The translations under genes and the position numbers were made by a program. Source: Actinopolymorpha sp. NPDC004070 (GTDB taxonomy: Bacteria; Actinomycetota; Actinomycetes; Propionibacteriales; Actinopolymorphaceae). Taken from it: 64,000 bases of DNA. This document shows positions 1 through 64,000 of the stretch, in pieces. Numbering within the stretch: the first letter of the stretch is position 1; each line of letters begins with the position of its first letter. The DNA is taken from contig NZ_JBEXMJ010000003.1 of the NCBI RefSeq assembly GCF_040610475.1, forward strand, positions 186,001-250,000. The letters run 5' to 3'. The notes beneath the pieces are model-generated. The model was not told the origin of the DNA. It saw only the letters and a program-made list of their open reading frames with translations, and ran no database searches.

Positions 1-141
1 GCGCTGGCGTTCGCCCGGCTGAGCTTCGCCGCACCGGTGGTTCCGTCGTACGCCGTGACCGCCGACGGCACGATCGAGGCCGTCGCGCCGCAGCCGTCCG
101 GCGGCGAGAGCACGTCCGGCGCGTCCGGCACCTCCGGCTGA
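1..141 (+). CDS. C-terminal end of an unidentified protein (partial)
   Basis: The reading frame is open from the first base and ends at TGA 139-141, giving the last 46 residues of a protein that begins outside the window. The tail is rich in Ala, Ser and Gly and ends in a low-complexity Ser/Gly stretch. I do not recognise a domain in this fragment, so the function is unknown. Codon use (G or C in nearly every third position) fits a real coding end. Confidence 0.5.
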   Translation, partial: ALAFARLSFAAPVVPSYAVTADGTIEAVAPQPSGGESTSGASGTSG

Positions 142-422
142 CCCGCGCCCCCGGCGGGTTCGCGTCTTCCGGCGGTCTCGTCCCGGGATGGATCCGGGGA
201 GCACGCGGCGCGCCCGCGGATCCGATCGCCCCATGAGATCCGCATGAGATCCCGTCACGGGGCCCGCGTCGTACGGAAGTGTCCGATGACGCGATAAGTC
301 GTACAGCTTCGGCTATTGCCCCGAACCCACCCAGGCCGCACGCTGTGGGCACATCGAGGCACGCCCCGAGCTTCGCGCCGGGGCGTGACCCGTGACCTGC
401 GGGCGGCAAAGGGGTCCGGGAC
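142..422. other. Intergenic region upstream of the SGNH hydrolase
   Basis: I see no gene here. One inverted repeat stands out: arms 360-368 and 379-387 (9 bp, 10-base loop), which lies 35 bases before the hydrolase start and could form a hairpin in its 5' leader or end upstream transcription. I could not fix a -35/-10 pair with confidence. Confidence 0.4.
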
Positions 423-1247
423 ATGAACGTCGTACGGCGGCGGCTGCGTACCCTCGTGGTGCTGTTGGGATTCGCGTCCGGATCCGTGGTGTTCGCCGCG
501 CCGGCGCAGGCGGCACCGCCGACGTACGCCGCGCTCGGGGACTCCTACTCCTCCGGGCTCGGCACCCGTTCCTACTATCCGGACAGCGGATCCTGCTACC
601 GCTCGCCGTACAGCTATCCCGTCCTGGACGCGGCCCGGATCGGCGCCAGGTTGACGTTCCTCGCTTGCTCGGGCGCGACCGTCGCGGGGGTGCGCAGCCA
701 GGTCGGGCGCATCCCATCCGGTGCGACGCTGGTGACCGTCACCGCCGGCGGCAACGACGCGGGCTTCGGCAACGTGCTGTTGCGGTGCGCGCTGCCGTGG
801 CCGCTGACCTGCTGGGACCAGATCGACCACGCGAACACCGTCATCCGCACGGTTCTGCCGGCTCGGCTGGACGGGTTGTACGCCGCGATCCGGGCGGCCG
901 CCCCGCGAGCCCGGGTGCTGGTGGTCGGCTACCCGCGGCTGTTCAACGGGCGTGAGTGCAATCTCGCGTCCCGTATCAGTTCCAGCGAGCAGCGTGCGCT
1001 GAACGCCACCGCGGACCTGCTGGCGGCGACGATCGCGGCGCGGGCGGCCGCGCACGGGTTCGCCTACGCCGACGCGAGAGGGCCGTTCACCGGGCACTCG
1101 GTGTGCGCGGACGCGGAGTGGATCAACGGTCTGTCCAACCCGATCGCCGAGTCCTACCACCCGAACCGGCCCGGCCAGCGCGGCTACGCCGACCTGGTGG
1201 GACCCGCGTTGAACCGTCTCGCCGGCAGCCGCCGGAGCCGGGTCTGA
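423..1247 (+). CDS. Secreted SGNH-family esterase/lipase
   Basis: This 274-residue protein is a secreted SGNH hydrolase, likely an esterase or lipase acting outside the cell. Residues 1-30 form a signal peptide ending in a typical Ala-X-Ala site (AQA). The mature protein opens with the block I motif GDSYSSG, with nucleophile Ser41. Block III is GGND at 109-112. The catalytic His is His246 in SYHPN. Glu stands where many SGNH enzymes have the Asp of the DxxH pair, as in the Streptomyces esterase type that manages without Asp. Six or more Cys suggest the disulfides common in this subfamily. A strong hairpin follows the gene. The substrate cannot be read from sequence. Confidence 0.88.
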   Translation: MNVVRRRLRTLVVLLGFASGSVVFAAPAQAAPPTYAALGDSYSSGLGTRSYYPDSGSCYRSPYSYPVLDAARIGARLTFLACSGATVAGVRSQVGRIPSGATLVTVTAGGNDAGFGNVLLRCALPWPLTCWDQIDHANTVIRTVLPARLDGLYAAIRAAAPRARVLVVGYPRLFNGRECNLASRISSSEQRALNATADLLAATIAARAAAHGFAYADARGPFTGHSVCADAEWINGLSNPIAESYHPNRPGQRGYADLVGPALNRLAGSRRSRV

Positions 1248-1279
1248 GCGATCGGCTCCGGCCGGCCCGGCACACGTGA

Positions 1280-1322
1280 GGGGCCGCCGCGGGACGTCGA
1301 CCGGACGTCCCGCGGCGGCCCC
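1280..1322. terminator. Perfect 19-bp hairpin between convergent genes
   Basis: Arms 1280-1298 and 1304-1322 are exact reverse complements around a 5-base loop. The hairpin lies 33 bases after the esterase stop and 36 bases beyond the aceA stop on the other strand, so it probably ends transcription from both sides. There is no T-tract, which is usual in high-GC actinobacteria. Confidence 0.85.
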
Positions 1323-1357
1323 GGCCCCCCCTCGTGTGGTCGCTCGGCCGTGTTTCT

Positions 1358-2905
1358 TCACCGGCGGGTGGAGGGGAACTGCTCCTCCTCGGTCGAACCG
1401 GTGAGTGCGGTCGTCGCCGACTGCGGCGAGATGGCCGTGCTCACCAGGTCGAAGTAACCGGTGCCCACCTCGCGCTGGTGCCGGGTGGCGGTGTAGCCGT
1501 CACGTTCGGCGGCGAACTCGCGTTCCTGCAGGGCGACGTACGCCGTCATGCCGTCGCGGGCGTATCCCTTGGCGAGGTCGAACATCGACTCGTTCAGGGC
1601 GTGGAACCCGGCCAGTGTGATGAACTGGAACGCGTACCCCATCTCGCCCAGCTCGCGCTGGAACTTCGCGATCGTCCCGTCGTCGAGGTGCTGTTTCCAG
1701 TTGAACGACGGCGAGCAGTTGTAGGCGAGCATCTGGTCCGGGTACTCCGCCTTGATCGCCTCGGCGAACTCCCGCGCCACGTCCAGGTCCGGCTTGGACG
1801 TCTCCATCCACAGCAGGTCGGAGTACGGCGCGTAGGCGAGGCCACGGGACACGCACGCCGCCAACCCGTTGTTGACGCGGTAGAAGCCCTCCGCGGTCCG
1901 GTCACCGGTGACGAACACCCGGTCGCGTTCGTCGACGTCGCTGGTCACCAGCGTCGCCGCCTGGGCGTCGGTCCGTGCGATGATCAGTGACGGCACGCCG
2001 GACACGTCGGCTGCCAGCCGGGCCGCGTTGAGCGTGCGGATGTGCTGTCCGGTGGGGATCAGCACCTTGCCGCCGAGGTGCCCGCACTTCTTCTCCGAGG
2101 CCAGCTGGTCCTCCCAGTGCACCCCGGCCGCGCCGGCGGCGACCATCGCCCTCATCAGCTCGAATGCGTTCAGCACGCCGCCGAAGCCGGCCTCCGCGTC
2201 GGCCACGATCGGTGCCAGCCAGTACGGCGCGTCCGCGTCGCCCTCCGCCCAGGTGATCTGGTCGGCTCGCTGGAGCGCGTTGTTGATCCGGCGAACCACC
2301 TGGGGCACGGAGTTCGCGGGGTACAGGCTCTGGTCCGGATAGGTCTGGCCGGCGAGGTTCGCGTCGGCGGCGACCTGCCACCCGGACAGGTAGATGGCCT
2401 CCAGCCCTGCGCGTACCTGCTGGACGGCCTGGTTCCCGGTCAGCGCGCCGAGCGCGGCCACGTAGTCACGCTCGTGCAGCAGCTCCCACAGGCGCTCGGC
2501 GCCGAGCCGGGCGAGGGTGTGTTCCTCGGGAACCGAGCCGCGCAGGCGTACGACGTCCTCGGCGGTGTAGTCGCGTCGGATGCCGGCCCAGCGAGGGTCG
2601 CGTTCCCAGCTCTGCCGTAGTTCCTGTGCAGCGGCGCGGATGCGGCGCTCGACCGGCCGGTCGCCGTTCGGGCTGTCCTGCTCCGCGGCTTCGCGAGGCG
2701 AGGGGATGTTCTGGTCCGCCCTGTTGTGCCTGCCGTCGTGCCTGCTGCGTCGGGCTGTGCTCGGGTGTGCAGTGGTATCGGTTTCGCCCTGACCAGCCGG
2801 GGTCCGCGCCGGGGTGTTCCGGCTGGTCCTGGTCCGCTCAGGCTTGGGCGCGGGCTCCTCCGGCGCGTCGTCCGGCCCGCGCGGAGTCGTCTCGCTCGAT
2901 CGCAT
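1358..2905 (-). CDS. aceA: Isocitrate lyase with a long N-terminal extension
   Basis: Isocitrate lyase cleaves isocitrate into succinate and glyoxylate, the first step of the glyoxylate bypass used on acetate and fatty acids. The catalytic signature KKCGHLGGK is at 272-280 with active Cys274, and the family core begins near residue 92. The first 90 residues are an Arg/Pro/Thr-rich low-complexity extension; usual family members are about 430 residues, while this one is 515. The ATG at 2905 has a strong GGAGGGGG ribosome site and no ATG or GTG lies between the extension and the core, so I accept the long form. The gene is divergent from a ScfR/RamB-like regulator that probably controls it. Confidence 0.95.
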
Positions 2906-3073
2906 CGTGCTCCCCCTCCGTCGGATGGGTGCTTCCGACCCGAGTGTCGGACGCTAGTGGGACCGGTGGAGGAGTTCGTCGGGGGAAACATCCGCGGGTC
3001 TTCTCCTACGATGAAAGAGGCGCTTCCTTCGGGCCGAGCGAGTCCGGGTGGAGCCCAGGAGGAGTTCGAGATC
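2906..3073. promoter_or_regulatory. Divergent aceA / scfR-like promoter region
   Basis: This 168-base gap separates the two divergent genes and must carry both promoters and probably the operator of the regulator. I see purine-rich ribosome sites at both edges, but no clear palindrome or classic -35/-10 pair. Confidence 0.5.
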
Positions 3074-4510
3074 GTGACGGCAGACCTCCATCTGCCCACA
3101 TTCGGGCAGCGACTGCGCCATCTGCGACGCAACCGACACTTGACACTGGCCGAGCTCGGCGAACGGGTCGGCCGGGCGCCGTCCCAGCTGTCCCTGCTGG
3201 AGAACGGCCGGCGCGAGCCCAAACTGTCCCTGATCACCGCACTTGCCCAGGCTCTGGATGTGACCGTCGAGGACCTGCTGTCCCCGGCACCACCGACCAG
3301 ACGTGCGCAACTGGAGATTGCGCTGGAGGAGGCGCAGCGCGAAACCCTTTACAAACAACTCGATCTGCCCCCTCTGCGGGTCGGGCCGCGGGTGCCCACG
3401 GAGGTGCTCGAGCACATCACCGCGCTCTACGAGGAACTCAGACGGCGTGACACCAAACCCACCGCCACGCCGGAGGACGCCCGCGCTGCCAACGCCGAGT
3501 TGCGCCGGCGGATGCGGGACCGCGGCAACTACTTCCCCGAGGTCGAGCGCCTCGCGGTGGAGACGCTGACCGCGGTCGGCTATCGCGGCGGCACGCTGTC
3601 GGACGCGCTGGCGGCCGCGATCGTGATGCACTGCGGGTTCCAGGTGCGCTACGCCGAGGACCTGCCGCGCTCGGTCCGGTCGGTGACCGACCTACGCAAC
3701 AACCGCATCTACCTGCGGCGGGAGTCGCTCGGGATGCACACCCACCGCGGCATCCTGTTGCAGACCGTCGGCCACTTCGTCCTCGGGCACGAGCAGCCGC
3801 GCGACTTCGCCGACTTCCTGCGACAGCGGGTGGAGGCCAACTACTTCGCCGCCGCCGTCCTCGTGCCCGAACAGCAGGCGGTGCCGTTTCTCCAACGGGC
3901 GAAGGCGGATCGCGACCTCGCGGTGGAGGATCTGCGGGACGTGTTCTCGGTGTCGTACGAGATGGCCGCGCACCGGTTCACCAACCTCGCCACCCGCCAC
4001 CTCGACCTACGATGCCATTTCGTCCGCAACGACGAGGCCGGCACGATCTACAAGGCGTACGAGAACGACGGGCTGCTGTTTCCGGCCGACCCGACAGGTG
4101 CGATCGAGGGCCAGCGGATGTGCCGTCGCTGGGGCGGCCGGCGGGTCTTCGCCGCCGCGGACCGCTACTCGCCGTTCTACCAGTACACCGACACCCCGGA
4201 CGGCACGCACTGGTGCGTCTCCCACGTCGACCCGGCCCGAGAACGCCACTTCGCCGTCACTCTGGGGGTGGCGTACGAACAGTCGCGGTGGTTCCGCGGC
4301 CGGGAGACCGCCAACCGCGCGACGTCGCGCTGCCCGACCGGCCCCTGCTGCTCCCTGCCGCCACCCGAACTCAGCGCCCGCTGGGAGGGCTCGGCGTGGC
4401 CGTCGGCGCGAGCGCACTCTCACGTGCTCGCCGCGCTGCCGACCGGAAACTTCCCGGGCGTGGACGAGACCGACGTCTACACCTTTCTCGACCGCCACGC
4501 CCCGTCCTGA
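3074..4510 (+). CDS. HTH regulator with IrrE-like domain (ScfR/RamB type)
   Basis: This is an XRE-type regulator of about 478 residues. A helix-turn-helix domain occupies roughly residues 8-65, a linker follows, then an ImmA/IrrE-like domain (HRGILLQTVGHFVLGHE and a following conserved block, near 220-300) and a Cys-containing C-terminal domain of the short-chain acyl-CoA regulator type (DUF2083). Proteins with this layout, such as RamB of Corynebacterium and ScfR of mycobacteria, control acetate and glyoxylate genes including aceA. I chose GTG 3074 because AGGAGGAG sits at 3057-3064; ATG 3011 is an in-frame alternative. The zinc-binding HExxH of active IrrE proteases appears altered (QTVGH), so it is probably a ligand sensor. 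Divergence from aceA supports the role. Confidence 0.82.
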   Translation: MTADLHLPTFGQRLRHLRRNRHLTLAELGERVGRAPSQLSLLENGRREPKLSLITALAQALDVTVEDLLSPAPPTRRAQLEIALEEAQRETLYKQLDLPPLRVGPRVPTEVLEHITALYEELRRRDTKPTATPEDARAANAELRRRMRDRGNYFPEVERLAVETLTAVGYRGGTLSDALAAAIVMHCGFQVRYAEDLPRSVRSVTDLRNNRIYLRRESLGMHTHRGILLQTVGHFVLGHEQPRDFADFLRQRVEANYFAAAVLVPEQQAVPFLQRAKADRDLAVEDLRDVFSVSYEMAAHRFTNLATRHLDLRCHFVRNDEAGTIYKAYENDGLLFPADPTGAIEGQRMCRRWGGRRVFAAADRYSPFYQYTDTPDGTHWCVSHVDPARERHFAVTLGVAYEQSRWFRGRETANRATSRCPTGPCCSLPPPELSARWEGSAWPSARAHSHVLAALPTGNFPGVDETDVYTFLDRHAPS

Positions 4511-4747
4511 TCCCGGCGCCGGGATCCGGCTCGCGACACGCCCGTCGCGCGGCCCGTCGCGAAGCCTCCCGTCCCTCCTGGAAGCGAACGGGTCCCGTCG
4601 CGGGTAGGCTCGGCGGCTGCGGCAGACCGCTGACGCCAGACGATGCTCGGAGCCCGGCTGAGCCCGACCAGGGCCCGGCATAGCCCGGCCAGGGCCCGGC
4701 CGTCGCCGGGGCCGCACCGACGACCACCGTCCACCTGGACAGGAGAC
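4511..4747. other. Intergenic region upstream of the CNNM operon
   Basis: No convincing gene. The stretch holds two copies of CCAGGGCCCGGC (around 4669 and 4689) and ends in a purine-rich AGGAGA at 4741-4746. The promoter of the CNNM pair probably lies here, but no box is clear. Confidence 0.35.
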
Positions 4748-4840
4748 ATGGCAGGTTCACAACGCTCCGCCGGAGCGGCGTACCGACATCCGTTCGACCG
4801 CCGGACCGGCAGCGAGGCGCTGGTGACGTCCACATGCTGA
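4748..4840 (+). CDS. Possible 30-codon leader ORF overlapping the CNNM start
   Basis: ATG 4748 opens a 30-codon frame that ends at TGA 4838-4840, so its stop overlaps the ATG (4834) of the CNNM gene. The overlap would allow translational coupling, and the downstream gene has no clear ribosome site of its own. Against it, AGGAG lies only 2-3 bases before this ATG. I see no homology, so it remains a weak candidate. Confidence 0.25.
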   Translation: MAGSQRSAGAAYRHPFDRRTGSEALVTSTC

Positions 4841-6303
4841 CCGCCCTGCTGGTGGCGGCCTCCGTCGTTCTCATCCTGGTTTGTGGCGTATTCGTCGCCG
4901 CGGAGTTCTCGCTGGTGACGGTGAGCCGGCCCGCGGTCGAGCGGGCCGCCGAGGCCGGGATGAAGGGCGCCCGCAGCCTCGAGGCCGCCCTCCCGAACCT
5001 TTCGACCCACCTGTCCAGCGCCCAGATCGGCATCACCGTCACCAACCTTGCCGTCGGCTGGCTGGCCGAGCCGGCAGTGGCCGGGCTGCTGCACGCCCCG
5101 CTGTCCGCGGTCGGCGTCGGCGAAGGCGGGGTCCGCGGGATCTCCCTGACCCTCGCGCTGGTGCTCGTGACGCTGGCCACCATGGTGTTCGGCGAACTCG
5201 TGCCGAAGAACCTCGCCATCGCCCACCCGATGGGGGTGGCGCGGACGGTGCAGCTGCCGCTGCGGGCGTTCACCACCGCCACCAAGCCGCTCACCGTCGC
5301 GCTGAACAGTTCCGCCAACCACGTCGTCCGGGCGCTCGGCATCGAGCCGCAGGAGGAGCTGGCCTCGGCCCGCACCCCCGAGGAGCTGGTGTCGGTCGTA
5401 CGGAGTTCGGCCGAGTCGGGCTCGCTGGCGCAGTCCACCGCCGCCCTGGTCGAACGCATGCTCCGCTTCGACGACAAGCGGGCCCGCGACGTCATCACCC
5501 CGCGCACCCGGCTGGTCTGGCTGGCCGACCACGACCCGGCCCAACGGGTGATCGACCTGGCCCGCGAGCACGGCCTTTCCCGGTTCCCGGTGGCGCGCGC
5601 TGACGACCTGGACGACATCGTGGGCGTGGTCGAGCTGAGCCAGGCGGTGGCCGTGCCGGCCGCGGAGCGCGCGACCACCACCGTCGGCACGTTCGCCGCC
5701 GAACCTCTGGTCGTGCCCGACACCGCACCCCTCGACGAGGTGCTGTGGGCGCTGCGCGACTACCGGACCGAGCTGTGCGTCGTGCTCGACGAGTACGGCG
5801 GGACCGCCGGCATCACGACGTTCGAGGACGTGGTGGAGGAGATCGTCGGCGAGGTGTCGGACGAGCACGACGAGCCGGCCCCGACCCACGAGCGCACCGA
5901 CGACGGCTGGGTGATCTCCGGGCTGCTGCGCCCGGACGAGGTCCGCGAGCTGACCGGCATCCGGCTGCCGGCCGACGACCACCGATACGAGACGGTCGCC
6001 GGGCTGGTGCTGCACCGCCTCGGCCGGGTACCCGACGCCGGTGACGCAGCGGTCGTGGACGGCGTACGGATCACGGTGGCCCGGATGGACAACCACCGCA
6101 TCGACCAGGTGTACGTCGAACGCACACCAGACGGCGAGCAGCCCGGCGGGCACGGCAACGGGCACAGCAAAGGGCAGGCCACCGAGCAGGGTGCCGGTCA
6201 GGAGGCCGGGGTGAGCGCGGCCGACGGACACGCCACCTGCGACGGTCACGCAGAACGCAACGGTCACGCCGCTCGCACCGGACACGGAGGTGCCGGCTCA
6301 TGA
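4834..6303 (+). CDS. CNNM/CorB-type membrane protein (DUF21-CBS-CorC_HlyC)
   Basis: This 489-residue inner-membrane protein belongs to the CNNM/CorB family linked to Mg2+ (and Co2+) transport or efflux, often called hemolysin-like. Four hydrophobic stretches of the DUF21 transmembrane domain fill about residues 1-135, a CBS pair lies at about 215-340 (DEYGGTAGITTFEDVVEEIVGE is the usual end of it), and a CorC_HlyC domain follows to about 430. The last 50 residues are Gly/His-rich with repeated GH pairs, which may bind metal or be disordered. The stop overlaps the next CNNM gene by ATGA, so the two are translated together and may form a heterodimer. Confidence 0.88.
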   Translation: MLTALLVAASVVLILVCGVFVAAEFSLVTVSRPAVERAAEAGMKGARSLEAALPNLSTHLSSAQIGITVTNLAVGWLAEPAVAGLLHAPLSAVGVGEGGVRGISLTLALVLVTLATMVFGELVPKNLAIAHPMGVARTVQLPLRAFTTATKPLTVALNSSANHVVRALGIEPQEELASARTPEELVSVVRSSAESGSLAQSTAALVERMLRFDDKRARDVITPRTRLVWLADHDPAQRVIDLAREHGLSRFPVARADDLDDIVGVVELSQAVAVPAAERATTTVGTFAAEPLVVPDTAPLDEVLWALRDYRTELCVVLDEYGGTAGITTFEDVVEEIVGEVSDEHDEPAPTHERTDDGWVISGLLRPDEVRELTGIRLPADDHRYETVAGLVLHRLGRVPDAGDAAVVDGVRITVARMDNHRIDQVYVERTPDGEQPGGHGNGHSKGQATEQGAGQEAGVSAADGHATCDGHAERNGHAARTGHGGAGS

Positions 6304-7352
6304 GTGACGGCGCTGCACTGATCCTGTCGGTCGTCCTGCTGGCGGCGAACGCGTTCTTCGTCGGGGCGGAGTTTGCCCTGGTCTCGGTCCGTCGCAGTCA
6401 GATCGAGCCGCTGGTGGAGGCCGGGTCGCGCCGGGCGCGGTCGACCATGTGGGCCATCCGCCGGGTGACGCTGATGATGGCCGGCGCGCAGCTCGGCATC
6501 ACGTTGTCCACAGTCGGGCTCGGTGCGATCGCCGAACCCGCCCTGGCCCATCTGCTCCAGCCGGCCTTCGAGGCGGTCGGCGTACCCCATGCTCTGCTCC
6601 ACCCGGTCGCCATCGTGATCGCCCTGCTGGTGGTGGTCGCGCTGCACGTGATCCTCGGAGAGATGGTCCCGAAGAACATCGCGCTGGCCGCACCCGACCG
6701 GGCGGCACTCGCCCTCGGGCCGCCGCTGCGGGCGATGGTGCGAGCCATCCGCCCGGTGATCACCGGGCTGAACGGCGTCGCCAACGGCGTGCTGTGGCTG
6801 CTGCGGGTCACCCCGCAGGACGAGGTGAACGACGCGGTGACCCACGAGGAGGTGGGCCACCTGCTCGCCGAGTCCCGGAACGAGGGACTGGTCGACGAGG
6901 ACGAGCACCGGCTGACCGCCGAGGCGCTGGCGTTCGCCGAGGGCACCGCCGGCGAGGTCGCCATCCCGCTGGACTCGGTGGTACTGATCGACGCGCACGC
7001 CACCGCCGCCGACGTGGAGGAGCTGTCCGCCCGCACCGGCCACTCCCGCTTCCCCTGCCGGGACGCGGAGGGGGTTCTGTCCGGGTACGTCCACCTCAAG
7101 GACGTCCTCATCGAGGAAGTCCAGGCCGGCACCATCGACGAGCGCCCGCAGCCGCTGGCGCCGGACCAGATCCGCCGGCTGCCGGCGATCACCACCGGGA
7201 CGCCGCTGGTGGAGGTGCTGTCGGCCCTGCGGGTCGGTGCGAGCCACCTGGCCCGGGTCGACGACGAGTCGGGTACGACCACCGGGGTGCTCACCCTGGA
7301 CGACGTACTCCTCCGGCTGGTACCCCCTCGCCAGCCCCAGGAGGCCCGCTGA
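6300..7352 (+). CDS. Second CNNM-family protein (DUF21-CBS, no CorC domain)
   Basis: This 350-residue paralogue of the upstream gene has the same DUF21 membrane domain (about residues 1-190, with the conserved ALVSVRRSQIE and GEMVPKN segments) and a CBS pair (about 215-340), but it ends there without the CorC_HlyC domain. Tandem long-plus-short CNNM pairs are common in actinobacteria. The start overlaps the stop of the previous gene (ATGA at 6300-6303). A role in Mg2+ homeostasis is inferred from the family; the transported ion cannot be told from sequence. Confidence 0.87.
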   Translation: MSDGAALILSVVLLAANAFFVGAEFALVSVRRSQIEPLVEAGSRRARSTMWAIRRVTLMMAGAQLGITLSTVGLGAIAEPALAHLLQPAFEAVGVPHALLHPVAIVIALLVVVALHVILGEMVPKNIALAAPDRAALALGPPLRAMVRAIRPVITGLNGVANGVLWLLRVTPQDEVNDAVTHEEVGHLLAESRNEGLVDEDEHRLTAEALAFAEGTAGEVAIPLDSVVLIDAHATAADVEELSARTGHSRFPCRDAEGVLSGYVHLKDVLIEEVQAGTIDERPQPLAPDQIRRLPAITTGTPLVEVLSALRVGASHLARVDDESGTTTGVLTLDDVLLRLVPPRQPQEAR

Positions 7353-7385
7353 CATGATCGGCCTCCGTTCGGACGGTGCCGGGCG

Positions 7386-7391
7386 TAGCCT
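7386..7391 (+). promoter_or_regulatory. Probable -10 box of the proline dehydrogenase gene
   Basis: TAGCCT fits the TANNNT -10 pattern seen before many genes of this window. Transcription would start near 7398, giving a leader of about 60 bases to the GTG start with its GGGAGG site, or a nearly leaderless message for the in-frame ATG 7403. Confidence 0.45.
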
Positions 7392-7459
7392 GACAGGGCC
7401 GGATGCCGACCGACGGACCGATCACTGATCGCGGGCTCGACCTTGGGAGGGTCACGGTG

Positions 7460-8389
7460 GTGCTACGCCAGGCGCTGCTGACCGGTGCCCGCAGCCGGCG
7501 GCTGCGGAAGCTGGTCTCCACGATGCCGGTCTCGTCCGCGATCGTGGCGCGGTACGTCGCCGGGGAGACCGCCGACGAGGCGGTGGAGGCCGCGCGCCGG
7601 TTGCTCACCGACGGGCTGCAGTCCTCGATCGACTACCTCGGCGAGGACACCCGCGACCGCGACCAGGCCACCCGGGCCACCCAGGCGTACCTCATCCTGC
7701 TCGACCGGCTGCACCGCGCCGGCCTCACCCGGGGTGCGGAGATCTCGGTCAAGCTGTCCGCCGTGGGCCGGGCGCTGGGCTCCGACGGCGAGAAGATCGC
7801 CCTCGACAACGCCCGGTCGATCGCCGACGCCGCCAAGGACGCCGGCACCACGGTGACCCTCGACATGGAGGACCACGCCTCGGTCGAGACCACCCTCTCG
7901 ATCCTGCACGAGCTGCGCCGGGACTTCCCCGAGACCGGTGCCGTCCTGCAGGCATACCTCCACCGCACCGAGGCCGACTGCCGCGACCTCGCCCACGAGG
8001 GTTCCCGGGTGCGGCTGTGCAAGGGCGCCTACAACGAGTCCGCGTCGGTGGCGTACCAGAAGACCGGCGACGTCGACCGGTCCTACGTCCGCTGCCTGAA
8101 GATCCTGATGGCCGGCCAGGGCTATCCGATGATCGCCACCCACGACCCGCGGCTGATCGAGATCGCCGGCGCCCTCGCGATGCGCCACGACCGGTCGCGG
8201 GGCAGCTACGAGTACCAGATGCTGTACGGCATCCGGCCGCAGGAGCAGCGGCGGCTGGCCGACCTGGGCGACACCGTCCGGGTCTACGTGCCCTACGGCG
8301 ACGAGTGGTACGCCTACCTCATGCGCCGGATGGCGGAGCGACCGGCCAACGCCGCGTTCTTCGTGCGCTCGCTGCTCACCCGGACCTGA
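7460..8389 (+). CDS. Proline dehydrogenase (monofunctional, PutB type)
   Basis: This FAD enzyme oxidises proline to pyrroline-5-carboxylate, passing electrons to the membrane quinone pool. The TIM-barrel PRODH domain covers nearly the whole 309 residues. The conserved segments LCKGAYNE, ATHDPRLIE, EYQMLYGIR and VPYGDEWYAYLMRRMAERPAN hold the substrate- and FAD-binding residues. I chose GTG 7460 because family members begin at this LRQALL segment and GGGAGG lies at 7445-7450; GTG 7457 and ATG 7403 are alternatives. No aldehyde dehydrogenase domain is attached. The next gene, proC, runs the reverse chemistry from the same intermediate. Confidence 0.92.
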   Translation: MLRQALLTGARSRRLRKLVSTMPVSSAIVARYVAGETADEAVEAARRLLTDGLQSSIDYLGEDTRDRDQATRATQAYLILLDRLHRAGLTRGAEISVKLSAVGRALGSDGEKIALDNARSIADAAKDAGTTVTLDMEDHASVETTLSILHELRRDFPETGAVLQAYLHRTEADCRDLAHEGSRVRLCKGAYNESASVAYQKTGDVDRSYVRCLKILMAGQGYPMIATHDPRLIEIAGALAMRHDRSRGSYEYQMLYGIRPQEQRRLADLGDTVRVYVPYGDEWYAYLMRRMAERPANAAFFVRSLLTRT

Positions 8390-8442
8390 GGGCCGACCAG
8401 GCCCCTGTGCCCCGACCGGCTCGCCGGCGCCGGGCCGGTTGG

Positions 8443-8472
8443 GTGTAGGTGTAGGGGGTCCGCGCGTGTAGG
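8443..8472. repeat. Three GTGTAGG heptamers upstream of proC
   Basis: GTGTAGG occurs at 8443-8449, 8449-8455 and 8466-8472, within the 115-base gap before proC. The spacing (6 and 17 bases) could suit a regulator, but I know no factor with this site. Confidence 0.4.
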
Positions 8473-8504
8473 AAACCCCACCCCCGCCGAAGGATGATGC
8501 CGCG

Positions 8505-9323
8505 ATGAACGCCGTCCAGCACACGATCGCCGTGATCGGCGCCGGCAAGATGGGCGAGGCAATCCTGTCCGGCCTGCTCCGCGCCGGCTGGCCGGCCAAC
8601 CGGCTGATCGCGACGGCCCGGCGGGCCGAGCGCGGCGAACAGCTCGCCGAGCGCTACGGCGTCCGCGTCCTGCCCAACACCGAGGCGGCCGCGGAGGCGG
8701 ACGTGCTGGTGGTCGCGGTCAAGCCGCAGGACGCCGGCACGTTGATGGTGGAGCTCGCCCCGGCCGTGCCGGCCGGGAGGCTGGTGGTGACCCTGTGCGC
8801 GGGCCTGCCGACCGCGTTCTTCGAGAAGCGGCTGCCGGACGCCACTCCGGTCGTACGGGTGATGTCCAACACCCCGGCTCTGGTCGACCAGGCGATGAGC
8901 GCGATCTCGGCCGGTTCGCACGCCAGCGCCGAGCACCTCGCGCTGACCGAGGAGATGCTGCGCCCGCTGGGGGAGACGCTGCGGTTGCCGGAGTCTCAGC
9001 AGGACGCGGTGACGGCGCTGTCGGGTTCGGGCCCGGCGTACTTCTACTACCTCGTCGAGGCGATGACCGACGCCGGCATCCTGCTCGGGCTGCCGCGGCA
9101 GGTGGCGCACGACCTGATCGTGCAGGCCGCGCTGGGCGCCGCGGTGATGTTGCGCGACACCGGTGAGCACCCGGTGGCGTTGCGGGAGGCGGTGACGTCT
9201 CCGGGCGGCACCACGATCAGCGCCATCCGCGAGCTGGAGAGCCACCGGGTGCGGGCCGCGGTGCTGGACGCGATCGAGGCTGCCCGCGACCGCGCCCGCG
9301 AGATCGCCGCCGCCGCGGAGTAG
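8505..9323 (+). CDS. proC: Pyrroline-5-carboxylate reductase
   Basis: ProC makes the last step of proline synthesis, reducing pyrroline-5-carboxylate to proline with NAD(P)H. The 272-residue protein has the N-terminal Rossmann motif GAGKMGEA (about 13-20), the cofactor-binding VAVKPQD segment (near 70), and the C-terminal dimer signature ending in EAVTSPGGTT (about 229-238), which is diagnostic for P5C reductases. It is cytosolic. Neighbouring proline dehydrogenase shares the intermediate. In Streptomyces a proC gene lies close to trpS, as it does here. Confidence 0.96.
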   Translation: MNAVQHTIAVIGAGKMGEAILSGLLRAGWPANRLIATARRAERGEQLAERYGVRVLPNTEAAAEADVLVVAVKPQDAGTLMVELAPAVPAGRLVVTLCAGLPTAFFEKRLPDATPVVRVMSNTPALVDQAMSAISAGSHASAEHLALTEEMLRPLGETLRLPESQQDAVTALSGSGPAYFYYLVEAMTDAGILLGLPRQVAHDLIVQAALGAAVMLRDTGEHPVALREAVTSPGGTTISAIRELESHRVRAAVLDAIEAARDRAREIAAAAE

Positions 9324-9338
9324 GCGACGGCTGCGTGG

Positions 9339-9719
9339 TCAGTCGGCGCGGCGCAGGTGCAGGAAGTCGCTCACGCCGAAGCGGGCCAGGAGGAACCTGG
9401 CCCGCTTCGGCATGTCCGTACGGGCCTCGTCGTGCACCACCCGGGGGTCGGTCAGCCGGATCGTCTCGCCCTTGCTGACGATCTCGCAGCCGCCCGCGGC
9501 GAGGACGTTGCGCACCCAGTCCGCGTCCGGTCCGTAGGTCAGGGCGATGACGTAGTTGTCCGGCCCGCCGAAGACGTTCACCGGCGTCTCGTACCGCCGT
9601 CCCGACGTCCGGCCCTGGTGGACGACCATCGCCAGCCCCGGCAGCCGGGGTGCCGCCTTCCCGAGGACCCGGTTGGTGGCGACCTTGTTGAATCTCGCGA
9701 CCCGCTTGCTCAGCACCAT
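9339..9719 (-). CDS. Deazaflavin-dependent (F420) nitroreductase-family protein
   Basis: This 126-residue protein belongs to the DDN/FDOR family of small split-barrel proteins that use F420H2. The signature is GRTSGRRYETPVNVF (about 36-50) followed by YGPDADWVRNVLAAG (about 62-76), which form the cofactor-phosphate site. The substrate is unknown; relatives reduce quinones or other redox-active compounds at the membrane. The gene is convergent with proC, 15 bases away. A weak -10-like box (AACCAT) lies 6 bases before the ATG at 9719. Confidence 0.85.
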   Translation of the reverse strand: MVLSKRVARFNKVATNRVLGKAAPRLPGLAMVVHQGRTSGRRYETPVNVFGGPDNYVIALTYGPDADWVRNVLAAGGCEIVSKGETIRLTDPRVVHDEARTDMPKRARFLLARFGVSDFLHLRRAD

Positions 9720-9785
9720 GGCCCGATGGTTCCTCGTCCCTGCGGATGGATCAACACGCGCAGGCGTCCGGAAACGTCCGGTCCT

Positions 9786-10811
9786 TCACAACCCGATCGC
9801 CCTCCGGGCGGCGGCGAGTGTCGGCGCGGCGAGTTCCCGGGCGCGTTCGGCGCCCAGGCGCAGGGTCGCGTCGACGTACGCCGGGTCCGCGGCGAGTTCG
9901 GCGTACCTGTTCTGCAGCGGCTCCAGTACGCCCACCACCGCGTCGGCGGTGTCGCGTTTGAGTGCGGCGTAACCGTCGTACTTCCCGGCGAGGGCCGCCG
10001 GGTCCGCCTCGCCGGTGCAGCCCGCCAGGATCTCCAGCAGGTTGGACACGCCGGGCCGGTTCTCGGGGTCGTAGCCGACGTCCGGCGAGGCGTCGGTGAC
10101 CGCGCGGGACACCTTGCGAACGATCACCTCGGGTGGGTCGAGCAGCCGGATGGATCCGAGCGAGTCGGCCGGTGCGTCCTTGCTCATTTTCGAGGTCGGG
10201 TTCTGCAGGTCCATCACCCGCGCCCCCACGGTGGCCGGGCTCATCTCCGGCACGACGAAGGTGCGCCCGTACTCGCGGTTGAACCGGATCGCGAGGTCCC
10301 GGGCGAGCTCCACGTGCTGGCGCTGGTCCTCGCCGACCGGCACCTCCGTACTCCCGTACAGCAGGATGTCCGCGGCCATAAGTACCGGATAGGTGTACAG
10401 CGACACCCGGGTGCGCGGCCGGCCGCGTCCCTTCTCCTTGAACTGGATCATCCGGTTCAGCTCGCCGACGTAGGCCGTCGACTCCAGCAGGTACATGAGT
10501 TCGGTGTGCGCCGGCAGGTCGCTCTGCCGGGTGAGTACGCACACCGCCGGGTCCAGCCCGGCCGCGAGATAGATCGTCGCTGTCTCGCGGGTCAACTGGC
10601 GCAGCCGTCTCGGGTCATGCTCGACGGTGAGCGCGTGCAGGTCCACGACGCAGAAGACACACCGGGCGGTGTGCTGCAGGTCGACGAACCGGCCGAGCGC
10701 GCCGAGATAGTTGCCGAGGGTGAGCCGGCCGGTGGGCTGGATGCCGGAGAAGATCGTGCGGGTGGTGGGCGTGGCGTCCACGGCTGCGTGGTCGGTGGCC
10801 GTGTGGTTCAT
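9786..10811 (-). CDS. trpS: Tryptophanyl-tRNA synthetase
   Basis: This class I synthetase charges tRNA-Trp. The 341-residue protein opens the core with FSGIQPTGRLTLGNYLGAL (HIGH-like TLGN at 31-34) and has the KMSKS-type loop KMSKD at 208-212; GEDQ near 160-163 and the QFKEKGRG segment are typical of TrpRS. I chose ATG 10811, which has GGAG 8 bases upstream. Gln25 and His59 align with residues (Gln9 and His43 of the Geobacillus enzyme) known to matter for indolmycin, and look like the ordinary drug-sensitive residues, but I am not sure. The leader carries a Trp-codon attenuator like that of the auxiliary TrpRS gene of Streptomyces coelicolor. Confidence 0.96.
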   Translation of the reverse strand: MNHTATDHAAVDATPTTRTIFSGIQPTGRLTLGNYLGALGRFVDLQHTARCVFCVVDLHALTVEHDPRRLRQLTRETATIYLAAGLDPAVCVLTRQSDLPAHTELMYLLESTAYVGELNRMIQFKEKGRGRPRTRVSLYTYPVLMAADILLYGSTEVPVGEDQRQHVELARDLAIRFNREYGRTFVVPEMSPATVGARVMDLQNPTSKMSKDAPADSLGSIRLLDPPEVIVRKVSRAVTDASPDVGYDPENRPGVSNLLEILAGCTGEADPAALAGKYDGYAALKRDTADAVVGVLEPLQNRYAELAADPAYVDATLRLGAERARELAAPTLAAARRAIGL

Positions 10812-10865
10812 GTGAGGGCTCCTTGGTCGGAGCCGCCGCCGCGAGGGACGGGTCCACACATGCGT

Positions 10866-10974
10866 CGGCCGCCCTCGCAGGGGCGGCCGGATGCTGGGTG
10901 CGTCGTACGCGCGATCGGGGGCCGCCCTAGGCGGCCCACCAACCGAGTGGTCGGATAACGATCTGCGTACGCAC
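10866..10974 (-). promoter_or_regulatory. Trp-responsive transcription attenuator before trpS
   Basis: Read on the minus strand the leader holds four segments: 1 GGGCCGCC (10937-10930), 2 GGCGGCCC (10926-10919), 3 CGGCCGCCC (10889-10881) and 4 GGGCGGCCG (10874-10866). Segments 1:2 and 3:4 pair perfectly, and 2 can instead pair with 3. Segment 1 begins at the second of two Trp codons of a leader peptide. A ribosome stalled at those codons would mask segment 1, free 2 to pair with 3 and stop hairpin 3:4 from forming. Hairpin 3:4 has no U-tract, but neither do the other terminators here. Confidence 0.82.
10927..10974 (-). CDS. Trp leader peptide (15 residues, ends WWAA)
   Basis: GTG 10974 to TAG 10927 encodes VRTQIVIRPLGWWAA, with Trp codons at 10941-10939 and 10938-10936. 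The -10 box TATTGT ends 6 bases before the GTG, so the message should be leaderless and start at this codon. The two Trp codons lie at the edge of attenuator segment 1, the position needed for ribosome stalling to change folding. Confidence 0.8.
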   Translation of the reverse strand: MRTQIVIRPLGWWAA

Positions 10975-10980
10975 CCGGCC

Positions 10981-11010
10981 ACAATATCCGCTCGGCCGAT
11001 GCCGTGTCAG
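10981..11010 (-). promoter_or_regulatory. trpS promoter (CTGACA - 18 bp - TATTGT)
   Basis: On the minus strand a -35 box CTGACA (11010-11005) and a -10 box TATTGT (10986-10981) are separated by 18 bp. This is the best sigma-70-type promoter in the window. The start would fall at or beside the GTG of the leader peptide (10974). The promoter overlaps the leader of the divergent GNAT gene. Confidence 0.75.
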
Positions 11011-11019
11011 CAGGAGAGG

Positions 11020-11637
11020 ATGATCCCCGTGGCGAATGTGGAGAATCCGGCGGCCGGGAGTGACGGCGCCGTCAAGCCTGCCTTGACAGGTGCCGAAGCC
11101 GTGGAGGTGGTTGTGGGGGAGCCCGGCGTGGTGGTCCGGCAGGTCGGTCCGGACGACTGGCGGGAGTGGCGGGCGATCCGGCTGGCGGCACTGGAGGACA
11201 CGCCGTGGGCGTTCGGGTCGACGCTCGCGCAGGCGCGGACGTTCGGGGAGGAGGAGTGGCGGCGCCGGCTGGCCGGGTTCCCCTGCTACCTCGCCGATCC
11301 GCCGGACCTGGCGGGCGGCCCGGTCGGGATGAGCGGAGCCTTCGTCGAGCATCCCGCGCCCGGCGCCGACGGGCAGGGCGTCACCGTCGAGTTGGTGTCG
11401 ATGTGGGTCAGCCCGGCGGCTCGGGGACGCGGGGTCGGCGCCCACCTGGTCGCAGCCGTGGTCGAGTGGGCGGCCCGGACAGGCGCCGCTCGGGTGCACC
11501 TGTGGGTGACGGACGGGAACGACCCGGCCCGCCGGTTGTACGAACGCTGCGGCTTCGTGCCCACGGGCGAACGCGCGCCGCTGCCGTCCGACCCGAGCCT
11601 GAGCGAGGTCGGCATGGTGCGCGAACTCTCCGCGTGA
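11020..11637 (+). CDS. GNAT family N-acetyltransferase
   Basis: This 205-residue protein has one GNAT domain from about residue 30. The acetyl-CoA site is visible as VSPAARGRGVGAHLVAAVVEWA (V/I-x-x-x-x-RGxGxG/A pattern, about 132-153), followed by LWVTDGNDPARRLYERCGFVPTGER, the usual last strands. The acceptor is unknown; the family includes enzymes acting on small molecules and on protein N-termini. ATG 11020 follows AGGAGAGG closely; GTG 11029, nine bases later, is a likely alternative start. The gene diverges from the trpS leader. Confidence 0.85.
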   Translation: MIPVANVENPAAGSDGAVKPALTGAEAVEVVVGEPGVVVRQVGPDDWREWRAIRLAALEDTPWAFGSTLAQARTFGEEEWRRRLAGFPCYLADPPDLAGGPVGMSGAFVEHPAPGADGQGVTVELVSMWVSPAARGRGVGAHLVAAVVEWAARTGAARVHLWVTDGNDPARRLYERCGFVPTGERAPLPSDPSLSEVGMVRELSA

Positions 11638-11660
11638 GCCGGGCCGGCGTCGAGGCGAGG

Positions 11661-12206
11661 TCAGGCGGCCCGGCGGATTTCCCAGGCCAGGTCGAGCAGC
11701 TCGGGATACCAGTCGCCGTCGGTCCGCAGTAGTTCCCGGGCCCGCGCGACCGGCACCACCCGTACCTCCTCCACCTGCTCACCGTCCGGCGGGTTGCTCG
11801 GCACCCCGTCGACCACGAAGTCGGTGAGACACCACAGCCAGGCCTTCTCCGGATGCGGCAGGTGTGGGCGGTACGGCTCGGCTCGGTCGGACACGCAGTG
11901 GTGCGCGCCGAACCACCGCAGCGGGCCCACCCGCCGGGCACCGGCCTCCTCGGCGATCTCCCGATCGACGGCTGCGAGTACGGACTCGCCGGGCTCGCGG
12001 GTGCCGCCGGGCAGGAACCACACGTCGCGGTGGTCCCGGCACACCGTCACCTCCTCGCCCACGAAACCGACCACGTGGATGCTCTGCACCAGGGGCTCGG
12101 GCGGGAGCGTGGTGGAGAACTGCGCATCCATGCCCGCCCACTCCCACCGCTGCGGCGCGTAGAGCAGCGGGAAACGGTCGGCCGGCCCGGCGGGGATCAC
12201 GTCCAT
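11661..12206 (-). CDS. Nudix hydrolase
   Basis: The 181-residue protein has a full Nudix box, GGTREPGESVLAAVDREIAEEAG (about residues 87-109, with the REIAEEAG helix), so it should hydrolyse a nucleoside diphosphate linked to another group with Mg2+. The substrate is not clear from sequence. The ATG at 12206 is preceded by a TAAGGT -10 box with a 7-base gap (12214-12219 on the plus strand), so the transcript is probably leaderless. It is convergent with the GNAT gene. Confidence 0.88.
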   Translation of the reverse strand: MDVIPAGPADRFPLLYAPQRWEWAGMDAQFSTTLPPEPLVQSIHVVGFVGEEVTVCRDHRDVWFLPGGTREPGESVLAAVDREIAEEAGARRVGPLRWFGAHHCVSDRAEPYRPHLPHPEKAWLWCLTDFVVDGVPSNPPDGEQVEEVRVVPVARARELLRTDGDWYPELLDLAWEIRRAA

Positions 12207-12328
12207 GCCCGAGACCTTAGGGGACCGTCCTGGGCGGTGCCTGCCGCGCGATCACCGGACGGCATCCGGTGCGGCCGGGCCGGGATCACGTCCGTACTCG
12301 AGATCCGTTCTGGGGCAGGATGGCAGGC

Positions 12329-13450
12329 GTGACGAACTCCCCGCCCGAGCCCACCGTGCCTGCCGAGTCCACGCGGCCGGACCCGACATCACCGCCGGCG
12401 CCGGCCGCCGCTCCCGTGATCGGGGTGGACGTCGGCGGGACGTTGATCAAGGCCGCTGTGGTGTACGCCGACGGGCAGGTCGGCGCCCGGGCGGAGAAAC
12501 CTACCCCACCTGCCCGCGACGCCGACACCGTCCTGTCGGCGGTCGTCTCGGTCGTGGCCGGGTTGCGGGACCGTGCGCGGAGCGAGGCAACGGCCGGTGA
12601 GGTGGCGGCGATCGGCGTCGCCGTACCCGGCATCATCGACGAACAGCGCGGCGTCGCCGTGATGGCGGCCAACCTCGGCTGGCGCGACACCCCGGTGCGT
12701 GCGCTCCTGTCCGAGGCGACCGGCCTGCCGGTGGCGCTCGGGCACGACGTCCGTTCGGCCTGCGTCGCGGAGTGGCGGCTGGGCGCCGCCCGCGAGTCCG
12801 ACGACGCGCTCCTGGTGACACTCGGCACCGGCATCGGGGCGGGCGTGGTCAGCGACGGCCGGTTGCTCGTCGGCGGTGGGTACGCCGGTCAGCTCGGGCA
12901 CGTCGTGGTCGACCCCGGCGGGGCGCGGTGCACCTGCGGCCAGCACGGCTGCCTGGCGACGCTGGCCTCGGCCACCGCCGTCGTCCGCCGCTACGCCGAA
13001 CGCACCGCGGGGAGCGCGGAGGTCGCGGGGAACACCGCCAACGGGACCACCGCCAACGGGACCACCGCCAACGGGACCACCGCCAACGGGACCACCGCGG
13101 AGTTCACTGCCCGGGACGTGGCCCGGCTGGCCCGTACCGGCGACCCGGCCGCGGCCGCCGTCTGGGAGGACGCCGTCGCCGCGCTCGCCGACGCACTGGC
13201 CACGGCGGTGACGGTGTTCGGGTCGGAGCTGGTGGTGCTCGGCGGCGGACTCGCCCTGGCCGGCGACCAGCTCGTCGACCCCGTACGCGATCGGCTGCGG
13301 GCGCGGCTGACGTTCCAGCGGCAGCCGCGGGTGGTGCGGGCCGCGATGGGTGCGGAGTCCGGCGTCCTCGGCGCCGCCCTGCTTGGCCGGGCCGCCCTGG
13401 TCGACGCGACAGCTCCGCTCGACGCGGTGCCCGACGGAACGGGAAGGTAG
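12329..13450 (+). CDS. ROK-family sugar kinase (glucokinase-like)
   Basis: ROK kinases phosphorylate sugars such as glucose or N-acetyl sugars with ATP. The 373-residue protein has the phosphate-binding VDVGGT at about 33-38, the GTGIGAGVV segment, and the ROK zinc motif CTCGQHGCL (CxCGxxGC). No N-terminal DNA-binding domain is present, so it is a kinase, not a repressor. Between the zinc motif and the last domain lies an in-frame repeat of TANGT. I chose GTG 12329 because CAGGAT ends 7 bases before it (leaderless pattern); ATG 12320 is an alternative. The AcuC-like gene follows by 4 bases and is probably co-transcribed. Confidence 0.87.
   Translation: MTNSPPEPTVPAESTRPDPTSPPAPAAAPVIGVDVGGTLIKAAVVYADGQVGARAEKPTPPARDADTVLSAVVSVVAGLRDRARSEATAGEVAAIGVAVPGIIDEQRGVAVMAANLGWRDTPVRALLSEATGLPVALGHDVRSACVAEWRLGAARESDDALLVTLGTGIGAGVVSDGRLLVGGGYAGQLGHVVVDPGGARCTCGQHGCLATLASATAVVRRYAERTAGSAEVAGNTANGTTANGTTANGTTANGTTAEFTARDVARLARTGDPAAAAVWEDAVAALADALATAVTVFGSELVVLGGGLALAGDQLVDPVRDRLRARLTFQRQPRVVRAAMGAESGVLGAALLGRAALVDATAPLDAVPDGTGR
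13034..13093 (+). repeat. Four exact 15-bp tandem repeats inside the ROK kinase
   Basis: The unit ACCGCCAACGGGACC occurs four times head to tail (13034-13048, 13049-13063, 13064-13078, 13079-13093). Each adds Thr-Ala-Asn-Gly-Thr, so copy changes keep the frame. The repeat falls in a loop after the zinc motif. Confidence 0.95.
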
Positions 13451-13454
13451 GAAC

Positions 13455-14699
13455 GTGACCGGACCCGCACGGCTGGTGTACGACCCGGCGCTCACGGCGT
13501 ACAACTTCGGCCCGCATCACCCGCTGGCCCCCATCAGGGTGCGGCTGACCGTCGCCCTGGCCACCGAGCTCGGCCTGGTCGGCACCACCTCTCCCGCCAC
13601 GCCTGACGCGGCCCACACGTCCGACCCGCCGGGCGCGGAGGCGAGCGGCCGGGTGCTCCAGGTGCCCGCCCCCTCGGCCACCGACGAGGTGCTCGCCCTC
13701 GTGCACGACCCGGCCTACCTCGAGGCGGTCAAGCGGGCCAGCGAGCACCCGGAGTGGGCCGACGCGAACTACGGCCTGGGGAGCTCGGACAACCCGACGT
13801 TCGCCGGCATGCACGAGGCGGCCGCCCACGTCGTCGGCGCCAGTATCGAGGCGGCGCGCATCGTCTGGTCGGGAGAGGCGCTGCATGCGGTCAATGTCGC
13901 CGGCGGGCTCCACCACGCGATGCCGGCCTCCGCCAGTGGCTTCTGTGTCTACAACGACCCCGCGCTGGCGATCCGCTGGCTGCTGGACGCCGGGTGCCCC
14001 CGGGTCGCCTATCTCGACCTCGACGTCCACCACGGCGACGGCGTGCAGGAGATCTTCTGGAACGACCCGCGGGTGCTCACGATCAGCGTGCACGAGTCGC
14101 CGCGGTCGTTGTTCCCGTACGTCAGCGGCTATCCCACCGAGATCGGCGGCCCGGACGCCGAGGGCTTCGCTGTCAACCTCGCCTTGCCGGCGGGTACGGG
14201 CGACGCCGGCTGGCTGCGCGCGTTCCACGCCGTCGTACCCCACCTGCTGGAGGCGTTCCAGCCCACCGTCCTGGTCAGCCAGCACGGTTGCGACAGTCAC
14301 CGGGCCGACCCGCTGGCCCACCTCGCGCTGTCCGTCGACGGGCAGCGCGCGGCTGCCCTGGCCGTGCACGACCTGGCCCACCAGATGTGCGATGGCCGCT
14401 GGGTGGCCACCGGTGGGGGCGGCTACGCCCTGGTGGAGGTGGTGCCGCGCACCTGGAGTCACCTGCTGGCGATCGCCGGCGGCCGGCCGCTCTCACCGAG
14501 CACACCCACCCCGCCCGGCTGGCGTGAGCTGGTCGCCACGGAGTGCCGCCGGCCGGCGCCGACGTCGATGACCGACGGGGAGGAACCGACGTACGCCGAC
14601 TGGGACACCGGGTACGACCCCGCCGACGAACTGGACCGGGCGGTCCGCGCGACCCGGCAGGCGGTCTTCCCCTGCCACGGCCTGGACCCCCACCTCTGA
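13455..14699 (+). CDS. acuC: AcuC-like class I/II histone-deacetylase-fold protein
   Basis: This 414-residue zinc hydrolase matches acetoin utilization protein AcuC, which deacetylates lysines in proteins such as acetyl-CoA synthetase. The catalytic pair is in GGLHHAM (about 153-159). The zinc ligands are in YLDLDVHHGDG (about 182-192) and QHGCDSHRADPL (about 276-287), and the substrate Tyr lies in TGGGGYAL. All key residues are present. GTG 13455 follows GGAAGG and lies 4 bases after the ROK kinase stop. Deacetylation could link it to acetate metabolism, but nothing in the immediate neighbourhood proves a target. Confidence 0.88.
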   Translation: MTGPARLVYDPALTAYNFGPHHPLAPIRVRLTVALATELGLVGTTSPATPDAAHTSDPPGAEASGRVLQVPAPSATDEVLALVHDPAYLEAVKRASEHPEWADANYGLGSSDNPTFAGMHEAAAHVVGASIEAARIVWSGEALHAVNVAGGLHHAMPASASGFCVYNDPALAIRWLLDAGCPRVAYLDLDVHHGDGVQEIFWNDPRVLTISVHESPRSLFPYVSGYPTEIGGPDAEGFAVNLALPAGTGDAGWLRAFHAVVPHLLEAFQPTVLVSQHGCDSHRADPLAHLALSVDGQRAAALAVHDLAHQMCDGRWVATGGGGYALVEVVPRTWSHLLAIAGGRPLSPSTPTPPGWRELVATECRRPAPTSMTDGEEPTYADWDTGYDPADELDRAVRATRQAVFPCHGLDPHL

Positions 14700-14759
14700 C
14701 CCGCCATCCGGGCCGGAGGGTCGGGACGGTCCGGGCGGAAGCGGGTGGGCTCGCGGCCT

Positions 14760-14765
14760 GTACCC
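14760..14765 (+). promoter_or_regulatory. Probable -10 box for the bS22 gene
   Basis: TACCCT fits the -10 pattern and would give a leader of about 100 bases before the bS22 start, long for this window, in which a direct repeat GGGTTCC frames the start codon. The -35 box is not clear. Confidence 0.35.
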
Positions 14766-14873
14766 TGTGAGGACGCATCGGTCCGCCATGGTCACCGCAT
14801 GCCCGCAGGCGTCGCGATTTCCGACGTTCAGGTGCGTATTCGTTGGGGTACGAACAGGCCGAAAGGGTTCCGC

Positions 14874-14975
14874 GTGGGTTCCGTCATCAAGAAGCGTCGC
14901 AAGCGAATGTCGAAGAAGAAGCATCGCAAGCTCCTCAAGAGGACGCGCGTCCAGCGCAGGCGTCAGGGGAAGTAG
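14874..14975 (+). CDS. Small ribosomal protein bS22 (AURKAIP1/COX24 domain)
   Basis: This 33-residue, very basic protein (half Lys or Arg) is the actinobacterial bS22, first seen in mycobacterial ribosomes, bound near the decoding centre of the small subunit. Its length and the segment [20 protein letters not shown] are typical. The GTG at 14874 has AAAGGG 7 bases upstream. In many actinobacteria the gene sits beside an SDR-family gene, as here. Confidence 0.93.
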
Positions 14976-15005
14976 CGACCTTCGTGCCCACGGGGTGAGG
15001 CCGAT

Positions 15006-16064
15006 ATGGCGCGTGTAGTACTGGTCACAGGAGTTTCCCGTGATCTCGGTAGCAGGTTCGCGCGCCGGTTGGCCGCCGACCCCGGCGTCGACCGGGTGCT
15101 TGCCGTCGATGTCGTACCTCCGCGTCACGATCTCGGTGACGCGGAGTTCGTACGTGTCGACCTGCGCAGCCCGGTCGTCTCCCGCGTCCTCGCCCGGGAG
15201 AGCATCGACACCGTTGTCCACCTGAACGTGATCGCCACCCCCCAACACGCGGGCGGGCGGGCCACGATGAAGGAGATCAACGTCATCGGCACGATGCAGC
15301 TGCTGGCCGCCTGCCAGCGGCTGCCGTCGGTGAGCAAGGTCGTGGTCAAGTCCTCGACGGCGGTCTACGGCGCGTCGCCGGCTGACCCGGCGATGTTCAC
15401 CGAGGACATGGAGCCGCGTGCGCTGCCGCAGTCCGGGTTCGCCAAGGACGCGGTGGAGGTGGAGAGCTACGTCCGCGGCTTCGCCCGGCGCCGCCCGGAC
15501 GTCGCCGTGACGACGCTCCGTTTCGCCAGCGTCATCGGTCCGCGGGTACGCACGCCGATGACGCGGTACTTCACTCTGCCCGTGGTGCCGACCGTGCTCG
15601 GCTTCGACGCGCGACTTCAGTTCGTCCACGAGGACGACCTGCTCGAGGCGCTGCGGCTCGTCACCGTGGGCCAGTCGCCCGGCACGTTCAACGTCGCCGG
15701 TGACGGCGTGATGATGCTGTCCCAGGCCATCCGCCGGATGGGACGGCCGACCGCGCCTGTCCCGGCGTTCGCGGTGGCGACGTTCGGGCAGATGTTCCGG
15801 GCCGCCCGGCTGGCCGACTTCACTCCCGAACAGCTCTCCTACCTCACCTACGGCAGGGGCGTCGACACCAGCCGGATGCGCGACGACCTGGGCTTCAAGC
15901 CGGCCCACACCACCGCGGAGGCGTTCCAGACCTTCGCCTCGGTGCACGAACAGGGTCTGCTGAGTTCCGAGCGCATCGCGGCCGCCGAGGAGGAGGCCGC
16001 GGCGTTCCTCGGCGTACGCGATGTGCGAGACGAGGCCGAAGGGGTACGACAGGGCCATGGCTGA
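15006..16064 (+). CDS. NAD-dependent epimerase/dehydratase (extended SDR)
   Basis: The 352-residue protein has a Rossmann fold with the nucleotide motif VTGVSRDLGSRFARRL (about 7-22; an altered TGxxGxxG) and VVHLNV at about 74-79. The active-site Ser is near KSSTAVYG. The usual YxxxK seems replaced by a FAKDAVE segment, so the chemistry may differ from true epimerases. Orthologues lie beside bS22 and an acyltransferase in Streptomyces, and this pairing suggests a role in lipid or cell-envelope metabolism. Its end overlaps the start of the acyltransferase by 8 bases. Confidence 0.78.
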   Translation: MARVVLVTGVSRDLGSRFARRLAADPGVDRVLAVDVVPPRHDLGDAEFVRVDLRSPVVSRVLARESIDTVVHLNVIATPQHAGGRATMKEINVIGTMQLLAACQRLPSVSKVVVKSSTAVYGASPADPAMFTEDMEPRALPQSGFAKDAVEVESYVRGFARRRPDVAVTTLRFASVIGPRVRTPMTRYFTLPVVPTVLGFDARLQFVHEDDLLEALRLVTVGQSPGTFNVAGDGVMMLSQAIRRMGRPTAPVPAFAVATFGQMFRAARLADFTPEQLSYLTYGRGVDTSRMRDDLGFKPAHTTAEAFQTFASVHEQGLLSSERIAAAEEEAAAFLGVRDVRDEAEGVRQGHG

Positions 16065-17082
16065 CTCCTCCCGGGCGAAGGTGATTCCCCTCCACGGCTC
16101 GCCATCGGCCGACGACGCGGGCACGCCCGCGGGCTCGTCCCGCCCCGGCTCGCGCGGTGGGGGCGAGCAGCCGGCGAGCCTCGGTGACGGCCTGCGCGAG
16201 GTGGCCGGCGCGCTCGCGCAGGGACTGGCCGAGCGCACCCTCGGCGACGACTGGCGGTCCAAGGTGGCCGGCGGGCTGGAGTTCGCCCGGCGGCGGCTGA
16301 CGGGGGAGTACGAGGTCGACGACCTCGGCTTCGACCCCGACCTCACCGAGAACGTCCTGCTCGCGATTCTGCGGCCGTTGTACCAAAGCTGGTTCCGTGT
16401 CGAGGTGCGCGGCCTGGAGAACATCCCCTCCGTCGGTGGCGCCCTCCTGGTGGCCAACCACTCGGGCACCCTGCCCGTCGACGGCCTGATGACCCACGTC
16501 GCGGTGCACGACCACCACCCGGCGCACCGCCACATCCGGATGCTCGGCGCCGACCTCGTCTTCCGTACGCCGGTGATCTCCGAACTCGCCCGCAAGGGCG
16601 GCACCACACTCGCCTGCAACGAGGATGCCGAGCGGCTGCTCAGGACGGGTGAGCTGGTCGCGGTGTTCCCCGAGGGCTACAAGGGGCTGGGCAAGCCGTT
16701 CTCCGAACGCTACAAACTGCAGCGGTTCGGGCGGGGCGGCTTCGTCGCGGCCGCACTGCGCACCGGCGTACCCATCGTGCCGTGCTCGATCGTCGGCGCC
16801 GAGGAGACCTACCCGCTGCTCGGCAACGTCGAGCCGCTCGCCCGCCTGCTCGGAGTGCCGTACCTCCCGATCACGCCGACGTTCCCCTGGCTCGGCCCGC
16901 TCGGGCTGGTGCCGCTGCCGTCGAAGTGGATCATCTCCTTCGGCGAGCCGATCTCCACCGACAGCTACGACGCGGAGGCGGCCGAGGATCCCATGCTGGT
17001 CTTCGACCTCACCGACCAGGTGCGCGAGACGATCCAGCACACCCTGTACGCACTACTCCTCGACCGCCCCGACGCCTTCTGA
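16057..17082 (+). CDS. Lysophospholipid/glycerol-phosphate acyltransferase family protein
   Basis: The 341-residue protein belongs to the PlsC-type acyltransferases, which move an acyl chain from acyl-CoA or acyl-ACP to a glycerolipid. The catalytic NHxxxxD motif is NHSGTLPVD near residue 135, and the substrate motif is FPEGYKGLGKPFSERYKLQRF near 205-225. The N-terminal 100 residues are low in complexity, then helical. ATG 16057 lies within the last codons of the SDR gene, so the two are coupled. A weak hairpin follows. Confidence 0.85.
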   Translation: MADSSRAKVIPLHGSPSADDAGTPAGSSRPGSRGGGEQPASLGDGLREVAGALAQGLAERTLGDDWRSKVAGGLEFARRRLTGEYEVDDLGFDPDLTENVLLAILRPLYQSWFRVEVRGLENIPSVGGALLVANHSGTLPVDGLMTHVAVHDHHPAHRHIRMLGADLVFRTPVISELARKGGTTLACNEDAERLLRTGELVAVFPEGYKGLGKPFSERYKLQRFGRGGFVAAALRTGVPIVPCSIVGAEETYPLLGNVEPLARLLGVPYLPITPTFPWLGPLGLVPLPSKWIISFGEPISTDSYDAEAAEDPMLVFDLTDQVRETIQHTLYALLLDRPDAF

Positions 17083-17130
17083 CCGCCGCGGGCCCCTGCA
17101 TCCTGCCTGGCTGCGTTGTCGTCGTCGCGC

Positions 17131-17154
17131 CGGATTCCTCCGCGGAAGAATCCG
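17131..17154. terminator. Weak hairpin between convergent genes
   Basis: Arms 17131-17137 and 17148-17154 (CGGATTC / GAATCCG) surround a 10-base loop that can pair further. It lies between the acyltransferase (plus) and the rsbN-like gene (minus) and may terminate both. Confidence 0.45.
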
Positions 17155-17201
17155 CGAGCGCCCGGCGGCCGCACCACACCGAGACCCCTCGAGACCTGCG
17201 C

Positions 17202-18395
17202 TCAGTTCGGCAGAGGGAGGGGCAGCGGCAGCGGCAGGGTCGGGAGAGGCAGGGGCAGCGGCAGCGGCGACCCGGGCGGTGGCGGGGTCGTCGGTGTTCC
17301 CGTGGGGGCCGGCGTGGTCGGCTTCGGGTTGGGCGTCCCCGGTCCGCTCGGCCGGGGCCGCGGCAGGGTGAGCGTCGGCAGGGGTAGGGGCAGCGGGTCG
17401 GCGCTACGGGTCGGCTGTGGACCACCCGGGCCGGGATTGGTCGGCGCCGGACCCGGGCCCCTGGGCGCAGCCGTCGGCCCGGGCGTGGCCGGAAGCTGCC
17501 CGGACGTGGGCCCGGCCGTGGGCCCGGACGTGGGGCCGGAAGTAGGGGAGGGGCGCGGCGACGTGGTCCGACCAGGGGCGGTGGGCGTGACCTCGCAGGT
17601 CGGGCACGCGGCGCGGGCCCGGCGGTCGGCGTCGGCCACCGCGGCGGCAGCGCGGGCGTACGACCCGGAAAGTCCCTGCGGCAGCAGCGGACGCAACTCC
17701 CGCAGTCGCGGCTGGGCGCCGGCGACGAAATCCCGGATCGCGACCACCGGTGCGGGGCTTCCGTTGGTCTGGTGCGCCTGCAGGAGCAGGTCGGCGCCCC
17801 GGCGGGTGTCGGCGCTCACTTCGTACAGCGTGGCCCGCGCCAGGTGGACGCGCTCGGTGTCGGTGTCGCGCAGGGGCGCGCCGCCGGCCATCCTGCCCAC
17901 CTCGGTCAGCCGGGTCGAGGCGTGGGTGAGGTACTCCCGGCCCTGCGACTCCTGACCGGATGCGACCGCCACCTGGGTACGCTCCAGGCCGATCTTGATG
18001 GGGTAGAACAACCCGCCCGGCTGGGCGTCCCGGGCGGCCGCGGCTGTTCCGGCCACCCCGCCGGCCAGCACCACCGCGGCGGCGACGGCGACGATCCGCG
18101 AACGCCTCGGAGCCGCGGACACTGGCCGTGCCGAGCGGTCCGCGCGTGACCCGGCACCACCCGAACGGCTGTCGAGGGCACTGTGACCCCCTCCGGCGGG
18201 CAGCCGCGCGGCGGCCGTCACCAGGCGCTCGCGAAGGGTCGTACGGAACTCCTCCGACGGCTCGATCGCGGAGGGTCTCAGCCGCACGGCGACGGAGTGC
18301 AGGTCGCGGAGCGTGGGGTCGGTGGAGCGGCCGGTGCCATCCACCAGCCGGGCGAATTCCTCGGCCCGCCGGCGCGACGCCAGGAGGGAGGTCAT
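17202..18395 (-). CDS. rsbN: RsbN-like membrane anti-sigma factor (DUF5667)
   Basis: The 397-residue protein has a cytoplasmic N-terminal part (about 1-95), one membrane segment (VAVAAAVVLAGGVAGTAAAA, about 102-121), an outer DUF5667 domain (about 122-265), and a long Pro-rich tail ending in repeated PLPLPL. This layout matches RsbN, the anti-sigma factor of BldN in Streptomyces, which holds the sigma factor at the membrane. It lies directly downstream of the BldN-like gene with its own 202-base gap that contains a BldN-type promoter. RsbN as I recall it is shorter; the Pro tail is extra. The assignment rests on layout and context. Confidence 0.72.
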   Translation of the reverse strand: MTSLLASRRRAEEFARLVDGTGRSTDPTLRDLHSVAVRLRPSAIEPSEEFRTTLRERLVTAAARLPAGGGHSALDSRSGGAGSRADRSARPVSAAPRRSRIVAVAAAVVLAGGVAGTAAAARDAQPGGLFYPIKIGLERTQVAVASGQESQGREYLTHASTRLTEVGRMAGGAPLRDTDTERVHLARATLYEVSADTRRGADLLLQAHQTNGSPAPVVAIRDFVAGAQPRLRELRPLLPQGLSGSYARAAAAVADADRRARAACPTCEVTPTAPGRTTSPRPSPTSGPTSGPTAGPTSGQLPATPGPTAAPRGPGPAPTNPGPGGPQPTRSADPLPLPLPTLTLPRPRPSGPGTPNPKPTTPAPTGTPTTPPPPGSPLPLPLPLPTLPLPLPLPLPN

Positions 18396-18506
18396 CGACG
18401 CGTGCTCCTTCGACCAGTCAACCGGTGTGGCCGGGATCCTCCGAGCTCATCCGGTGGTGTGTGCGGTGGGACGGGCGGTGTCCCGAATCGTGGGGTGATA
18501 CCTGCG

Positions 18507-18534
18507 AAAACGAGCAGTAGCCCCAGGGGTTACG
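18507..18534 (-). promoter_or_regulatory. BldN-type promoter before rsbN (CGTAAC-N16-CGTTTT)
   Basis: On the minus strand CGTAAC (18534-18529) is followed after exactly 16 bp by CGTTTT (18512-18507). The Streptomyces sigma-BldN consensus, as I recall it, is CGTAAC-N16-CGTTGA, so the -35 is perfect and the -10 matches 4 of 6. Transcription would start near 18500, about 105 bases before the rsbN-like start. Confidence 0.72.
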
Positions 18535-18597
18535 GTCCGGCGCCGGCGCGGTCGCGTGGGCCGGAGCGGGCGGTCTCCGGTGGCCTGCTCGGCGGGG

Positions 18598-19452
18598 TCA
18601 CCGGAGCCCGTCGGGGAGCAGCTTGGCGAGGTTGCGCACCGCTCGCAACTGGAGTTGCTTGACCGCGCCCTCGCTCTTGCCCAACGACTGGGCGGTCTCG
18701 GCCACGGACATGCCGTTGAGGAAGCGCATCACCAGGCACTCCTGCTGGTCCGGGCCGAGCTGCCGGAGAGCCTCCACCAGCGCCTCGTTGGTCAACCGGG
18801 TGAGGACGTCGTCCTCGGGACCCGCCGTGACCGAGTCGGAGTCGAGGATCTCCCCGGTCACGACCTCCAGCCGGAACCGGCCCGACTTGAAGTGGTCGGT
18901 GACGAGGTTGCGGGCGATCGTCACCAGCCAGGCTCCGAAGTCGCGGCCCTGCCAGCGGAACGACCCCAGCGACCGAAGGGCGCGCAGGAACGTCTCGCTG
19001 GTGATGTCCTCGGCCAGGGCGTGCGTGCCGACCCGGTAGTAGACGTACCGGTAGACGCTCGGGACGTAGTGGTCGTACAGCTGCCCGAACGCCTCGGCGT
19101 CACCCCGCTGGGCGAGCTCGACCAGCGCGACGATCCGCGCCCTGGCGGCGTCGGCGGGCGCGTGCTCACCGGCGCCGTCGACGGCCCGGGTGCCCGCGCG
19201 GGCCCGGGACGAGGCGGTCTCCTGGTGCGATGCCTGGCACAGCCGGCCGTCGTCGGGCGCGGGGGAGTGCCCCCCGGTGAACCGGCCGGCGGAAGGGGCG
19301 GAGGCGGGGGCCGGGACCGCTGGGACCCGAACGAGGACGTGCCTGCCGGACGGTTCCCAGGAGTCGGTCGTACGCAGCGCGGCGCGCAGCAGCTCGAGAA
19401 GCTCCCGCACGCCCGCGCTGTCGGCGAGCGTGGTCCGGCGGTCATCCAACAT
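18598..19452 (-). CDS. bldN: ECF RNA polymerase sigma factor, BldN-like
   Basis: The 284-residue protein has region 2 (QLYDHYVPSVYRYVYYRVG...WLVTIARN, about 120-190) and region 4 (LGPDQQECLVMRFLNGMSVAETAQSLGKSEGAVKQLQLRAVRNLA, about 230-275). It closely resembles BldN of Streptomyces, including the YRVGxxxxAEDxTSETFLRALR and FRWQGRDFGAWL segments. Residues 1-105 form an extra N-terminal region, as in BldN, where a pro-sequence of similar size is removed. BldN controls aerial growth genes. ATG 19452 has a G-rich ribosome site; an upstream in-frame start at 19518 would overlap the gap. The rsbN-like anti-sigma gene follows. Confidence 0.82.
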   Translation of the reverse strand: MLDDRRTTLADSAGVRELLELLRAALRTTDSWEPSGRHVLVRVPAVPAPASAPSAGRFTGGHSPAPDDGRLCQASHQETASSRARAGTRAVDGAGEHAPADAARARIVALVELAQRGDAEAFGQLYDHYVPSVYRYVYYRVGTHALAEDITSETFLRALRSLGSFRWQGRDFGAWLVTIARNLVTDHFKSGRFRLEVVTGEILDSDSVTAGPEDDVLTRLTNEALVEALRQLGPDQQECLVMRFLNGMSVAETAQSLGKSEGAVKQLQLRAVRNLAKLLPDGLR

Positions 19453-19536
19453 CGCTACCTGCCCCCCAGCAGGATCGGGTACGTCCCCGTTCGCGGCATC
19501 GTAGGGAATTCCCGGCAAACGGGAAACCCGGCGTGT

Positions 19537-20451
19537 TCAGCGGAGCTTCCACCACGGAGAGCGTCGCCGCCCGAGCGGAGGCCGGAGAGGTAGGCCGAGC
19601 GCGGAGTGGTGCCGGCCGAGCGCCGTGCGGCGCAGGGCCGCCGCGGCTGCCGCCGCACCACCGACCGCGCCGGCCATCGCCGCCGCCGCGAGCCCGGCCC
19701 GGGCCGCCCTCCGGGCCCGGCGGAAGTCGCGGATGCGCCACCCGTTCTTGCGGGCGTACCTGCGCAGCTTGCGGTCGGGGTTGATGGCGTACGGCAGACC
19801 GACCAGCGACAGCATCGGGACGTCGTTGGCGGAGTCGGAGTACGCCGCACAACGGGACAGGTCGAGGTTTTCCCGCGCAGCCAGAATCCGGACCGCCTCG
19901 GCCTTGGCCTGGCCGTGCATGAGGTCGCCCACCAGCCGGCCGGTGTATTTGCCGTCCTGGGTCTCCGCGATGGTGCCGAGCGCGCCGGTGAGGTTGAGCC
20001 GGTCGGCGATCAGCTGGGCGATCTCCACCGGGGCGGCGGTGACCAGCCACACCCGCTGGCCCTGGTCGAGGTGCCGCTGGGCGAGTGCGGCCGTGCCGGG
20101 CCAGATCTTGGTGGCCAGCGCCTCGTCGAAGATCTCCGAGGCGAGCTCGGCCAGGTCCTCGACCTCCCAGCCGGCGATGAACGCCAGCCCGAGCTCGCGG
20201 ATCTGGCTGATGCCGTCGGCGTCCTCCGCGCCGCCGATCCGGAACTTCAGCTGCTGCCAGCCCGCGCTGAGGAACTCCCGGGTCGGGTAGTAGTCGCGAG
20301 AGTGCAGGCCACGGGCGAGGTAGAAGAGCGAGGCGCCGCGCATCAGCGTGTTGTCCACGTCGAAGAACGCCGCTGCGGCCAGGTCGGCAGGTGGTCGGTC
20401 GGGGGCGTGGATCGGGGACAGAGCCGGCTTGTCTTCCTCCGCGGGCGTCAT
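19537..20451 (-). CDS. HAD-superfamily IB phosphatase (SerB-like)
   Basis: This 304-residue hydrolase has the HAD nucleophile motif FFDVDNTLMRG (about 29-39), motif II VWLVTAAP near 130, and motif III with SDSANDVPML near 205, the layout of subfamily IB (phosphoserine-phosphatase-like). The last 70 residues are Arg/Ala-rich. Its orthologues lie beside bldN in Streptomyces. The true substrate is unknown; some relatives act on lysophosphatidic acid or phosphoserine. I chose ATG 20451 because TAAGCT ends 8 bases before it (leaderless pattern); GTG 20457 is an alternative. Confidence 0.85.
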   Translation of the reverse strand: MTPAEEDKPALSPIHAPDRPPADLAAAAFFDVDNTLMRGASLFYLARGLHSRDYYPTREFLSAGWQQLKFRIGGAEDADGISQIRELGLAFIAGWEVEDLAELASEIFDEALATKIWPGTAALAQRHLDQGQRVWLVTAAPVEIAQLIADRLNLTGALGTIAETQDGKYTGRLVGDLMHGQAKAEAVRILAARENLDLSRCAAYSDSANDVPMLSLVGLPYAINPDRKLRRYARKNGWRIRDFRRARRAARAGLAAAAMAGAVGGAAAAAAALRRTALGRHHSALGLPLRPPLGRRRSPWWKLR

Positions 20452-20580
20452 GCCCACCGAGCTTAGGGCGTCGGACCGACATCACGCCGATCAGGATGTG
20501 GGAATCCTCCGGCTCCCGGAGTGGTCCCGGGGGTGGACACCCGGAGTCGTGCCGGTCCGATGTGTGCCAGACTCGCCGAC

Positions 20581-22287
20581 GTGGTGATGGCGCCTCGTAC
20601 GCAGCTGCAGCCGGACCGGGTGGTCACGGCGGTCAATGTCGCCGACCTGGTGCGACGGGCGGCCCAGGATGCCCCCGACCACCTCGCGCTGGTGGCCGGT
20701 GACGACCGGCTGACCTGGGCCGAGCTCGACCGCGCGGTCGACGCCGTGGCGGCCGCCTGGTCCGGTGCCGGGCTGGTGGCCGGGTTCCGCGTGGCGCTGG
20801 CCATGTCCAACTCCCTGGAGTTCGTCACCGCCTACTTCGGTGCGCTTCGCGCGGGCGTGATCGCCGTACCCCTCAATCCCGCCGGCACGGCCCAGGAGAT
20901 AGGGGCGATGCTGGGCGCGGTCAACGCGCGGGTGGTCCTCGCCGACGACACCAGCGTGGCCGCCGTCCGCGCCGCGGTGGACGAGGCCGCCGGTGCCCGC
21001 GGCCTCGCCTTCGACGCGGACGTTCCGGTGGTGGTCCCGGTCGGGGTCGCCTCCCGGCCCGGCGAACGCAGCTACGACGAGCTGCTGGCCGCCGCCTCCA
21101 GCGCACCCGCCGTCCCGCCTGCCGACCCCGAGGCGCTCGCGGTTCTGCTGTTCACCTCCGGCGCGGCCGGCCCTCCGGTGATGCTCACGCACCGTGCGCT
21201 GCTGGCCAACCTCGACCAGCTGGCCTCGATCGACCCCCCGGTGATGACGTCCACCGACGTGGTGCTCGGCGTACTCCCGATGTGTCACGTGTACGGCCTG
21301 AACGCCGTGCTCGGCATGGTCGCCCGGGTGGCCGGCACGCTGGTGCTGGTCCGCCGCTTCACCCCCGAGGGCAGCCTCGACCTGGTGGCGGCCGAGCAGG
21401 TGACGAACGTCCCGGCCGTCCCCACGGTGTTCGCGAGCTGGCTCCGGTCCACCGCCGACGACGCCGAGCTCGCGCGCCGGCTGGCGAGCGTCCGGCTGCT
21501 GGTGTCCGGTGCGGCGCCGCTGCCGCCGTCGCTGCAGGGCGCACTGCTCGCGGCCACCGGCCTGGTCGTCCAGGAGGGATACGGCCTGACCGAGGCCGGC
21601 CCGGTGGTCACCAGCACCCTGTGCTCGGCGCCTGCGGTGTCCGAGACGGCGGAGTCCGCCGAGACGGCGGAATCCGGAGAGTCCGCGGAGCCGGCGGGTG
21701 AGGCGACGTCCCGGGCCGTGCCGACCGGGCGGGCGAAGCACACGGTGGGTGCGCCCCTTCCCGGGGTGGAGCTGCGGATCGTCGACGAGACCGGCGCCGA
21801 GGTCGAGGTGGGCGAGACCGGCCAGGTGCTCGTCCGCGGGCCGAACCTCTTCTCCGGCTACTGGCCGGACGGCGCCGACGCGCCGGAGGAGAAGGGCTGG
21901 CTGGCCACCGGCGACATCGGCTACCTCGACGAGGACGGCGACCTGGTCCTGGTCGACCGGATCAAGGAACTCGTGATCGTCTCCGGCTTCAACGTCTACC
22001 CGCGTGAGGTGGAGGAGGCGATCGGCGAGCTCGACGGCGTGGCCGAGGTCGCTGTGGTGGCGATGCCGGACCCGCAGACCGGCGAGGCCGTCCGCGCGTA
22101 CGTCGTTCCCGCCGCGGGTGCGCAGGTGAGCGCCGAGGAGGTACGCCGCCACTGCGAGGTCCGGCTGGCGAGGTTCAAGCGGCCCAGCGTGGTGGAGATC
22201 GTCCCCGAGCTGCCGCGTTCGGTGACCGGCAAGGTCGCCAAGTCCCGTCTGCGGCGCGCCGCCCGCGAGTCGGCGATCGGCTTCTGA
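20581..22287 (+). CDS. AMP-binding acyl-CoA synthetase family protein with altered P-loop
   Basis: The 568-residue protein has the ANL fold of acyl-CoA ligases: an N-terminal domain, GYGLTEAGPV (A5 motif), TGDIGYLDEDGDL, RIKELVIVSGFNVYPREVE, and the C-terminal catalytic Lys in VTGKVAKSRL. The P-loop, however, reads FTSGAAGPPVM instead of the usual TSGTTGxPKG, so both Thr and the Lys are lost; activity may be weak or altered. A Glu/Ser/Ala-rich insert lies near 358-380. I chose GTG 20581, 7 bases after CAGACT (leaderless pattern); ATG 20587 is also possible. The substrate is unknown. The glutaredoxin gene follows by 2 bases. Confidence 0.82.
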   Translation: MVMAPRTQLQPDRVVTAVNVADLVRRAAQDAPDHLALVAGDDRLTWAELDRAVDAVAAAWSGAGLVAGFRVALAMSNSLEFVTAYFGALRAGVIAVPLNPAGTAQEIGAMLGAVNARVVLADDTSVAAVRAAVDEAAGARGLAFDADVPVVVPVGVASRPGERSYDELLAAASSAPAVPPADPEALAVLLFTSGAAGPPVMLTHRALLANLDQLASIDPPVMTSTDVVLGVLPMCHVYGLNAVLGMVARVAGTLVLVRRFTPEGSLDLVAAEQVTNVPAVPTVFASWLRSTADDAELARRLASVRLLVSGAAPLPPSLQGALLAATGLVVQEGYGLTEAGPVVTSTLCSAPAVSETAESAETAESGESAEPAGEATSRAVPTGRAKHTVGAPLPGVELRIVDETGAEVEVGETGQVLVRGPNLFSGYWPDGADAPEEKGWLATGDIGYLDEDGDLVLVDRIKELVIVSGFNVYPREVEEAIGELDGVAEVAVVAMPDPQTGEAVRAYVVPAAGAQVSAEEVRRHCEVRLARFKRPSVVEIVPELPRSVTGKVAKSRLRRAARESAIGF

Positions 22288-22289
22288 CC

Positions 22290-22571
22290 GTGGCCGAACC
22301 GACCCGGCCGACCCGGCCGACCCAACCGTCGCCGGAGCGCGTGACCCTCTACAGCAAGCCCGGCTGCCACCTGTGCGACGACGCCCGCGCGGTGGTCGCC
22401 GCCGTGTGCGCCGACCTGGACGTCGGCTGGACCGAGATCGACATCCAGGGCGACGAGTCGCTGTACCGCAGGTTCTGGGAGCAGATCCCGGTCACGTTCG
22501 TCGACGGCCGCCAGCACGACTTCTGGCGGGTGGACGCGGACCGGCTGCGCACGGCGCTCACCGCCGGCTGA
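22290..22571 (+). CDS. Glutaredoxin-family protein
   Basis: The 93-residue protein has a thioredoxin fold of the DUF836/glutaredoxin type with the CxxC motif CHLC (about residues 25-28) after TLYSKPG. IPVTFVDGRQH carries the cis-Pro segment. A Thr/Arg/Pro-rich start precedes the fold. It starts at GTG 22290, two bases after the acyl-CoA synthetase stop, and lies just upstream of rex, as glutaredoxin genes do in related genomes. It probably handles thiol exchange in the cytosol. Confidence 0.86.
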   Translation: MAEPTRPTRPTQPSPERVTLYSKPGCHLCDDARAVVAAVCADLDVGWTEIDIQGDESLYRRFWEQIPVTFVDGRQHDFWRVDADRLRTALTAG

Positions 22572-22739
22572 CCGGCCGAGGACCCGATCACAGGGTCCAC
22601 GAGATCGCCTTTCATGGTCCGGATTTCGGCCTTCCGGCGATCATGCCGAAGGTCCACATACGGGTCGATTCCGGCTCAGATCCGCTCCGAGCGAGCCGGA
22701 TGTGACGACCGGCACGTCCGGCCGGCGCTACGCTCGATT

Positions 22740-22757
22740 TTGTTCGCACGTTCACAA
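22740..22757. promoter_or_regulatory. Rex operator upstream of rex-hemACD
   Basis: TTGTTCGCACGTTCACAA compares with the Rex consensus TTGTGAA-N4-TTCACAA: the right half is perfect and the left half keeps TTGT. It lies 98 bases before the rex start, where Rex binds its own operon in Streptomyces. Confidence 0.7.
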
Positions 22758-22854
22758 AGTCCTAGGCTTGGAGATCGCCGGTCGGGAACGGCTCCGATCG
22801 AGCAGAGGCGTCACCAGCCCTGTCGACGACGTCTCGTGTCATTACGGGAGAGAA

Positions 22855-23592
22855 GTGAGTCCGCCGAACCCCCGCCGCACCAACGAGCAGGAAGCGCGCC
22901 CGAGCCGCGGCATCCCCGAGGCGACCGTGGCGCGACTGCCGGTCTACCTCCGGGCGCTGACCGCGCTCGCGGACCGGGGGATCGCGACCGCCTCCAGCGA
23001 GGAGCTCGCCCGGGCGGCCGGCGTCAACTCCGCGAAGCTGCGCAAGGACCTGTCCTACCTCGGGTCCTACGGCACCCGCGGGGTGGGATACGACGTGGAG
23101 TACCTCCGCTACCAGATCGCGCGGGAGATCGGGCTCACCCAGGACTGGCCCGTGGTGATCGTCGGCATCGGAAACCTCGGCCACGCCCTCGCCAACTACT
23201 CCGGGTTCGTCTCCCGCGGGTTCGGCATCGTCGGGCTGCTCGACGCCGACCCGGCGCGGGTCGGTGAGCAGGTCGGCGACCACGTGATCCAGGCGTACAG
23301 CGAACTCGAACGCGTCGTGTCAGAGTACGGCGTGGCCATCGGTGTCATCTCGACGCCGGCGACCGCCGCACAGGAGGTCTGCGACCGCATGGTTGCGGCG
23401 GGCATCACCAGCGTGCTCAACTTCGCTCCCGTGGTGCTGAGCGTTCCGGCCGGTGTGGACGTCCGCAAGGTCGACCTGTCCACCGAGCTGCAGATCCTCG
23501 CCTACCACGAACAACGCAAGTCGCTCGCGGGCCCCGGCCCGCTGAGCCAGGTTGACGGCATCCCAGTCGAGAGGAGTCCCCTCGTCCCATGA
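22855..23592 (+). CDS. rex: Redox-sensing transcriptional repressor Rex
   Basis: Rex senses the NADH/NAD+ ratio: it binds DNA when NADH is low and leaves when NADH rises. The 245-residue protein has a winged-helix domain (about 20-85, with SEELARAAGVNSAKLRKDLSYLG) and a Rossmann domain (VVIVGIGNLGHAL about 101-113, FGIVGLLDADP, VISTPA). The C-terminal helix that swaps between subunits is present. GTG 22855 has GGGAGAG upstream. The stop overlaps hemA by ATGA, forming rex-hemA-hemC-hemD as in Streptomyces. Confidence 0.96.
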   Translation: MSPPNPRRTNEQEARPSRGIPEATVARLPVYLRALTALADRGIATASSEELARAAGVNSAKLRKDLSYLGSYGTRGVGYDVEYLRYQIAREIGLTQDWPVVIVGIGNLGHALANYSGFVSRGFGIVGLLDADPARVGEQVGDHVIQAYSELERVVSEYGVAIGVISTPATAAQEVCDRMVAAGITSVLNFAPVVLSVPAGVDVRKVDLSTELQILAYHEQRKSLAGPGPLSQVDGIPVERSPLVP

Positions 23593-24935
23593 GCATTCTG
23601 GTCGTCGGCCTGTCCCACCGCGGTACCCCCGTCCACCTGCTGGAGCGCGTGGTGCCGGCGCCGGAGACGCTGGACAAGGTCCTCCTCGACGCGGTGGCGT
23701 GCCCGCACGTCGCCGCGGCGGTGGTGCTGTCCACCTGCAACCGGGTGGAGATCTACGCCGAGGTGGAGCGCTTCCACGGCGGTGTCGAGGAGCTCGCCGA
23801 ACTGCTGGCCCGCCACGCCGGCGTCTCCGCCGCCGAGCTCACCCCGCACCTCTACGTGCGGTACGAGGACGGCGCGGTGAGCCACCTCTTCTCCGTGGTG
23901 TGCGGCCTGGACTCGATGGTCGTCGGCGAGACCCAGATCCTCGGCCAGGCCAAGGCGGCGCTGCGCAACGCCCAGGACGCGGAGACGATCGGCTCGGTGC
24001 TGAACGGCGTCTTCCAGCGCGCGCTGCGGGTCGGCAAGCGGGCGCACACCGAGACCGAGCTCGGCCGGGCCGGCCGCTCGGTGGTCAGCGCGGCACTGGC
24101 CCAGGCCGTCGGCGTGCACGGCGACCTGGCCGGACGTACGGCACTGGTGGTCGGCGCGGGTTCGATGGCAGCACTCGCCGCCACCACTCTTCGCCGCGAC
24201 CACGACGCCACCGTGGTGGTCACCAACCGCACGCCCTCGCGCGCCCGCCGGATCGCCGAGCAGGTCGAGGGCACCGCGGTCCCACTGGCGGACCTGCGGA
24301 CCGCGCTGGCCGACGCCGACGTGGTGGTCTCGTGCACGGGCGCCGTCGGCACCGTGATCTCCGCCGTCGACCTCGCCGCGGCGATGCGCCGGCGCCCGGA
24401 CCGGCCGCTGGTGGTCTGCGACCTCGCGATGCCGCGGGACGTCGAGATCGAGGGCGGGCACGTCGCCGGTGTCACCCTGATCGACCTGGGCCGGCTGGCC
24501 GAGACGGTGGACGACGGTGTGGCCGCCGACGTGGAGGCGGTGCGGGTCATCGTGGCCGAGGAGGTCGCCGACTTCGTGGCCACCCGCCGGGCCGCGACCG
24601 TGGCGCCCACCGTGGTGGCATTGCGCAGCATGGCCGCCGAGGTCGTCGACGCCGAGTTGCGCCGGTTGACCGCACGGGTGCCGCACCTGGACGACCACTC
24701 CCACGCCGAAGTGGCGAGGACCGTACGCCGGGTGGTCGACAAGCTCCTGCACGCGCCGACGATCCGGGTGAAGGAGCTCGCCGAGCAGACGGTCGAGACC
24801 TCCTACACCGACGCGCTGCGGGAGCTGTTCGCTCTCGACCTCAGCGCACTGGAGGCGTTCACCAGCGTCGAGCCCGTCGAGCCGGCCCAGCCAGATCGTT
24901 CGGTGCAGCCCGGAGAGCCGGGAGGTGCGCCATGA
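23589..24935 (+). CDS. hemA: Glutamyl-tRNA reductase
   Basis: HemA reduces glutamyl-tRNA to glutamate-1-semialdehyde with NADPH, the first committed step of the C5 heme pathway. The 448-residue protein has the catalytic Cys in STCNRVEIYA (about 48-57), the substrate segment GLDSMVVGETQILGQAK (about 106-122), the NADPH-binding LVVGAGSMAALAA (about 187-199), and the C-terminal dimer domain. It overlaps rex and hemC by 4 bases each, so the three are translated together. Rex control makes heme supply follow redox state. Confidence 0.97.
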   Translation: MSILVVGLSHRGTPVHLLERVVPAPETLDKVLLDAVACPHVAAAVVLSTCNRVEIYAEVERFHGGVEELAELLARHAGVSAAELTPHLYVRYEDGAVSHLFSVVCGLDSMVVGETQILGQAKAALRNAQDAETIGSVLNGVFQRALRVGKRAHTETELGRAGRSVVSAALAQAVGVHGDLAGRTALVVGAGSMAALAATTLRRDHDATVVVTNRTPSRARRIAEQVEGTAVPLADLRTALADADVVVSCTGAVGTVISAVDLAAAMRRRPDRPLVVCDLAMPRDVEIEGGHVAGVTLIDLGRLAETVDDGVAADVEAVRVIVAEEVADFVATRRAATVAPTVVALRSMAAEVVDAELRRLTARVPHLDDHSHAEVARTVRRVVDKLLHAPTIRVKELAEQTVETSYTDALRELFALDLSALEAFTSVEPVEPAQPDRSVQPGEPGGAP

Positions 24936-25858
24936 CAGCACTCCGCGTCGGCACCCGGCGCAGCGCTCTCGCGCTGGCCCAGGCCGGCCGCGTCGCCGCC
25001 GCGCTCGAGCGAGCCGGCCACCGGTGCGAGCTGGTCGAGGTGACCACCGAAGGTGACCGCAACCGCGCGCCGCTGGCCACGATCGGTGGCCAGGGCGTCT
25101 TCACCGGCGCACTGCGCGAAGCCCTTCTCCGCAAGGAGATCGACGTCGCGGTGCACTCGCTGAAGGACCTGCCGACCCAGGACGTCGACGGCATCGTCCT
25201 CGCCGCCGTACCCGCGCGTGAGGATCCCCGCGACGGCCTCGTCGCCCGCGACGGGTTGCGCCTGGCGGACCTGCCCGCGGGTGCGCGGGTGGGCACCGGT
25301 TCACCACGGCGGCTGGCGCTGCTGCGGCTGCTGAGGGAGTACGACCTCGAGCTGGTCGAGATCCGGGGGAACGTCGACACCCGGATCAGGAAGGTACGCG
25401 ACGGTGAGCTCGACGCCGTCGTACTCGCCCGCGCCGGTCTCACCCGACTGGGGCGGGCCGGGGAAATCACCGACACCTTCGATCCCACCGCGTTCGTCCC
25501 GGCCCCCGGCCAGGGCGCACTGGGGATCGAGTGCCGGAACTCCGACGAGGACGTGGTGCGCGCTCTCGCCGGGCTTGACGAATCCCGCACCAGGGCGGCG
25601 GTTACCGCCGAACGCGCCGTGCTTGCCGGAATCGGGGCCGGCTGCAGCGCACCCATGGGAGCTTTCGCCGAGACCACCGGCGGAGTGGAGGGAGACGACC
25701 TTTCCCTCCATGCCGTCGTGGCCGCCGTCGACGGCTCCGCAAGCGTCCGTCTGTCCACCTCGGGGCCTCTAGGCGATGCGGAGGAGCTCGGCCGTCAGCT
25801 GGCGGCCGCCCTGCTCGCCGAGGGCGCCAGCCGTTTGATCGAGGAACGCGTCACGTGA
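24932..25858 (+). CDS. hemC: Porphobilinogen deaminase (hydroxymethylbilane synthase)
   Basis: HemC joins four porphobilinogens into hydroxymethylbilane. The 308-residue protein shows the active-site segments VHSLKDLPT (about 71-79), GTGSPRR, EIRGNVDTRI, and the cofactor-attaching Cys in GAGCSAPMGA (about 233-242). All are intact. The ATG at 24932 overlaps the hemA stop; the stop overlaps hemD (GTGA). Confidence 0.97.
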   Translation: MTALRVGTRRSALALAQAGRVAAALERAGHRCELVEVTTEGDRNRAPLATIGGQGVFTGALREALLRKEIDVAVHSLKDLPTQDVDGIVLAAVPAREDPRDGLVARDGLRLADLPAGARVGTGSPRRLALLRLLREYDLELVEIRGNVDTRIRKVRDGELDAVVLARAGLTRLGRAGEITDTFDPTAFVPAPGQGALGIECRNSDEDVVRALAGLDESRTRAAVTAERAVLAGIGAGCSAPMGAFAETTGGVEGDDLSLHAVVAAVDGSASVRLSTSGPLGDAEELGRQLAAALLAEGASRLIEERVT

Positions 25859-27462
25859 CCGCCAAGACAAAGACCACCAATAACCTCCAGGGCTCGGTCT
25901 CCTTCGTCGGGGTCGGCCCCGGCGACCCCGCGCTCGTCACGGCCAGGGCGAAGGAGCTCCTGGGCCGTGCCGACGTCATCGCCGGTGAGCTTGCGGCCTT
26001 CGAGGCCGTGCTCAGCACTCACGTCCGCGAGGACGCCGAGCGGCTGGAGCTGACCGAGGACGCCGTGACCGCGGCCGAGGCCGGCCGAGTACTCGCCAAG
26101 CACGGGAAGGACGGCAAGCACGTCGTACGCCTGTACCACGGCGACCCGTTCCTCGACGGCAACGCCGCCGAGCACGTCGCCGCGTTCGTCCGGCACCACG
26201 TGCCGTTCGAGGTGACGCCGGGTCTGCCGGTGGCGACCGCCGTGCCCGCCTACGCCGGGATCCCGCTGACCAGTACGAGGGTGCGTGAGACCCGGTTCGT
26301 CGACCTCCGCGGTGGCGAGCCGGCCTGGGAGACGTTCGCCGAGGGCTCGGCCACCCTGGTGCTCACCAACGTCACCGAGGGCCTGAAGGACATCGCCGCC
26401 TTCCTGGTCAAGGCCGGCCGGGAGCCGTCCACGCCGGTGGCGGTGACCACCGAGGGCACCACCACCGACCAGCGCACGGTCGCCGGGACGTTGGAGACGA
26501 TCGCGGCCGAGGTGAAGTCGTCCCGGCTCACCGGCCCGTTCGTCCTCGTCGTCGGCTCGGCGGTCGCGCACCGCGACAAGCTGTCGTGGTTCGAGACCAA
26601 GCCGCTGTTCGGCTGGCGGATCCTGGTGCCGCGCACCAAGGAGCAGGCGGGCGTGCTGTCCAAGCTGCTCCGGCAGTACGGCGCGGTGCCCGAGGAGGTG
26701 CCGACCATCTCGGTCGAGCCGCCGCGCAACCCTCAGCAGCTGGACCGGGCCATCACCGGGCTCGTCACCGGCCGCTACCAGTGGGTCGCGTTCACCTCGG
26801 TCAACGCGGTGCGCGCGGTGCGGGAGAAGTTCGAGGAGTACGGCCTGGACGCGCGGGCGTTCGCCGGCCTGAAGATCGCCGCGGTGGGGGAGAAGACCGC
26901 CGAAGCGATCCAGTCCTGGGGCATCAAGCCCGACCTCGTGCCCTCCGGTGAGCACTCCGCGCGCGGCCTGGTCGAGGACTGGCCGCCCTACGACCGGGTG
27001 CTGGACCCGATCAACCGGGTGTTCCTGCCCCGCGCCGACATCGCCACCGAGACGCTGGTGGCCGGACTGGTCGAGCTCGGCTGGGAGGTCGACGACGTGA
27101 CGGCGTACCGCACGGTGCGCGCCGCGCCGCCGCCCGCCCCGATCCGGGAGGCGATCAAGACCGGCAAGTTCGACGCGGTCGCGTTCACCTCCAGCTCGAC
27201 GGTGCGCAACCTCGTCGGCATCGCCGGCAAGCCGCACGCGACCACCGTGATCGCCACGATCGGCGCGCAGACGGCGACGACGGCGGAGGAGCACGGCCTG
27301 CGGGTCGACGTTCAGCCGGCGGAGACGTCGATCGAGGCGCTGGCAGAGGCGCTCGCCGACTTCGGCGAGGCCCGCCGGGCGGCCCAGATCGAGGCCGGCG
27401 ACCCGGTGACCAAGCCGTCCGAACGCAAGGCCGGTGCCCGGCGCCGGGCCACCACCAAGTAA
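25855..27462 (+). CDS. hemD: Uroporphyrinogen-III synthase fused to a SUMT-like methyltransferase
   Basis: The 535-residue protein is a fusion. Residues about 13-250 form a SUMT (CobA)-like fold with the first SAM motif GVGPGDPALVTARA. The next motif is degenerate: RLYHGDPFLDGNA replaces the usual RLKGGDPFVFGRGGEE, so methyltransferase activity is uncertain. Residues about 255-510 are HemD, which cyclises hydroxymethylbilane to uroporphyrinogen III (FTSVNAVRAV and FTSSSTVRNLV are conserved). The tail is Lys/Arg-rich. Such fusions are standard in actinobacteria. It overlaps hemC and is followed by a strong terminator, which closes the rex operon. Confidence 0.92.
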   Translation: MTAKTKTTNNLQGSVSFVGVGPGDPALVTARAKELLGRADVIAGELAAFEAVLSTHVREDAERLELTEDAVTAAEAGRVLAKHGKDGKHVVRLYHGDPFLDGNAAEHVAAFVRHHVPFEVTPGLPVATAVPAYAGIPLTSTRVRETRFVDLRGGEPAWETFAEGSATLVLTNVTEGLKDIAAFLVKAGREPSTPVAVTTEGTTTDQRTVAGTLETIAAEVKSSRLTGPFVLVVGSAVAHRDKLSWFETKPLFGWRILVPRTKEQAGVLSKLLRQYGAVPEEVPTISVEPPRNPQQLDRAITGLVTGRYQWVAFTSVNAVRAVREKFEEYGLDARAFAGLKIAAVGEKTAEAIQSWGIKPDLVPSGEHSARGLVEDWPPYDRVLDPINRVFLPRADIATETLVAGLVELGWEVDDVTAYRTVRAAPPPAPIREAIKTGKFDAVAFTSSSTVRNLVGIAGKPHATTVIATIGAQTATTAEEHGLRVDVQPAETSIEALAEALADFGEARRAAQIEAGDPVTKPSERKAGARRRATTK

Positions 27463-27504
27463 CGGGACGAACGCGCCGAACGGCGTACGTCCCGAAGAGT
27501 GCCC

Positions 27505-27538
27505 CGAAGGGGCCCGCCTGACCAGGCGGGCCCCTTCG
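27505..27538 (+). terminator. Strong terminator after hemD
   Basis: Arms 27505-27519 and 27524-27538 are perfect 15-bp reverse complements with the loop GACC. The hairpin ends the rex-hemACD operon and sets hemB apart under its own promoter. Confidence 0.88.
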
Positions 27539-27569
27539 TACGCCCGGCGGGCCCCTCACGCGCACTGGC

Positions 27570-27575
27570 TACGCT
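27570..27575 (+). promoter_or_regulatory. hemB -10 box (leaderless pattern)
   Basis: TACGCT lies 7 bases before the hemB ATG at 27583, directly after the hemD terminator. hemB therefore has its own promoter and probably a leaderless message. Confidence 0.65.
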
Positions 27576-27582
27576 GGACGCC

Positions 27583-28557
27583 ATGGGTTATCCGGAGATG
27601 CGCCCCAGGCGCCTTCGTACGACGCCCGCGATGCGCCGGCTGGTCGCCGAGACCGAGGTGCCGCCACGCTCGCTGGTGCTGCCGATCTTCGTGCTGGAGG
27701 GTGCGGCCGAGCCGGTCCCGATCCCGTCCATGCCCGGTGTGGTGCAACACACCCTGGACTCTCTGCGCAAGGCGGCGGTCGAGGCCGCCGAGGCGGGGGT
27801 CGGCGGGCTGATGTTGTTCGCGGTGCCGCGGGACAAGGACGCCGTGGGCTCGGGGGCGACCGACCCCGACGGGATCCTCAACGTCGCGATCCGCGAGGTC
27901 GCCGCGGAGGTCGGTGACGCGACCGTGGTGATGGCCGACCTGTGCCTGGACGAGTTCACCGACCACGGGCACTGCGGCGTCCTCACCCCCGACGGCCGGG
28001 TGGACAACGACGCCACGCTGGTGAGGTACGGCGACATGGCCGTCGCCCAGGCCGAGGCCGGGGTCCGGGTGGTCGGGCCGAGCGGCATGATGGACGGCCA
28101 GATCGGGGCGATCCGCGCCGCCCTGGACCAGGCGGGTCACACCGACGTGAGCGCGATGGCCTACTCCGCGAAGTACGCCTCGGCGTTCTTCGGCCCGTTC
28201 CGCGAGGCGGTGCAGTCCAGCCTGGAAGGCGACCGGAACACCTACCAGCAAGACCCCGCCAACGCCACCGAGTCGATGCGGGAGGTCGCGCTCGACCTCG
28301 CCGAGGGTGCGGACATGGTGCTCGTCAAACCGGCACTGGGCTACCTCGACGTGCTCCGCCGGGTACGGGACGCGGTGGACGTTCCCGTCGCCGCGTACAA
28401 CGTGTCCGGTGAGTACTCCATGGTGGAGGCGGCCGCCGCCCAGGGATGGATCGACCGCGACCGCGCGATCCTCGAGGTCCTCACCTCGATCCGCAGAGCC
28501 GGCGCCGACATCGTGCTGACGTACTGGGCGGTGGAAGCGGCCCGCCGGCTGCGCTGA
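27583..28557 (+). CDS. hemB: Porphobilinogen synthase (delta-aminolevulinate dehydratase)
   Basis: HemB condenses two 5-aminolevulinates into porphobilinogen. The 324-residue TIM barrel has the two Schiff-base lysines in [14 protein letters not shown] (about 194-207) and [10 protein letters not shown] (about 247-256). The metal-site segment is [14 protein letters not shown] (about 119-132); it has two Cys with an Asp-rich pattern, closer to the Mg-type enzymes than the three-Cys zinc type. A terminator hairpin follows at 28619-28648. Confidence 0.96.
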
Positions 28558-28618
28558 CCGCCCCCACGGCCCTCCGCCGCGAGCGAAGACCCGCGAGAAC
28601 CCGCGAAGACCTCTGCGT

Positions 28619-28648
28619 GGCCCGCTGTCCGTTTCCGGACGGCGGGCC
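28619..28648 (+). terminator. Terminator after hemB
   Basis: A 13-bp stem (28619-28631 and 28636-28648, with one T-G wobble) has the loop TTTC and is followed by a T-containing stretch. It lies about 60 bases after the hemB stop. Confidence 0.8.
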
Positions 28649-28694
28649 TCGTTATGTACCGAGCCCACGTTTGGCGCAGCCCCTGCGGACCACC

Positions 28695-28802
28695 CTGAGA
28701 AAGGAGGGGCCGCCACGGCGCCCGGTCGGGGGGGAGGTAACCAGGCGCCGCGGCGGCCGAGGAGGCTCGGCGCGCCCGGGGGGGTGAGGGCGCCGAGCCC
28801 GC
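28695..28802 (-). ncRNA. 6C RNA (two hairpins with C-run loops)
   Basis: Read on the minus strand, two hairpins follow each other. The first has arms 28799-28790 and 28773-28764 (10 bp); the second has arms 28758-28744 and 28722-28708 (15 bp, one mismatch). Each loop carries a run of seven C. A pyrimidine-rich CCTCCTTTCTC follows and may end the transcript. Two hairpins with runs of six or more C in the loops define the actinobacterial 6C RNA (B11 in mycobacteria). The 5' and 3' ends are approximate; I see no clear promoter. Confidence 0.75.
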
Positions 28803-28805
28803 TTG

Positions 28806-29311
28806 GGGAGCCCGGGGTGCGCGGGTCGCGCACGTCGCGGCTGTGGGCTCGGAGAAGGTGGTCTGTGCTTGGGTGCTGTCCTGTCCGCTGCTCGTTCGCT
28901 GGCTCGGGAGGGTCAGTGTGCGAGGCCGTCGTGGGTGCTGAGCGCTGTGGGGACTGGTCGACCGGTCCGCCGTGTCGGTTGCCCGCGATCCCGCCCCGAT
29001 GGGCCCGACTCCGGCGATCGTCCGCGCGGGTGAACGTGGCCCGTCAACGAGCCTCCGCGCTTTCCCGACCTCCCCGGCTCACCGCCTCACCTTACGTCCC
29101 CACCCCGAGTCTTTGAAGTGTTGGCACGGTGCCGTCTCTGTCAACGATGCTGCGGGCCGGAGGTTACGCCCGACTTCTGCCGACTTTTCGACCGGTGGGA
29201 TTCCGTTGGTCGCCGAACGCGATGGACTTCCTCACAAACCCACCAACCTCCGCCGGCCGGCCGACCCCCGGCCCCTGCGGGCGGTCCAGCCCGGCGAGGG
29301 ACAATGACGCG
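28806..29311. other. Gene-free region between the 6C RNA and hemL
   Basis: About 500 bases without a convincing gene. Open frames of 110 codons or so exist, but they show no family motif and have poor ribosome sites. The region probably holds the promoters of hemL (plus) and the 6C RNA (minus); TTTGAAGTGTTGGCA around 29113-29127 is one AT-richer spot. I cannot define either promoter. Confidence 0.4.
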
Positions 29312-30721
29312 GTGACCGAGCCGAGAAACCCCGCCAGGCACGGAAGTGCCGCCTCCCAGGCGTTGTTCGACCGTGCCCGCGCCGTCACTCCCGGTGGCGT
29401 CAACTCACCGGTCCGGGCGTTCCACGCCGTGGGCGGTACGCCGAGGTTCGTCACCTCCGCGCGTGGCCCCTACCTCCTGGACGCCGACGGCAACGAGTAC
29501 GTCGACCTGATCGGCTCGTGGGGGCCGATGATTCTCGGCCACGCCCACCCGGAGGTGGTGGCCGCGGTCACCCGTGCCGTGTCGGCGGGCACGTCCTACG
29601 GCACGCCCACCCGCCCGGAGGTGGAGCTGGCCGAGGAGATCGTCGCCCGTACGCCGATCGAGCAGGTGAGATTCGTCTCGTCCGGCACCGAGGCCACCAT
29701 GTCGGCGATCCGGCTCGCCCGCGGCGTCACCGGCCGGGCCAAGCTGGTGAAGTTCGCCGGGTGTTACCACGGTCACGTCGACGCCCTGCTGGCGTCCGCG
29801 GGCTCGGGGGTGGCGACCTTCGGGCACCCGGACTCCCCGGGCGTGACCGGTGCGCAGGCGGGCGACACCCTGGTCGTCCCGTACAACGACCGCGCGGCGG
29901 TGAGCGAGGTCTTCGCGAGGTACGGCGAGGAGATCGCGGCGATCATCACCGAGGCCGCGCCGGGCAACATGGGAGCGGTCCCACCCGAGGACGGCTTCAA
30001 CGAGTTCCTGGCCGCGACCGCACACGAGCACGGTGCGCTGTTCATCTCCGACGAGGTGATGACGGGCTTTCGGGTCAGCCGTTCCGGCTGGTACGGCATC
30101 GACGGTGTGGCCGCCGACCTGGTGACGTTCGGCAAGGTGATGGGCGGCGGCTTCCCGGCCGCGGCGTTCGGCGGTAAGGCCGCCCACATGGAGCGGCTGT
30201 CCCCGGCCGGGCCGGTCTACCAGGCGGGCACGCTGGCGGGTAACCCCGTCGCCACCACGGCCGGCCTCACCACGCTGCGCCTGGCCGACGCGCAGGTCTA
30301 CGCACACCTGGACAAGACCGCGGCCACCGTCGCCGGGCTGGTCGGCGAGGCGCTCACCAAGGAGGGCGTACCCCACCTGCCGCAGTTCGCCGGGAACCTC
30401 TTCAGCATCTTCTTCGTCGACCCCACCGAGGTGCCGCGGGTCCGCAACTTCGCCGACGCCCGCTCGCAGGCGCAGCACCGGCACCGCGCGTTCTTCCACG
30501 CGATGCTCGACGGCGGGGTGCACCTGCCGCCGAGCGCGTTCGAGGTGTGGTTCGTCAGCGCCGCGCACGACGAGGAGGCGCTGGAACGCATCGCCTCCGC
30601 CCTGCCGGCCGCGGCCCGAGCCGCCGCTGCCGCCGAACCCGACCCGGTCCCACCCCGCACAGCCGACCCTGCCCCGACAGCCGATCCGACAGCCGACCCG
30701 ACTCAGCAGGAGCGTTCGTGA
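29312..30721 (+). CDS. hemL: Glutamate-1-semialdehyde 2,1-aminomutase
   Basis: HemL moves the amino group of glutamate-1-semialdehyde to make 5-aminolevulinate, the step after HemA, using PLP. The 469-residue protein has the class III aminotransferase fold: [17 protein letters not shown] (about 120-136), [18 protein letters not shown], and the PLP Lys in [13 protein letters not shown]. The N-terminal [19 protein letters not shown] is diagnostic for HemL. The last 35 residues are an Ala/Pro/Asp-rich tail. GTG 29312 fits the family start; its ribosome site is weak. The histidine phosphatase gene overlaps its end. Confidence 0.96.
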
Positions 30722-31374
30722 GCCGAAGCCGCACCCTCGTCCATCTGCTGCGCCACGGCGAGGTCGACAACCCGGAGAAGATCCTCTACGGCCGGCTTCC
30801 CGGCTACCACCTGTCCCAGCTCGGCCGGGACATGGCCGAACGCGTCGCCGAGACGGTCGCGTCCCGGCAGATCACCCACCTGGTGGCGTCCCCGCTGGAA
30901 CGCGCGCAGGAGACCGCGCAGCCGGCGGCGGACAAGCTGGGGCTGCCGATCAACACCGACGAACGCCTGATCGAGGCGGGCAACCTCTTCGAGGGGCTGA
31001 CGTTCGGGGTGGGCGACGGTTCGCTGCGCCGCCCGAGTTCGTGGAAGCACCTGCGCAACCCGATGCGGCCCTCGTGGGGCGAGCCCTACCGCGCGATCGT
31101 GGTGCGGATGCTGGCGGCGATGGCTGACGCGCGGACCGCCGCGGAGGGCGAGGAGGCGCTGCTCGTCTCCCACCAGCTGCCGATCTGGACGGCGCGTTCC
31201 TACGTCGAGGGCCGCCGCCTGTGGCACGACCCACGCAAGCGTCAATGCACGCTTGCCAGCCTGACGACGTTCACGTACGAGGACGGCCGGATCGTGTCCG
31301 TCGACTACTCCGAGCCGGCGGCCGACCTGTTGCCGGGCGGCCTGGCGGGCAAGAAGTTCGTCGCCGGGGCGTGA
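30718..31374 (+). CDS. Histidine phosphatase family protein
   Basis: The 218-residue protein is a phosphoglycerate-mutase-like phosphatase. The phosphorylated His is in [17 protein letters not shown] (about 9-25), and the second catalytic His is in VSHQLP (about 155-160). Other motif parts ([10 protein letters not shown]) are intact. The substrate is unknown. GTG 30718 overlaps the hemL stop (GTGA), and the resA-like gene follows by 13 bases, so this gene bridges heme synthesis and cytochrome c maturation in one probable transcript. Confidence 0.86.
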
Positions 31375-31387
31375 GCTTCAGCTAGGG

Positions 31388-32047
31388 ATGAACGGCGGTA
31401 TGGGTTCGAGGTCACCGAAGCATTCGCGGGGCGTACGGTCGCGTGCGCTCGCCGCGGCGACGGCGCTCGCCCTTCTGGGCGTGGTCGGGCTCGCCGGGTG
31501 TTCCGGTGACGGTTCCGACGGCGGCGGTGAGGGCGGCGACGGTTCGCGTTCGACCAACGCCACCACGAGGTTCGTCTCCGGCAGCGGCACTGTCACCACC
31601 ATGCCGCCGGGCGAACGCCGGCGAGCACCCGTGGTGTCCGGCACCACGCTGGACGGCAAGCGGGTGGCGCTGGCCGACTACCGCGGCAAGGTCGTCGTGC
31701 TGAACGTCTGGGGCTCCTGGTGCGCGCCCTGCCGCAAGGAGGCGCCCGACCTCGCCGCCGCCGCCCGCGCCCTGCAGGCCAAGGGCGTGGAGTTCCTCGG
31801 CATCAACACCCGCGACGTCTCCCGCCAACCGGCACAGGCGTTCGTGCGTACCTTCGACGTGCCGTACCCGAGCATCTACGACCCGAACGGCGACCAGCTG
31901 CTGGGATTCCGGGCGACGCTGCCGCCGAGCGCGATCCCCTCGACGCTGGTGATCGACAAGCAGGGCCGGGTCGCCGCCCGGGTGCTGGGCAACGTCAGCC
32001 GCCGCACCCTCGAGCAGATCACCTCCGACGTGACGGGGCTGCGGTGA
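31388..32047 (+). CDS. resA: TlpA/ResA-like thiol-disulfide lipoprotein
   Basis: The 219-residue protein has a lipoprotein signal peptide with lipobox LAGC (about residues 35-38), a Gly/Ser/Asp linker and a thioredoxin-like domain with the CxxC motif WCAPC (about 112-116). ResA-type proteins reduce the haem-binding cysteines of apocytochrome c on the outer face of the membrane. The cluster resA-ccdA-resB-ccsB is a full System II cytochrome c maturation set. The stop overlaps ccdA by GTGA. Confidence 0.92.
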   Translation: MNGGMGSRSPKHSRGVRSRALAAATALALLGVVGLAGCSGDGSDGGGEGGDGSRSTNATTRFVSGSGTVTTMPPGERRRAPVVSGTTLDGKRVALADYRGKVVVLNVWGSWCAPCRKEAPDLAAAARALQAKGVEFLGINTRDVSRQPAQAFVRTFDVPYPSIYDPNGDQLLGFRATLPPSAIPSTLVIDKQGRVAARVLGNVSRRTLEQITSDVTGLR

Positions 32048-32832
32048 GCCCGCTCGCTCTGACCGCGGCCACCGCGGCGACCTCGGTGGGTGACGGCTTC
32101 GCGCGGACGGCGCTGCACGGCTCGCTGATGCTGGCGATCCCGATCGCGGCGCTGGCCGGTCTGGTGTCGTTCCTGTCCCCGTGCGTGCTGCCGCTGGTGC
32201 CCGGCTACCTGTCCTACGTCACCGGGCTCACCGGCGCCGACCTGGCTTCGGCGCGGCGGGGGCGGATGCTGGCCGGTGCGTTGTTGTTCGTCCTCGGCTT
32301 CGCGGCGGTGTTCGTCTCCATCGGCGCGGTCTTCGGCGTGGTGGGCAACTTCCTCGCTGTCAACGCCGGCTTGCTCACTCGGATCCTCGGCGTGGTGGCG
32401 ATCCTGCTCGGGCTGGCGTTCGTCGGTCTCGTGCCCTGGCTGCAGCGCGACGTGCGGGTGCACAAGGTGCCGGCGGTCGGGCTGGCCGCGGCGCCGCTGC
32501 TCGGCGTGCTGTTCGGTCTGGGCTGGACGCCGTGCGTCGGCCCCACGCTCGGGGTGGCGGCGACGCTCGCGATGAACGAGGGGACCGCCGGGCGCGGCTC
32601 GCTGCTGATGCTCGCGTACGCGCTCGGCCTGGGCGTGCCGTTCGTCCTGGTGGCGCTCGGTTTCCGCCGGGTGCTGGGCGGACTGTCCTGGGTGCGCCGC
32701 CACCACGTGTGGGTGACCCGCGCCGGTGGCGCGCTGCTGATCCTGGTCGGCCTGGCCATGGTCACCGGGGTCTGGGACGCCGTGATCGGCCCGCTGCGGC
32801 AGTGGGCCGGGAATTTCTTGACGGTGGTGTAG
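32044..32832 (+). CDS. ccdA: Cytochrome c biogenesis protein CcdA
   Basis: CcdA carries reducing power from cytosolic thioredoxin across the membrane to ResA. The 262-residue protein has six predicted membrane segments. The redox cysteines lie in FLSPCVLPLVPGYLSY (about 44-59) and LGWTPCVGPTLG (about 159-170), both with the family's Pro-Cys context. GTG 32044 overlaps the resA-like stop. Confidence 0.95.
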   Translation: MSPLALTAATAATSVGDGFARTALHGSLMLAIPIAALAGLVSFLSPCVLPLVPGYLSYVTGLTGADLASARRGRMLAGALLFVLGFAAVFVSIGAVFGVVGNFLAVNAGLLTRILGVVAILLGLAFVGLVPWLQRDVRVHKVPAVGLAAAPLLGVLFGLGWTPCVGPTLGVAATLAMNEGTAGRGSLLMLAYALGLGVPFVLVALGFRRVLGGLSWVRRHHVWVTRAGGALLILVGLAMVTGVWDAVIGPLRQWAGNFLTVV

Positions 32833-32835
32833 CGG

Positions 32836-34554
32836 ATGGCCTCGACACAGCAACGCGAACGCGAGACGTCGGCGCCCAAGGACGCCCCGCCGCTGGGCCC
32901 GTGGGAGCTCGCCCGCTGGGTGTGGCGGCAGCTGACGTCCATGCGTACCGCCCTCATCCTGTTGTTCCTGCTGGCGGTGGCGTCCATCCCCGGCACGCTC
33001 ATCCCGCAGCGCCGGATCAACCCGGTGACGGTGGCGGAGTTCATCCGCAACAACCCCGGACTGTCCCGGTGGTACGAACGCTTCGGGCTGTTCGACGTGT
33101 TCGGCTCGCCGTGGTTCGGCGCGATCTACCTGCTGTTGCTGGTGTCCCTGCTCGGCTGCATCCTGCCGCGCACGCTGGCCCACTGGCGGCTGATCCGGTC
33201 CCGGCCGCCGGTCGCGCCGCGCCGGCTGGAACGCCTGTCGGTGCATCGGTCCTGGACCACCGACACCCCGCCGGAGCAGGTCCTCGCGGCGGCCCGGGAA
33301 CGCCTGCGCGCGGCGCGGTACCGCGTGGTGGCCGACGAGGGGTCTGGGTCCGCCGGTCCGGCAGGACCGGCTGGGTCATCGTTGTCCGCCGAACGCGGCT
33401 ACCTGCGCGAGGTCGGCAACCTGCTCTTCCACATGGCGATCGTGGTGGTGCTGGTCGGCGTGGCCATCGGCAGCTTGTTCGGCTTCCGCGGCACCGTGCT
33501 GGTCGTCGTCGGCAACGGCTTCGCCAACACCGTGACGCAGTACGACGGCTACCAGAGCGGCGGGCTGTTCAAGGAGAGCCAGCTGGCGCCGTTCTCGTTC
33601 ACCGTGAAGAGCTTCAAGGTGAAGTTCGCCACCAACGGCGAGGAGAGCGGGTCGCCGCGGTCGTTCGACGCGGCGCTGGCGTACACCCCGCGACCGGGCG
33701 CCTCCACCCGCGACTACCACCTGCGGATCAACCACCCCCTGCACGTGGACGGTACGGACATCCACCTGAGCGGGCACGGGTACGCCCCCCGCTTCACCGT
33801 CCGGGACGGCACCGGCAAGGTGGCGTTCTCCGGCCCGGTGCCGTTCCTGCCGCAGGACTCGAACTTCTCCTCCACCGGCGTGGTGAAGGTGCCCGACGCC
33901 CGGCCGAGGCAGTTCGGCTTCGAGGGGTTCTTCCTGCCGACGGGGATGGTCGACCAGCAGCGCGGGCCGATCTCGGCGTTCCCGGACGCGTTGCGGCCGA
34001 TGGTGTTCCTCACCGGCTACTCCGGCAACCTCGGCCTCGACGAGGGTGTGCCGCAGTCGGTGTACAGCCTGGACAAGACCCGGCTGACCCAGCTCAAGGG
34101 CGGGGACGGCCCGTGGCGCAAGTCGCTGGAGCCGGGGCAGACCGCCTCGCTACCCGGCGGCGGCAGCATCCGTTTCGACGGCTACACCCGCTGGGTCAAC
34201 CTCCAGATCAGCAGCAACCCCGGCGCGCCGGTGGCGCTGGTGGGCGCGGTGCTCGCCCTGGCCGGGTTGCTACTATCCCTTGTAGTACGTCGCCGCCGGG
34301 TGTGGGTGCGGGTCGCCTCGGACAACGGGCGTACCGTGGTCGCGATCGCCGGCATGGACAAGGGCGAACGGCTCAGCTCCCGCGCACCGGGCGTGGCCCG
34401 GGTGGCTCCCGACGAGGGAGACCGCGCGGAGCGGGAGGGGCGGCCCGGCTCGGCCGGCGCCGCTGACGACGAGACGCGCGACCTCGCCGTCGAGATCGAC
34501 AGAATTGCCGCGGGCCTTCCCGGCCGCGCGGCCCCGGCCGGGGAGGAGACGTGA
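32836..34554 (+). CDS. resB: Cytochrome c biogenesis protein ResB
   Basis: ResB (Ccs1) forms, with CcsB, the System II haem lyase that delivers haem and attaches it to apocytochrome c outside the membrane. The 572-residue protein has N-terminal membrane segments (about 37-55, 95-115, and 195-220), a large outer domain and a last membrane segment near 465-490, then a charged cytoplasmic tail of about 80 residues. Orthologous segments such as SIPGTLIPQRRINP are clear. It starts 3 bases after ccdA and overlaps ccsB by 4 bases. Confidence 0.93.
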   Translation: MASTQQRERETSAPKDAPPLGPWELARWVWRQLTSMRTALILLFLLAVASIPGTLIPQRRINPVTVAEFIRNNPGLSRWYERFGLFDVFGSPWFGAIYLLLLVSLLGCILPRTLAHWRLIRSRPPVAPRRLERLSVHRSWTTDTPPEQVLAAARERLRAARYRVVADEGSGSAGPAGPAGSSLSAERGYLREVGNLLFHMAIVVVLVGVAIGSLFGFRGTVLVVVGNGFANTVTQYDGYQSGGLFKESQLAPFSFTVKSFKVKFATNGEESGSPRSFDAALAYTPRPGASTRDYHLRINHPLHVDGTDIHLSGHGYAPRFTVRDGTGKVAFSGPVPFLPQDSNFSSTGVVKVPDARPRQFGFEGFFLPTGMVDQQRGPISAFPDALRPMVFLTGYSGNLGLDEGVPQSVYSLDKTRLTQLKGGDGPWRKSLEPGQTASLPGGGSIRFDGYTRWVNLQISSNPGAPVALVGAVLALAGLLLSLVVRRRRVWVRVASDNGRTVVAIAGMDKGERLSSRAPGVARVAPDEGDRAEREGRPGSAGAADDETRDLAVEIDRIAAGLPGRAAPAGEET

Positions 34555-35594
34555 GTTCGTTGCTCGCGAGCTTGTCGGACAACTTCGTCTACGCCTCGAC
34601 GGCGGTCATCGCGCTGGCGATGCTGGCGCACGCGGCGGAGTGGGCGTTCCGGCGCGAACGCCGCACCTCCGGTCAGGCGGAGCACGCCGCGGCGGTGAGC
34701 GGCGAGGCGAGCGGCGGTACGGCGGCCACAGCGGGGGAGTCGGCCTCCGCCGAGAGTGCCACCGGTGACGGTGAGTCCGGCGGCGGTGTCGCCGTACTCG
34801 AACGCGAGCAGGAGACCGGCGGCGGGGGCGGCGTGGACCGCGCCGACCTGTTCGCCCGGATCGGCGTCGCGCTGACGATCCTGTCCACCGGTCTGCTCGG
34901 CCTGGGCGTGCTGTGCCGCGGGTTCGCGGCCGGCCGGGTGCCGTGGAGCAACCTGTACGAGTTCTCCATCACCGGCAGCTTCGTGATCATGGTCGTCTAC
35001 CTCGTGTCCCTGCGGAAGCTACGCAGCAACTTCCTCGGACTGCCGCTGACCGGGTTCGTCCTGGTCCTGCTCACGATCGCCATCTCGGTGCTCTACGTTC
35101 CGGTGACCGGGCTGATCCCCGCGCTGCAGTCGTACTGGCTGGCCATCCACGTCTCCGCCGCCTGCCTGGCCACCGGCATCTTCACCCTGGGCGCGGTGGC
35201 CAGCGCGCTGCAGATCTTCAAGGCCCGCTACGAGCGCCGGGTGGCGTCCGGCGCCCGCACTCCCGGCGGCTACCTCGCCCAGCTTCCGTCCGCGCAGGCC
35301 ATCGACCGGGTGGCGTACCGGCTGAACGCGTTCGCGTTCCCGATCTGGACGTTCGCGCTGATCGCGGGCGCGGTGTGGGCGGCGGCGGCCTGGGGCCGCT
35401 ACTGGGGCTGGGACCCCAAGGAGACCTGGATGTTCATCACCTGGGTCTGCTACGCCGCCTACCTGCACGCCCGGTCGACGGCCGGGTGGCGGACCAAGGT
35501 GTCGGGGATCGCACTGGTGTCGTACGCCGCGCTGGTGTTCAACCTGGTCGGCGTCAACTTCTTCATCGCCGGCCTGCACTCCTACGCGATGTAG
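34551..35594 (+). CDS. ccsB: Cytochrome c biogenesis protein CcsB (ResC)
   Basis: The 347-residue membrane protein is the haem-handling partner of ResB. The tryptophan-rich WWD-type motif is WGRYWGWDPKETWMFITW near 281-298, which binds haem, and conserved His residues flank it in the C-terminal half. About eight membrane segments are predicted. A Glu/Gly/Ala-rich cytoplasmic stretch near 40-90 follows the first segment and looks disordered. It starts with GTG 34551 overlapping resB and closes the cluster. Confidence 0.95.
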   Translation: MSSLLASLSDNFVYASTAVIALAMLAHAAEWAFRRERRTSGQAEHAAAVSGEASGGTAATAGESASAESATGDGESGGGVAVLEREQETGGGGGVDRADLFARIGVALTILSTGLLGLGVLCRGFAAGRVPWSNLYEFSITGSFVIMVVYLVSLRKLRSNFLGLPLTGFVLVLLTIAISVLYVPVTGLIPALQSYWLAIHVSAACLATGIFTLGAVASALQIFKARYERRVASGARTPGGYLAQLPSAQAIDRVAYRLNAFAFPIWTFALIAGAVWAAAAWGRYWGWDPKETWMFITWVCYAAYLHARSTAGWRTKVSGIALVSYAALVFNLVGVNFFIAGLHSYAM

Positions 35595-35696
35595 GACGCC
35601 GGGCACACCCGCACCGACTGCTACACGCGGACTTGTGCGGCGGCACGTCCGTTCCGTACAAGCGGTTCCGCGTGGGACGCGGGCAGGCTGGTCCCC

Positions 35697-36650
35697 ATGG
35701 TCGATCTGTCTGCCGCTGACGATTTCGTCGCCACCCGCGCCCGGCTGCTCGAACGCCGCCGGTTCGCCCACCTGACCGGGCGCGCCACGCCCGCGCAGGT
35801 GGTCGCCGCCCTCGAGGCCTACCGCAACCCGGACGGTGGGTTCGGCTCGGGACTCGAACCCGATCTGCGCTCGGTGAGCAGCCAGCCTGTGGGCGCACTG
35901 GGCGCCTTCGAGGTGCTGGACGAGCTCGCGGCCACGGCCGGTGCGGTCGTGGAGCCCGGCCTGGTGGCGCGGACGATGGACTGGCTGGACTCGGTGACCC
36001 GGCCCGACGGCGGGGTGCCGTTCGTCCTGCCCACCGCGGCCGACGCGCCACACGCGCCGCAGTGGGCGCCCGAACCCGATCCGGCCTCCTCGCTGCATCT
36101 GACCGCCGCGGTCGCCGCCGCCGCGCACCGGATCGTGGGAGTCGACGCCAACTCCGACGCCAACTCCGACGATGGGTCCGCCCCGGCCGGCCACCCGTGG
36201 CTGCGCCGCGCGACCGACTACTGCTGGAACCAGCTCACCGGCGACTACCGCCCGGCGCACGCCATCGAACTCCGTTACGTCGTGGAGTTCCTCGACGCGG
36301 TGCCCGACCCCGAGCGGGCCCGCGCGGTGCTGGAGTCGTCGATCCGCCCGCACGTGCCCGCGGCCGGCGAGCTCGCCGTGGCCGGAGGTGCCGAGGGCGA
36401 GCGTCAGACCGCCACCGGTCTCAGCCCGCTGCCGGACGCCCGGTCCCGCGCGCTGTTCGATCCCGACGTGGTCGACCGCGACCTCACCCGGCTGGCGGAG
36501 GGCCAGCGTGCCGACGGTGGCTTGGCGGTCGACTGGGCGCCGTTCTCGGAGCTCTCCGACCTGGAGTGGCGGGGAATCGTCACCGTGCGCGCGGTGCGGG
36601 TACTGGCCGCGAACGGCCGGGTCGACCTGCCGGGGGCTGCCTCGAGGTGA
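35697..36650 (+). CDS. Hypothetical protein with terpenoid-cyclase-like toroid fold
   Basis: The 317-residue soluble protein has repeats of the type AYRNPDGGFGSGLEPDLRS and TRPDGGVPFVLP, which resemble the QW/DGG repeats of the alpha/alpha toroid in squalene cyclases and prenyltransferases. No catalytic DXDD or similar acidic motif is visible, so it may be a binding protein instead of an enzyme. CAGGCT lies 7 bases before the ATG (leaderless pattern). The function is unknown. Confidence 0.7.
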   Translation: MVDLSAADDFVATRARLLERRRFAHLTGRATPAQVVAALEAYRNPDGGFGSGLEPDLRSVSSQPVGALGAFEVLDELAATAGAVVEPGLVARTMDWLDSVTRPDGGVPFVLPTAADAPHAPQWAPEPDPASSLHLTAAVAAAAHRIVGVDANSDANSDDGSAPAGHPWLRRATDYCWNQLTGDYRPAHAIELRYVVEFLDAVPDPERARAVLESSIRPHVPAAGELAVAGGAEGERQTATGLSPLPDARSRALFDPDVVDRDLTRLAEGQRADGGLAVDWAPFSELSDLEWRGIVTVRAVRVLAANGRVDLPGAASR

Positions 36651-36669
36651 CGCGCCGGGGAACGACGTG

Positions 36670-36732
36670 CAGCCGAACGATGCTCAGCCGAATGCCCAGC
36701 CGAATGCCCAGCCGAACGCTCAGCCGAACGCG
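36670..36732. repeat. 12-bp tandem repeats between two genes
   Basis: Four 12-bp units of the type CAGCCGAAYGCY (36685-36696, 36697-36708, 36709-36720, 36721-36732) follow a 15-bp variant at 36670. The last unit covers the stop of the phosphotransferase gene on the minus strand and its final Ala-Phe-Gly codons. The rest lies in the gap after the toroid-fold gene. Confidence 0.85.
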
Positions 36733-38045
36733 GGGTAGATCGGCAGCAGCGCGACACCCGGCCAGGCCCGCCGGGCGACCGCCTGGATCCTGCCGGCGAG
36801 GTCGGCCAGCGGCGCAAGGCGGGGTTGACGGCGGCCGGCGTCGGCGAGGTTGTCCAGCCGGAGTACGAACAACTCACGGTGCGAGGGCAGGTCGAAATCC
36901 CACTCGTCGAAACGTCCTCGCTCGGCCCCTTCCGCCGCGATGGCCCGGGGCGTCATCCAGGTCAGTGACCACAGCGCCCAGTACGCCGAGCTTGCGTCCA
37001 GCGCCGCGTCGAAGTCGGTGCCACGGGTGCCGTCCACCTCGCGGCCGGCCTCGGCGAGCCGTCGGCGGTAGCGGGCGACCAGCACCTCCGGCATCCCGTC
37101 CGGCAGCCGGCGTACGCACCAGCAGGTGGGCATGACCGTGCGCACGTAGGCGAGGTCGAGCAGCGCGTGCCTGAACCCACCGAACTCCAGGTCGAACAGC
37201 CGCACCGTGCCGTCGGCGCCGACGTGGTTGTTGTCCGGGCAGCAGTCGTTCGGGCTGTACGCCTGCCAGGTCGGGTCGGCCAGCACCTCCTCGATCCAGT
37301 CGACCGCGGTCAGAGCGGCCTCGTCGACGGCGGTCGCGAGGCCGGGATCGAGGTCGGCCAGCACGGGGGCGAGCCTGGTGCGGACGTCGTGCCCGATGCC
37401 CTCGCCCTTGGCGGAGGTCCCGAACCGCGCGCGCAGCCGGGTGTACTGCTCCGCCCGCTCGAAGGTGGCCACATGGACTCGGGCCAGGGCGTCCACGTAG
37501 CCGGCCAGTCCGGCCCGGGCCTGCTCGGCGCTCTCGCGCAGCAGAACGTGGGCGAGGCTGTGGTCGGCGCCGAGGTCCTCGATCAGGATGAAGCCGAGTT
37601 CGGCGTCGCCGCCGTAGAAGGCAGGTGTCCCGGCCCCGCCGGGGACGCAGGACAGGAACTCCAGGCCGCACCACTCGTTCCACAGCCGGTTGGCCGGGCT
37701 CCAGAAGTCGGTGCCGGCCCGGTCGAACTCGCCGTCGTCGCCGCGATGCGCGACCTTCACCACCGCCGACGGAAACGGCGCTCCGGCGAGGACCAACCGG
37801 GCGACGTGCGCGTGGCCGTCCACCCGAAGCGGCTCGTAGCCCGCCACGCGGACAGGTGTGCCGAGATGGTCGCTCAGGAGGGCGCCCGCGCGAGCCGCGA
37901 CACCGGCCGGCAGGTGCCCGTCGAAGGACTCCTCTCCGGACACGGATCGGCCGGTCACGGGTTGCTCGGAGACAGGCTGCTCGGACACGGGCTGCTCAGG
38001 CTGCTCGGCCTCGTCGGACGCGGCCTTGGGCGACGGCGGGATCAT
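36720..38045 (-). CDS. APH-like phosphotransferase
   Basis: The 441-residue protein has the aminoglycoside-phosphotransferase/choline-kinase fold: a nucleotide-binding half with VVKVAHR, a catalytic loop YSPNDCCPDNNHV (about 265-277) and the metal segment LFDLEFGGF. The usual HxD of the catalytic loop is PND here, so the His is lost but the Asp and Asn remain. The N-terminus has a duplicated SEQPV. The substrate is unknown; nothing nearby suggests aminoglycosides. TACTCT lies 6 bases before the ATG at 38045, the leaderless pattern. Confidence 0.78.
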   Translation of the reverse strand: MIPPSPKAASDEAEQPEQPVSEQPVSEQPVTGRSVSGEESFDGHLPAGVAARAGALLSDHLGTPVRVAGYEPLRVDGHAHVARLVLAGAPFPSAVVKVAHRGDDGEFDRAGTDFWSPANRLWNEWCGLEFLSCVPGGAGTPAFYGGDAELGFILIEDLGADHSLAHVLLRESAEQARAGLAGYVDALARVHVATFERAEQYTRLRARFGTSAKGEGIGHDVRTRLAPVLADLDPGLATAVDEAALTAVDWIEEVLADPTWQAYSPNDCCPDNNHVGADGTVRLFDLEFGGFRHALLDLAYVRTVMPTCWCVRRLPDGMPEVLVARYRRRLAEAGREVDGTRGTDFDAALDASSAYWALWSLTWMTPRAIAAEGAERGRFDEWDFDLPSHRELFVLRLDNLADAGRRQPRLAPLADLAGRIQAVARRAWPGVALLPIYPAFG

Positions 38046-38095
38046 CGCCGCAGAGTAGGCCCCGCGAGCCCCCGAGCGGTAGCGGAATCGACGTC

Positions 38096-38488
38096 TCAGG
38101 CGCGACTGCTGCCGGCGGGACCGCCTGACCCCTCACCTTCGTCGCCGCCGAGTTCGCGTTCGCGGCGTTCGAGGTCGGCCTGCCACTGCCGCAGCCGGTC
38201 GTCCTCGGACTTCTGCCGCATCCGGGCGAGCCGGGCGAGGAACTCCGGGTCGTCGTCGGGCGCCAGCGGCTGGTCGGGCCGGAGTGCGGGCCGCCCGGAC
38301 GAGCCGCCCTCGACGGGCCGGCCGAGTGTGAGCCAGCCGACCGGTCCGGCGTACGGAAGGAACGTGATGACCAGCGCCCACGCCCACCGGGGCATCGCCC
38401 GGACCCTGTCGGATCGGCTCTGCGCGAGATCGACCAGGCAGTAGACGAGCAGGACGAGGGCGATCAGGACGGGTAGTACGCGGAGCAC
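38096..38488 (-). CDS. PLD nuclease N-terminal-type membrane protein
   Basis: The 130-residue protein has two membrane segments (about 4-22 and 35-57) of the PLDc_N type, with RWAWALVITFLPYAGPVGWLTLGRP matching that domain, and a charged helical tail rich in Arg and Glu. It has no phospholipase domain. Such small proteins are common in actinobacteria and of unknown role. I chose GTG 38488 because GGGAGGGGG precedes it on the minus strand. Confidence 0.82.
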   Translation of the reverse strand: MLRVLPVLIALVLLVYCLVDLAQSRSDRVRAMPRWAWALVITFLPYAGPVGWLTLGRPVEGGSSGRPALRPDQPLAPDDDPEFLARLARMRQKSEDDRLRQWQADLERRERELGGDEGEGSGGPAGSSRA

Positions 38489-38650
38489 CGAACCCCCTCC
38501 CGGACGGCTGTGGGGTGAAGTTGTCCCCGAGCGTAGCCGTCCGGGAGGTTCCAGGCCCGTGCTCCTCCGGTGACCGTGCCGACGCGACTGCGGGGCGCGA
38601 GCGCCGCGCCCGACGCGGACGCGGACGCCGGTGACGAAACCGGCGCCGGG

Positions 38651-38656
38651 TAGCGT
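38651..38656 (+). promoter_or_regulatory. -10 box of the dehydratase gene (leaderless pattern)
   Basis: TAGCGT ends 7 bases before ATG 38664. No ribosome site lies in the gap, so a leaderless message is likely. Confidence 0.6.
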
Positions 38657-38663
38657 TTCGCAC

Positions 38664-39626
38664 ATGGCCGAGAGCGCACTGGTGACACTGGACGACGTAC
38701 GCACCGCCGCCAACCGGATCGCGGAGGGGGTGCTGCGCACCCCGCTGGTCGCGACGTCCTGGGGCGAGGCCGACCGGCCGTTGTGGCTCAAGCCGGAGAA
38801 CCTCCAGGTCATCGGGGCCTTCAAGGTCCGGGGCGCGCTGAACGCCGTCGGCGCGCTGACCGAGCAGGAACGCGCGCACGGCATCGTCACGCACTCCTCC
38901 GGCAACCACGCGCAGGCCGTGGCGCTGGCCGGACGGGAGTACGCCGCGCCGGTGACCGTGGTGATGCCGGACACCGCGCCCGAGGTGAAGGTCGCCGCCA
39001 CCCGAGCCCTGGGAGCGGAGGTGGTGATGGTTCCGGCCGCGGAGCGGGAGTCGCGCACCGCCGAGCTTGTCGCCGAGCACGGCTACGCCTACATTCCGCC
39101 GTACGACCATGCGGACGTGATCGCCGGTCAGGGCACGATCGGGCTGGAGATCCTCGCCGACCTGCCCGACGTGGCGACCGTCCTGGTGCCGGTCGGCGGC
39201 GGGGGCCTGCTGTCGGGGGTGGCCACCGCGGTCAAGGCGCTGCGGCCCAACGTCACGGTGCTCGGCTGTGAGCCGGAGCTGGCCGGGGACGCCGCTGAGA
39301 GCATGCGCCTCGGCGAACGCCAGGTGTGGCCGGTCGAGCAGACCTACCGCACGATCGCCGACTCGCTGCGGGTGTGCCTCTCAGAGCTCACCTGGGCGCA
39401 CGTTCACGAACGCGTGGACGGCATCCTCACCGTCACCGAGGACGCCATCGCCGACGCGGTGCGGGTGCTGGCCACCCGGTCCCGGCTGGTGGCCGAGCCC
39501 GGCGGCGCGGTGACCACCGCCGCCTACCTCAGCCACGCGGGCGACCTGCCCGCCGGCCCGGTCGTGGCCGTGGTCTCCGGCGGCAACATCGAGCCGGACC
39601 TGCTGGTCAAGCTGCTGGGCTCCTGA
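38664..39626 (+). CDS. Threonine/serine dehydratase family PLP enzyme
   Basis: The 320-residue fold-type II PLP protein resembles catabolic threonine dehydratase and serine racemase. The PLP Lys is in IGAFKVRGA (about 50-58). The substrate loop is SSGNHAQ (about 77-83), and the phosphate loop is the Gly-rich PVGGGGLLSG (about 178-187). It has no C-terminal ACT domain, so it is not the feedback-controlled biosynthetic IlvA. The probable reaction is deamination of Thr or Ser to a keto acid and ammonia. Confidence 0.87.
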   Translation: MAESALVTLDDVRTAANRIAEGVLRTPLVATSWGEADRPLWLKPENLQVIGAFKVRGALNAVGALTEQERAHGIVTHSSGNHAQAVALAGREYAAPVTVVMPDTAPEVKVAATRALGAEVVMVPAAERESRTAELVAEHGYAYIPPYDHADVIAGQGTIGLEILADLPDVATVLVPVGGGGLLSGVATAVKALRPNVTVLGCEPELAGDAAESMRLGERQVWPVEQTYRTIADSLRVCLSELTWAHVHERVDGILTVTEDAIADAVRVLATRSRLVAEPGGAVTTAAYLSHAGDLPAGPVVAVVSGGNIEPDLLVKLLGS

Positions 39627-39643
39627 CGTACGCTGCCAACGTC

Positions 39644-39898
39644 GTGCGTACCTTCCTCGTCTACACGGTGCTCCGGCTCGTCATCTTCCTGGCGTGCTTC
39701 GGAGTGCTGTACCTGCTGTTCGGCAACCACGTGTCGGGGTGGCTGATCGCGCTGCCCGCCGTGCTCCTCACGTCCGGTCTGTCCTGGTTGCTGCTGCGCC
39801 AGCGCGGCGTCGAGGCCGGCGCGGCGCTCACCTCCGCCGTGAGGTCCGTGCGCGGGCGCCTGGACGCGTCCACCCGCCGGGAAGACGCCGAACGCTGA
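39644..39898 (+). CDS. Small membrane protein (DUF4229)
   Basis: The 84-residue protein has two membrane segments (about 4-24 and 29-50) and a charged cytoplasmic tail, which matches the DUF4229 family of actinobacteria. GTG 39644 lies 17 bases after the dehydratase gene; TACGCT nearby could be its -10 box. The role is unknown; family members are often encoded near menaquinone genes. Confidence 0.75.
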   Translation: MRTFLVYTVLRLVIFLACFGVLYLLFGNHVSGWLIALPAVLLTSGLSWLLLRQRGVEAGAALTSAVRSVRGRLDASTRREDAER

Positions 39899-40018
39899 CC
39901 CGGCGTCCTGGGGACTCCCCGAGGACCTCCTGATCGCCCGCCACTTCGCCGGGTGATTCCGCTCCCGCGTCTCTCGCTCCGCCTGTCGTCGCGTCGTCCC
40001 GCCGCGCCCCCACGAACG

Positions 40019-40054
40019 TGTACTGTCGTACAGATTAAGTTGTACGGACGTACA
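40019..40054. promoter_or_regulatory. Twin operators TGTAC-N4-GTACA before gdx
   Basis: Two perfect inverted repeats occur: TGTACTGTCGTACA at 40019-40032 and TGTACGGACGTACA at 40041-40054. Their centres are 22 bp apart, two helical turns. The only -10-like box (TAAGTT, 40036-40041) lies between them, so a bound dimer pair would block transcription. The TetR-family gene of the same operon is the likely binder. Confidence 0.82.
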
Positions 40055-40084
40055 GCTTTCGGCCCTGGTCGAGGAGAGTGCGGG

Positions 40085-40408
40085 ATGGCGTGGCTGGTGT
40101 TGGTCGGATCGGGGTTCCTCGAAGCGGGCTGGGCGATTTCGCTGAAGTTGTCCAACGGCTTCACCCGGCTGGTGCCGTCGGTGGTGTTCGCCGTGTGCGC
40201 ACTCGCGAGCCTGGGCGGGCTTGCCTGGGCGATGAAGCAGATCCCGGTCGGGCCGGCGTACGCCGCCTGGACCGGCATCGGCGCGTCGGTGACCGCCGTG
40301 ATCGGCATGGTGTTCCTGGGCGACGGCTTCTCCGTCCTGAAGCTCGTCTCGCTGGCGCTGATCATCGCCGGGGTGATCGGGCTCAACCTGTCCGGAGCGG
40401 GACACTGA
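40085..40408 (+). CDS. gdx: SMR transporter, guanidinium exporter (Gdx/SugE) type
   Basis: The 107-residue protein has four membrane segments and closely follows the Gdx/SugE branch of small multidrug resistance proteins, not the EmrE/Qac branch: GSGFLEAGWAISLKLSNGF with the essential Glu13, then AWAMKQIPVGPAYAAWTGIGA. Gdx proteins export guanidinium in exchange for protons. GAGGAGAG precedes ATG 40085. There is no guanidine riboswitch; control seems to be by the twin operators and the TetR gene that overlaps its stop. Confidence 0.88.
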   Translation: MAWLVLVGSGFLEAGWAISLKLSNGFTRLVPSVVFAVCALASLGGLAWAMKQIPVGPAYAAWTGIGASVTAVIGMVFLGDGFSVLKLVSLALIIAGVIGLNLSGAGH

Positions 40409-41016
40409 CCGCCCGACCGGCGCCCCGGGGCGAGGGCCGGGACGCCCGGGCGCCCCGACAGGAGCGTGGCCAGCGGCGCCGGGACGCACTGGTCGCCGCG
40501 GCCGCCGACCTGCTCCAGGACGCCGGGGTGGACGCGGTGAGCCACCGCGCGGTGGCCCGCCAGGCCGGCGTGCCCCTCGGCTCCACGACGTACTACTTCG
40601 CCTCACTGGACGACCTGCGCGCCACCGCGGCCGGCGCCCTCGCGCAGCGCTGGATACGCCGGGCCGCCCGCTCCGCGGCCGCGGTCCCCGAGGGCAGCTA
40701 CGGCGAACGCGAGACCGCCCGGCGGCTGGCCCGCGCGGTGCTGCCGGCCGGGCGTGCCGCGGTCCTCGCGCAGTACGAACAACTGCTCGCCGCCGCCCGC
40801 CATCCCGCGGTTGCCGCGGTCCTGCGGGGGATGCGGCCGGCGTTCCTGGACGTGATCGACGGCCTGCTCGCCCGCACCGGCTGGTCCGGCCGGGTGAGTG
40901 CCGACGTGGTCCTCGCCCTCGTCGACGGCGCGGCGGTGAGCGCGCTGTCGGAGGGCCGCGGCGACGCCCGCGACGTGGCCACCGACCTCCTCACCCAGCT
41001 CCTCGGCGAACGGTGA
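40405..41016 (+). CDS. TetR-family regulator, apparent CTG start
   Basis: The 203-residue protein has a TetR-type helix-turn-helix (GVDAVSHRAVARQAGVPLGSTTYYFASLDDL, about 39-68) and a variable ligand domain. No ATG, GTG or TTG is in frame between the distant upstream 40078 and the HTH. The best start is CTG 40405, 4 bases overlapping the gdx stop, with GGAGCGGG about 5 bases upstream. Co-transcription with gdx and the palindromes before gdx indicate self-repression lifted by the Gdx substrate, which is inference. Confidence 0.82.
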   Translation: MTARPAPRGEGRDARAPRQERGQRRRDALVAAAADLLQDAGVDAVSHRAVARQAGVPLGSTTYYFASLDDLRATAAGALAQRWIRRAARSAAAVPEGSYGERETARRLARAVLPAGRAAVLAQYEQLLAAARHPAVAAVLRGMRPAFLDVIDGLLARTGWSGRVSADVVLALVDGAAVSALSEGRGDARDVATDLLTQLLGER

Positions 41017-41081
41017 CCGCCGACAGTACAGGTGCGGCGAGTCCCCGTACGCGCACGCTGGGTTGACCTAGCCTCGTACCC

Positions 41082-42095
41082 ATGGCCGAGGGAAACCGGA
41101 GCTCCCCCTCGCTCACGGCGGCGGGCCTGGTGGTTCTCATCGCTGCCGCGGCGGGCTTCTTCGCCTGGTCCTACACCTACGCGTTCGCCAACCCCGGCCC
41201 GCAGGAGGTCCCGGTCGCCGTGGTCGGGGGCGAGGGGACGGACCACCGCGCCTTCCTGACCGGGATGGACAAGGCGCTGGACGGAGCGTTGGTGCCTCAC
41301 CCGGTGTCCAGCTACGCGCGGGCCGTCGACGCGATCGAGGAGCAGACGGACTTCGCGATCTTCGACCTTCGGCAGGCTCGGCAGGTGACCGTGGACGTGT
41401 CCTCGGCGTCCGGGGCCTCGGTGGCCACTGTCCTCGAGCAGGCGGCGCCGGCCGTGGGCCGGGCGGTCGGGGTGAAGGTCGTCGTACGGGACCTCAACCC
41501 GACGCAGAAGGGCGATCCGAGAGGCCTGGTGATCTTCTATGTCACCTTGGCGGCGGTCGTGGTCGGCTTCGTCGGGGCAGCCCAGCTGTGGATGCACGCG
41601 AGCGGGCTCGGCCCCGGGCCGCGGATCGCGTTCACCGTGGCGTACTCACTGCTGGGGGCGTTCGCGATCGTGGCGGTCGTGGACTGGCTCCTCGGCGCGC
41701 TCCACCTGCCTTTCGTGCCGGTCTGGCTGACGCTGGCGCTCGCGATGTACGTCGCCAGCGCGGTGTTCCTGATGTTCCTGGTGCTGATCGGGCCGTGGGC
41801 CATCATCCCCACCTGGGCGATCATCGTCCTGCTCGGAAACCCCGCGTCCGGCGGCGTGGTCTCCTGGCCGCTGCTCCCGTTGTTCCTGCGGATCATCGGC
41901 CCCTGGCTCCCGTCCGGCGCCGCGATCGCCGCGATCCACACCGAGGTCTACTTTCCCGGCCACCTGCACGCCCAGCCGTTCCTCGTGCTGACCGGTTGGG
42001 CGGTGCTGTCCACGGTCGTGTTCTGGGTCGTACGGCAGCGGCAAGCCCGGGTTGACACGGCGTCGCCACCGGAACCGCTGCCGGGGCAGGGCTAG
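41082..42095 (+). CDS. YhgE/DUF3533-like membrane protein
   Basis: The 337-residue protein has one N-terminal membrane segment (about 13-32), an outer domain of about 120 residues, and five or six membrane segments (about 148-320). This is the layout of the ABC-2-like YhgE/Pip and DUF3533 families. No ATPase is encoded next to it, and the function is unknown. TAGCCT lies 7 bases before ATG 41082, the leaderless pattern. Confidence 0.7.
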   Translation: MAEGNRSSPSLTAAGLVVLIAAAAGFFAWSYTYAFANPGPQEVPVAVVGGEGTDHRAFLTGMDKALDGALVPHPVSSYARAVDAIEEQTDFAIFDLRQARQVTVDVSSASGASVATVLEQAAPAVGRAVGVKVVVRDLNPTQKGDPRGLVIFYVTLAAVVVGFVGAAQLWMHASGLGPGPRIAFTVAYSLLGAFAIVAVVDWLLGALHLPFVPVWLTLALAMYVASAVFLMFLVLIGPWAIIPTWAIIVLLGNPASGGVVSWPLLPLFLRIIGPWLPSGAAIAAIHTEVYFPGHLHAQPFLVLTGWAVLSTVVFWVVRQRQARVDTASPPEPLPGQG

Positions 42096-42098
42096 GGT
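42093..42098 (+). promoter_or_regulatory. -10 box of the Cds1-like gene (leaderless pattern)
   Basis: TAGGGT ends 6 bases before ATG 42105, although the previous gene stops only 9 bases before that ATG. The Cds1-like gene probably has its own leaderless transcript. Confidence 0.55.
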
Positions 42099-42104
42099 GC
42101 GGCC

Positions 42105-43229
42105 ATGCCAGCGTCGACCCACGTGCCCGCACTGCCCACGCCGCCGCGGCCGATGCCCGAGCGCGACTGGGTGGCCGAGGCGGTCCGACGGGTGGAAGCC
42201 GACGCCAACCGCAGCGCCGACACCCACCTGCACGTGTTCCCGCTGCCGGCGCGGTGGGGGATCGACCTCTACCTCAAGGACGAGTCGGTGCACCCGACCG
42301 GCAGCCTCAAGCACCGACTGGCGCGGTCGCTGTTCCTGTACGCGCTGACCAGCGGCTGGCTCGGCCCGGACACGCCGGTGATCGAGGCGTCCAGCGGCTC
42401 CACCGCGGTCAGCGAGGCGTACTTCGCGCGGCTGCTGGGGCTGCCGTTCGTGGCGGTGATGCCGGCGTGCACGAGCCCGGAGAAGATCGCGCTGATCGAG
42501 TTCTACGGCGGCCGCTGTCACCTGATCGACGACCCGCGCGGGATCTACGCGGAGTCCCACCGGCTCGCCGAGGAGACCGGCGGGCACTTCATGGACCAGT
42601 TCACCTACGCCGAACGCGCCACCGACTGGCGCGGCAACAACAACATCGCCGAGAGCATCTTCGAGCAGCTACGCCTGGAACGGCATCCGGTGCCCTGGTG
42701 GGTCGTGGTCGGTGCCGGGACCGGTGGCACCAGCGCCACCATCGGCCGGTACGTCCGCTATCGCCGGCACGAGACCAGGCTGTGCGTCGTCGACCCGGAC
42801 GGCTCGGCGTTCTACGAGGGCTGGTCACGCGGCGACAGCGAGGTGACCGCGGTCGGGTCCCGGATCGAGGGCATCGGCCGGCCGCGGGTCGAGCCGTCGT
42901 TCGTCCCCAGCGTCGTCGACACCATGCTGCGGGTGCCGGACGCGGCGTCGGTGGCGGCGATGCGGCACCTGCTCGGGGTGACCGGCCAGCGCGCCGGGGG
43001 GTCTACCGGCACCAACCTGTGGGGCGCGCTCACCCTGGTCGGCCGGATGCGGGCGGCCGGTGAACGGGGGAGCGTGGTGACGCTGATCTGCGACGGCGGC
43101 GACCGGTACGCCCACACCTACTACGACGACGCCTGGGTGGCCGCGCAGGGCCTCGACCTCGCGCCGTACGCCGACCGGCTCAAGGCGTTCACCACCACCG
43201 GAACCCTCGAATCCGACGACGTTCGGTAG
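42105..43229 (+). CDS. cds1: PLP-dependent cysteine desulfhydrase (Cds1-like)
   Basis: The 374-residue fold-type II PLP protein resembles Cds1 of Mycobacterium tuberculosis, which breaks L-cysteine into H2S, pyruvate and ammonia and affects respiration and redox balance. The PLP Lys is in [14 protein letters not shown] (about 66-79), with [15 protein letters not shown] after it and the phosphate loop [13 protein letters not shown]. It differs from true cysteine synthases by the SLKHR context and a longer C-terminus. Placement among respiratory genes fits the H2S role, but this is inference. Confidence 0.8.
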
Positions 43230-43313
43230 TCGCGGCCTGACGGGCGGTCCCCCTGAGGCTCCCCGTCGGCCGCTCCGGAGTTTCCGGGCGGTGCACCTGG
43301 GTAGCGGGCAGTT

Positions 43314-43532
43314 ATGACCGACGAACCGCGCCGCGACTCGCACGACAAGTCTCGCTGGGCCAAAGAAGGCGCAACGCCAGGCGAGGATCCGCGCGACATC
43401 GACGAGGAGCAGATCACCCCGGAGTACGTCCGACGGCTCCAGGAACGCCGGCAGGTGACCCACGCCCAGCCGGAACCCGAGGACGAGATGGGTACGTCGT
43501 CCACCACGGACGACCCCACCGAGCGCACCTGA
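43314..43532 (+). CDS. Hypothetical small acidic protein
   Basis: The 72-residue protein is hydrophilic, rich in Asp, Glu and Arg, with no membrane segment and little predicted order. I know no family. TAGCGG lies 6 bases before ATG 43314, so a leaderless transcript is likely. It is convergent with menA. Confidence 0.6.
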   Translation: MTDEPRRDSHDKSRWAKEGATPGEDPRDIDEEQITPEYVRRLQERRQVTHAQPEPEDEMGTSSTTDDPTERT

Positions 43533-43553
43533 CTCGGCACGCACCTCGGCGGC

Positions 43554-44426
43554 TCAGGCGAGGACGAGCCCGACCGCGAGCAGCACGGCGTAGGCGAGTT
43601 CGGCCACGCCGTTGTCGCGGAGTACCGGAATGAGCGCCCGGCCGGTGGTCCCGCGAAGGACCGTGGCCACCGGCCGGACCGCCAGCGGCAGCGAGAGCAG
43701 CGCCAGCAGCGTCCACGGCGTCACCGTCACCGCGAGCAGCACCACCACGACGTACGCCACGACCTGCAGCCCGGCGTACAGCAGCCGGGACGCGCGGTCG
43801 CCCATCACGACGGCGAGGGTGCGCTTGCCGCTCTCCCGGTCGGTGGGGATGTCGCGCAGGTTGTTGGCCACCAGCAGTGCGCAGGTGAGCGCACCGACAC
43901 CGAACGCGCACGCGACGGCAGGCCAGGTCACCCGGCCGGCCTGGACGTACGTCGTGCCGATCACCGCGACCAGCCCGAAGAACACGAACACGCTGATCTC
44001 GCCGAGTGCGTAGTAGCCGTACGGCCTGCTGCCACCGGTGTAGAACCACGCGGCGGCGACCGCGGCCACGCCGACCAGCAGCAGCCACCACGCGGTGGTG
44101 AGCGCGAGGACCAGACCGCAGACCGCGGCGACCGCGAAGCAGCCGAAGGCGACGGCCTTCACCGTCTTCGGTCGCGCCGCACCCGAACCGACCAGGCGCT
44201 GCGGCCCGACGCGGTTGTCGTCGGTGCCGCGGATGCCGTCGGAGTAGTCGTTGGCGTAGTTGGAGCCGACCTGCAAAGCTACCGCCACGACGAGCGCGAG
44301 CGCGGCCTTCCAGGCGACGAACGAGCCGGCGGCCGCGGCCGCGCCGGATCCGGCGACGACCGGTGAGATCGACGCGGACAACGTGCGCGGACGGGCGCCG
44401 TCCAACCACTGTGCGGGAGTTGCCAC
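43554..44426 (-). CDS. menA: 1,4-dihydroxy-2-naphthoate polyprenyltransferase
   Basis: MenA attaches the isoprenoid chain to 1,4-dihydroxy-2-naphthoate at the membrane, giving demethylmenaquinone. The 290-residue protein has eight or nine membrane segments. The first Asp-rich motif is NYANDYSDGIRGTDDNR (about 56-72), and the second is NNLRDIPTDRESGKRTL (about 189-205), the UbiA-family prenyl-diphosphate site. GTG 44426 has an AAGAAT -10-like box 6 bases before it on the minus strand. Confidence 0.95.
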   Translation of the reverse strand: MATPAQWLDGARPRTLSASISPVVAGSGAAAAAGSFVAWKAALALVVAVALQVGSNYANDYSDGIRGTDDNRVGPQRLVGSGAARPKTVKAVAFGCFAVAAVCGLVLALTTAWWLLLVGVAAVAAAWFYTGGSRPYGYYALGEISVFVFFGLVAVIGTTYVQAGRVTWPAVACAFGVGALTCALLVANNLRDIPTDRESGKRTLAVVMGDRASRLLYAGLQVVAYVVVVLLAVTVTPWTLLALLSLPLAVRPVATVLRGTTGRALIPVLRDNGVAELAYAVLLAVGLVLA

Positions 44427-44521
44427 GGCCGGATTCTTTCAACGACGGTGCGGTTCACCGCGCCCGGGTCGGCACCGAAAGTCGCTGGCGATCCACGGCC
44501 GCCTTGGTGCACAACGTACAG

Positions 44522-45310
44522 ATGCGGCTGTACGAGGTTCGAAGCACAGGGGAGCTGCGCTCCTGCGCCGACGACGACACGCTGGTGCTGTGGGCGGCGC
44601 AGGGGTTCGGGCCGGGAGTGCGCGGCTGGCGCCGCGGCGACGCCGTGGCGGTGGCCTCGCCGGGCCTCTCCCGCCGCGACCGGCTCGCCGTGCACGGCCC
44701 GCCCGACCTGGTGGTCCCACTTGTCGCGGAGGTGCTGACGGAGGTCGGCCCGACGTACCGGCCGATCGGGTCCGCCGCCCTCGTCGAGGCGGTCGCCGGC
44801 CAGGTGCCCGGCCTGTCGCTTGCCGGGAAGGGGTTCGGGTGGATGCAGACGTCCCGTCCGTCGCCGTCTCCGCGACCGGACGGCGCGGGCTGGCTGGAGT
44901 TGGGCCGGTCGGGCCTCGCGACGACGGTCACCGACCTGCTCGCCGAGGCCCATCCTGAGTCGTACGCCACACCCGGTGTGCCCGGCGTACGCCGGTGGGC
45001 AGGGGCGTGGGCGGAGACCTCGGAAGGCCGCACTCTGGCCGCGGTGGCGGCGGACGCCTGGTCGGCGCCGGAGGTGGGCTACGTCGCCGGCGTCGGCGCG
45101 CGGTCGGCGCTGCGTGGACGCGGATACGCCGCGGCGGCGTTCGGGCTCGTCCTCGACACGCTCGTCGCCGAGCACGGGCGGGCCGGGCTGATGGTGGAGA
45201 CCGCGAACACCGCGGCCGTCGGCCTCTACCGCCGGTGCGGGCTGTCCTGGCGGCCGCTCGCCGCGGCCGCCGTGGACGGTGCTCCCGGTTGCGGACCGGG
45301 CGCGTGCTGA
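44522..45310 (+). CDS. GNAT N-acetyltransferase with an N-terminal extra domain
   Basis: The 262-residue protein has an N-terminal domain of about 140 residues without a motif I know, and a C-terminal GNAT domain (about 145-245) with VGARSALRGRGYAAAAFGLVL as the acetyl-CoA site and ANTAAVGLYRRCGL near the end, as in the FR47-like group. The acceptor is unknown. ATG 44522 is the best start. The gene lies between menA and menE, divergent from menA. Confidence 0.78.
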   Translation: MRLYEVRSTGELRSCADDDTLVLWAAQGFGPGVRGWRRGDAVAVASPGLSRRDRLAVHGPPDLVVPLVAEVLTEVGPTYRPIGSAALVEAVAGQVPGLSLAGKGFGWMQTSRPSPSPRPDGAGWLELGRSGLATTVTDLLAEAHPESYATPGVPGVRRWAGAWAETSEGRTLAAVAADAWSAPEVGYVAGVGARSALRGRGYAAAAFGLVLDTLVAEHGRAGLMVETANTAAVGLYRRCGLSWRPLAAAAVDGAPGCGPGAC

Positions 45311-45332
45311 CTCCCCGGCGACGGCCGGTGGC

Positions 45333-46577
45333 TCAGCCGGCGGCGGCTCGTAGTGCCGAGCGGTCGACCTTTCCGGAGGGCAGCAGCGGCAGCGCGTCGA
45401 CCACGACCACCTCGCGTGGTGCGTACGCCCGCGGGTGTGCGGTGCTCACGTGGTCGCGGACGTCGGCCAGCGCGGGCGCGTCCGCCCCGGGCCGGAGCAC
45501 GACGTACGCCCGGACCCGGGAACCCCACTCGGGGTCCGGGACCCCCACCGCCGCCGCCTCGGCCACCCCGGGACAGGACGCGACCGCCCGCTCCACCGCG
45601 AGCAAGGGCACGTTGACACCGCCGGAAACCACCACGTCGTCGGCCCGGCCGAGGATCTCCAGCGTCCCGTCGGGGCCTAGCCGGCCGAGGTCGCTGGTCA
45701 GGTGCCGGCCGTCCACCAGGGCCTTCGCGGTGAGGTCGGGCCGCCGCCGGTAGCCGGCGAACACCGTCGCGCCGCCGATCCGGACCAGGCCGCTCGCCTC
45801 GTCGACGTCCAGGTCGACTCCGGCCAGCGGGCGGCCGTCGTAGACGCACCCGCCGCACGTCTCGGTCATGCCGTACGTCGTGACCACCCGGACCCCGGCC
45901 GAGCGGGCCCGCTCCAGCAGCGCGGCGGAACTCGCCCCGCCGCCGGCCAGCACCGCGTCGTACGACCTGAGCGCGTCCACCGCCGCGGTGCCCCCGTCGA
46001 GCAGCCGCCCGAGCTGGGTCGGCACCACCGCGGTGTACCGGCGACCGGACCAGCCGTCGGTCAGCCTTTCGGTCGCCGCCGTGAACGCCTCCACCGTGAA
46101 CCGGCCCGGCATCATCACCGGCGTCGTAGCGGCGACCAGCGAGCGCACCAGGACCTGCAGGCCGGCCACCCGGGTCGGCGGCAGCGCCAGCAACCACCGG
46201 CCGGGGCCGCCGAGGGCGTCCAGCGTCGCCCGGGCCGAGTGCAGCAGCGCGTCCGCGGGCAGCAGGGCGCCCTTCGGCTCACCGGTGGAGCCGGACGTGG
46301 GCAGTACGACGGCGATGTCGTCGCGTTCCAGCGGAAGATCGGTCCGGAGTATGGTCAGGATCTGTTCGCGCTCGGGTCCCGGCGCGAGCGGCGCCAGCGC
46401 CGGACCGTCGCTCCCGAGCCGGTCCGCGAGCAGCGCCAGCAGTCCGTCGACACCGGCTCGCGCGACGCCGTGGTCGGCATGATCGACTAGGGCCCGCGAG
46501 CCGCCGCCCGGGTTGTCGGGAGGGGGCTCGTCCACGAGTTCGACGGCGACCAGTCGGCGGTGGGATTCGGTGGGCAC
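45333..46577 (-). CDS. menE: o-Succinylbenzoate-CoA ligase
   Basis: MenE activates o-succinylbenzoate to its CoA ester with ATP. The 414-residue ANL protein is short, as MenE of actinobacteria is. It has the P-loop PTSGSTGEPKGALL (about 90-103), TTYGMTETCGGC (A5, about 236-247), SDLGRLGPDGTLEILGRADDVVVSGG, and the catalytic Lys in LPSGKVDRSAL. All motifs are intact. GTG 46577 is preceded by TAGCCT with a 6-base gap, the leaderless pattern. It diverges from menC across a palindrome. Confidence 0.93.
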   Translation of the reverse strand: MPTESHRRLVAVELVDEPPPDNPGGGSRALVDHADHGVARAGVDGLLALLADRLGSDGPALAPLAPGPEREQILTILRTDLPLERDDIAVVLPTSGSTGEPKGALLPADALLHSARATLDALGGPGRWLLALPPTRVAGLQVLVRSLVAATTPVMMPGRFTVEAFTAATERLTDGWSGRRYTAVVPTQLGRLLDGGTAAVDALRSYDAVLAGGGASSAALLERARSAGVRVVTTYGMTETCGGCVYDGRPLAGVDLDVDEASGLVRIGGATVFAGYRRRPDLTAKALVDGRHLTSDLGRLGPDGTLEILGRADDVVVSGGVNVPLLAVERAVASCPGVAEAAAVGVPDPEWGSRVRAYVVLRPGADAPALADVRDHVSTAHPRAYAPREVVVVDALPLLPSGKVDRSALRAAAG

Positions 46578-46601
46578 CTGACTAGGCTACGAGCCCGGTT
46601 T

Positions 46602-46618
46602 CGTGACACTGTGTCACG
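46602..46618. promoter_or_regulatory. Perfect palindrome between menE and menC
   Basis: CGTGACAC-T-GTGTCACG has two 8-base arms around one central base. It lies in the 98-base gap of the divergent menE and menC genes, 25 bases from the menE start and 58 from the menC start, just upstream of the menE -10 box (46584-46589 on the plus strand). It looks like the operator of a dimeric regulator. Confidence 0.7.
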
Positions 46619-46675
46619 GACGTGCGGGGGACCCCCGACGGGGACGGTGCGGGGGAAGAGACGGAGGATGCGGCC

Positions 46676-47638
46676 ATGATCATCCGGGCGGACGGCGATC
46701 TCCACGTCTTCGCGGTGGCCATGCGCAACCGCTTCCGGGGCATCACCCTCCGTGAAGGGATCCTGGTCCGCGGCCCGGCCGGCTGGGCCGAGTTCAGCCC
46801 GTTCCTCGACTACGACGACGTCACCTGCGTCCCCTGGCTGCGAGCCGCCCGCGAGGCCGCGTACGACGTGTGGCCGACCCCCGTCCGCGACGCGATCCCG
46901 GTCAACTGCACCGTCCCTGCCGTCGGGCCCGAGCGGGCGCACGCGGTGGTGTGCCGCAGCGCCGGCTGCCGTACGGCCAAGGTGAAGGTCGCCGAGCCCG
47001 GCCGGCCCGAGTCCGACGACCTGGCGCGGGTGGAGGCGGTCCGCGACGCCCTCGGTCCGGAGGGCCGGATCCGGGTCGACGCCAACGGTAGCTGGGACGT
47101 CGACACCGCGGTCCGGATGATCACATGGCTGGACAAGGCCGCCGGCGGTCTGGAGTACGCCGAGCAACCCTGCGCCACGGTCGAGGAGCTCGCCCAGGTA
47201 CGCCGCCGGGTGGACGTGCCCATCGCCGCCGACGAGTCGATCCGGCAGGCCGCCGACCCCTATCGCGTCGTCCGGCACGAGGCCGCCGACATCGCCGTGC
47301 TGAAGGTCCAGCCGCTCGGCGGGGTGCTGGCCTCGCTGCGGATCGCCGAGCAGATCGGGCTCCCGGTGGTGGTGTCGAGCGCGCTGGAGACCTCGATCGG
47401 GATCGCCGCCGGCGTCGCGCTGGCCGCGGCGTTGCCGGAGCTGCCGTACGCCTGCGGCCTGGCCACCGTCTCGATGCTGACCGCCGACGTGGTGGCCGAC
47501 CCGCTGGTCCCCGTGGACGGCGCCTTACCGGTCGTCCGCCCCGAACCCGAACCCGCCCACCTCGCCGCCGCGGCCGCCGACGAGGCGACCCGGCAGCGGT
47601 GGCTGGAGCGCCTGGACCGGGTGGAGGGCCTCGCGTGA
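46676..47638 (+). CDS. menC: o-Succinylbenzoate synthase
   Basis: MenC dehydrates SHCHC to o-succinylbenzoate; it belongs to the enolase superfamily. The 320-residue protein has the catalytic Lys pair in TAKVKVAE (about 99-106), the metal ligands in RVDANGSWD (about 129-137), EYAEQPC (about 158-164) and IAADESI (about 182-188), and the later Lys in VLKVQPLGG. GGAGG precedes ATG 46676 by 8 bases. It overlaps menD by GTGA. Confidence 0.95.
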   Translation: MIIRADGDLHVFAVAMRNRFRGITLREGILVRGPAGWAEFSPFLDYDDVTCVPWLRAAREAAYDVWPTPVRDAIPVNCTVPAVGPERAHAVVCRSAGCRTAKVKVAEPGRPESDDLARVEAVRDALGPEGRIRVDANGSWDVDTAVRMITWLDKAAGGLEYAEQPCATVEELAQVRRRVDVPIAADESIRQAADPYRVVRHEAADIAVLKVQPLGGVLASLRIAEQIGLPVVVSSALETSIGIAAGVALAAALPELPYACGLATVSMLTADVVADPLVPVDGALPVVRPEPEPAHLAAAAADEATRQRWLERLDRVEGLA

Positions 47639-49410
47639 ACCCGTCCACCGCACTGGCCCGGGTGATCGTCGACGAGCTGTGGCGGTGTGGCGTACGTGAG
47701 GCGGTGCTCGCGCCCGGATCGCGCAACGCCGCGCTCGCCTTCGCCCTGCACGCCGCCGACGCCCAGGGCCGGATCCGGCTGCACGTCCGCGTCGACGAGC
47801 GGACCGCCGGGTTCCTCGCGCTCGGGCTGGCCAAGGCCGGCCGCCGCCCGGTCCCGGTCGTGTGCACGTCCGGGACCGCCGCGGCCAACCTGCACCCGGC
47901 CGTGCTCGAGGCCAACCACGCGGGCGTGCCCCTGCTGGTGCTCACCGCCGACCGGCCGCCGGACCTGCGCGGCGTGGGCGCCAGCCAGACGACGGACCAG
48001 ATCAAGCTGTACGGCGACGCGGTGCGGCTCTTCCACGAGGTCGGCGTACCCGAGCGCAGGCCCGGCCAGAACGCCTACTGGCGCGAGCTCGCCGGCCGGG
48101 CCACCGCGGTGGCCCGCGGGTTCCGCGACCGCAACCCAGGGCCGGTGCACCTCAACCTCGCGTTCCGCGACCCACTGGTACCCGACCCGGCCGACCCGGT
48201 GGACCTGGACGACCCTCGCCTGGGCGACGACTGGCCGGAGTCCCTCGCCGGCCGGTCCGGGCACGGCCGGTGGACGCGGATCGAGCGGCTGTCCACCGAG
48301 CACATCGCCTGGCTGGAGGAAGGCCCGCGCACGGTGGTGGTCGCCGGTGACGGTGCCGACGCGCAGGCGCGCTGGCTGGCCGAGACGGGCGGCTGGCCGC
48401 TGCTCGCCGAGCCGTCCAGCGGCGCGCGGTCCGGGCCGAACGCGCTCGGCCCCTACCGCCTGCTGCTGGACACCCGGCCCGACCTCGAGGCCGGCATCGA
48501 GCGCGTGGTCGTGCACGGCTGGCCCACGCTGTCCCGTCCGGTGACCCGGCTGCTGGCCCGCCCGGACGTCGAGGTGGTCGTGGTGTCCCGTCGGCCGTCC
48601 TGGCCGGACGCCGGTCACCAGGCGTACCGCGTCACCACGACCGCGGCGCCGGAGGGGACCGTCGAGGGTGCCGGCCGGCGCGAGCCGGACGAGTGGCTGG
48701 CCGCCTGGCTGGCCGCGGACCGGGCCGCCCGCGCCGCCGTCGACGACGTACTCGCCGGTGAGCCGGAGTTCACCGGCCTGCACGTCGCCCGGGAGGTCGC
48801 CGGCGTCCTGCCCGGCGGCGGCCTGCTGGTGGCCGGCTCCTCCAACCCGATCCGCGACCTCGACCTCGCCGGCGCGCCGTGGAACAACCGGCTGGTCGAC
48901 GAGTCCGGCCGGATCGACCCGCGTGACCACCGGCGCGTACTGAGCAACCGTGGTCTGGCCGGCATCGACGGCACCCTGTCCACCGCGATCGGGGCGGCGC
49001 TGGTGCACCGGTCCGGTCCGGCGTACGCGCTGGTCGGCGACCTCACGTTCCTGCACGACGCGAACGCGCTCGTCCGCGGCCCGTACGAAGCCCGGCCCGA
49101 CCTCACGATCGTGGTGGTCAACGACGACGGTGGCGGCATCTTCTGCACCCTCGAACAGGGCGGGCCCGACCACGCCGAGGCGTTCGAGCGGATCTTCGGT
49201 ACGCCGCACGGCGTCGACCTCGGCTCCCTCACCGCGGCGACCCACACGCCGTTCACCCGGGCGACCACCCGGGCGGAACTGCGCGGGGCGCTGTCCCGGT
49301 CGCGGGGTCTGCGCGTGGTCGAGGTGCCGGTCGACCGGTCGCGCACCCGGGACCTGCACGCCCGGCTGCGCGAGGCGGTGTCGGCCGCCTCGTACGACGG
49401 GGTGCGCTGA
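47635..49410 (+). CDS. menD: SEPHCHC synthase
   Basis: MenD, a thiamine-diphosphate enzyme, adds 2-oxoglutarate to isochorismate, the first dedicated menaquinone step. The 591-residue protein has the N-terminal LAPGSRNAALAFAL (about 23-36) with the catalytic Glu in VRVDERTAGFLALGLAK, and the C-terminal ThDP-Mg motif LVGDLTFLHDANAL...VVVNDDGGGIF (about 466-503). GTG 47635 overlaps the menC stop and is the family start. The substrate isochorismate comes from MenF at 54.3 kb. Confidence 0.96.
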   Translation: MNPSTALARVIVDELWRCGVREAVLAPGSRNAALAFALHAADAQGRIRLHVRVDERTAGFLALGLAKAGRRPVPVVCTSGTAAANLHPAVLEANHAGVPLLVLTADRPPDLRGVGASQTTDQIKLYGDAVRLFHEVGVPERRPGQNAYWRELAGRATAVARGFRDRNPGPVHLNLAFRDPLVPDPADPVDLDDPRLGDDWPESLAGRSGHGRWTRIERLSTEHIAWLEEGPRTVVVAGDGADAQARWLAETGGWPLLAEPSSGARSGPNALGPYRLLLDTRPDLEAGIERVVVHGWPTLSRPVTRLLARPDVEVVVVSRRPSWPDAGHQAYRVTTTAAPEGTVEGAGRREPDEWLAAWLAADRAARAAVDDVLAGEPEFTGLHVAREVAGVLPGGGLLVAGSSNPIRDLDLAGAPWNNRLVDESGRIDPRDHRRVLSNRGLAGIDGTLSTAIGAALVHRSGPAYALVGDLTFLHDANALVRGPYEARPDLTIVVVNDDGGGIFCTLEQGGPDHAEAFERIFGTPHGVDLGSLTAATHTPFTRATTRAELRGALSRSRGLRVVEVPVDRSRTRDLHARLREAVSAASYDGVR

Positions 49411-49482
49411 GCCGGGGGCCCGGCGGCCCGGCGGTCTTGTAGGTCCCCCCGCGGACGGTGGTTTCGGTGGGATGATCGGCCG

Positions 49483-50400
49483 GTGCACGGCGAACTCACC
49501 GACGACCCGGCCGCCTTCCTGACCTCCGCCGCGGACTACTTCGCGGCGGATCCGGTGGTCAACAACGTGCTGGTCACCAACGTCACCGGCCGGGCGACCG
49601 GCGTGATCACCGATCCCGCACCGGCGACGTACCTCACGGTGCGAACCGATGCCGACGCGGCCGACGCCGGCAGGGGCGGCGGCGAGGTGGTGGCCGCCGC
49701 CATGCGGACCCCGCCGCAGCGAGTGTGGCTGTCCGCGGAGTCCGGCCCGGCCGCCGAACTGGCCGCGGAAGTCCTGGTCGGCGCCTGCCCGGACGCGGCG
49801 GGCGTGGTCGGCACCCACCCGTACGTCGCCGCCTTCGTCCGGACCTGGGAACGCCTCACCGCCGCGAAGGCCGTACCTGAGATGGCCGAGCGCCTGCACG
49901 CGCTGGACGCGGTGACGCCGCCGCCGATGGCGGTCCCCGGCGTCCTGAGACCGGCCACCGCCGCCGACCGGGACACGCTGCTGGCGTGGTGCCTCGCCTT
50001 CGAGGCGGACGCCGCGGAGGCCGCCGGCCGGCTGGTGCAGGCGCCGACGGAGGTGGAGCGGCACCGCGTGACCGAGGCGGTCGACCTGCGGCTGGCCGAA
50101 GGGCGTTCGTGGGTGTGGGACCACGACGGGCCGGTTTCGCACCTGGGTGTCACCACGCCGGTGCACGGCGTGGTCCGGATCGGCCCCGTCTACACGCCGC
50201 GCGAGCGGCGCGGGCGCGGGTACGCCAGTGCGCTGGTCGCCGCCGTCAGCCGGCACGCGCTGGAGGCCGGTGCGAAGACGTGCTCGTTGTTCACCGACCT
50301 GGCCAACCCGACCTCGAACAAGATCTACGCCGCGGTCGGCTACCGGCCGGTGCGCGACGTCACGGCCTACCGGTTCGAGCCGGTTTCCGGGCCCGAGTGA
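49483..50400 (+). CDS. GNAT N-acetyltransferase
   Basis: The 305-residue protein has a variable N-terminal half and a C-terminal GNAT domain with VYTPRERRGRGYASALVAAVSRHAL (about 239-263) and NPTSNKIYAAVGYRPVRD near the end. The layout resembles mycothiol-synthase-like and FR47-like enzymes, but the acceptor is unknown. GTG 49483 follows GATGAT with a 6-base gap. It is 72 bases downstream of menD. Confidence 0.82.
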   Translation: MHGELTDDPAAFLTSAADYFAADPVVNNVLVTNVTGRATGVITDPAPATYLTVRTDADAADAGRGGGEVVAAAMRTPPQRVWLSAESGPAAELAAEVLVGACPDAAGVVGTHPYVAAFVRTWERLTAAKAVPEMAERLHALDAVTPPPMAVPGVLRPATAADRDTLLAWCLAFEADAAEAAGRLVQAPTEVERHRVTEAVDLRLAEGRSWVWDHDGPVSHLGVTTPVHGVVRIGPVYTPRERRGRGYASALVAAVSRHALEAGAKTCSLFTDLANPTSNKIYAAVGYRPVRDVTAYRFEPVSGPE

Positions 50401-50447
50401 GGACGTAGGAGATGAGGACACAGGGTGTGCTGGCAGGCTGAGCGGTC

Positions 50448-51674
50448 ATGACGACGGCGAACGGCGGCCGGAACCGGTTCCCGGTCGCGCTCCTGCTCGC
50501 CCCGCTCCTCGCGGGGCTGGTGCTGGCCGGCCTCGGACTGGCGCACCCCGCGCCCGCCCACGCGGCGGTGGCGAAGACCGCCGGGGCTGCCGAAGCAGCC
50601 AGGGCTGCCAGGGCTGGCGGAGCTGCCGGGGCTGCCGGGGCTGCCGGGGGTGACCGCATCCCGGCGTACGACCTCACCGCCCGGGTCGGCACCGACGGCT
50701 CGGTCGCCGTGCGTGAGCGGTTCACCTACGACCTGGCGGCGCCCCGGCCCACCCCGCTGAACTGGGCGGTGCCGATCCGGTTCACCTCGGCCGGCGACAG
50801 TACGGACGGCCGCGACCAGGCGACCGGCCAGGTGGTGTCGGTGCACGACCTGGCTGTACGCATGGACGGCCGTCCGGTGCGCACCTACCACGATCACCAG
50901 GCCTGGTGGTACTCCGTGTGGATCGGACCCGACGGCACCACGCCGGCCGGCCGGCACAGCTACGAGGTCCGCTACGTCCTGCGCGGACTGGTCACCGGAC
51001 CGCGCGACCAGCAGGCGAGCGGATCCGGGGACTCCGGTGTGGCCCCGGCTGCCATGTGGTGGAACGCGATCAGCGCCCACGACGAGCCGATCGACCGGGT
51101 GCGGCTGACGGTGACCGCGCCCGGGACGCCGACCCGGGTGTCGTGCACGGTCGGCGGCAACACCACGCCCTGTACGTCGAGCGTCAGCGGGTCCACCGTC
51201 ACCTTCACCGCCGCCGGCCTGCCGGGCAGCAGCGCGGTGACCACCTACGCCGAACTCCCCGGCGTGCACGCGGAGAACTCCACGGCGATCCTGCCGGGCG
51301 TGAAGGCGACCCTGCGCAGCAACCTCGCCGGCCCCGGCGCGATGGCAGGCCTGCCCGCCGGTGCCGTGTGGGCAGTGGCCGCGCTGGCGATGGCGGCGTT
51401 GATCGTCGGTCTGGTGCTGGTCGCCCGCCGGCCGCGCCTGCCCAGGGCGGCGGTGCGGGACAGCGGTGCTCTGGTCGCGATCGCCGGGCTGGTCCTGGCG
51501 TACTTCCTGGCGAGGTTCGACCTGGTGTGGTGGGCACTGCCGGTGGTCTGCTTCGGTGCCGCCCTGGTCGTGATGAGCCTGACCCTGCCGTCCGACGGGG
51601 CGAGCAGGCTTGCCGGCGCGTCCCGTACGGCCTCGGAGCCGAGCGGTCCCAAACCGGTTGCCCCCGCCGGGTAG
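50448..51674 (+). CDS. DUF2207-like secreted/membrane protein
   Basis: The 408-residue protein has a signal peptide (about 1-40, ending in AHA), an Ala/Gly-rich repeat, an outer beta-rich domain with the DUF2207 opening (YDLTARVGTDGSVAVRERFTYDL), and two or three C-terminal membrane segments (about 300-380). The cysteines near 240 may bond. The role is unknown. CAGGCT lies 8 bases before ATG 50448. Confidence 0.75.
   Translation: MTTANGGRNRFPVALLLAPLLAGLVLAGLGLAHPAPAHAAVAKTAGAAEAARAARAGGAAGAAGAAGGDRIPAYDLTARVGTDGSVAVRERFTYDLAAPRPTPLNWAVPIRFTSAGDSTDGRDQATGQVVSVHDLAVRMDGRPVRTYHDHQAWWYSVWIGPDGTTPAGRHSYEVRYVLRGLVTGPRDQQASGSGDSGVAPAAMWWNAISAHDEPIDRVRLTVTAPGTPTRVSCTVGGNTTPCTSSVSGSTVTFTAAGLPGSSAVTTYAELPGVHAENSTAILPGVKATLRSNLAGPGAMAGLPAGAVWAVAALAMAALIVGLVLVARRPRLPRAAVRDSGALVAIAGLVLAYFLARFDLVWWALPVVCFGAALVVMSLTLPSDGASRLAGASRTASEPSGPKPVAPAG
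50584..50650 (+). repeat. Degenerate 9-bp repeats coding for Ala/Gly
   Basis: Units close to GGGGCTGCC recur about seven times in the region after the signal peptide of the DUF2207-like gene, encoding an Ala-Gly-rich flexible linker. Three exact copies end the array. Confidence 0.7.
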
Positions 51675-51712
51675 GGTTGGCCCGTCCCCTCGATCCGGGA
51701 GTGATCCGACCG

Positions 51713-51765
51713 ATGCGCAGCTGATCCGCGGACTTCGTCCGTTGTGTGGAACGCCTTCGTTCCAC
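51713..51765 (+). promoter_or_regulatory. Leader of the ABC-F gene: MRS* mini-ORF and two hairpins
   Basis: The 192-base leader holds a three-codon frame ATG-CGC-AGC-TGA (51713-51724) followed by a 5-bp hairpin (51729-51733 with 51737-51741) and an 8-bp hairpin (51746-51753 with 51758-51765, loop CCTT). Many resistance-type ABC-F genes are controlled by a translated leader and hairpins, so this may be an attenuator, but no alternative pairing is obvious. Confidence 0.4.
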
Positions 51766-51866
51766 CCGGGAGTCCGCCGACGTTCGGCCCTCGCGCGTGC
51801 TTTCTCCGCTGAACAGCCCGCGCACCATGCCGGCCAGCCTCTGGCCACGTCGCCCCCGGAGCAGCC

Positions 51867-53522
51867 ATGTCCGTCTCGGCTTCGTCCACCCTCGTCGTTC
51901 GCGACGTTCAGCTTCACCTCGGTCCCCAGCTCGTGCTCGGGGGCATCTCCGCCACCGTCGCACCCGGTGACCGCTACGCCGTCGTCGGGCCCAACGGCGT
52001 CGGCAAGACCACGCTGTTGCGGGTGATGCTCGGCGCGCTCGCCCCTGACCAGGGCTCGGTCGAACGCCAGCCCGCCGCGGCCACGGTCGGCCTGCTCCCG
52101 CAGGAGCGGGACGCCCGAGGGGGTGAGACGCTCGCCGGCTACCTCGGCCGGCGTACCGGTGTCACCGCGGCGGAGGCCGAGCTCACCGACGCGACCACGG
52201 CGCTGGCCGAGGGCGTGAAGGGCGCGGACGACCGGTACGCACTCGCCCTGGACCGCTACCTCGCCCTCGGTGCCGCGGACCTCGACACCCGCGCGCCCGC
52301 CGTCCTCGCCGACCTGGGCCTGCCGCCGGACCGGCTGGACGACCCGGTGCTGTCCCTGTCGGGCGGGCAGCTCGCCCGGCTGGCGCTGGCGTCGGTGCTG
52401 CTGGCGAGGTTCGACGTACTCCTGCTCGACGAACCCACCAACGACCTCGACCTGGCCGGGCTGGCCAGGCTGGAGGAGTTCCTGACCAGCCGGTCCGGTG
52501 CGCTGGTGGTGGTCTCGCACGACCGGGCGTTCCTGGAGCGGGTTGCCACCGACGTGCTGGAGATCGACGAGTTCGCCCGGCTGGGGCGGACCTACGGCGG
52601 CGGGTTCGCCTCCTACCGGGCCGAACGCGAGCGCGCGCACGCCGCCGCGCAGGAGGCGTACGACACCTACGCCTCCCAACGCGACACCCTCCTGGAACAG
52701 GCGAAACGCAAGCAGGAATGGGCTCGCTCGGGTGCCCAGCGCTCCGCCCGCAAGCCCGCCGACAACGACAAGTTCGTCCGGCACTTCCACATCCAGAAGG
52801 CGCAGGGCACCGGTGCCGGCGCGGCCCGTGCGCAGCGCGCGGCCGATCGGCTGACCGAGGTCGAGGAGCCGCGGACGCCGTGGGAGCTTCGGCTGAAGCT
52901 GGACCAGGGATCCCGCAGCGGTGCGCGGGTCGCCGGGCTCGCCGGCGTGGTCGTGCAGCGGGGGTCCTTCCGGCTGGGGCCGGTCGACCTGGACCTGCGC
53001 TACGCCGACCGGATGGTGGTGGTCGGGCCGAACGGCGCCGGCAAGTCCAGCCTGATCTCGGTCCTGCTCGGCCAGTTGGAGCCGACGGCGGGGGAGCGGT
53101 GGATCGGGCACGGCGTGGTGCTGGGGCAGATCGACCAGGTGCGCCGGGGCGTGGCCGCCGACGTCGTACTGCTGGACGCTTTCCGGCAGGCGTCCGGGCA
53201 GGACGAGACCGAGGCGCGCACTCTGCTGGCGAAGTTCGGGCTCGGCGCGGACGATGTCGTACGACAGACCGGCTCGCTCTCGCCCGGGGAGCGGACCCGC
53301 GCCGACCTGGCACTCCTCGTCGCGCGGCAGGCCAACCTGCTGGTGCTGGACGAGCCGACCAACCACCTCGACCTGCCCGCGGTCGAACAGCTGGAACAGG
53401 CGCTCGCGGACTACGACGGAACGCTCGTGCTGGCCAGCCATGACCGAAAATTGGTCGAAGCCGTCCACCCGACGCACATAGTTCACGTGCTGGACGGGCA
53501 CATCAGCGTGGAACGCCCGTAA
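51867..53522 (+). CDS. ABC-F family ATPase
   Basis: The 551-residue cytosolic protein has two ABC domains and no membrane segment. The first has Walker A GPNGVGKTT (about 48-56), signature LSGGQ (about 166-170) and DEPTNDLDL. A Lys/Arg-rich linker helix follows (about 255-330). The second has GPNGAGKSS (about 387-395), LSPGERTRADL and DEPTNHLDL. ABC-F proteins act on the ribosome, some protecting it from antibiotics. The linker (P-site tip) type could not be matched to a known drug class, so resistance is possible but unproven. The start is ATG 51867. Confidence 0.92.
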   Translation: MSVSASSTLVVRDVQLHLGPQLVLGGISATVAPGDRYAVVGPNGVGKTTLLRVMLGALAPDQGSVERQPAAATVGLLPQERDARGGETLAGYLGRRTGVTAAEAELTDATTALAEGVKGADDRYALALDRYLALGAADLDTRAPAVLADLGLPPDRLDDPVLSLSGGQLARLALASVLLARFDVLLLDEPTNDLDLAGLARLEEFLTSRSGALVVVSHDRAFLERVATDVLEIDEFARLGRTYGGGFASYRAERERAHAAAQEAYDTYASQRDTLLEQAKRKQEWARSGAQRSARKPADNDKFVRHFHIQKAQGTGAGAARAQRAADRLTEVEEPRTPWELRLKLDQGSRSGARVAGLAGVVVQRGSFRLGPVDLDLRYADRMVVVGPNGAGKSSLISVLLGQLEPTAGERWIGHGVVLGQIDQVRRGVAADVVLLDAFRQASGQDETEARTLLAKFGLGADDVVRQTGSLSPGERTRADLALLVARQANLLVLDEPTNHLDLPAVEQLEQALADYDGTLVLASHDRKLVEAVHPTHIVHVLDGHISVERP

Positions 53523-53591
53523 GACTAGAGTTCGTTACTCACCCGTAGCTGACCGGGACTCGATCCAACGGATCCGCACAGTGGAGGGCCC

Positions 53592-54278
53592 ATGCACGTT
53601 CCTGACCTCGGAAACCCCGTGCAGGAGGCCGTCCACGACGTCGCCCAGACCGTCAAGCCGAAGTTGCGGGGCTGGCTGCACGCCGGGACGTTCCCACTCT
53701 CGGTGGCGGCGGGCATCGTCATCGTGATCCTGGCGCCGAGTACGGTGGCCAGGATCGCGACCGGGATCTTCGCCCTCACGGCCAGCCTGCTGTTCGGGGT
53801 GAGCGCGCTCTACCACCGCGGGACCTGGTCGCCGCGCGCGGCGGGGGTGCTGCGGCGGCTGGACCACGCCAACATCTTCCTGATCATCGCCGGCACCTAC
53901 ACGCCGTTCACGCTGCTGTTGCTGGACAGGCAGAACGCCAAGGTGCTGCTCGCCATCGTGTGGGGCGGCGCGCTGCTCGGGGTGGCGTTCCGGGTGCTGT
54001 GGCTGGGTGCGCCACGCTGGTTGTACGTCCCGGTGTACGTCGCGGTCGGCTGGGCGGCGGCGTTCTGGCTGCCGGACTTCTTCGCCCACGGCCGGGGCGC
54101 GGTCTTCGCGATGATCCTCACCGGCGGGCTGCTCTACTCCGCGGGCGCGATCGTGTACGCCACGAAGAAGCCGAACCCCTCGCCGCGGTGGTTCGGGTTC
54201 CACGAGGTCTTCCACGCGTTCACGGTCCTGGCGTTCATCGCCCACTACGTCGGCGTGTCACTGACCGTGTACTCCTGA
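53592..54278 (+). CDS. Hemolysin III family (TrhA-like) membrane protein
   Basis: The 228-residue protein has seven membrane segments and the conserved metal-site residues of the CREST superfamily: SALYHRG (about 71-77), RLDHANIF (about 92-99) and FGFHEVFHAFTVLAF (about 201-215). In E. coli TrhA is linked to membrane energetics and lipids; a haemolytic role is not implied. TAGAGT before it could be part of its promoter. Confidence 0.9.
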   Translation: MHVPDLGNPVQEAVHDVAQTVKPKLRGWLHAGTFPLSVAAGIVIVILAPSTVARIATGIFALTASLLFGVSALYHRGTWSPRAAGVLRRLDHANIFLIIAGTYTPFTLLLLDRQNAKVLLAIVWGGALLGVAFRVLWLGAPRWLYVPVYVAVGWAAAFWLPDFFAHGRGAVFAMILTGGLLYSAGAIVYATKKPNPSPRWFGFHEVFHAFTVLAFIAHYVGVSLTVYS

Positions 54279-54319
54279 TCGCTCGCCAGCCGCAGCGAAA
54301 GAACGCGGGCGCCCGGGAG

Positions 54320-55642
54320 CTACGGCGTCTCGGTGGGGTCCGGAGTGAGCGCGTCGCGGACCGGCACCAGCTTCGCCTGGGCCTCGGCGAGTTCGGACTC
54401 GGGTACGGAGTCGGCCACGATGCCGCACCCGGCGTACAGCCGAAGCCGTCGCGGATCCTGGGTGTCCACCTGCGCGCACCGCAACGCGATGCCCCACTCG
54501 CCGTTCCCGGAGGCGTCCACCCAGCCGACCGGCCCGGCGTAGCGCCCACGGTCCATGTGTTCCAGCTCGGCGATCAGCTGCAACGCGACCGGGGTGGGGG
54601 TTCCGCACACCGCCGCGGAGGGGTGCAGCGCCGCCGCGAGCTCCAGCGAACTCGAGCCGTCCGCCAGCACGCCGGCGAGGTCGGTCGCGAGGTGCATGAC
54701 GTTCGGCAGGTGGAGTACGAACGGCGACTCCGGCACGTTCATGCTCGTGCAGTGCGGCGCCAGCGCGTCCGCCACCGAGCGCACGGCGTACTCGTGCTCC
54801 TCCAGGTCCTTGCTCGACCGCGCCAGCGAGGCGGCGAGGGCAAGGTCGCGCGCGTCGTCGTTGCTGCGGCGGATCGTCCCGGCGAGCACCCGGGAGGTGA
54901 CCAGGCCGTTCTCCAGCCGGACCAGCATCTCCGGCGTCGCGCCGATGAGTCCGCGCACGGCGTAGGTCCAGCACGCCGGGTAGTCGCGCGCGATCCGGGC
55001 CAGCGGCCACCGGAAGTCGACCGGCTTCTCCGCGACGGCGACCAGGTCGCGGGCCAGCACCACCTTGTCCAGGTCGCCGGCGTCGATCCGGCGTACGGCA
55101 TCGGCCACGGCGCTCGCCCACTGCGCACCGGTCAGCGCCCCGTCGGCGAACACCACTCCCTGTGGCCGCTCCGGCGGGGGCGTGCCGAACAGCGCGGGCA
55201 GCGACGGCACCGTCGGCAGGGCGGGCTCGACCGCGATGGTGGTGAGCCAGCGGCGGTCGCCGCGGCGGCCGAGGACGACGCGGGGTACGACGAGGGTGGA
55301 GTGCCCGGGATCGTCGGCGAACGCGAAGGAGCCGAACCCCACCAGGCCGGTGCCGGGTTCGCCGATCTCGTCCCGTACGGCGGCGGACTCGGCCAGCTTG
55401 TCCCACCACTGCACCGCGGTCGCGAACCGGTCGGGGCCGGACACGTCCAACCGGGCCGCCTCGCCGTGTCCGACCAGCCCCTCGCCGCGCCGCACCCAGG
55501 CGGTCGCGTCCTCGGTGGGCAGGGTCTGCAGGAGATCGAGTCCGGCGTGCACGTCGGGGTCGAGCTCGGTGGTGCGTACGACCAGCCGGGGCACGTCAGG
55601 GGTCGCGAACTCGTCCGCGGGGATGGCCGATGATTCCGTCAC
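54320..55642 (-). CDS. menF: Isochorismate synthase
   Basis: MenF converts chorismate to isochorismate, feeding MenD. The 440-residue protein has the chorismate-binding domain in its C-terminal half: KVVLARD (near 188), ACWTYAVRGLIGATPEMLVRL, LAGTIRRS, LPNVMHLATDLAGVL, and VGWVDASGNGEWGIALR with the Mg-binding Glu. The N-terminal half is variable, as in isochorismate synthases. GTG 55642 has a TACTCT -10 box 8 bases upstream on the minus strand. It is divergent from menG. Siderophore-type isochorismate synthases are similar, but the men context favours MenF. Confidence 0.9.
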   Translation of the reverse strand: MTESSAIPADEFATPDVPRLVVRTTELDPDVHAGLDLLQTLPTEDATAWVRRGEGLVGHGEAARLDVSGPDRFATAVQWWDKLAESAAVRDEIGEPGTGLVGFGSFAFADDPGHSTLVVPRVVLGRRGDRRWLTTIAVEPALPTVPSLPALFGTPPPERPQGVVFADGALTGAQWASAVADAVRRIDAGDLDKVVLARDLVAVAEKPVDFRWPLARIARDYPACWTYAVRGLIGATPEMLVRLENGLVTSRVLAGTIRRSNDDARDLALAASLARSSKDLEEHEYAVRSVADALAPHCTSMNVPESPFVLHLPNVMHLATDLAGVLADGSSSLELAAALHPSAAVCGTPTPVALQLIAELEHMDRGRYAGPVGWVDASGNGEWGIALRCAQVDTQDPRRLRLYAGCGIVADSVPESELAEAQAKLVPVRDALTPDPTETP

Positions 55643-55705
55643 GGCTCACCAGAGTAGGTGTCGGCCGAGGTTAAGGCGCGGGCGCGGCCGTGAGAGGTTG
55701 GACAC

Positions 55706-56398
55706 GTGGCACGTGCATCCCTGGCAAAGCAGCCGGCCGAAGTGGCGGCGATGTTCGACGAGATCGCCGAACGTTACGACCTGGTCAACGACCTTCTGTC
55801 ACTGGGGCAGGACCGCTGGTGGCGGCGGGCGGTGGTGAAGGCCGTCGACCCGCGGGTGGGCGAACGCGTCCTCGACCTCGCCGCCGGCACGGGCACCTCC
55901 AGTGAGCCGATGGAACGCGACGGCGCGTTCGTCGTTCCGTGCGACTTCTCCGTCGGAATGCTGGGCCGCGGCAAGCGGCTGCGGCCGGAGTTGCCGTTCG
56001 TCGGTGGTGACGCGCTGGCGCTGCCGTTCGCCGATGGGAGCTTCGACGCGGTCACCATGTCGTTCGGCCTGCGCAACCTGGTCGACCGGCGCGCCGGGCT
56101 GGCCGAGTTGCTGCGCGTCACCCGGCCGGGCGGGCGGGTCGTGGTGTGCGAGTTCAGCCAGCCGGTGTGGGAGCCGTTCCGCCGGGTGTACGTCGAGTAC
56201 CTCATGCGCGCCGTGCCCGGAATCGCCCGCCGCGTGGCGGCCGAACCCGAGTCGTACGTCTACCTCGCCGAGACGATCCAGACCTGGCCAGGCCAGGCGG
56301 CCCTCGCCGCCGAGTTCGCCACCGCCGGGTGGGGCCGGGTGGAGTGGCGCAACCTGAGCGGCGGGATCGTCGCGCTGCACCGCGCGTACCGCCCCTGA
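55706..56398 (+). CDS. menG: Demethylmenaquinone methyltransferase
   Basis: MenG (UbiE type) methylates demethylmenaquinone with SAM, giving menaquinone. The 230-residue protein has the SAM motif [12 protein letters not shown] (about 56-67), the UbiE signature [25 protein letters not shown] at its start (about 17-41), and [10 protein letters not shown] (near 118). GTG 55706 follows a GAGGTT box with a 6-base gap. It is divergent from menF. Confidence 0.95.
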
Positions 56399-56603
56399 TC
56401 GGCCCTGATCAGCCCTGATCAGCCCAGACCGGGCCATGATCGAGCCCGAACGCCCCTGGCGTCCCGTACGCTCCGAAACGCCCGCTTTCCGAACCGGCCC
56501 CGCACTGCGTCGACGCATCGTCGACGCATCCCGGGCGCCACCTCTGCGACATCAGCCCGAAACTCCGGCCCGGCCGGCGCTGACCAGGCGAAGGAGCGAC
56601 CAG

Positions 56604-56831
56604 GTGTGGGACCGGATCACGGTCGAGCCCGGCAAGATGGAGGGCCGGCCCTGCATCCGCGGACTGCGGTTCACTGTGGCCCAGCTGATCCGTCTCGCCG
56701 CGGCCGGCTGGACCCTTGAGCAGATCCAGCGGGAGTACGCCTTCGTCGAGGCGGAGGACCTGCGGCAGGCCCTGCTGTACGCCGCGGACGCCAGCGAGGT
56801 GACGACGATGGCGCTGCGGGAGTCCGCGTGA
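56604..56831 (+). CDS. DUF433 antitoxin
   Basis: The 75-residue protein has the DUF433 fold with the winged-helix core GRPCIRGLRFTVAQLIRLAAAGWTLEQIQREY (about 14-45). DUF433 proteins are VapB-like antitoxins paired with DUF5615 toxins. I chose GTG 56604, with AAGGAG 7 bases upstream; a longer frame starts upstream at 56436 but its extra residues look non-coding. The toxin gene overlaps its stop by GTGA. Confidence 0.85.
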   Translation: MWDRITVEPGKMEGRPCIRGLRFTVAQLIRLAAAGWTLEQIQREYAFVEAEDLRQALLYAADASEVTTMALRESA

Positions 56832-57196
56832 GGTTCCTCGCCGACAAGAACATCTCCGTCCGGCTGTGCGACCACCTCCGGGCGGCCGGCCACGACGCGG
56901 TCCACGTGGACCATGTCGGCCTGTACGACGCCGCCGACGCCGACCTGCTCGAGCACGCGCGCTTCGACCAGCGGATCGTCGTCTCCGCGTTCACCGACTT
57001 CGGCCTGCTGCTGGCCGCCGAGCGCGCGTTCGGCCCGTCGGTGCTGCTGACCAGGGAGATCAGCATCGCGCCGGCGGCCGTACTCGCCGACTACCTCCTC
57101 ACCCACCTGGACCTCGTCGCGCACGACCTGCGGGAGGGGGCGATCGTGGCGTTCGGGACCAACGGGATCCGGGTGCGGCGCCTCCCGCTGGGCTGA
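56828..57196 (+). CDS. DUF5615 PIN-like toxin
   Basis: The 122-residue protein is a PIN-like nuclease of the DUF5615 family, normally the toxin partner of DUF433. The first acidic site is FLADKNISVRL, with Asp5 kept but the usual Glu of DEN replaced by Lys, and the second is SAFTDFG (near 52-58), where Asp is kept. AGHDAVHVDHVGLYDAADADLLEHAR is typical. Loss of the Glu may weaken activity. The pair sits between menG and menJ. Confidence 0.82.
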   Translation: MRFLADKNISVRLCDHLRAAGHDAVHVDHVGLYDAADADLLEHARFDQRIVVSAFTDFGLLLAAERAFGPSVLLTREISIAPAAVLADYLLTHLDLVAHDLREGAIVAFGTNGIRVRRLPLG

Positions 57197-57411
57197 CGGA
57201 CCGCGGGTGAGCCGGCACTGAGCAGGAGCCTGAGCGGCGGCCGACCAGCGGCCGAGCAGCGGCTGAACGGCAGGTGGGCGGCGATCTTTTGTCCGGCACC
57301 GGCCAGCAGGTTTTTGACAACCGAATCGTCGCTTAAATCCCCAGGTCAGCCCGGCCATGGGGGCTTGCGTGCGGATGGCGAGGAACCTCGTAGACTGTGA
57401 CCGTCACGGAC
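57197..57411. other. Gap after the toxin gene and before the menJ promoter
   Basis: About 215 bases with no gene. GC-rich imperfect repeats of GCGGCCGAGCAGCGGC type fill 57230-57275. An AT-rich patch, TTTTTGACAACC, lies at 57311-57322, but no -10 box sits at the right distance. TAGACT at 57391-57396 is the best -10 box for the downstream gene. Confidence 0.45.
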
Positions 57412-57429
57412 TCGTGAAGGTGTTCACAA
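57391..57429 (+). promoter_or_regulatory. menJ promoter region with a near-perfect Rex operator
   Basis: TCGTGAAGGTGTTCACAA at 57412-57429 matches the Rex consensus TTGTGAA-N4-TTCACAA at 13 of 14 fixed positions. It lies 16 bases after the -10 box TAGACT (57391-57396), so it overlaps the predicted transcription start (near 57402). Rex bound here would repress menJ and possibly the nuo genes that follow. Confidence 0.85.
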
Positions 57430-57517
57430 GTTCGCACGGCAGAACACCTCGGCACCATCGCAGTACCACGCACCACCACCGCATCAGGTCCCGAATCTCT
57501 CTTCCCAGGCAAGGGCC

Positions 57518-58831
57518 ATGAGCCGCAACAGCGCTGATCACGACGCCGACGTCATCGTCGTCGGAGCCGGTCCGGCGGGCGCTACGACCGCCTACCACCT
57601 CGCCCGCACCGGGCTCGACGTCCTGGTGCTGGAGAAGACGGCGTTCCCGCGCGAGAAGGTCTGCGGCGACGGACTCACCCCGCGCGCGGTGAAGTCGCTC
57701 GTGGCGATGGGCATCGACACCTCGGCCGAGGCCGGCTGGCTGCAGAACAAGGGCCTGCGCATCTACGGCGGCGGCATGCGGCTGGAGCTGCCCTGGCCCG
57801 ACCTCGCGGAGTACCCGCCGTACGGCCTGGTCCGCAAGCGCACCGACTTCGACGAGACCCTCGCCCGCCAGGCCCAGAAGGCCGGCGCCCGGCTGGTCGA
57901 ACGCACCAGCGTCACCGGCCCGGTCACCGACGAGCGCACCGGCCGGATCGTCGGCGTCACCGCCAAGGCGGTCCGTGAGGCCGGCTCCGAAGGCTCCGGT
58001 GGAGGTGCCGGCACCGAGGTCACCTACCGCGCGCCGGTGGTGATCGCGGCCGACGGAAACTCCTCCCGGCTGTCGGTCTCGGCCGGCCGGATGCGCCGCG
58101 AGAACCGCCCGATGGGCGTGGCCGTCCGTACGTACTTCGAAAGCCCCCGGCACGACGACGACTGGCTGGAGTCCTGGCTGGAGCTGTGGGACGGCAAGCC
58201 GGGCCAGAGCAACCTGCTTCCCGGCTACGGCTGGATCTTCGGCATGGGCGACGGCACCAGCAACGTCGGCCTCGGCATGCTCAACACCGCCACCGGCTTC
58301 CAGAACGCCGACTACCGCGGCCTGCTGAAGGCGTGGCTGTCGGGGATGCCGCCGGAGTGGGGCTTCGTCGACGACCGGCAGGTCGGCCCCGTCCGCGGAG
58401 CGGCACTCCCGATGGGCTTCAACCGCAAGCCCCACTACGCTTCCGGACTGATGCTGGTCGGCGACGCCGCCGGCATGGTCAACCCCTTCAACGGCGAAGG
58501 GATCGCCTACGCGATGGAGTCGGGGGAGATGGCCGCCGAGGTCGTCGCCCAGGCTCTGGCCCGCCCCGAAGGTCCCGGGCGCGAGCGGGTGCTGGAGAGT
58601 TACCCGCGGGCGCTTTCGGCGAGGTACGGCGGCTACTACACAATGGGCCGGATCTTCGTGAAGGCGATCGGAAACCCACAGGTGATGAAGATCGCCACCC
58701 GCCACGGCCTGCCACACCCGGTGCTGATGCGCTTCACGATCAAGCTGCTGGCCAACCTGACCGACCCGCGCGGAGGTGACGCCATGGACCGGCTCATCAA
58801 CGCGCTCGGCAAGGTCGCCCCGGCGGCGTAG
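57518..58831 (+). CDS. menJ: Menaquinone reductase (geranylgeranyl-reductase family)
   Basis: The 437-residue FAD protein belongs to the geranylgeranyl-reductase family; its actinobacterial member MenJ saturates one double bond of the menaquinone side chain. Motifs are the dinucleotide-binding VIVVGAGPAGATTAYHLA (about 11-28), EKTAFPREKVCGDGLTPR (about 40-57) with the conserved Cys, and MLVGDAAGMVNPFNGEGIAYAMESG (near 310-335). The gene lies directly before nuo, as in many actinobacteria, and after a Rex operator. Confidence 0.9.
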   Translation: MSRNSADHDADVIVVGAGPAGATTAYHLARTGLDVLVLEKTAFPREKVCGDGLTPRAVKSLVAMGIDTSAEAGWLQNKGLRIYGGGMRLELPWPDLAEYPPYGLVRKRTDFDETLARQAQKAGARLVERTSVTGPVTDERTGRIVGVTAKAVREAGSEGSGGGAGTEVTYRAPVVIAADGNSSRLSVSAGRMRRENRPMGVAVRTYFESPRHDDDWLESWLELWDGKPGQSNLLPGYGWIFGMGDGTSNVGLGMLNTATGFQNADYRGLLKAWLSGMPPEWGFVDDRQVGPVRGAALPMGFNRKPHYASGLMLVGDAAGMVNPFNGEGIAYAMESGEMAAEVVAQALARPEGPGRERVLESYPRALSARYGGYYTMGRIFVKAIGNPQVMKIATRHGLPHPVLMRFTIKLLANLTDPRGGDAMDRLINALGKVAPAA

Positions 58832-58870
58832 TGATCATGCGAGCTCCACACCACGTTCCACCGAGACATC

Positions 58871-58926
58871 CGGCCGGCCAACCGGCACGGCCGGCCGAAA
58901 CCCACCGGGCGAGGGAGTCCTAGGAT
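58871..58926 (+). promoter_or_regulatory. Hairpin and possible -10 box between menJ and nuoA
   Basis: A 9-bp hairpin (58871-58879 with 58889-58897) is followed by TAGGAT at 58921-58926, a fair -10 box about 50 bases before the nuoA start. The hairpin could reduce read-through from menJ and the box could start a separate nuo transcript. Confidence 0.45.
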
Positions 58927-58977
58927 GACCACCCCGGGGGCCGGTACGACAACAGCCAGAAAGGGGAGCAGGTCGGC

Positions 58978-59337
58978 GTGAACCCCTATGTGCCGATTCT
59001 CATTCTGCTTCTGCTCGGCGGCGGCTTCGCGGTTGTCTCCGCCGTGGCCGGCTCCGTCATGGGACCGAAGCGCTACAACCGGGCCAAGGTCGAGTCGTAC
59101 GAGTGTGGGATCGAACCCACCCCGCAGCCGGCCGGCGGTGGCCGCTTCCCGGTGAAGTACTACATCACCGCGATGCTGTTCATCGTCTTCGACATCGAGA
59201 TCATCTTCCTCTACCCCTGGGCGGTCGCCTTCGACTCGATGGCGCTGTTCGGCCTGGTGGAGATGGTCTTGTTCATCCTGACCGTGTTCGTCGCCTACGC
59301 GTACGTCTGGCGCCGCGGGGGCCTGGAATGGGACTGA
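58978..59337 (+). CDS. nuoA: NADH-quinone oxidoreductase subunit A
   Basis: NuoA is a small membrane subunit of complex I near the quinone site. The 119-residue protein has three membrane segments (about 5-27, 62-80, and 87-109). The conserved loop [11 protein letters not shown] and the segment [26 protein letters not shown] identify it. GTG 58978 has GGGGAG 9 bases upstream. It opens the nuoA-F run. Confidence 0.96.
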
Positions 59338-59383
59338 GCCGCATCCCGCACCTGGTCCGCCGTACGGAAGAGAGCTGAGAGCC

Positions 59384-59938
59384 ATGGGCATCGAAGAGAA
59401 GCTGCCCGCCGGGGTCGCCCTGACCACGGTCGAGGGCATCGTGGGCTACTTCCGCAAGGCGTCGGTGTGGCCCGCCACGTTCGGCCTGGCCTGCTGCGCC
59501 ATCGAAATGATGACCACCGGCGGTCCCCGCTACGACACCGCTCGCTGGGGCATGGAGGTCTTCCGCGCCTCGCCGCGGCAGGCCGACCTGATGATCGTGG
59601 CCGGCCGGGTGAGCCAGAAGATGGCCCCGGTGCTGCGCCAGATCTATGACCAGATGCCCGAGCCCAAGTGGGTGCTGGCGATGGGCGTGTGCGCCTCCAG
59701 CGGCGGCATGTTCAACAACTACGCGATCGTGCAGGGCGTCGACCACGTCGTCCCGGTCGACATCTACCTGCCCGGCTGCCCGCCGCGGCCGGAGATGCTG
59801 CTGGACGCGATCATCAAGCTGCACGAGAAGATCCAGGCCGGGAAGCTCGGCGTGCACAAGCGGCAGCAGCTCGAGGAGCAGGAGAGCCTCGCGCTGGAGG
59901 CCGCGCCGACCTCGCAGATGAAGGGGCTGCTCCGGTGA
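59384..59938 (+). CDS. nuoB: NADH-quinone oxidoreductase subunit B
   Basis: NuoB carries the N2 iron-sulfur cluster that passes electrons to menaquinone. The 184-residue protein has the four ligands in LACCAIEMM (two adjacent Cys, about 36-44), GVCASSGG (about 103-110) and LPGCPPRPE (about 131-139). It overlaps nuoC by GTGA. Confidence 0.97.
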
Positions 59939-60681
59939 GCGACGAACGACGGCCTGCCGACGGGCAGCAGCCCGGCGACGCGCAGGACAACCTGCCGAGC
60001 CGCAGGGAGCCGAGCCCGCCGGAGGTGATCGGCGTACGCCGCGGTTCCTTCGGCGCGCGCGGCACCGGTGACACCTCCGGCTACGGCCGGCTGGTGCGCA
60101 CGGTCGCGCTGCCCGGCGGGACCGCACCGCCCTACGGCGGCTGGTTCGACGAGCTGGCCGAGCGGCTGGACTCCGCGCTGCCCGACCACGGCGGCCCGGC
60201 GTTCGAGGAGGCGATCGAGAAGGTCGTCGTCGACCGGGGCGAGATCACGTTCCACGTCCGGCGTACGCACCTGCTGAGTGTGGTGCGCACCCTCCGCGAC
60301 GACCCGGCACTGCGGTACGAGTTCTGCAGCGGGGTCTCCGGCGTGCACTACCCGGGCGACACCGGGCGCGAGCTGCACTCCGTCTACCACCTGTTGTCCA
60401 TGACCCACAACCGCCGGATCCGGCTCGAGGTGAGCTGCCCCGACGCCGACCCGCACGTCCCGTCGGTCGTCGAGGTCTACCCCACCGCCGACTGGCACGA
60501 GCGCGAGACCTACGACTTCTTCGGCATCGTCTACGACGGGCACCCGGGCCTGACCCGGATCGAGATGCCCGACGACTGGCCGGGGCACCCGCAGCGCAAG
60601 GATTACCCGTTGGGCGGCATTCCCGTCGAGTACAAGGGCGCGACCATTCCGCCTCCGGACGAGCGGAGGTCATACAGCTGA
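59935..60681 (+). CDS. nuoC: NADH-quinone oxidoreductase subunit C
   Basis: NuoC is a peripheral-arm subunit of complex I. The 248-residue protein has a variable, charged N-terminal part (about 1-85) and the conserved core ending in [21 protein letters not shown] and [20 protein letters not shown] (about 185-230), the family signature. It is a separate gene, not fused to nuoD. GTG 59935 overlaps nuoB; the TGA overlaps nuoD by one base. Confidence 0.96.
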
Positions 60682-62051
60682 TGACTACGCAACAAGAGCA
60701 CACCCAGCACACCCAGCACACCGGGCAGCAGGACCCGTACGCCGGCAGCCGGGACACCACCGAGGGCCAGGTCTTCACCGTCACCGGTCAGGACTGGGAC
60801 TCCGTGGTGCAGGGAGCCGCGGAGGCCGACGACGAGCGCGTCGTGGTCAACATGGGCCCGCAGCACCCGTCCACGCACGGCGTCCTCCGGCTGATCCTGG
60901 AGCTGGACGGCGAGACCGTGAAGGACATGCGGTGCGGGATCGGCTATCTCCACACCGGTATCGAGAAGAACATGGAATACCGGACGTGGACGCAGGGCGT
61001 CACGTTCTGTACCCGGATGGACTATCTCTCGCCGTTCTACAACGAGGCCGCCTACGTCGGCGCGGTGGAGAAGCTCCTCGGCATCGAGGACGACATCCCC
61101 GAGCGGGCGAAGGTCCTCCGCGTCCTGATGATGGAGCTCAACCGCATCTCCTCCCACCTGGTGGCGATCGCCACCGGCGGCATGGAGATCGGCGCCCTCA
61201 CCGTGATGACGATCGGTTTCCGCGAGCGGGAGAAGACGCTCGACCTGTTCGAGCTGATCACCGGCCTGCGGATGAACCACGCGTACATCCGGCCGGGTGG
61301 GGTGTCCCAGGACCTGCCCGACGGCGCCCTGGACGCCATCCGCGACTACATCGTGTGGATGCGCAAGCACCTGCCCGAGTACGCCGCGCTGTGCAACGAG
61401 AACCCCATCTTCAAGGGCCGCCTGGCCGGCAACGGCTACCTCGACCTCACCGGCTGTATGGCGCTCGGCGCCAGCGGGCCGGTGCTGCGGGCGACCGGTT
61501 ACCCGTGGGACCTGCGAAAGACCCAGCCGTACTGGGGTTACGAGACCTACGACTTCGAGGTGAAGACGTGGGACACCTGTGACTCCTACGGCCGGTTCCG
61601 CATCCGGCTGGACGAGATGCACGAGAGCCTGAAGATCGTGGAGCAGTGTGTGGAACGCCTGGAGACGCCCGGCCCGGTGATGGTCGCCGACAAGAAGGTC
61701 GCCTGGCCCAGCCAGCTGGCGATCGGCTCCGACGGCCTGGGCAACTCCCTCGACCACATCAAGCACATCATGGGCGAGTCGATGGAAGCGCTCATCCACC
61801 ACTTCAAGCTGGTGACCGAGGGCTTCCGGGTGCCGGCCGGCCAGGCCTACTTCGCGGTGGAGTCCCCCCGCGGCGAGCTGGCCTGCCACGCGGTGTCCGA
61901 CGGTGGGACCCGGCCGTTCCGGGCCCACTTCCGCGACCCGTCCTTCGTCAACCTGCAGACCGCGGCGGCCATGTGTGAGGGCGGCATGGTGGCCGACGTC
62001 ATCGTCGCGGTCGCGAGCATCGACCCCGTGATGGGTGGAGTGGACCGTTGA
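60681..62051 (+). CDS. nuoD: NADH-quinone oxidoreductase subunit D
   Basis: NuoD forms the quinone-binding pocket with NuoB. The 456-residue protein has an N-terminal extension of about 55 residues, then [14 protein letters not shown] (about 56-69) with the quinone-site His, [12 protein letters not shown], and the C-terminal DPVMGGVDR. The extension is rich in Thr, Gln and His, a common feature in actinobacteria. The ATG shares its A with the nuoC stop (TGATG). Confidence 0.97.
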
Positions 62052-62923
62052 TCACCGAGAAGACGCGTGCGGAGATGCGGGAGATCATCGCGCGCTACCC
62101 CCAGCCGCGGTCGGCGCTGCTGCCGATGCTGCACCTCGTCCAGAGCGAGGAGGGCTTCGTCAGCCCCGAGGGCATCGAGGTGTGTGCCGAGCTCCTCGAC
62201 ATCACCGCGGCCGAGGTCGCGGCTGTGGCGACCTTCTACACGATGTACAAGCGCCGTCCGGTCGGCGACTACCACGTCGGCGTGTGCACCAACACGCTGT
62301 GCGCGGTGATGGGCGGCGACCAGATCATGGCCGGGCTGAAGGAACACCTCGGGATCGGCAACGACGAGACCACCGAGGACGGCAAGGTCACCCTCGAACA
62401 CGTCGAGTGCAACGCCGCCTGCGACTTCGCCCCCGTGGTGATGGTCAACTGGGAGTTCTTCGACAACATGACCCCCGACCGGGCCCGCAAGCTCGTCGAC
62501 GACCTGAGGGCCGGCGCCGAGGTGGAGGCCGACCGGGGTGCGCGGGTGTGCACCTGGCGGCAGGCCGAGCGGGTGCTGGCCGGCTTCCCCGACGGCCGCG
62601 CGGACGAGGGTCCGTCGGCCGGTGAGGCGTCGCTGGCCGGGCTGCGGTTGGCGCACGAGCGCGGCTGGACCGCCGGCGGGAACGTCGCCACGGCCGGACC
62701 CGACCTGACCACCCGCGCGAGCACGCCGGGCGAGGCGGCCCGGACCGCGGCCGAGACCGACACGACCCGCGCCGAGAGCGAGTCGCGGGCCGCGGAGGCC
62801 GGCGTGGGCAGAGGCGGCCAGGGCCCGGGCAACCGGCCCGAGACGCCGGACAGCGGTGCGGAGAACGCCGACGCCCGCAACTCGGGCAACGGCAGCGCCG
62901 ACGGTGAGAAGGGACAGCGATGA
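62048..62923 (+). CDS. nuoE: NADH-quinone oxidoreductase subunit E, TTG start
   Basis: NuoE binds a 2Fe-2S cluster beside NuoF. The 291-residue protein has its thioredoxin-like core in residues 1-165 with ligands in VCTNTLC (about 79-85) and VECNAACD (near 118-125). The last 110 residues are a low-complexity tail rich in Ala, Gly, Glu and Arg, longer than in E. coli but usual in Streptomyces relatives. The start is TTG 62048, overlapping the nuoD stop. Confidence 0.95.
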
Positions 62924-64000
62924 CCGATCCGCTTGCGCCGGTCCTCACGGCCAACTGGGGCCGGCAGGGTTCGTGGACCATGCGTGCCTACGCCGACCAG
63001 GGCGGGTACGAAGCGCTCAAGCAGGCGTTCGGCCGCGAGCCCGAAGAGATCGTGGCCATGGTCAAGGACTCCGGCCTGCGCGGCCGCGGGGGCGCGGGCT
63101 TCCCCACCGGGATGAAGTGGGGCTTCCTGCCGCCGCTCGGTGACAAGCCGCGCTACCTCGTCGTCAACGCCGACGAGTCCGAGCCGGGCACCTGCAAGGA
63201 CATCCCGCTGATGATGGCCAGCCCGCACACGCTGGTGGAGGGCGTCATCATCTCGGCGTACGCCATTCGCGCGCGGCAGGCGTTCATCTACGTCCGCGGT
63301 GAGGTGCTGCACGTCATCCGCCGGCTGCAGCAGGCGGTGCAGGAGGCCTACGCCGCGGGCTACATCGGCCGCAACATCCTCGACACCGGCTACGACCTGG
63401 ACGTCGTGGTGCACGCGGGCGCGGGCGCCTACATCTGTGGTGAGGAGACCGCCCTGCTCGACTCCCTGGAGGGTCGTCGGGGTCAGCCTCGGCTGCGGCC
63501 GCCCTTCCCGGCCGTCGCGGGTCTGTACGCCTCGCCCACTGTCATCAACAACGTCGAGTCCATCGCCTCGGTTCCGGCAATCGTCGCCAACGGACCGGAA
63601 TGGTTCGCCGGCATGGGGACCGAGAAGAGCAAGGGCCACGTCATCTACTCCCTGTCCGGGCACGTCGAGCGGCCGGGACAGTACGAAGGCCCGCTGGGCA
63701 TCACCCTGCGCGAGCTGCTCGACCTGGCCGGCGGGATCCGCGCCGGGCACAAGCTCAAGTTCTGGACGCCGGGCGGGTCCTCCACGCCGATGCTCACCGA
63801 CGAACACCTCGACGTGCCGCTCGACTACGAGGGGATGATGGGCGCCGGCAGCATGCTCGGCACCCGCGCTCTGCAGATGTTCGACGACACCACCTGCGCG
63901 GTGCGGGCGGTGCTGCGGTGGACGGAGTTCTACAAGCACGAGTCGTGCGGCAAGTGCACTCCCTGCCGGGAGGGCACCTGGTGGCTGGTGCAGATCCTCG
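62920..64000 (+). CDS. nuoF: NADH-quinone oxidoreductase subunit F (partial)
   Basis: NuoF oxidises NADH with FMN and a 4Fe-4S cluster. The visible 360 residues have the FMN/NADH site GRGGAGFPTGMKWGF (about 54-68), GAGAYICGEETALLDSLEG (about 167-185), and the cluster motif ESCGKCTPCREG (about 343-354, CxxCxxC). The gene runs off the window end and lacks its last part. ATG 62920 overlaps the nuoE stop. Confidence 0.97.
   Translation, partial: MTDPLAPVLTANWGRQGSWTMRAYADQGGYEALKQAFGREPEEIVAMVKDSGLRGRGGAGFPTGMKWGFLPPLGDKPRYLVVNADESEPGTCKDIPLMMASPHTLVEGVIISAYAIRARQAFIYVRGEVLHVIRRLQQAVQEAYAAGYIGRNILDTGYDLDVVVHAGAGAYICGEETALLDSLEGRRGQPRLRPPFPAVAGLYASPTVINNVESIASVPAIVANGPEWFAGMGTEKSKGHVIYSLSGHVERPGQYEGPLGITLRELLDLAGGIRAGHKLKFWTPGGSSTPMLTDEHLDVPLDYEGMMGAGSMLGTRALQMFDDTTCAVRAVLRWTEFYKHESCGKCTPCREGTWWLVQIL

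Follow-up and report, generated by a model that had tools for sequence, protein, structure and literature searches.

Upstream of a tryptophanyl-tRNA synthetase (TrpRS) gene, trpS, in Actinopolymorpha sp. NPDC004070, the window (the whole stretch of 64,000 nucleotides analysed here) carries a short leader with Trp codons and a set of complementary segments, which raises the question of what kind of switch they form and which TrpRS it serves. With a probability of about 0.85, we read the region as a ribosome-mediated Trp attenuator of a second, auxiliary TrpRS gene and as the counterpart of the attenuator before the auxiliary trpS of Streptomyces. The promoter, the GTG-initiated leader and the four segments that a sequence-only reading had placed before trpS were recovered base for base at the claimed minus-strand places, and the features lie as follows.

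11010-11005, minus strand: -35 hexamer CTGACA, as read, matching TTGACA in five of six bases; the spacer to the -10 hexamer is 18 nt
10986-10981, minus strand: -10 hexamer TATTGT, with 6 nt between its last base and the leader GTG
10974-10927, minus strand: predicted leaderless leader ORF GTG...TAG, VRTQIVIRPLGWWAA, with tandem Trp codons 12-13 and TAG at 10929-10927
10974-10962, minus strand: segment P (leader start codon and first codons), partner of linker segment L, from the swap test
10937-10930, minus strand: segment 1, GGGCCGCC, as read, overlapping the second Trp codon
10926-10919, minus strand: segment 2, GGCGGCCC, as read, adjoining the stop codon and near-invariant in aligned relatives
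10910-10898, minus strand: linker segment L, GCGTACGACGCAC, between segments 2 and 3, partner of P
10889-10881, minus strand: segment 3, CGGCCGCCC, as read, near-invariant in aligned relatives
10874-10866, minus strand: segment 4, GGGCGGCCG, 3' arm of the terminator hairpin 3:4 (-20.4 kcal/mol)
10847-10841, minus strand: segment 5, CCCTCGC, complementary to the terminator loop and the start of segment 4
10824-10819, minus strand: trpS Shine-Dalgarno sequence AAGGAG, as read
9786-10811, minus strand: auxiliary trpS with ATG at 10811, TIGR00233 286 bits, auxiliary clade in the tree

Perfect pairs in the window number eight for 1:2, nine for 3:4 and seven for 2:3 (eight counting the final G of TAG), with GGCCGCC common to segments 1 and 3 and GGCGGCC common to segments 2 and 4. 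The terminator hairpin is followed by no U-run in the window, only two of the eight bases after segment 4 being T. An Rfam scan of the whole window returned no match at gathering score, and a T-box leader was rejected on the same ground, no covariance-model match having reached that score. On the opposite strand, the listed start of a divergent ORF (10891-11637, plus strand), acetyltransferase-like by eye, overlaps the trpS leader region.

The genome of 6.37 Mb, for which the homologue search gave Actinopolymorpha rutila as the nearest named relative (91% across the protein), encodes two TrpRS enzymes, the window's and one at C1:466572 (L001), which score 286.1 and 340.7 bits, respectively, against TIGR00233; the same trpS locus is present among genomes of its own genus. 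Two TrpRS enzymes above the cut-off were found in all eight family genomes searched (this genome included) and in 38 of the 40 genomes behind leader-bearing loci, these representing 40 of the 80 loci from the homologue search. The exceptions are G009, a MAG with one TrpRS, and G034, with one and a fragment of 46 positions; in G016 the second copy is split into two pieces. A quick tree of 121 rows placed 42 labelled leader-bearing genes on one side of a branch with SH-aLRT 100, within a set of 50 rows, and gathered the housekeeping copies, including this organism's second TrpRS, in a separate group. The eight unlabelled rows of the auxiliary set (L081, L121-L127) likewise have leaders: L122, L123 and L125 are copies of L006, L005 and L004, L124, L126 and L127 have tandem Trp codons, L081 has one Trp codon and L121 a displaced stop. 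The window TrpRS is 49% identical to its own housekeeping copy and 63% to a Streptomyces auxiliary enzyme (L008). Leaders that match the S. lividans trpL2 peptide occur in five of 392 Streptomyces genomes, and the TrpRS enzymes behind those five leaders are 79.5-81.3% identical to the same auxiliary enzyme and 50-53% to two housekeeping copies. The auxiliary gene is far from universal, since a match of at least 352 bits to the window protein occurs in only 39 of 61 Streptomyces genomes, the remainder reaching at most 300 bits, and since only 15 of 148 genomes in a class-wide sample (this one included) reach 345 bits.

Conservation of the leader follows the same division. Under a strict rule, which asks for two adjacent Trp codons within the last eight codons and for [TC]ANNNT 6-7 nt upstream of an ATG or GTG start, leaders precede 45 of 50 auxiliary trpS genes in a first set and 39 of 49 in a second, which contains some repeat copies; where one Trp codon suffices, the counts rise to 47/50 and 47/49. 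These counts exclude the masked L212 and one housekeeping locus. The same rule found no leader before 37 housekeeping and 35 other trpS genes and one in 3420 shuffled upstream regions. The leader is thus not a product of chance, one fixed rule having found it before nearly all auxiliary genes and before no housekeeping or other trpS; the Trp codons, whose presence in relatives had been proposed as a check, are conserved across the auxiliary clade. The automatic rules passed over four leaders (L121, L206, L208 and L210); by eye, these appear to be leaderless Trp leaders with their stop codon beyond segment 2, and the classical stop-codon logic may differ in them. In L210 and L121 the stop codon lies far into the linker, and a ribosome would translate through hairpin 1:2. 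A phylum-wide scan for a pattern of two Trp codons, stop and GGCGG with one mismatch allowed matched 35 of 396 genomes, nearly all at one mismatch, and was discarded; its backward control matched many genomes too, and the window itself fails the pattern.

The spacing between promoter and start codon was examined in the 22 leaders with a single possible ATG or GTG, which avoids bias from start-codon choice. The hexamer [TC]ANNNT ends 6 nt (20 leaders) or 7 nt (two leaders) before the start in all 22, and no other spacing up to 25 nt is seen in more than two of them; an SD-like motif within 14 nt upstream of the start was found in none of the 22. Among all 88 leaders, the hexamer stands at 6-7 nt in 86 and an SD-like motif in ten; the hexamer formed part of the score by which held-out leaders were picked, and the set used for spacing is to that extent not free of selection. 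The earlier suggestion that the leader peptide is itself leaderless is supported by this conserved promoter spacing, and the S. lividans counterpart is leaderless by RNA-seq in the excerpts available of PMC8079986. As judged from spacing, leaderlessness is conserved, but it was already known for such leaders. Twelve Streptomyces trpE leaders found by pattern (L232-L243) are likewise leaderless by spacing (12/12), and the housekeeping trpS of the present genome (L001) may itself be so, CACAAT standing by eye seven bases before its ATG.

The observation that the synthetase carries residues that look indolmycin-sensitive proved correct, yet not decisive: the window enzyme has Gln9 and His43 (B. 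stearothermophilus numbering). Gln occupies position 9 in all 38 housekeeping enzymes and in five of 50 auxiliary ones, the others having Lys (25), Thr (18), Val (1) or Ala (1). His43, being present in all 88 enzymes (38 housekeeping and 50 auxiliary), cannot separate the two groups. We take Gln11 of the E. coli enzyme to be the equivalent of position 9. A docking table sets E. coli Gln11 next to indolmycin (part of PMC6450493), resistance is reported for the change of His43 to Asn (excerpt of PMC4899734), and SGR_3809 of S. griseus is given as a resistant second TrpRS (excerpt of PMC6804068). The KMSKS loop is altered in the auxiliary enzymes of the Actinopolymorpha family (the window, L004, L005, L121, L126 and L127), reading KMSKD in the window and KMSGS in A. 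rutila (L004), compared with KMSKS in 38 of 38 housekeeping enzymes; drift or a changed activity are possible readings of these residues.

Automatic screening placed a stable hairpin downstream of the leader in all 49 first-set leaders (-12.0 to -27.5 kcal/mol), although in L023, L049 and L068 the hairpin picked overlaps the expected place. In free minimum-energy folds of 48 leaders (L026, which contains Ns, was omitted), 1:2 formed in 44, 3:4 in 44 and a further helix, P:L, with at least four pairs, in 38. When a stalled ribosome was masked, equilibrium folds contained 3:4 in 47/48, 2:3 in 1/48 and P:L in 33/48. The mask thus does not favour 2:3, which would have to win kinetically, because 3:4 wins at equilibrium despite the mask. 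Segments 1-4 are near-invariant in two alignments, one of 32 leaders chosen from 46 outside Streptomyces (divergent ones were omitted) and one of 42 Streptomyces leaders, and since they hardly vary, 2:3 shows little covariation. Where segment 2 has GGACGG, five of six leaders have the matching GCCGTC in segment 3 (the exception is L044, and the six are related); where it has GGCGG, GCCGTC is found in five of 78 (89 leaders in all, five unclassified). In the relatives the Trp codons are kept, but the segments vary too little to prove 2:3. The reading as a Trp attenuator is supported, but a description in four segments (1:2 with 3:4, or 2:3) is too short, as the P:L helix joins it.

P:L is built from the 5' portion of the leader ORF and a complementary stretch of the linker that separates segments 2 and 3, and it encloses hairpin 1:2. 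In Actinopolymorpha, as in most leaders of Nocardioides and Occultella, the start codon is part of the helix; in Streptomyces the pairing sits shortly after it. The complementarity was assessed by a swap test, in which the duplex energy of P with its own linker is compared with that after linkers have been exchanged among leaders, a procedure that removes base composition and shared conservation. The first set of 49 leaders, reduced to 35 once 13 near-identical leaders and one containing Ns had been removed, gave -10.45 for nt 1-13 against -7.57 when swapped (z -7.3, 0/10000), and the signal weakens as the tested interval slides into the ORF. A held-out set was drawn as 50 of the 65 loci that came from the trpL2-peptide search, the Streptomyces protein search and the class-wide sample, chosen by score and not placed in the tree (L198, the window itself, and the lower-scoring L214-L227 were omitted); four had no leader by the rule and six were duplicates, leaving 40, all but three of Streptomyces type. 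The signal at the interval chosen first, nt 1-13, was not reproduced on these leaders (z -1.4, 766/10000). With nt 1-18, an interval picked after the held-out sequences had been seen and hence no blind test, that set gave z -7.3 (0/10000), with the best value at nt 7-18 (z -8.2) and z -6.8 after dereplication (n=31). Both sets combined (n=67, nt 1-18) gave z -10.8 (0/10000), the control region after the terminator giving z +0.6. Reversing P in the dereplicated held-out set gave -12.8, against -14.2 for the true orientation and a permuted mean of -11.5; that the reversed segment beats the permuted mean points to arms that are partly palindromic. In the window itself the P:L duplex reaches -16.5 kcal/mol, and three of 1000 shuffled linkers and six of the 88 linkers of the leader set did as well.

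Aligned Streptomyces leaders (n=42) locate the helix more closely, as nine pairs between nt 9-17, without the start codon, and the linker. There, 91.3% of cells are paired against 84.5% in shuffles (0/500), double changes occur in seven of nine pairs against 4.2 (1/500), and 41 cells carry double changes against 16.3 +/- 5.8 (0/500), counts that related sequences inflate and that are not to be read as probabilities. Further pair types in these 42 leaders did not exceed the shuffles (66/500). Sliding the register by one column left 3-8% paired, and by two columns 59-68%. On a MAFFT alignment of 32 of the 46 non-Streptomyces leaders the signal is weak (pairing 51/500, covariation 24/500); P is misaligned there in L055, L057, L071 and L066 and divergent leaders are omitted, and the alignment-free swap test is preferred. 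The four leaders with late stop codons belong to neither set, and with linkers chosen by eye, shuffled linkers did as well in 0 (L208), 2 (L121), 12 (L210) and 307 (L206) of 1000 trials; three of the four pair much more strongly with their own linker than with shuffled ones, and L206 is not significant. Taken at the level of sequence comparison, P:L shows covariation. For the 12 Streptomyces trpE leaders, pairing of the 5' end with the downstream stretch was not significant (177/2000); one of them, L232, has ATGTGC at its start and GCACAT downstream, a hint of the same 5'-end helix.

From the anatomy, the leaderless spacing, the conservation in the clade and the P:L covariation seen when sequences are compared, we infer a transcription start, a stalling, a termination and a clamp that would act together in the following way. 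The transcript would begin at or next to the leader GTG, and a ribosome would load on its 5' end without a Shine-Dalgarno sequence. With charged tRNA-Trp, the ribosome would reach the stop codon and cover segments 1 and 2, 3:4 would form and transcription would end; with uncharged tRNA-Trp, it would stall at the Trp codons, 2:3 would form first and trpS would be transcribed. Once the linker has been made, P:L would shut the 5' end to ribosomes, and only a ribosome that had loaded early could decide; transcripts free of ribosomes would fold P:L, 1:2 and 3:4 and terminate.

That P:L acts as a clamp on leader initiation is offered tentatively, at somewhat under an even chance, and the fuller proposal is held with the same reserve: a working helix would close the 5' end once the linker leaves the polymerase, allow one early sensing ribosome per transcript and let untranslated transcripts terminate by default. 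We prefer the clamp because, on a leaderless mRNA, a helix at or just behind the start codon should be in competition with the ribosome that initiates there. P:L could instead belong to an antiterminator pseudoknot in which the 5' end, lying behind the stalled ribosome, would base-pair with the 2:3 loop and stabilise readthrough, an arrangement that we regard as unlikely. It draws on the fact that P:L crosses 2:3, both together making an H-type pseudoknot, on the persistence of P:L under the stalled-ribosome mask (33/48 folds), and on the Nocardioides helix, which at about nt 1-7 should lie upstream of the footprint expected of a ribosome stalled at codon 9; by the footprint sizes generally accepted for ribosomes, however, the Streptomyces helix at nt 9-17 should be partly covered, and the free folds place P:L (38/48) together with 1:2 and 3:4. 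Far less probable still is a reading at the DNA level, in which P and L would be the two arms of a repressor's operator and not RNA partners: some arms are palindromic (CGTACG, GCATGC), but the sequence of an operator should be conserved, whereas here the sequence changes between groups and the complementarity stays.

Control might also be translational, the region before trpS sequestering its Shine-Dalgarno (SD) sequence and the attenuator pairing freeing it, which we consider improbable, more so than the pseudoknot. The missing U-run in the window, the arrangement GGCTCC-GACCAA-GGAGCC around its SD and the adjoining segment 5 all speak for such control. Segment 5 sits between the terminator and the SD, is kept through sequence change in non-Streptomyces relatives and complements the terminator loop in the swap test there (n=45, z -7.7, 0/5000) and, at z -2.6 (28/5000), in Streptomyces (n=43); because the apex of the terminator forms an inverted repeat of its own, a copy and a complement of it look alike. 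Against it, pairing of the upstream arm with the SD was no better than swapped outside Streptomyces (n=33, 1687/5000) and within it (n=34, 3763/5000; before dereplication, an SD and a start could be recognised in 70 of 89 leaders), although this test is weak, because an invariant SD cannot covary. The sequence-only suggestion that attenuation here may act on the main housekeeping TrpRS fails, and we give it hardly any credence. Gln9 and His43 are indeed as in sensitive enzymes, but the second trpS of the genome scores higher and groups with the housekeeping copies of relatives, the window gene lies in the leader-bearing auxiliary clade, and none of the 37 housekeeping copies tested has a Trp leader.

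Attenuation of the S. coelicolor auxiliary trpRS1 was reportedly described by Vecchione and Sello in 2010. The E. coli trp leader possesses a Shine-Dalgarno sequence, unlike the leader in the window. To our knowledge it has no 5'-end helix of the P:L kind. It shares the logic of 1:2, 2:3 and 3:4 proposed for the leader in the window (Rfam RF00513). A Trp attenuator was predicted for S. avermitilis trpS2 in 2005 (excerpt of PMC1262725), and S. lividans trpL2 before trpS is described as leaderless, with two hairpins and no U-rich stretch (excerpt of PMC8079986). To judge from these parts of the two papers, both Trp attenuation before an auxiliary trpS and leaderless leaders are already in print. 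The window resembles the Streptomyces auxiliary trpS attenuator in its TrpRS clade, its short leaderless Trp leader, its GGCGGCC-type hairpins and a weak or absent U-run; a classical intrinsic terminator has a U-run, whereas the window and, in the same excerpt of PMC8079986, the S. lividans counterpart do without. It differs in its tandem Trp codons, S. lividans TrpL2 having one Trp (same excerpt), and in Gln9, a position occupied by Lys or Thr in 43 of 50 auxiliary enzymes. As in the window, the leader ORF of S. meliloti trpL, a leaderless trp attenuator (excerpt of PMC10117765), and that of Streptomyces trpL1, leaderless by RNA-seq in S. lividans (excerpt of PMC8079986), stand at the RNA 5' end and contain Trp codons, but in the same excerpts both control trpE, whereas the window leader precedes a synthetase gene. 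The parts available of the literature on such attenuators, the experimental S. coelicolor trpRS1 papers aside, contained neither a description of a P:L helix nor, for the Streptomyces auxiliary trpS attenuator, any mention of one, and P:L is on this footing apparently an undescribed part of an otherwise known attenuator type.

The comparison carries the Streptomyces-type switch over to Actinopolymorpha, Nocardioides, Occultella and others, in which the leaderless start is retained, and links it to the auxiliary enzyme and not to the housekeeping one. If the clamp is true, it would explain how a leaderless attenuator without Shine-Dalgarno timing keeps ribosome and polymerase in step.
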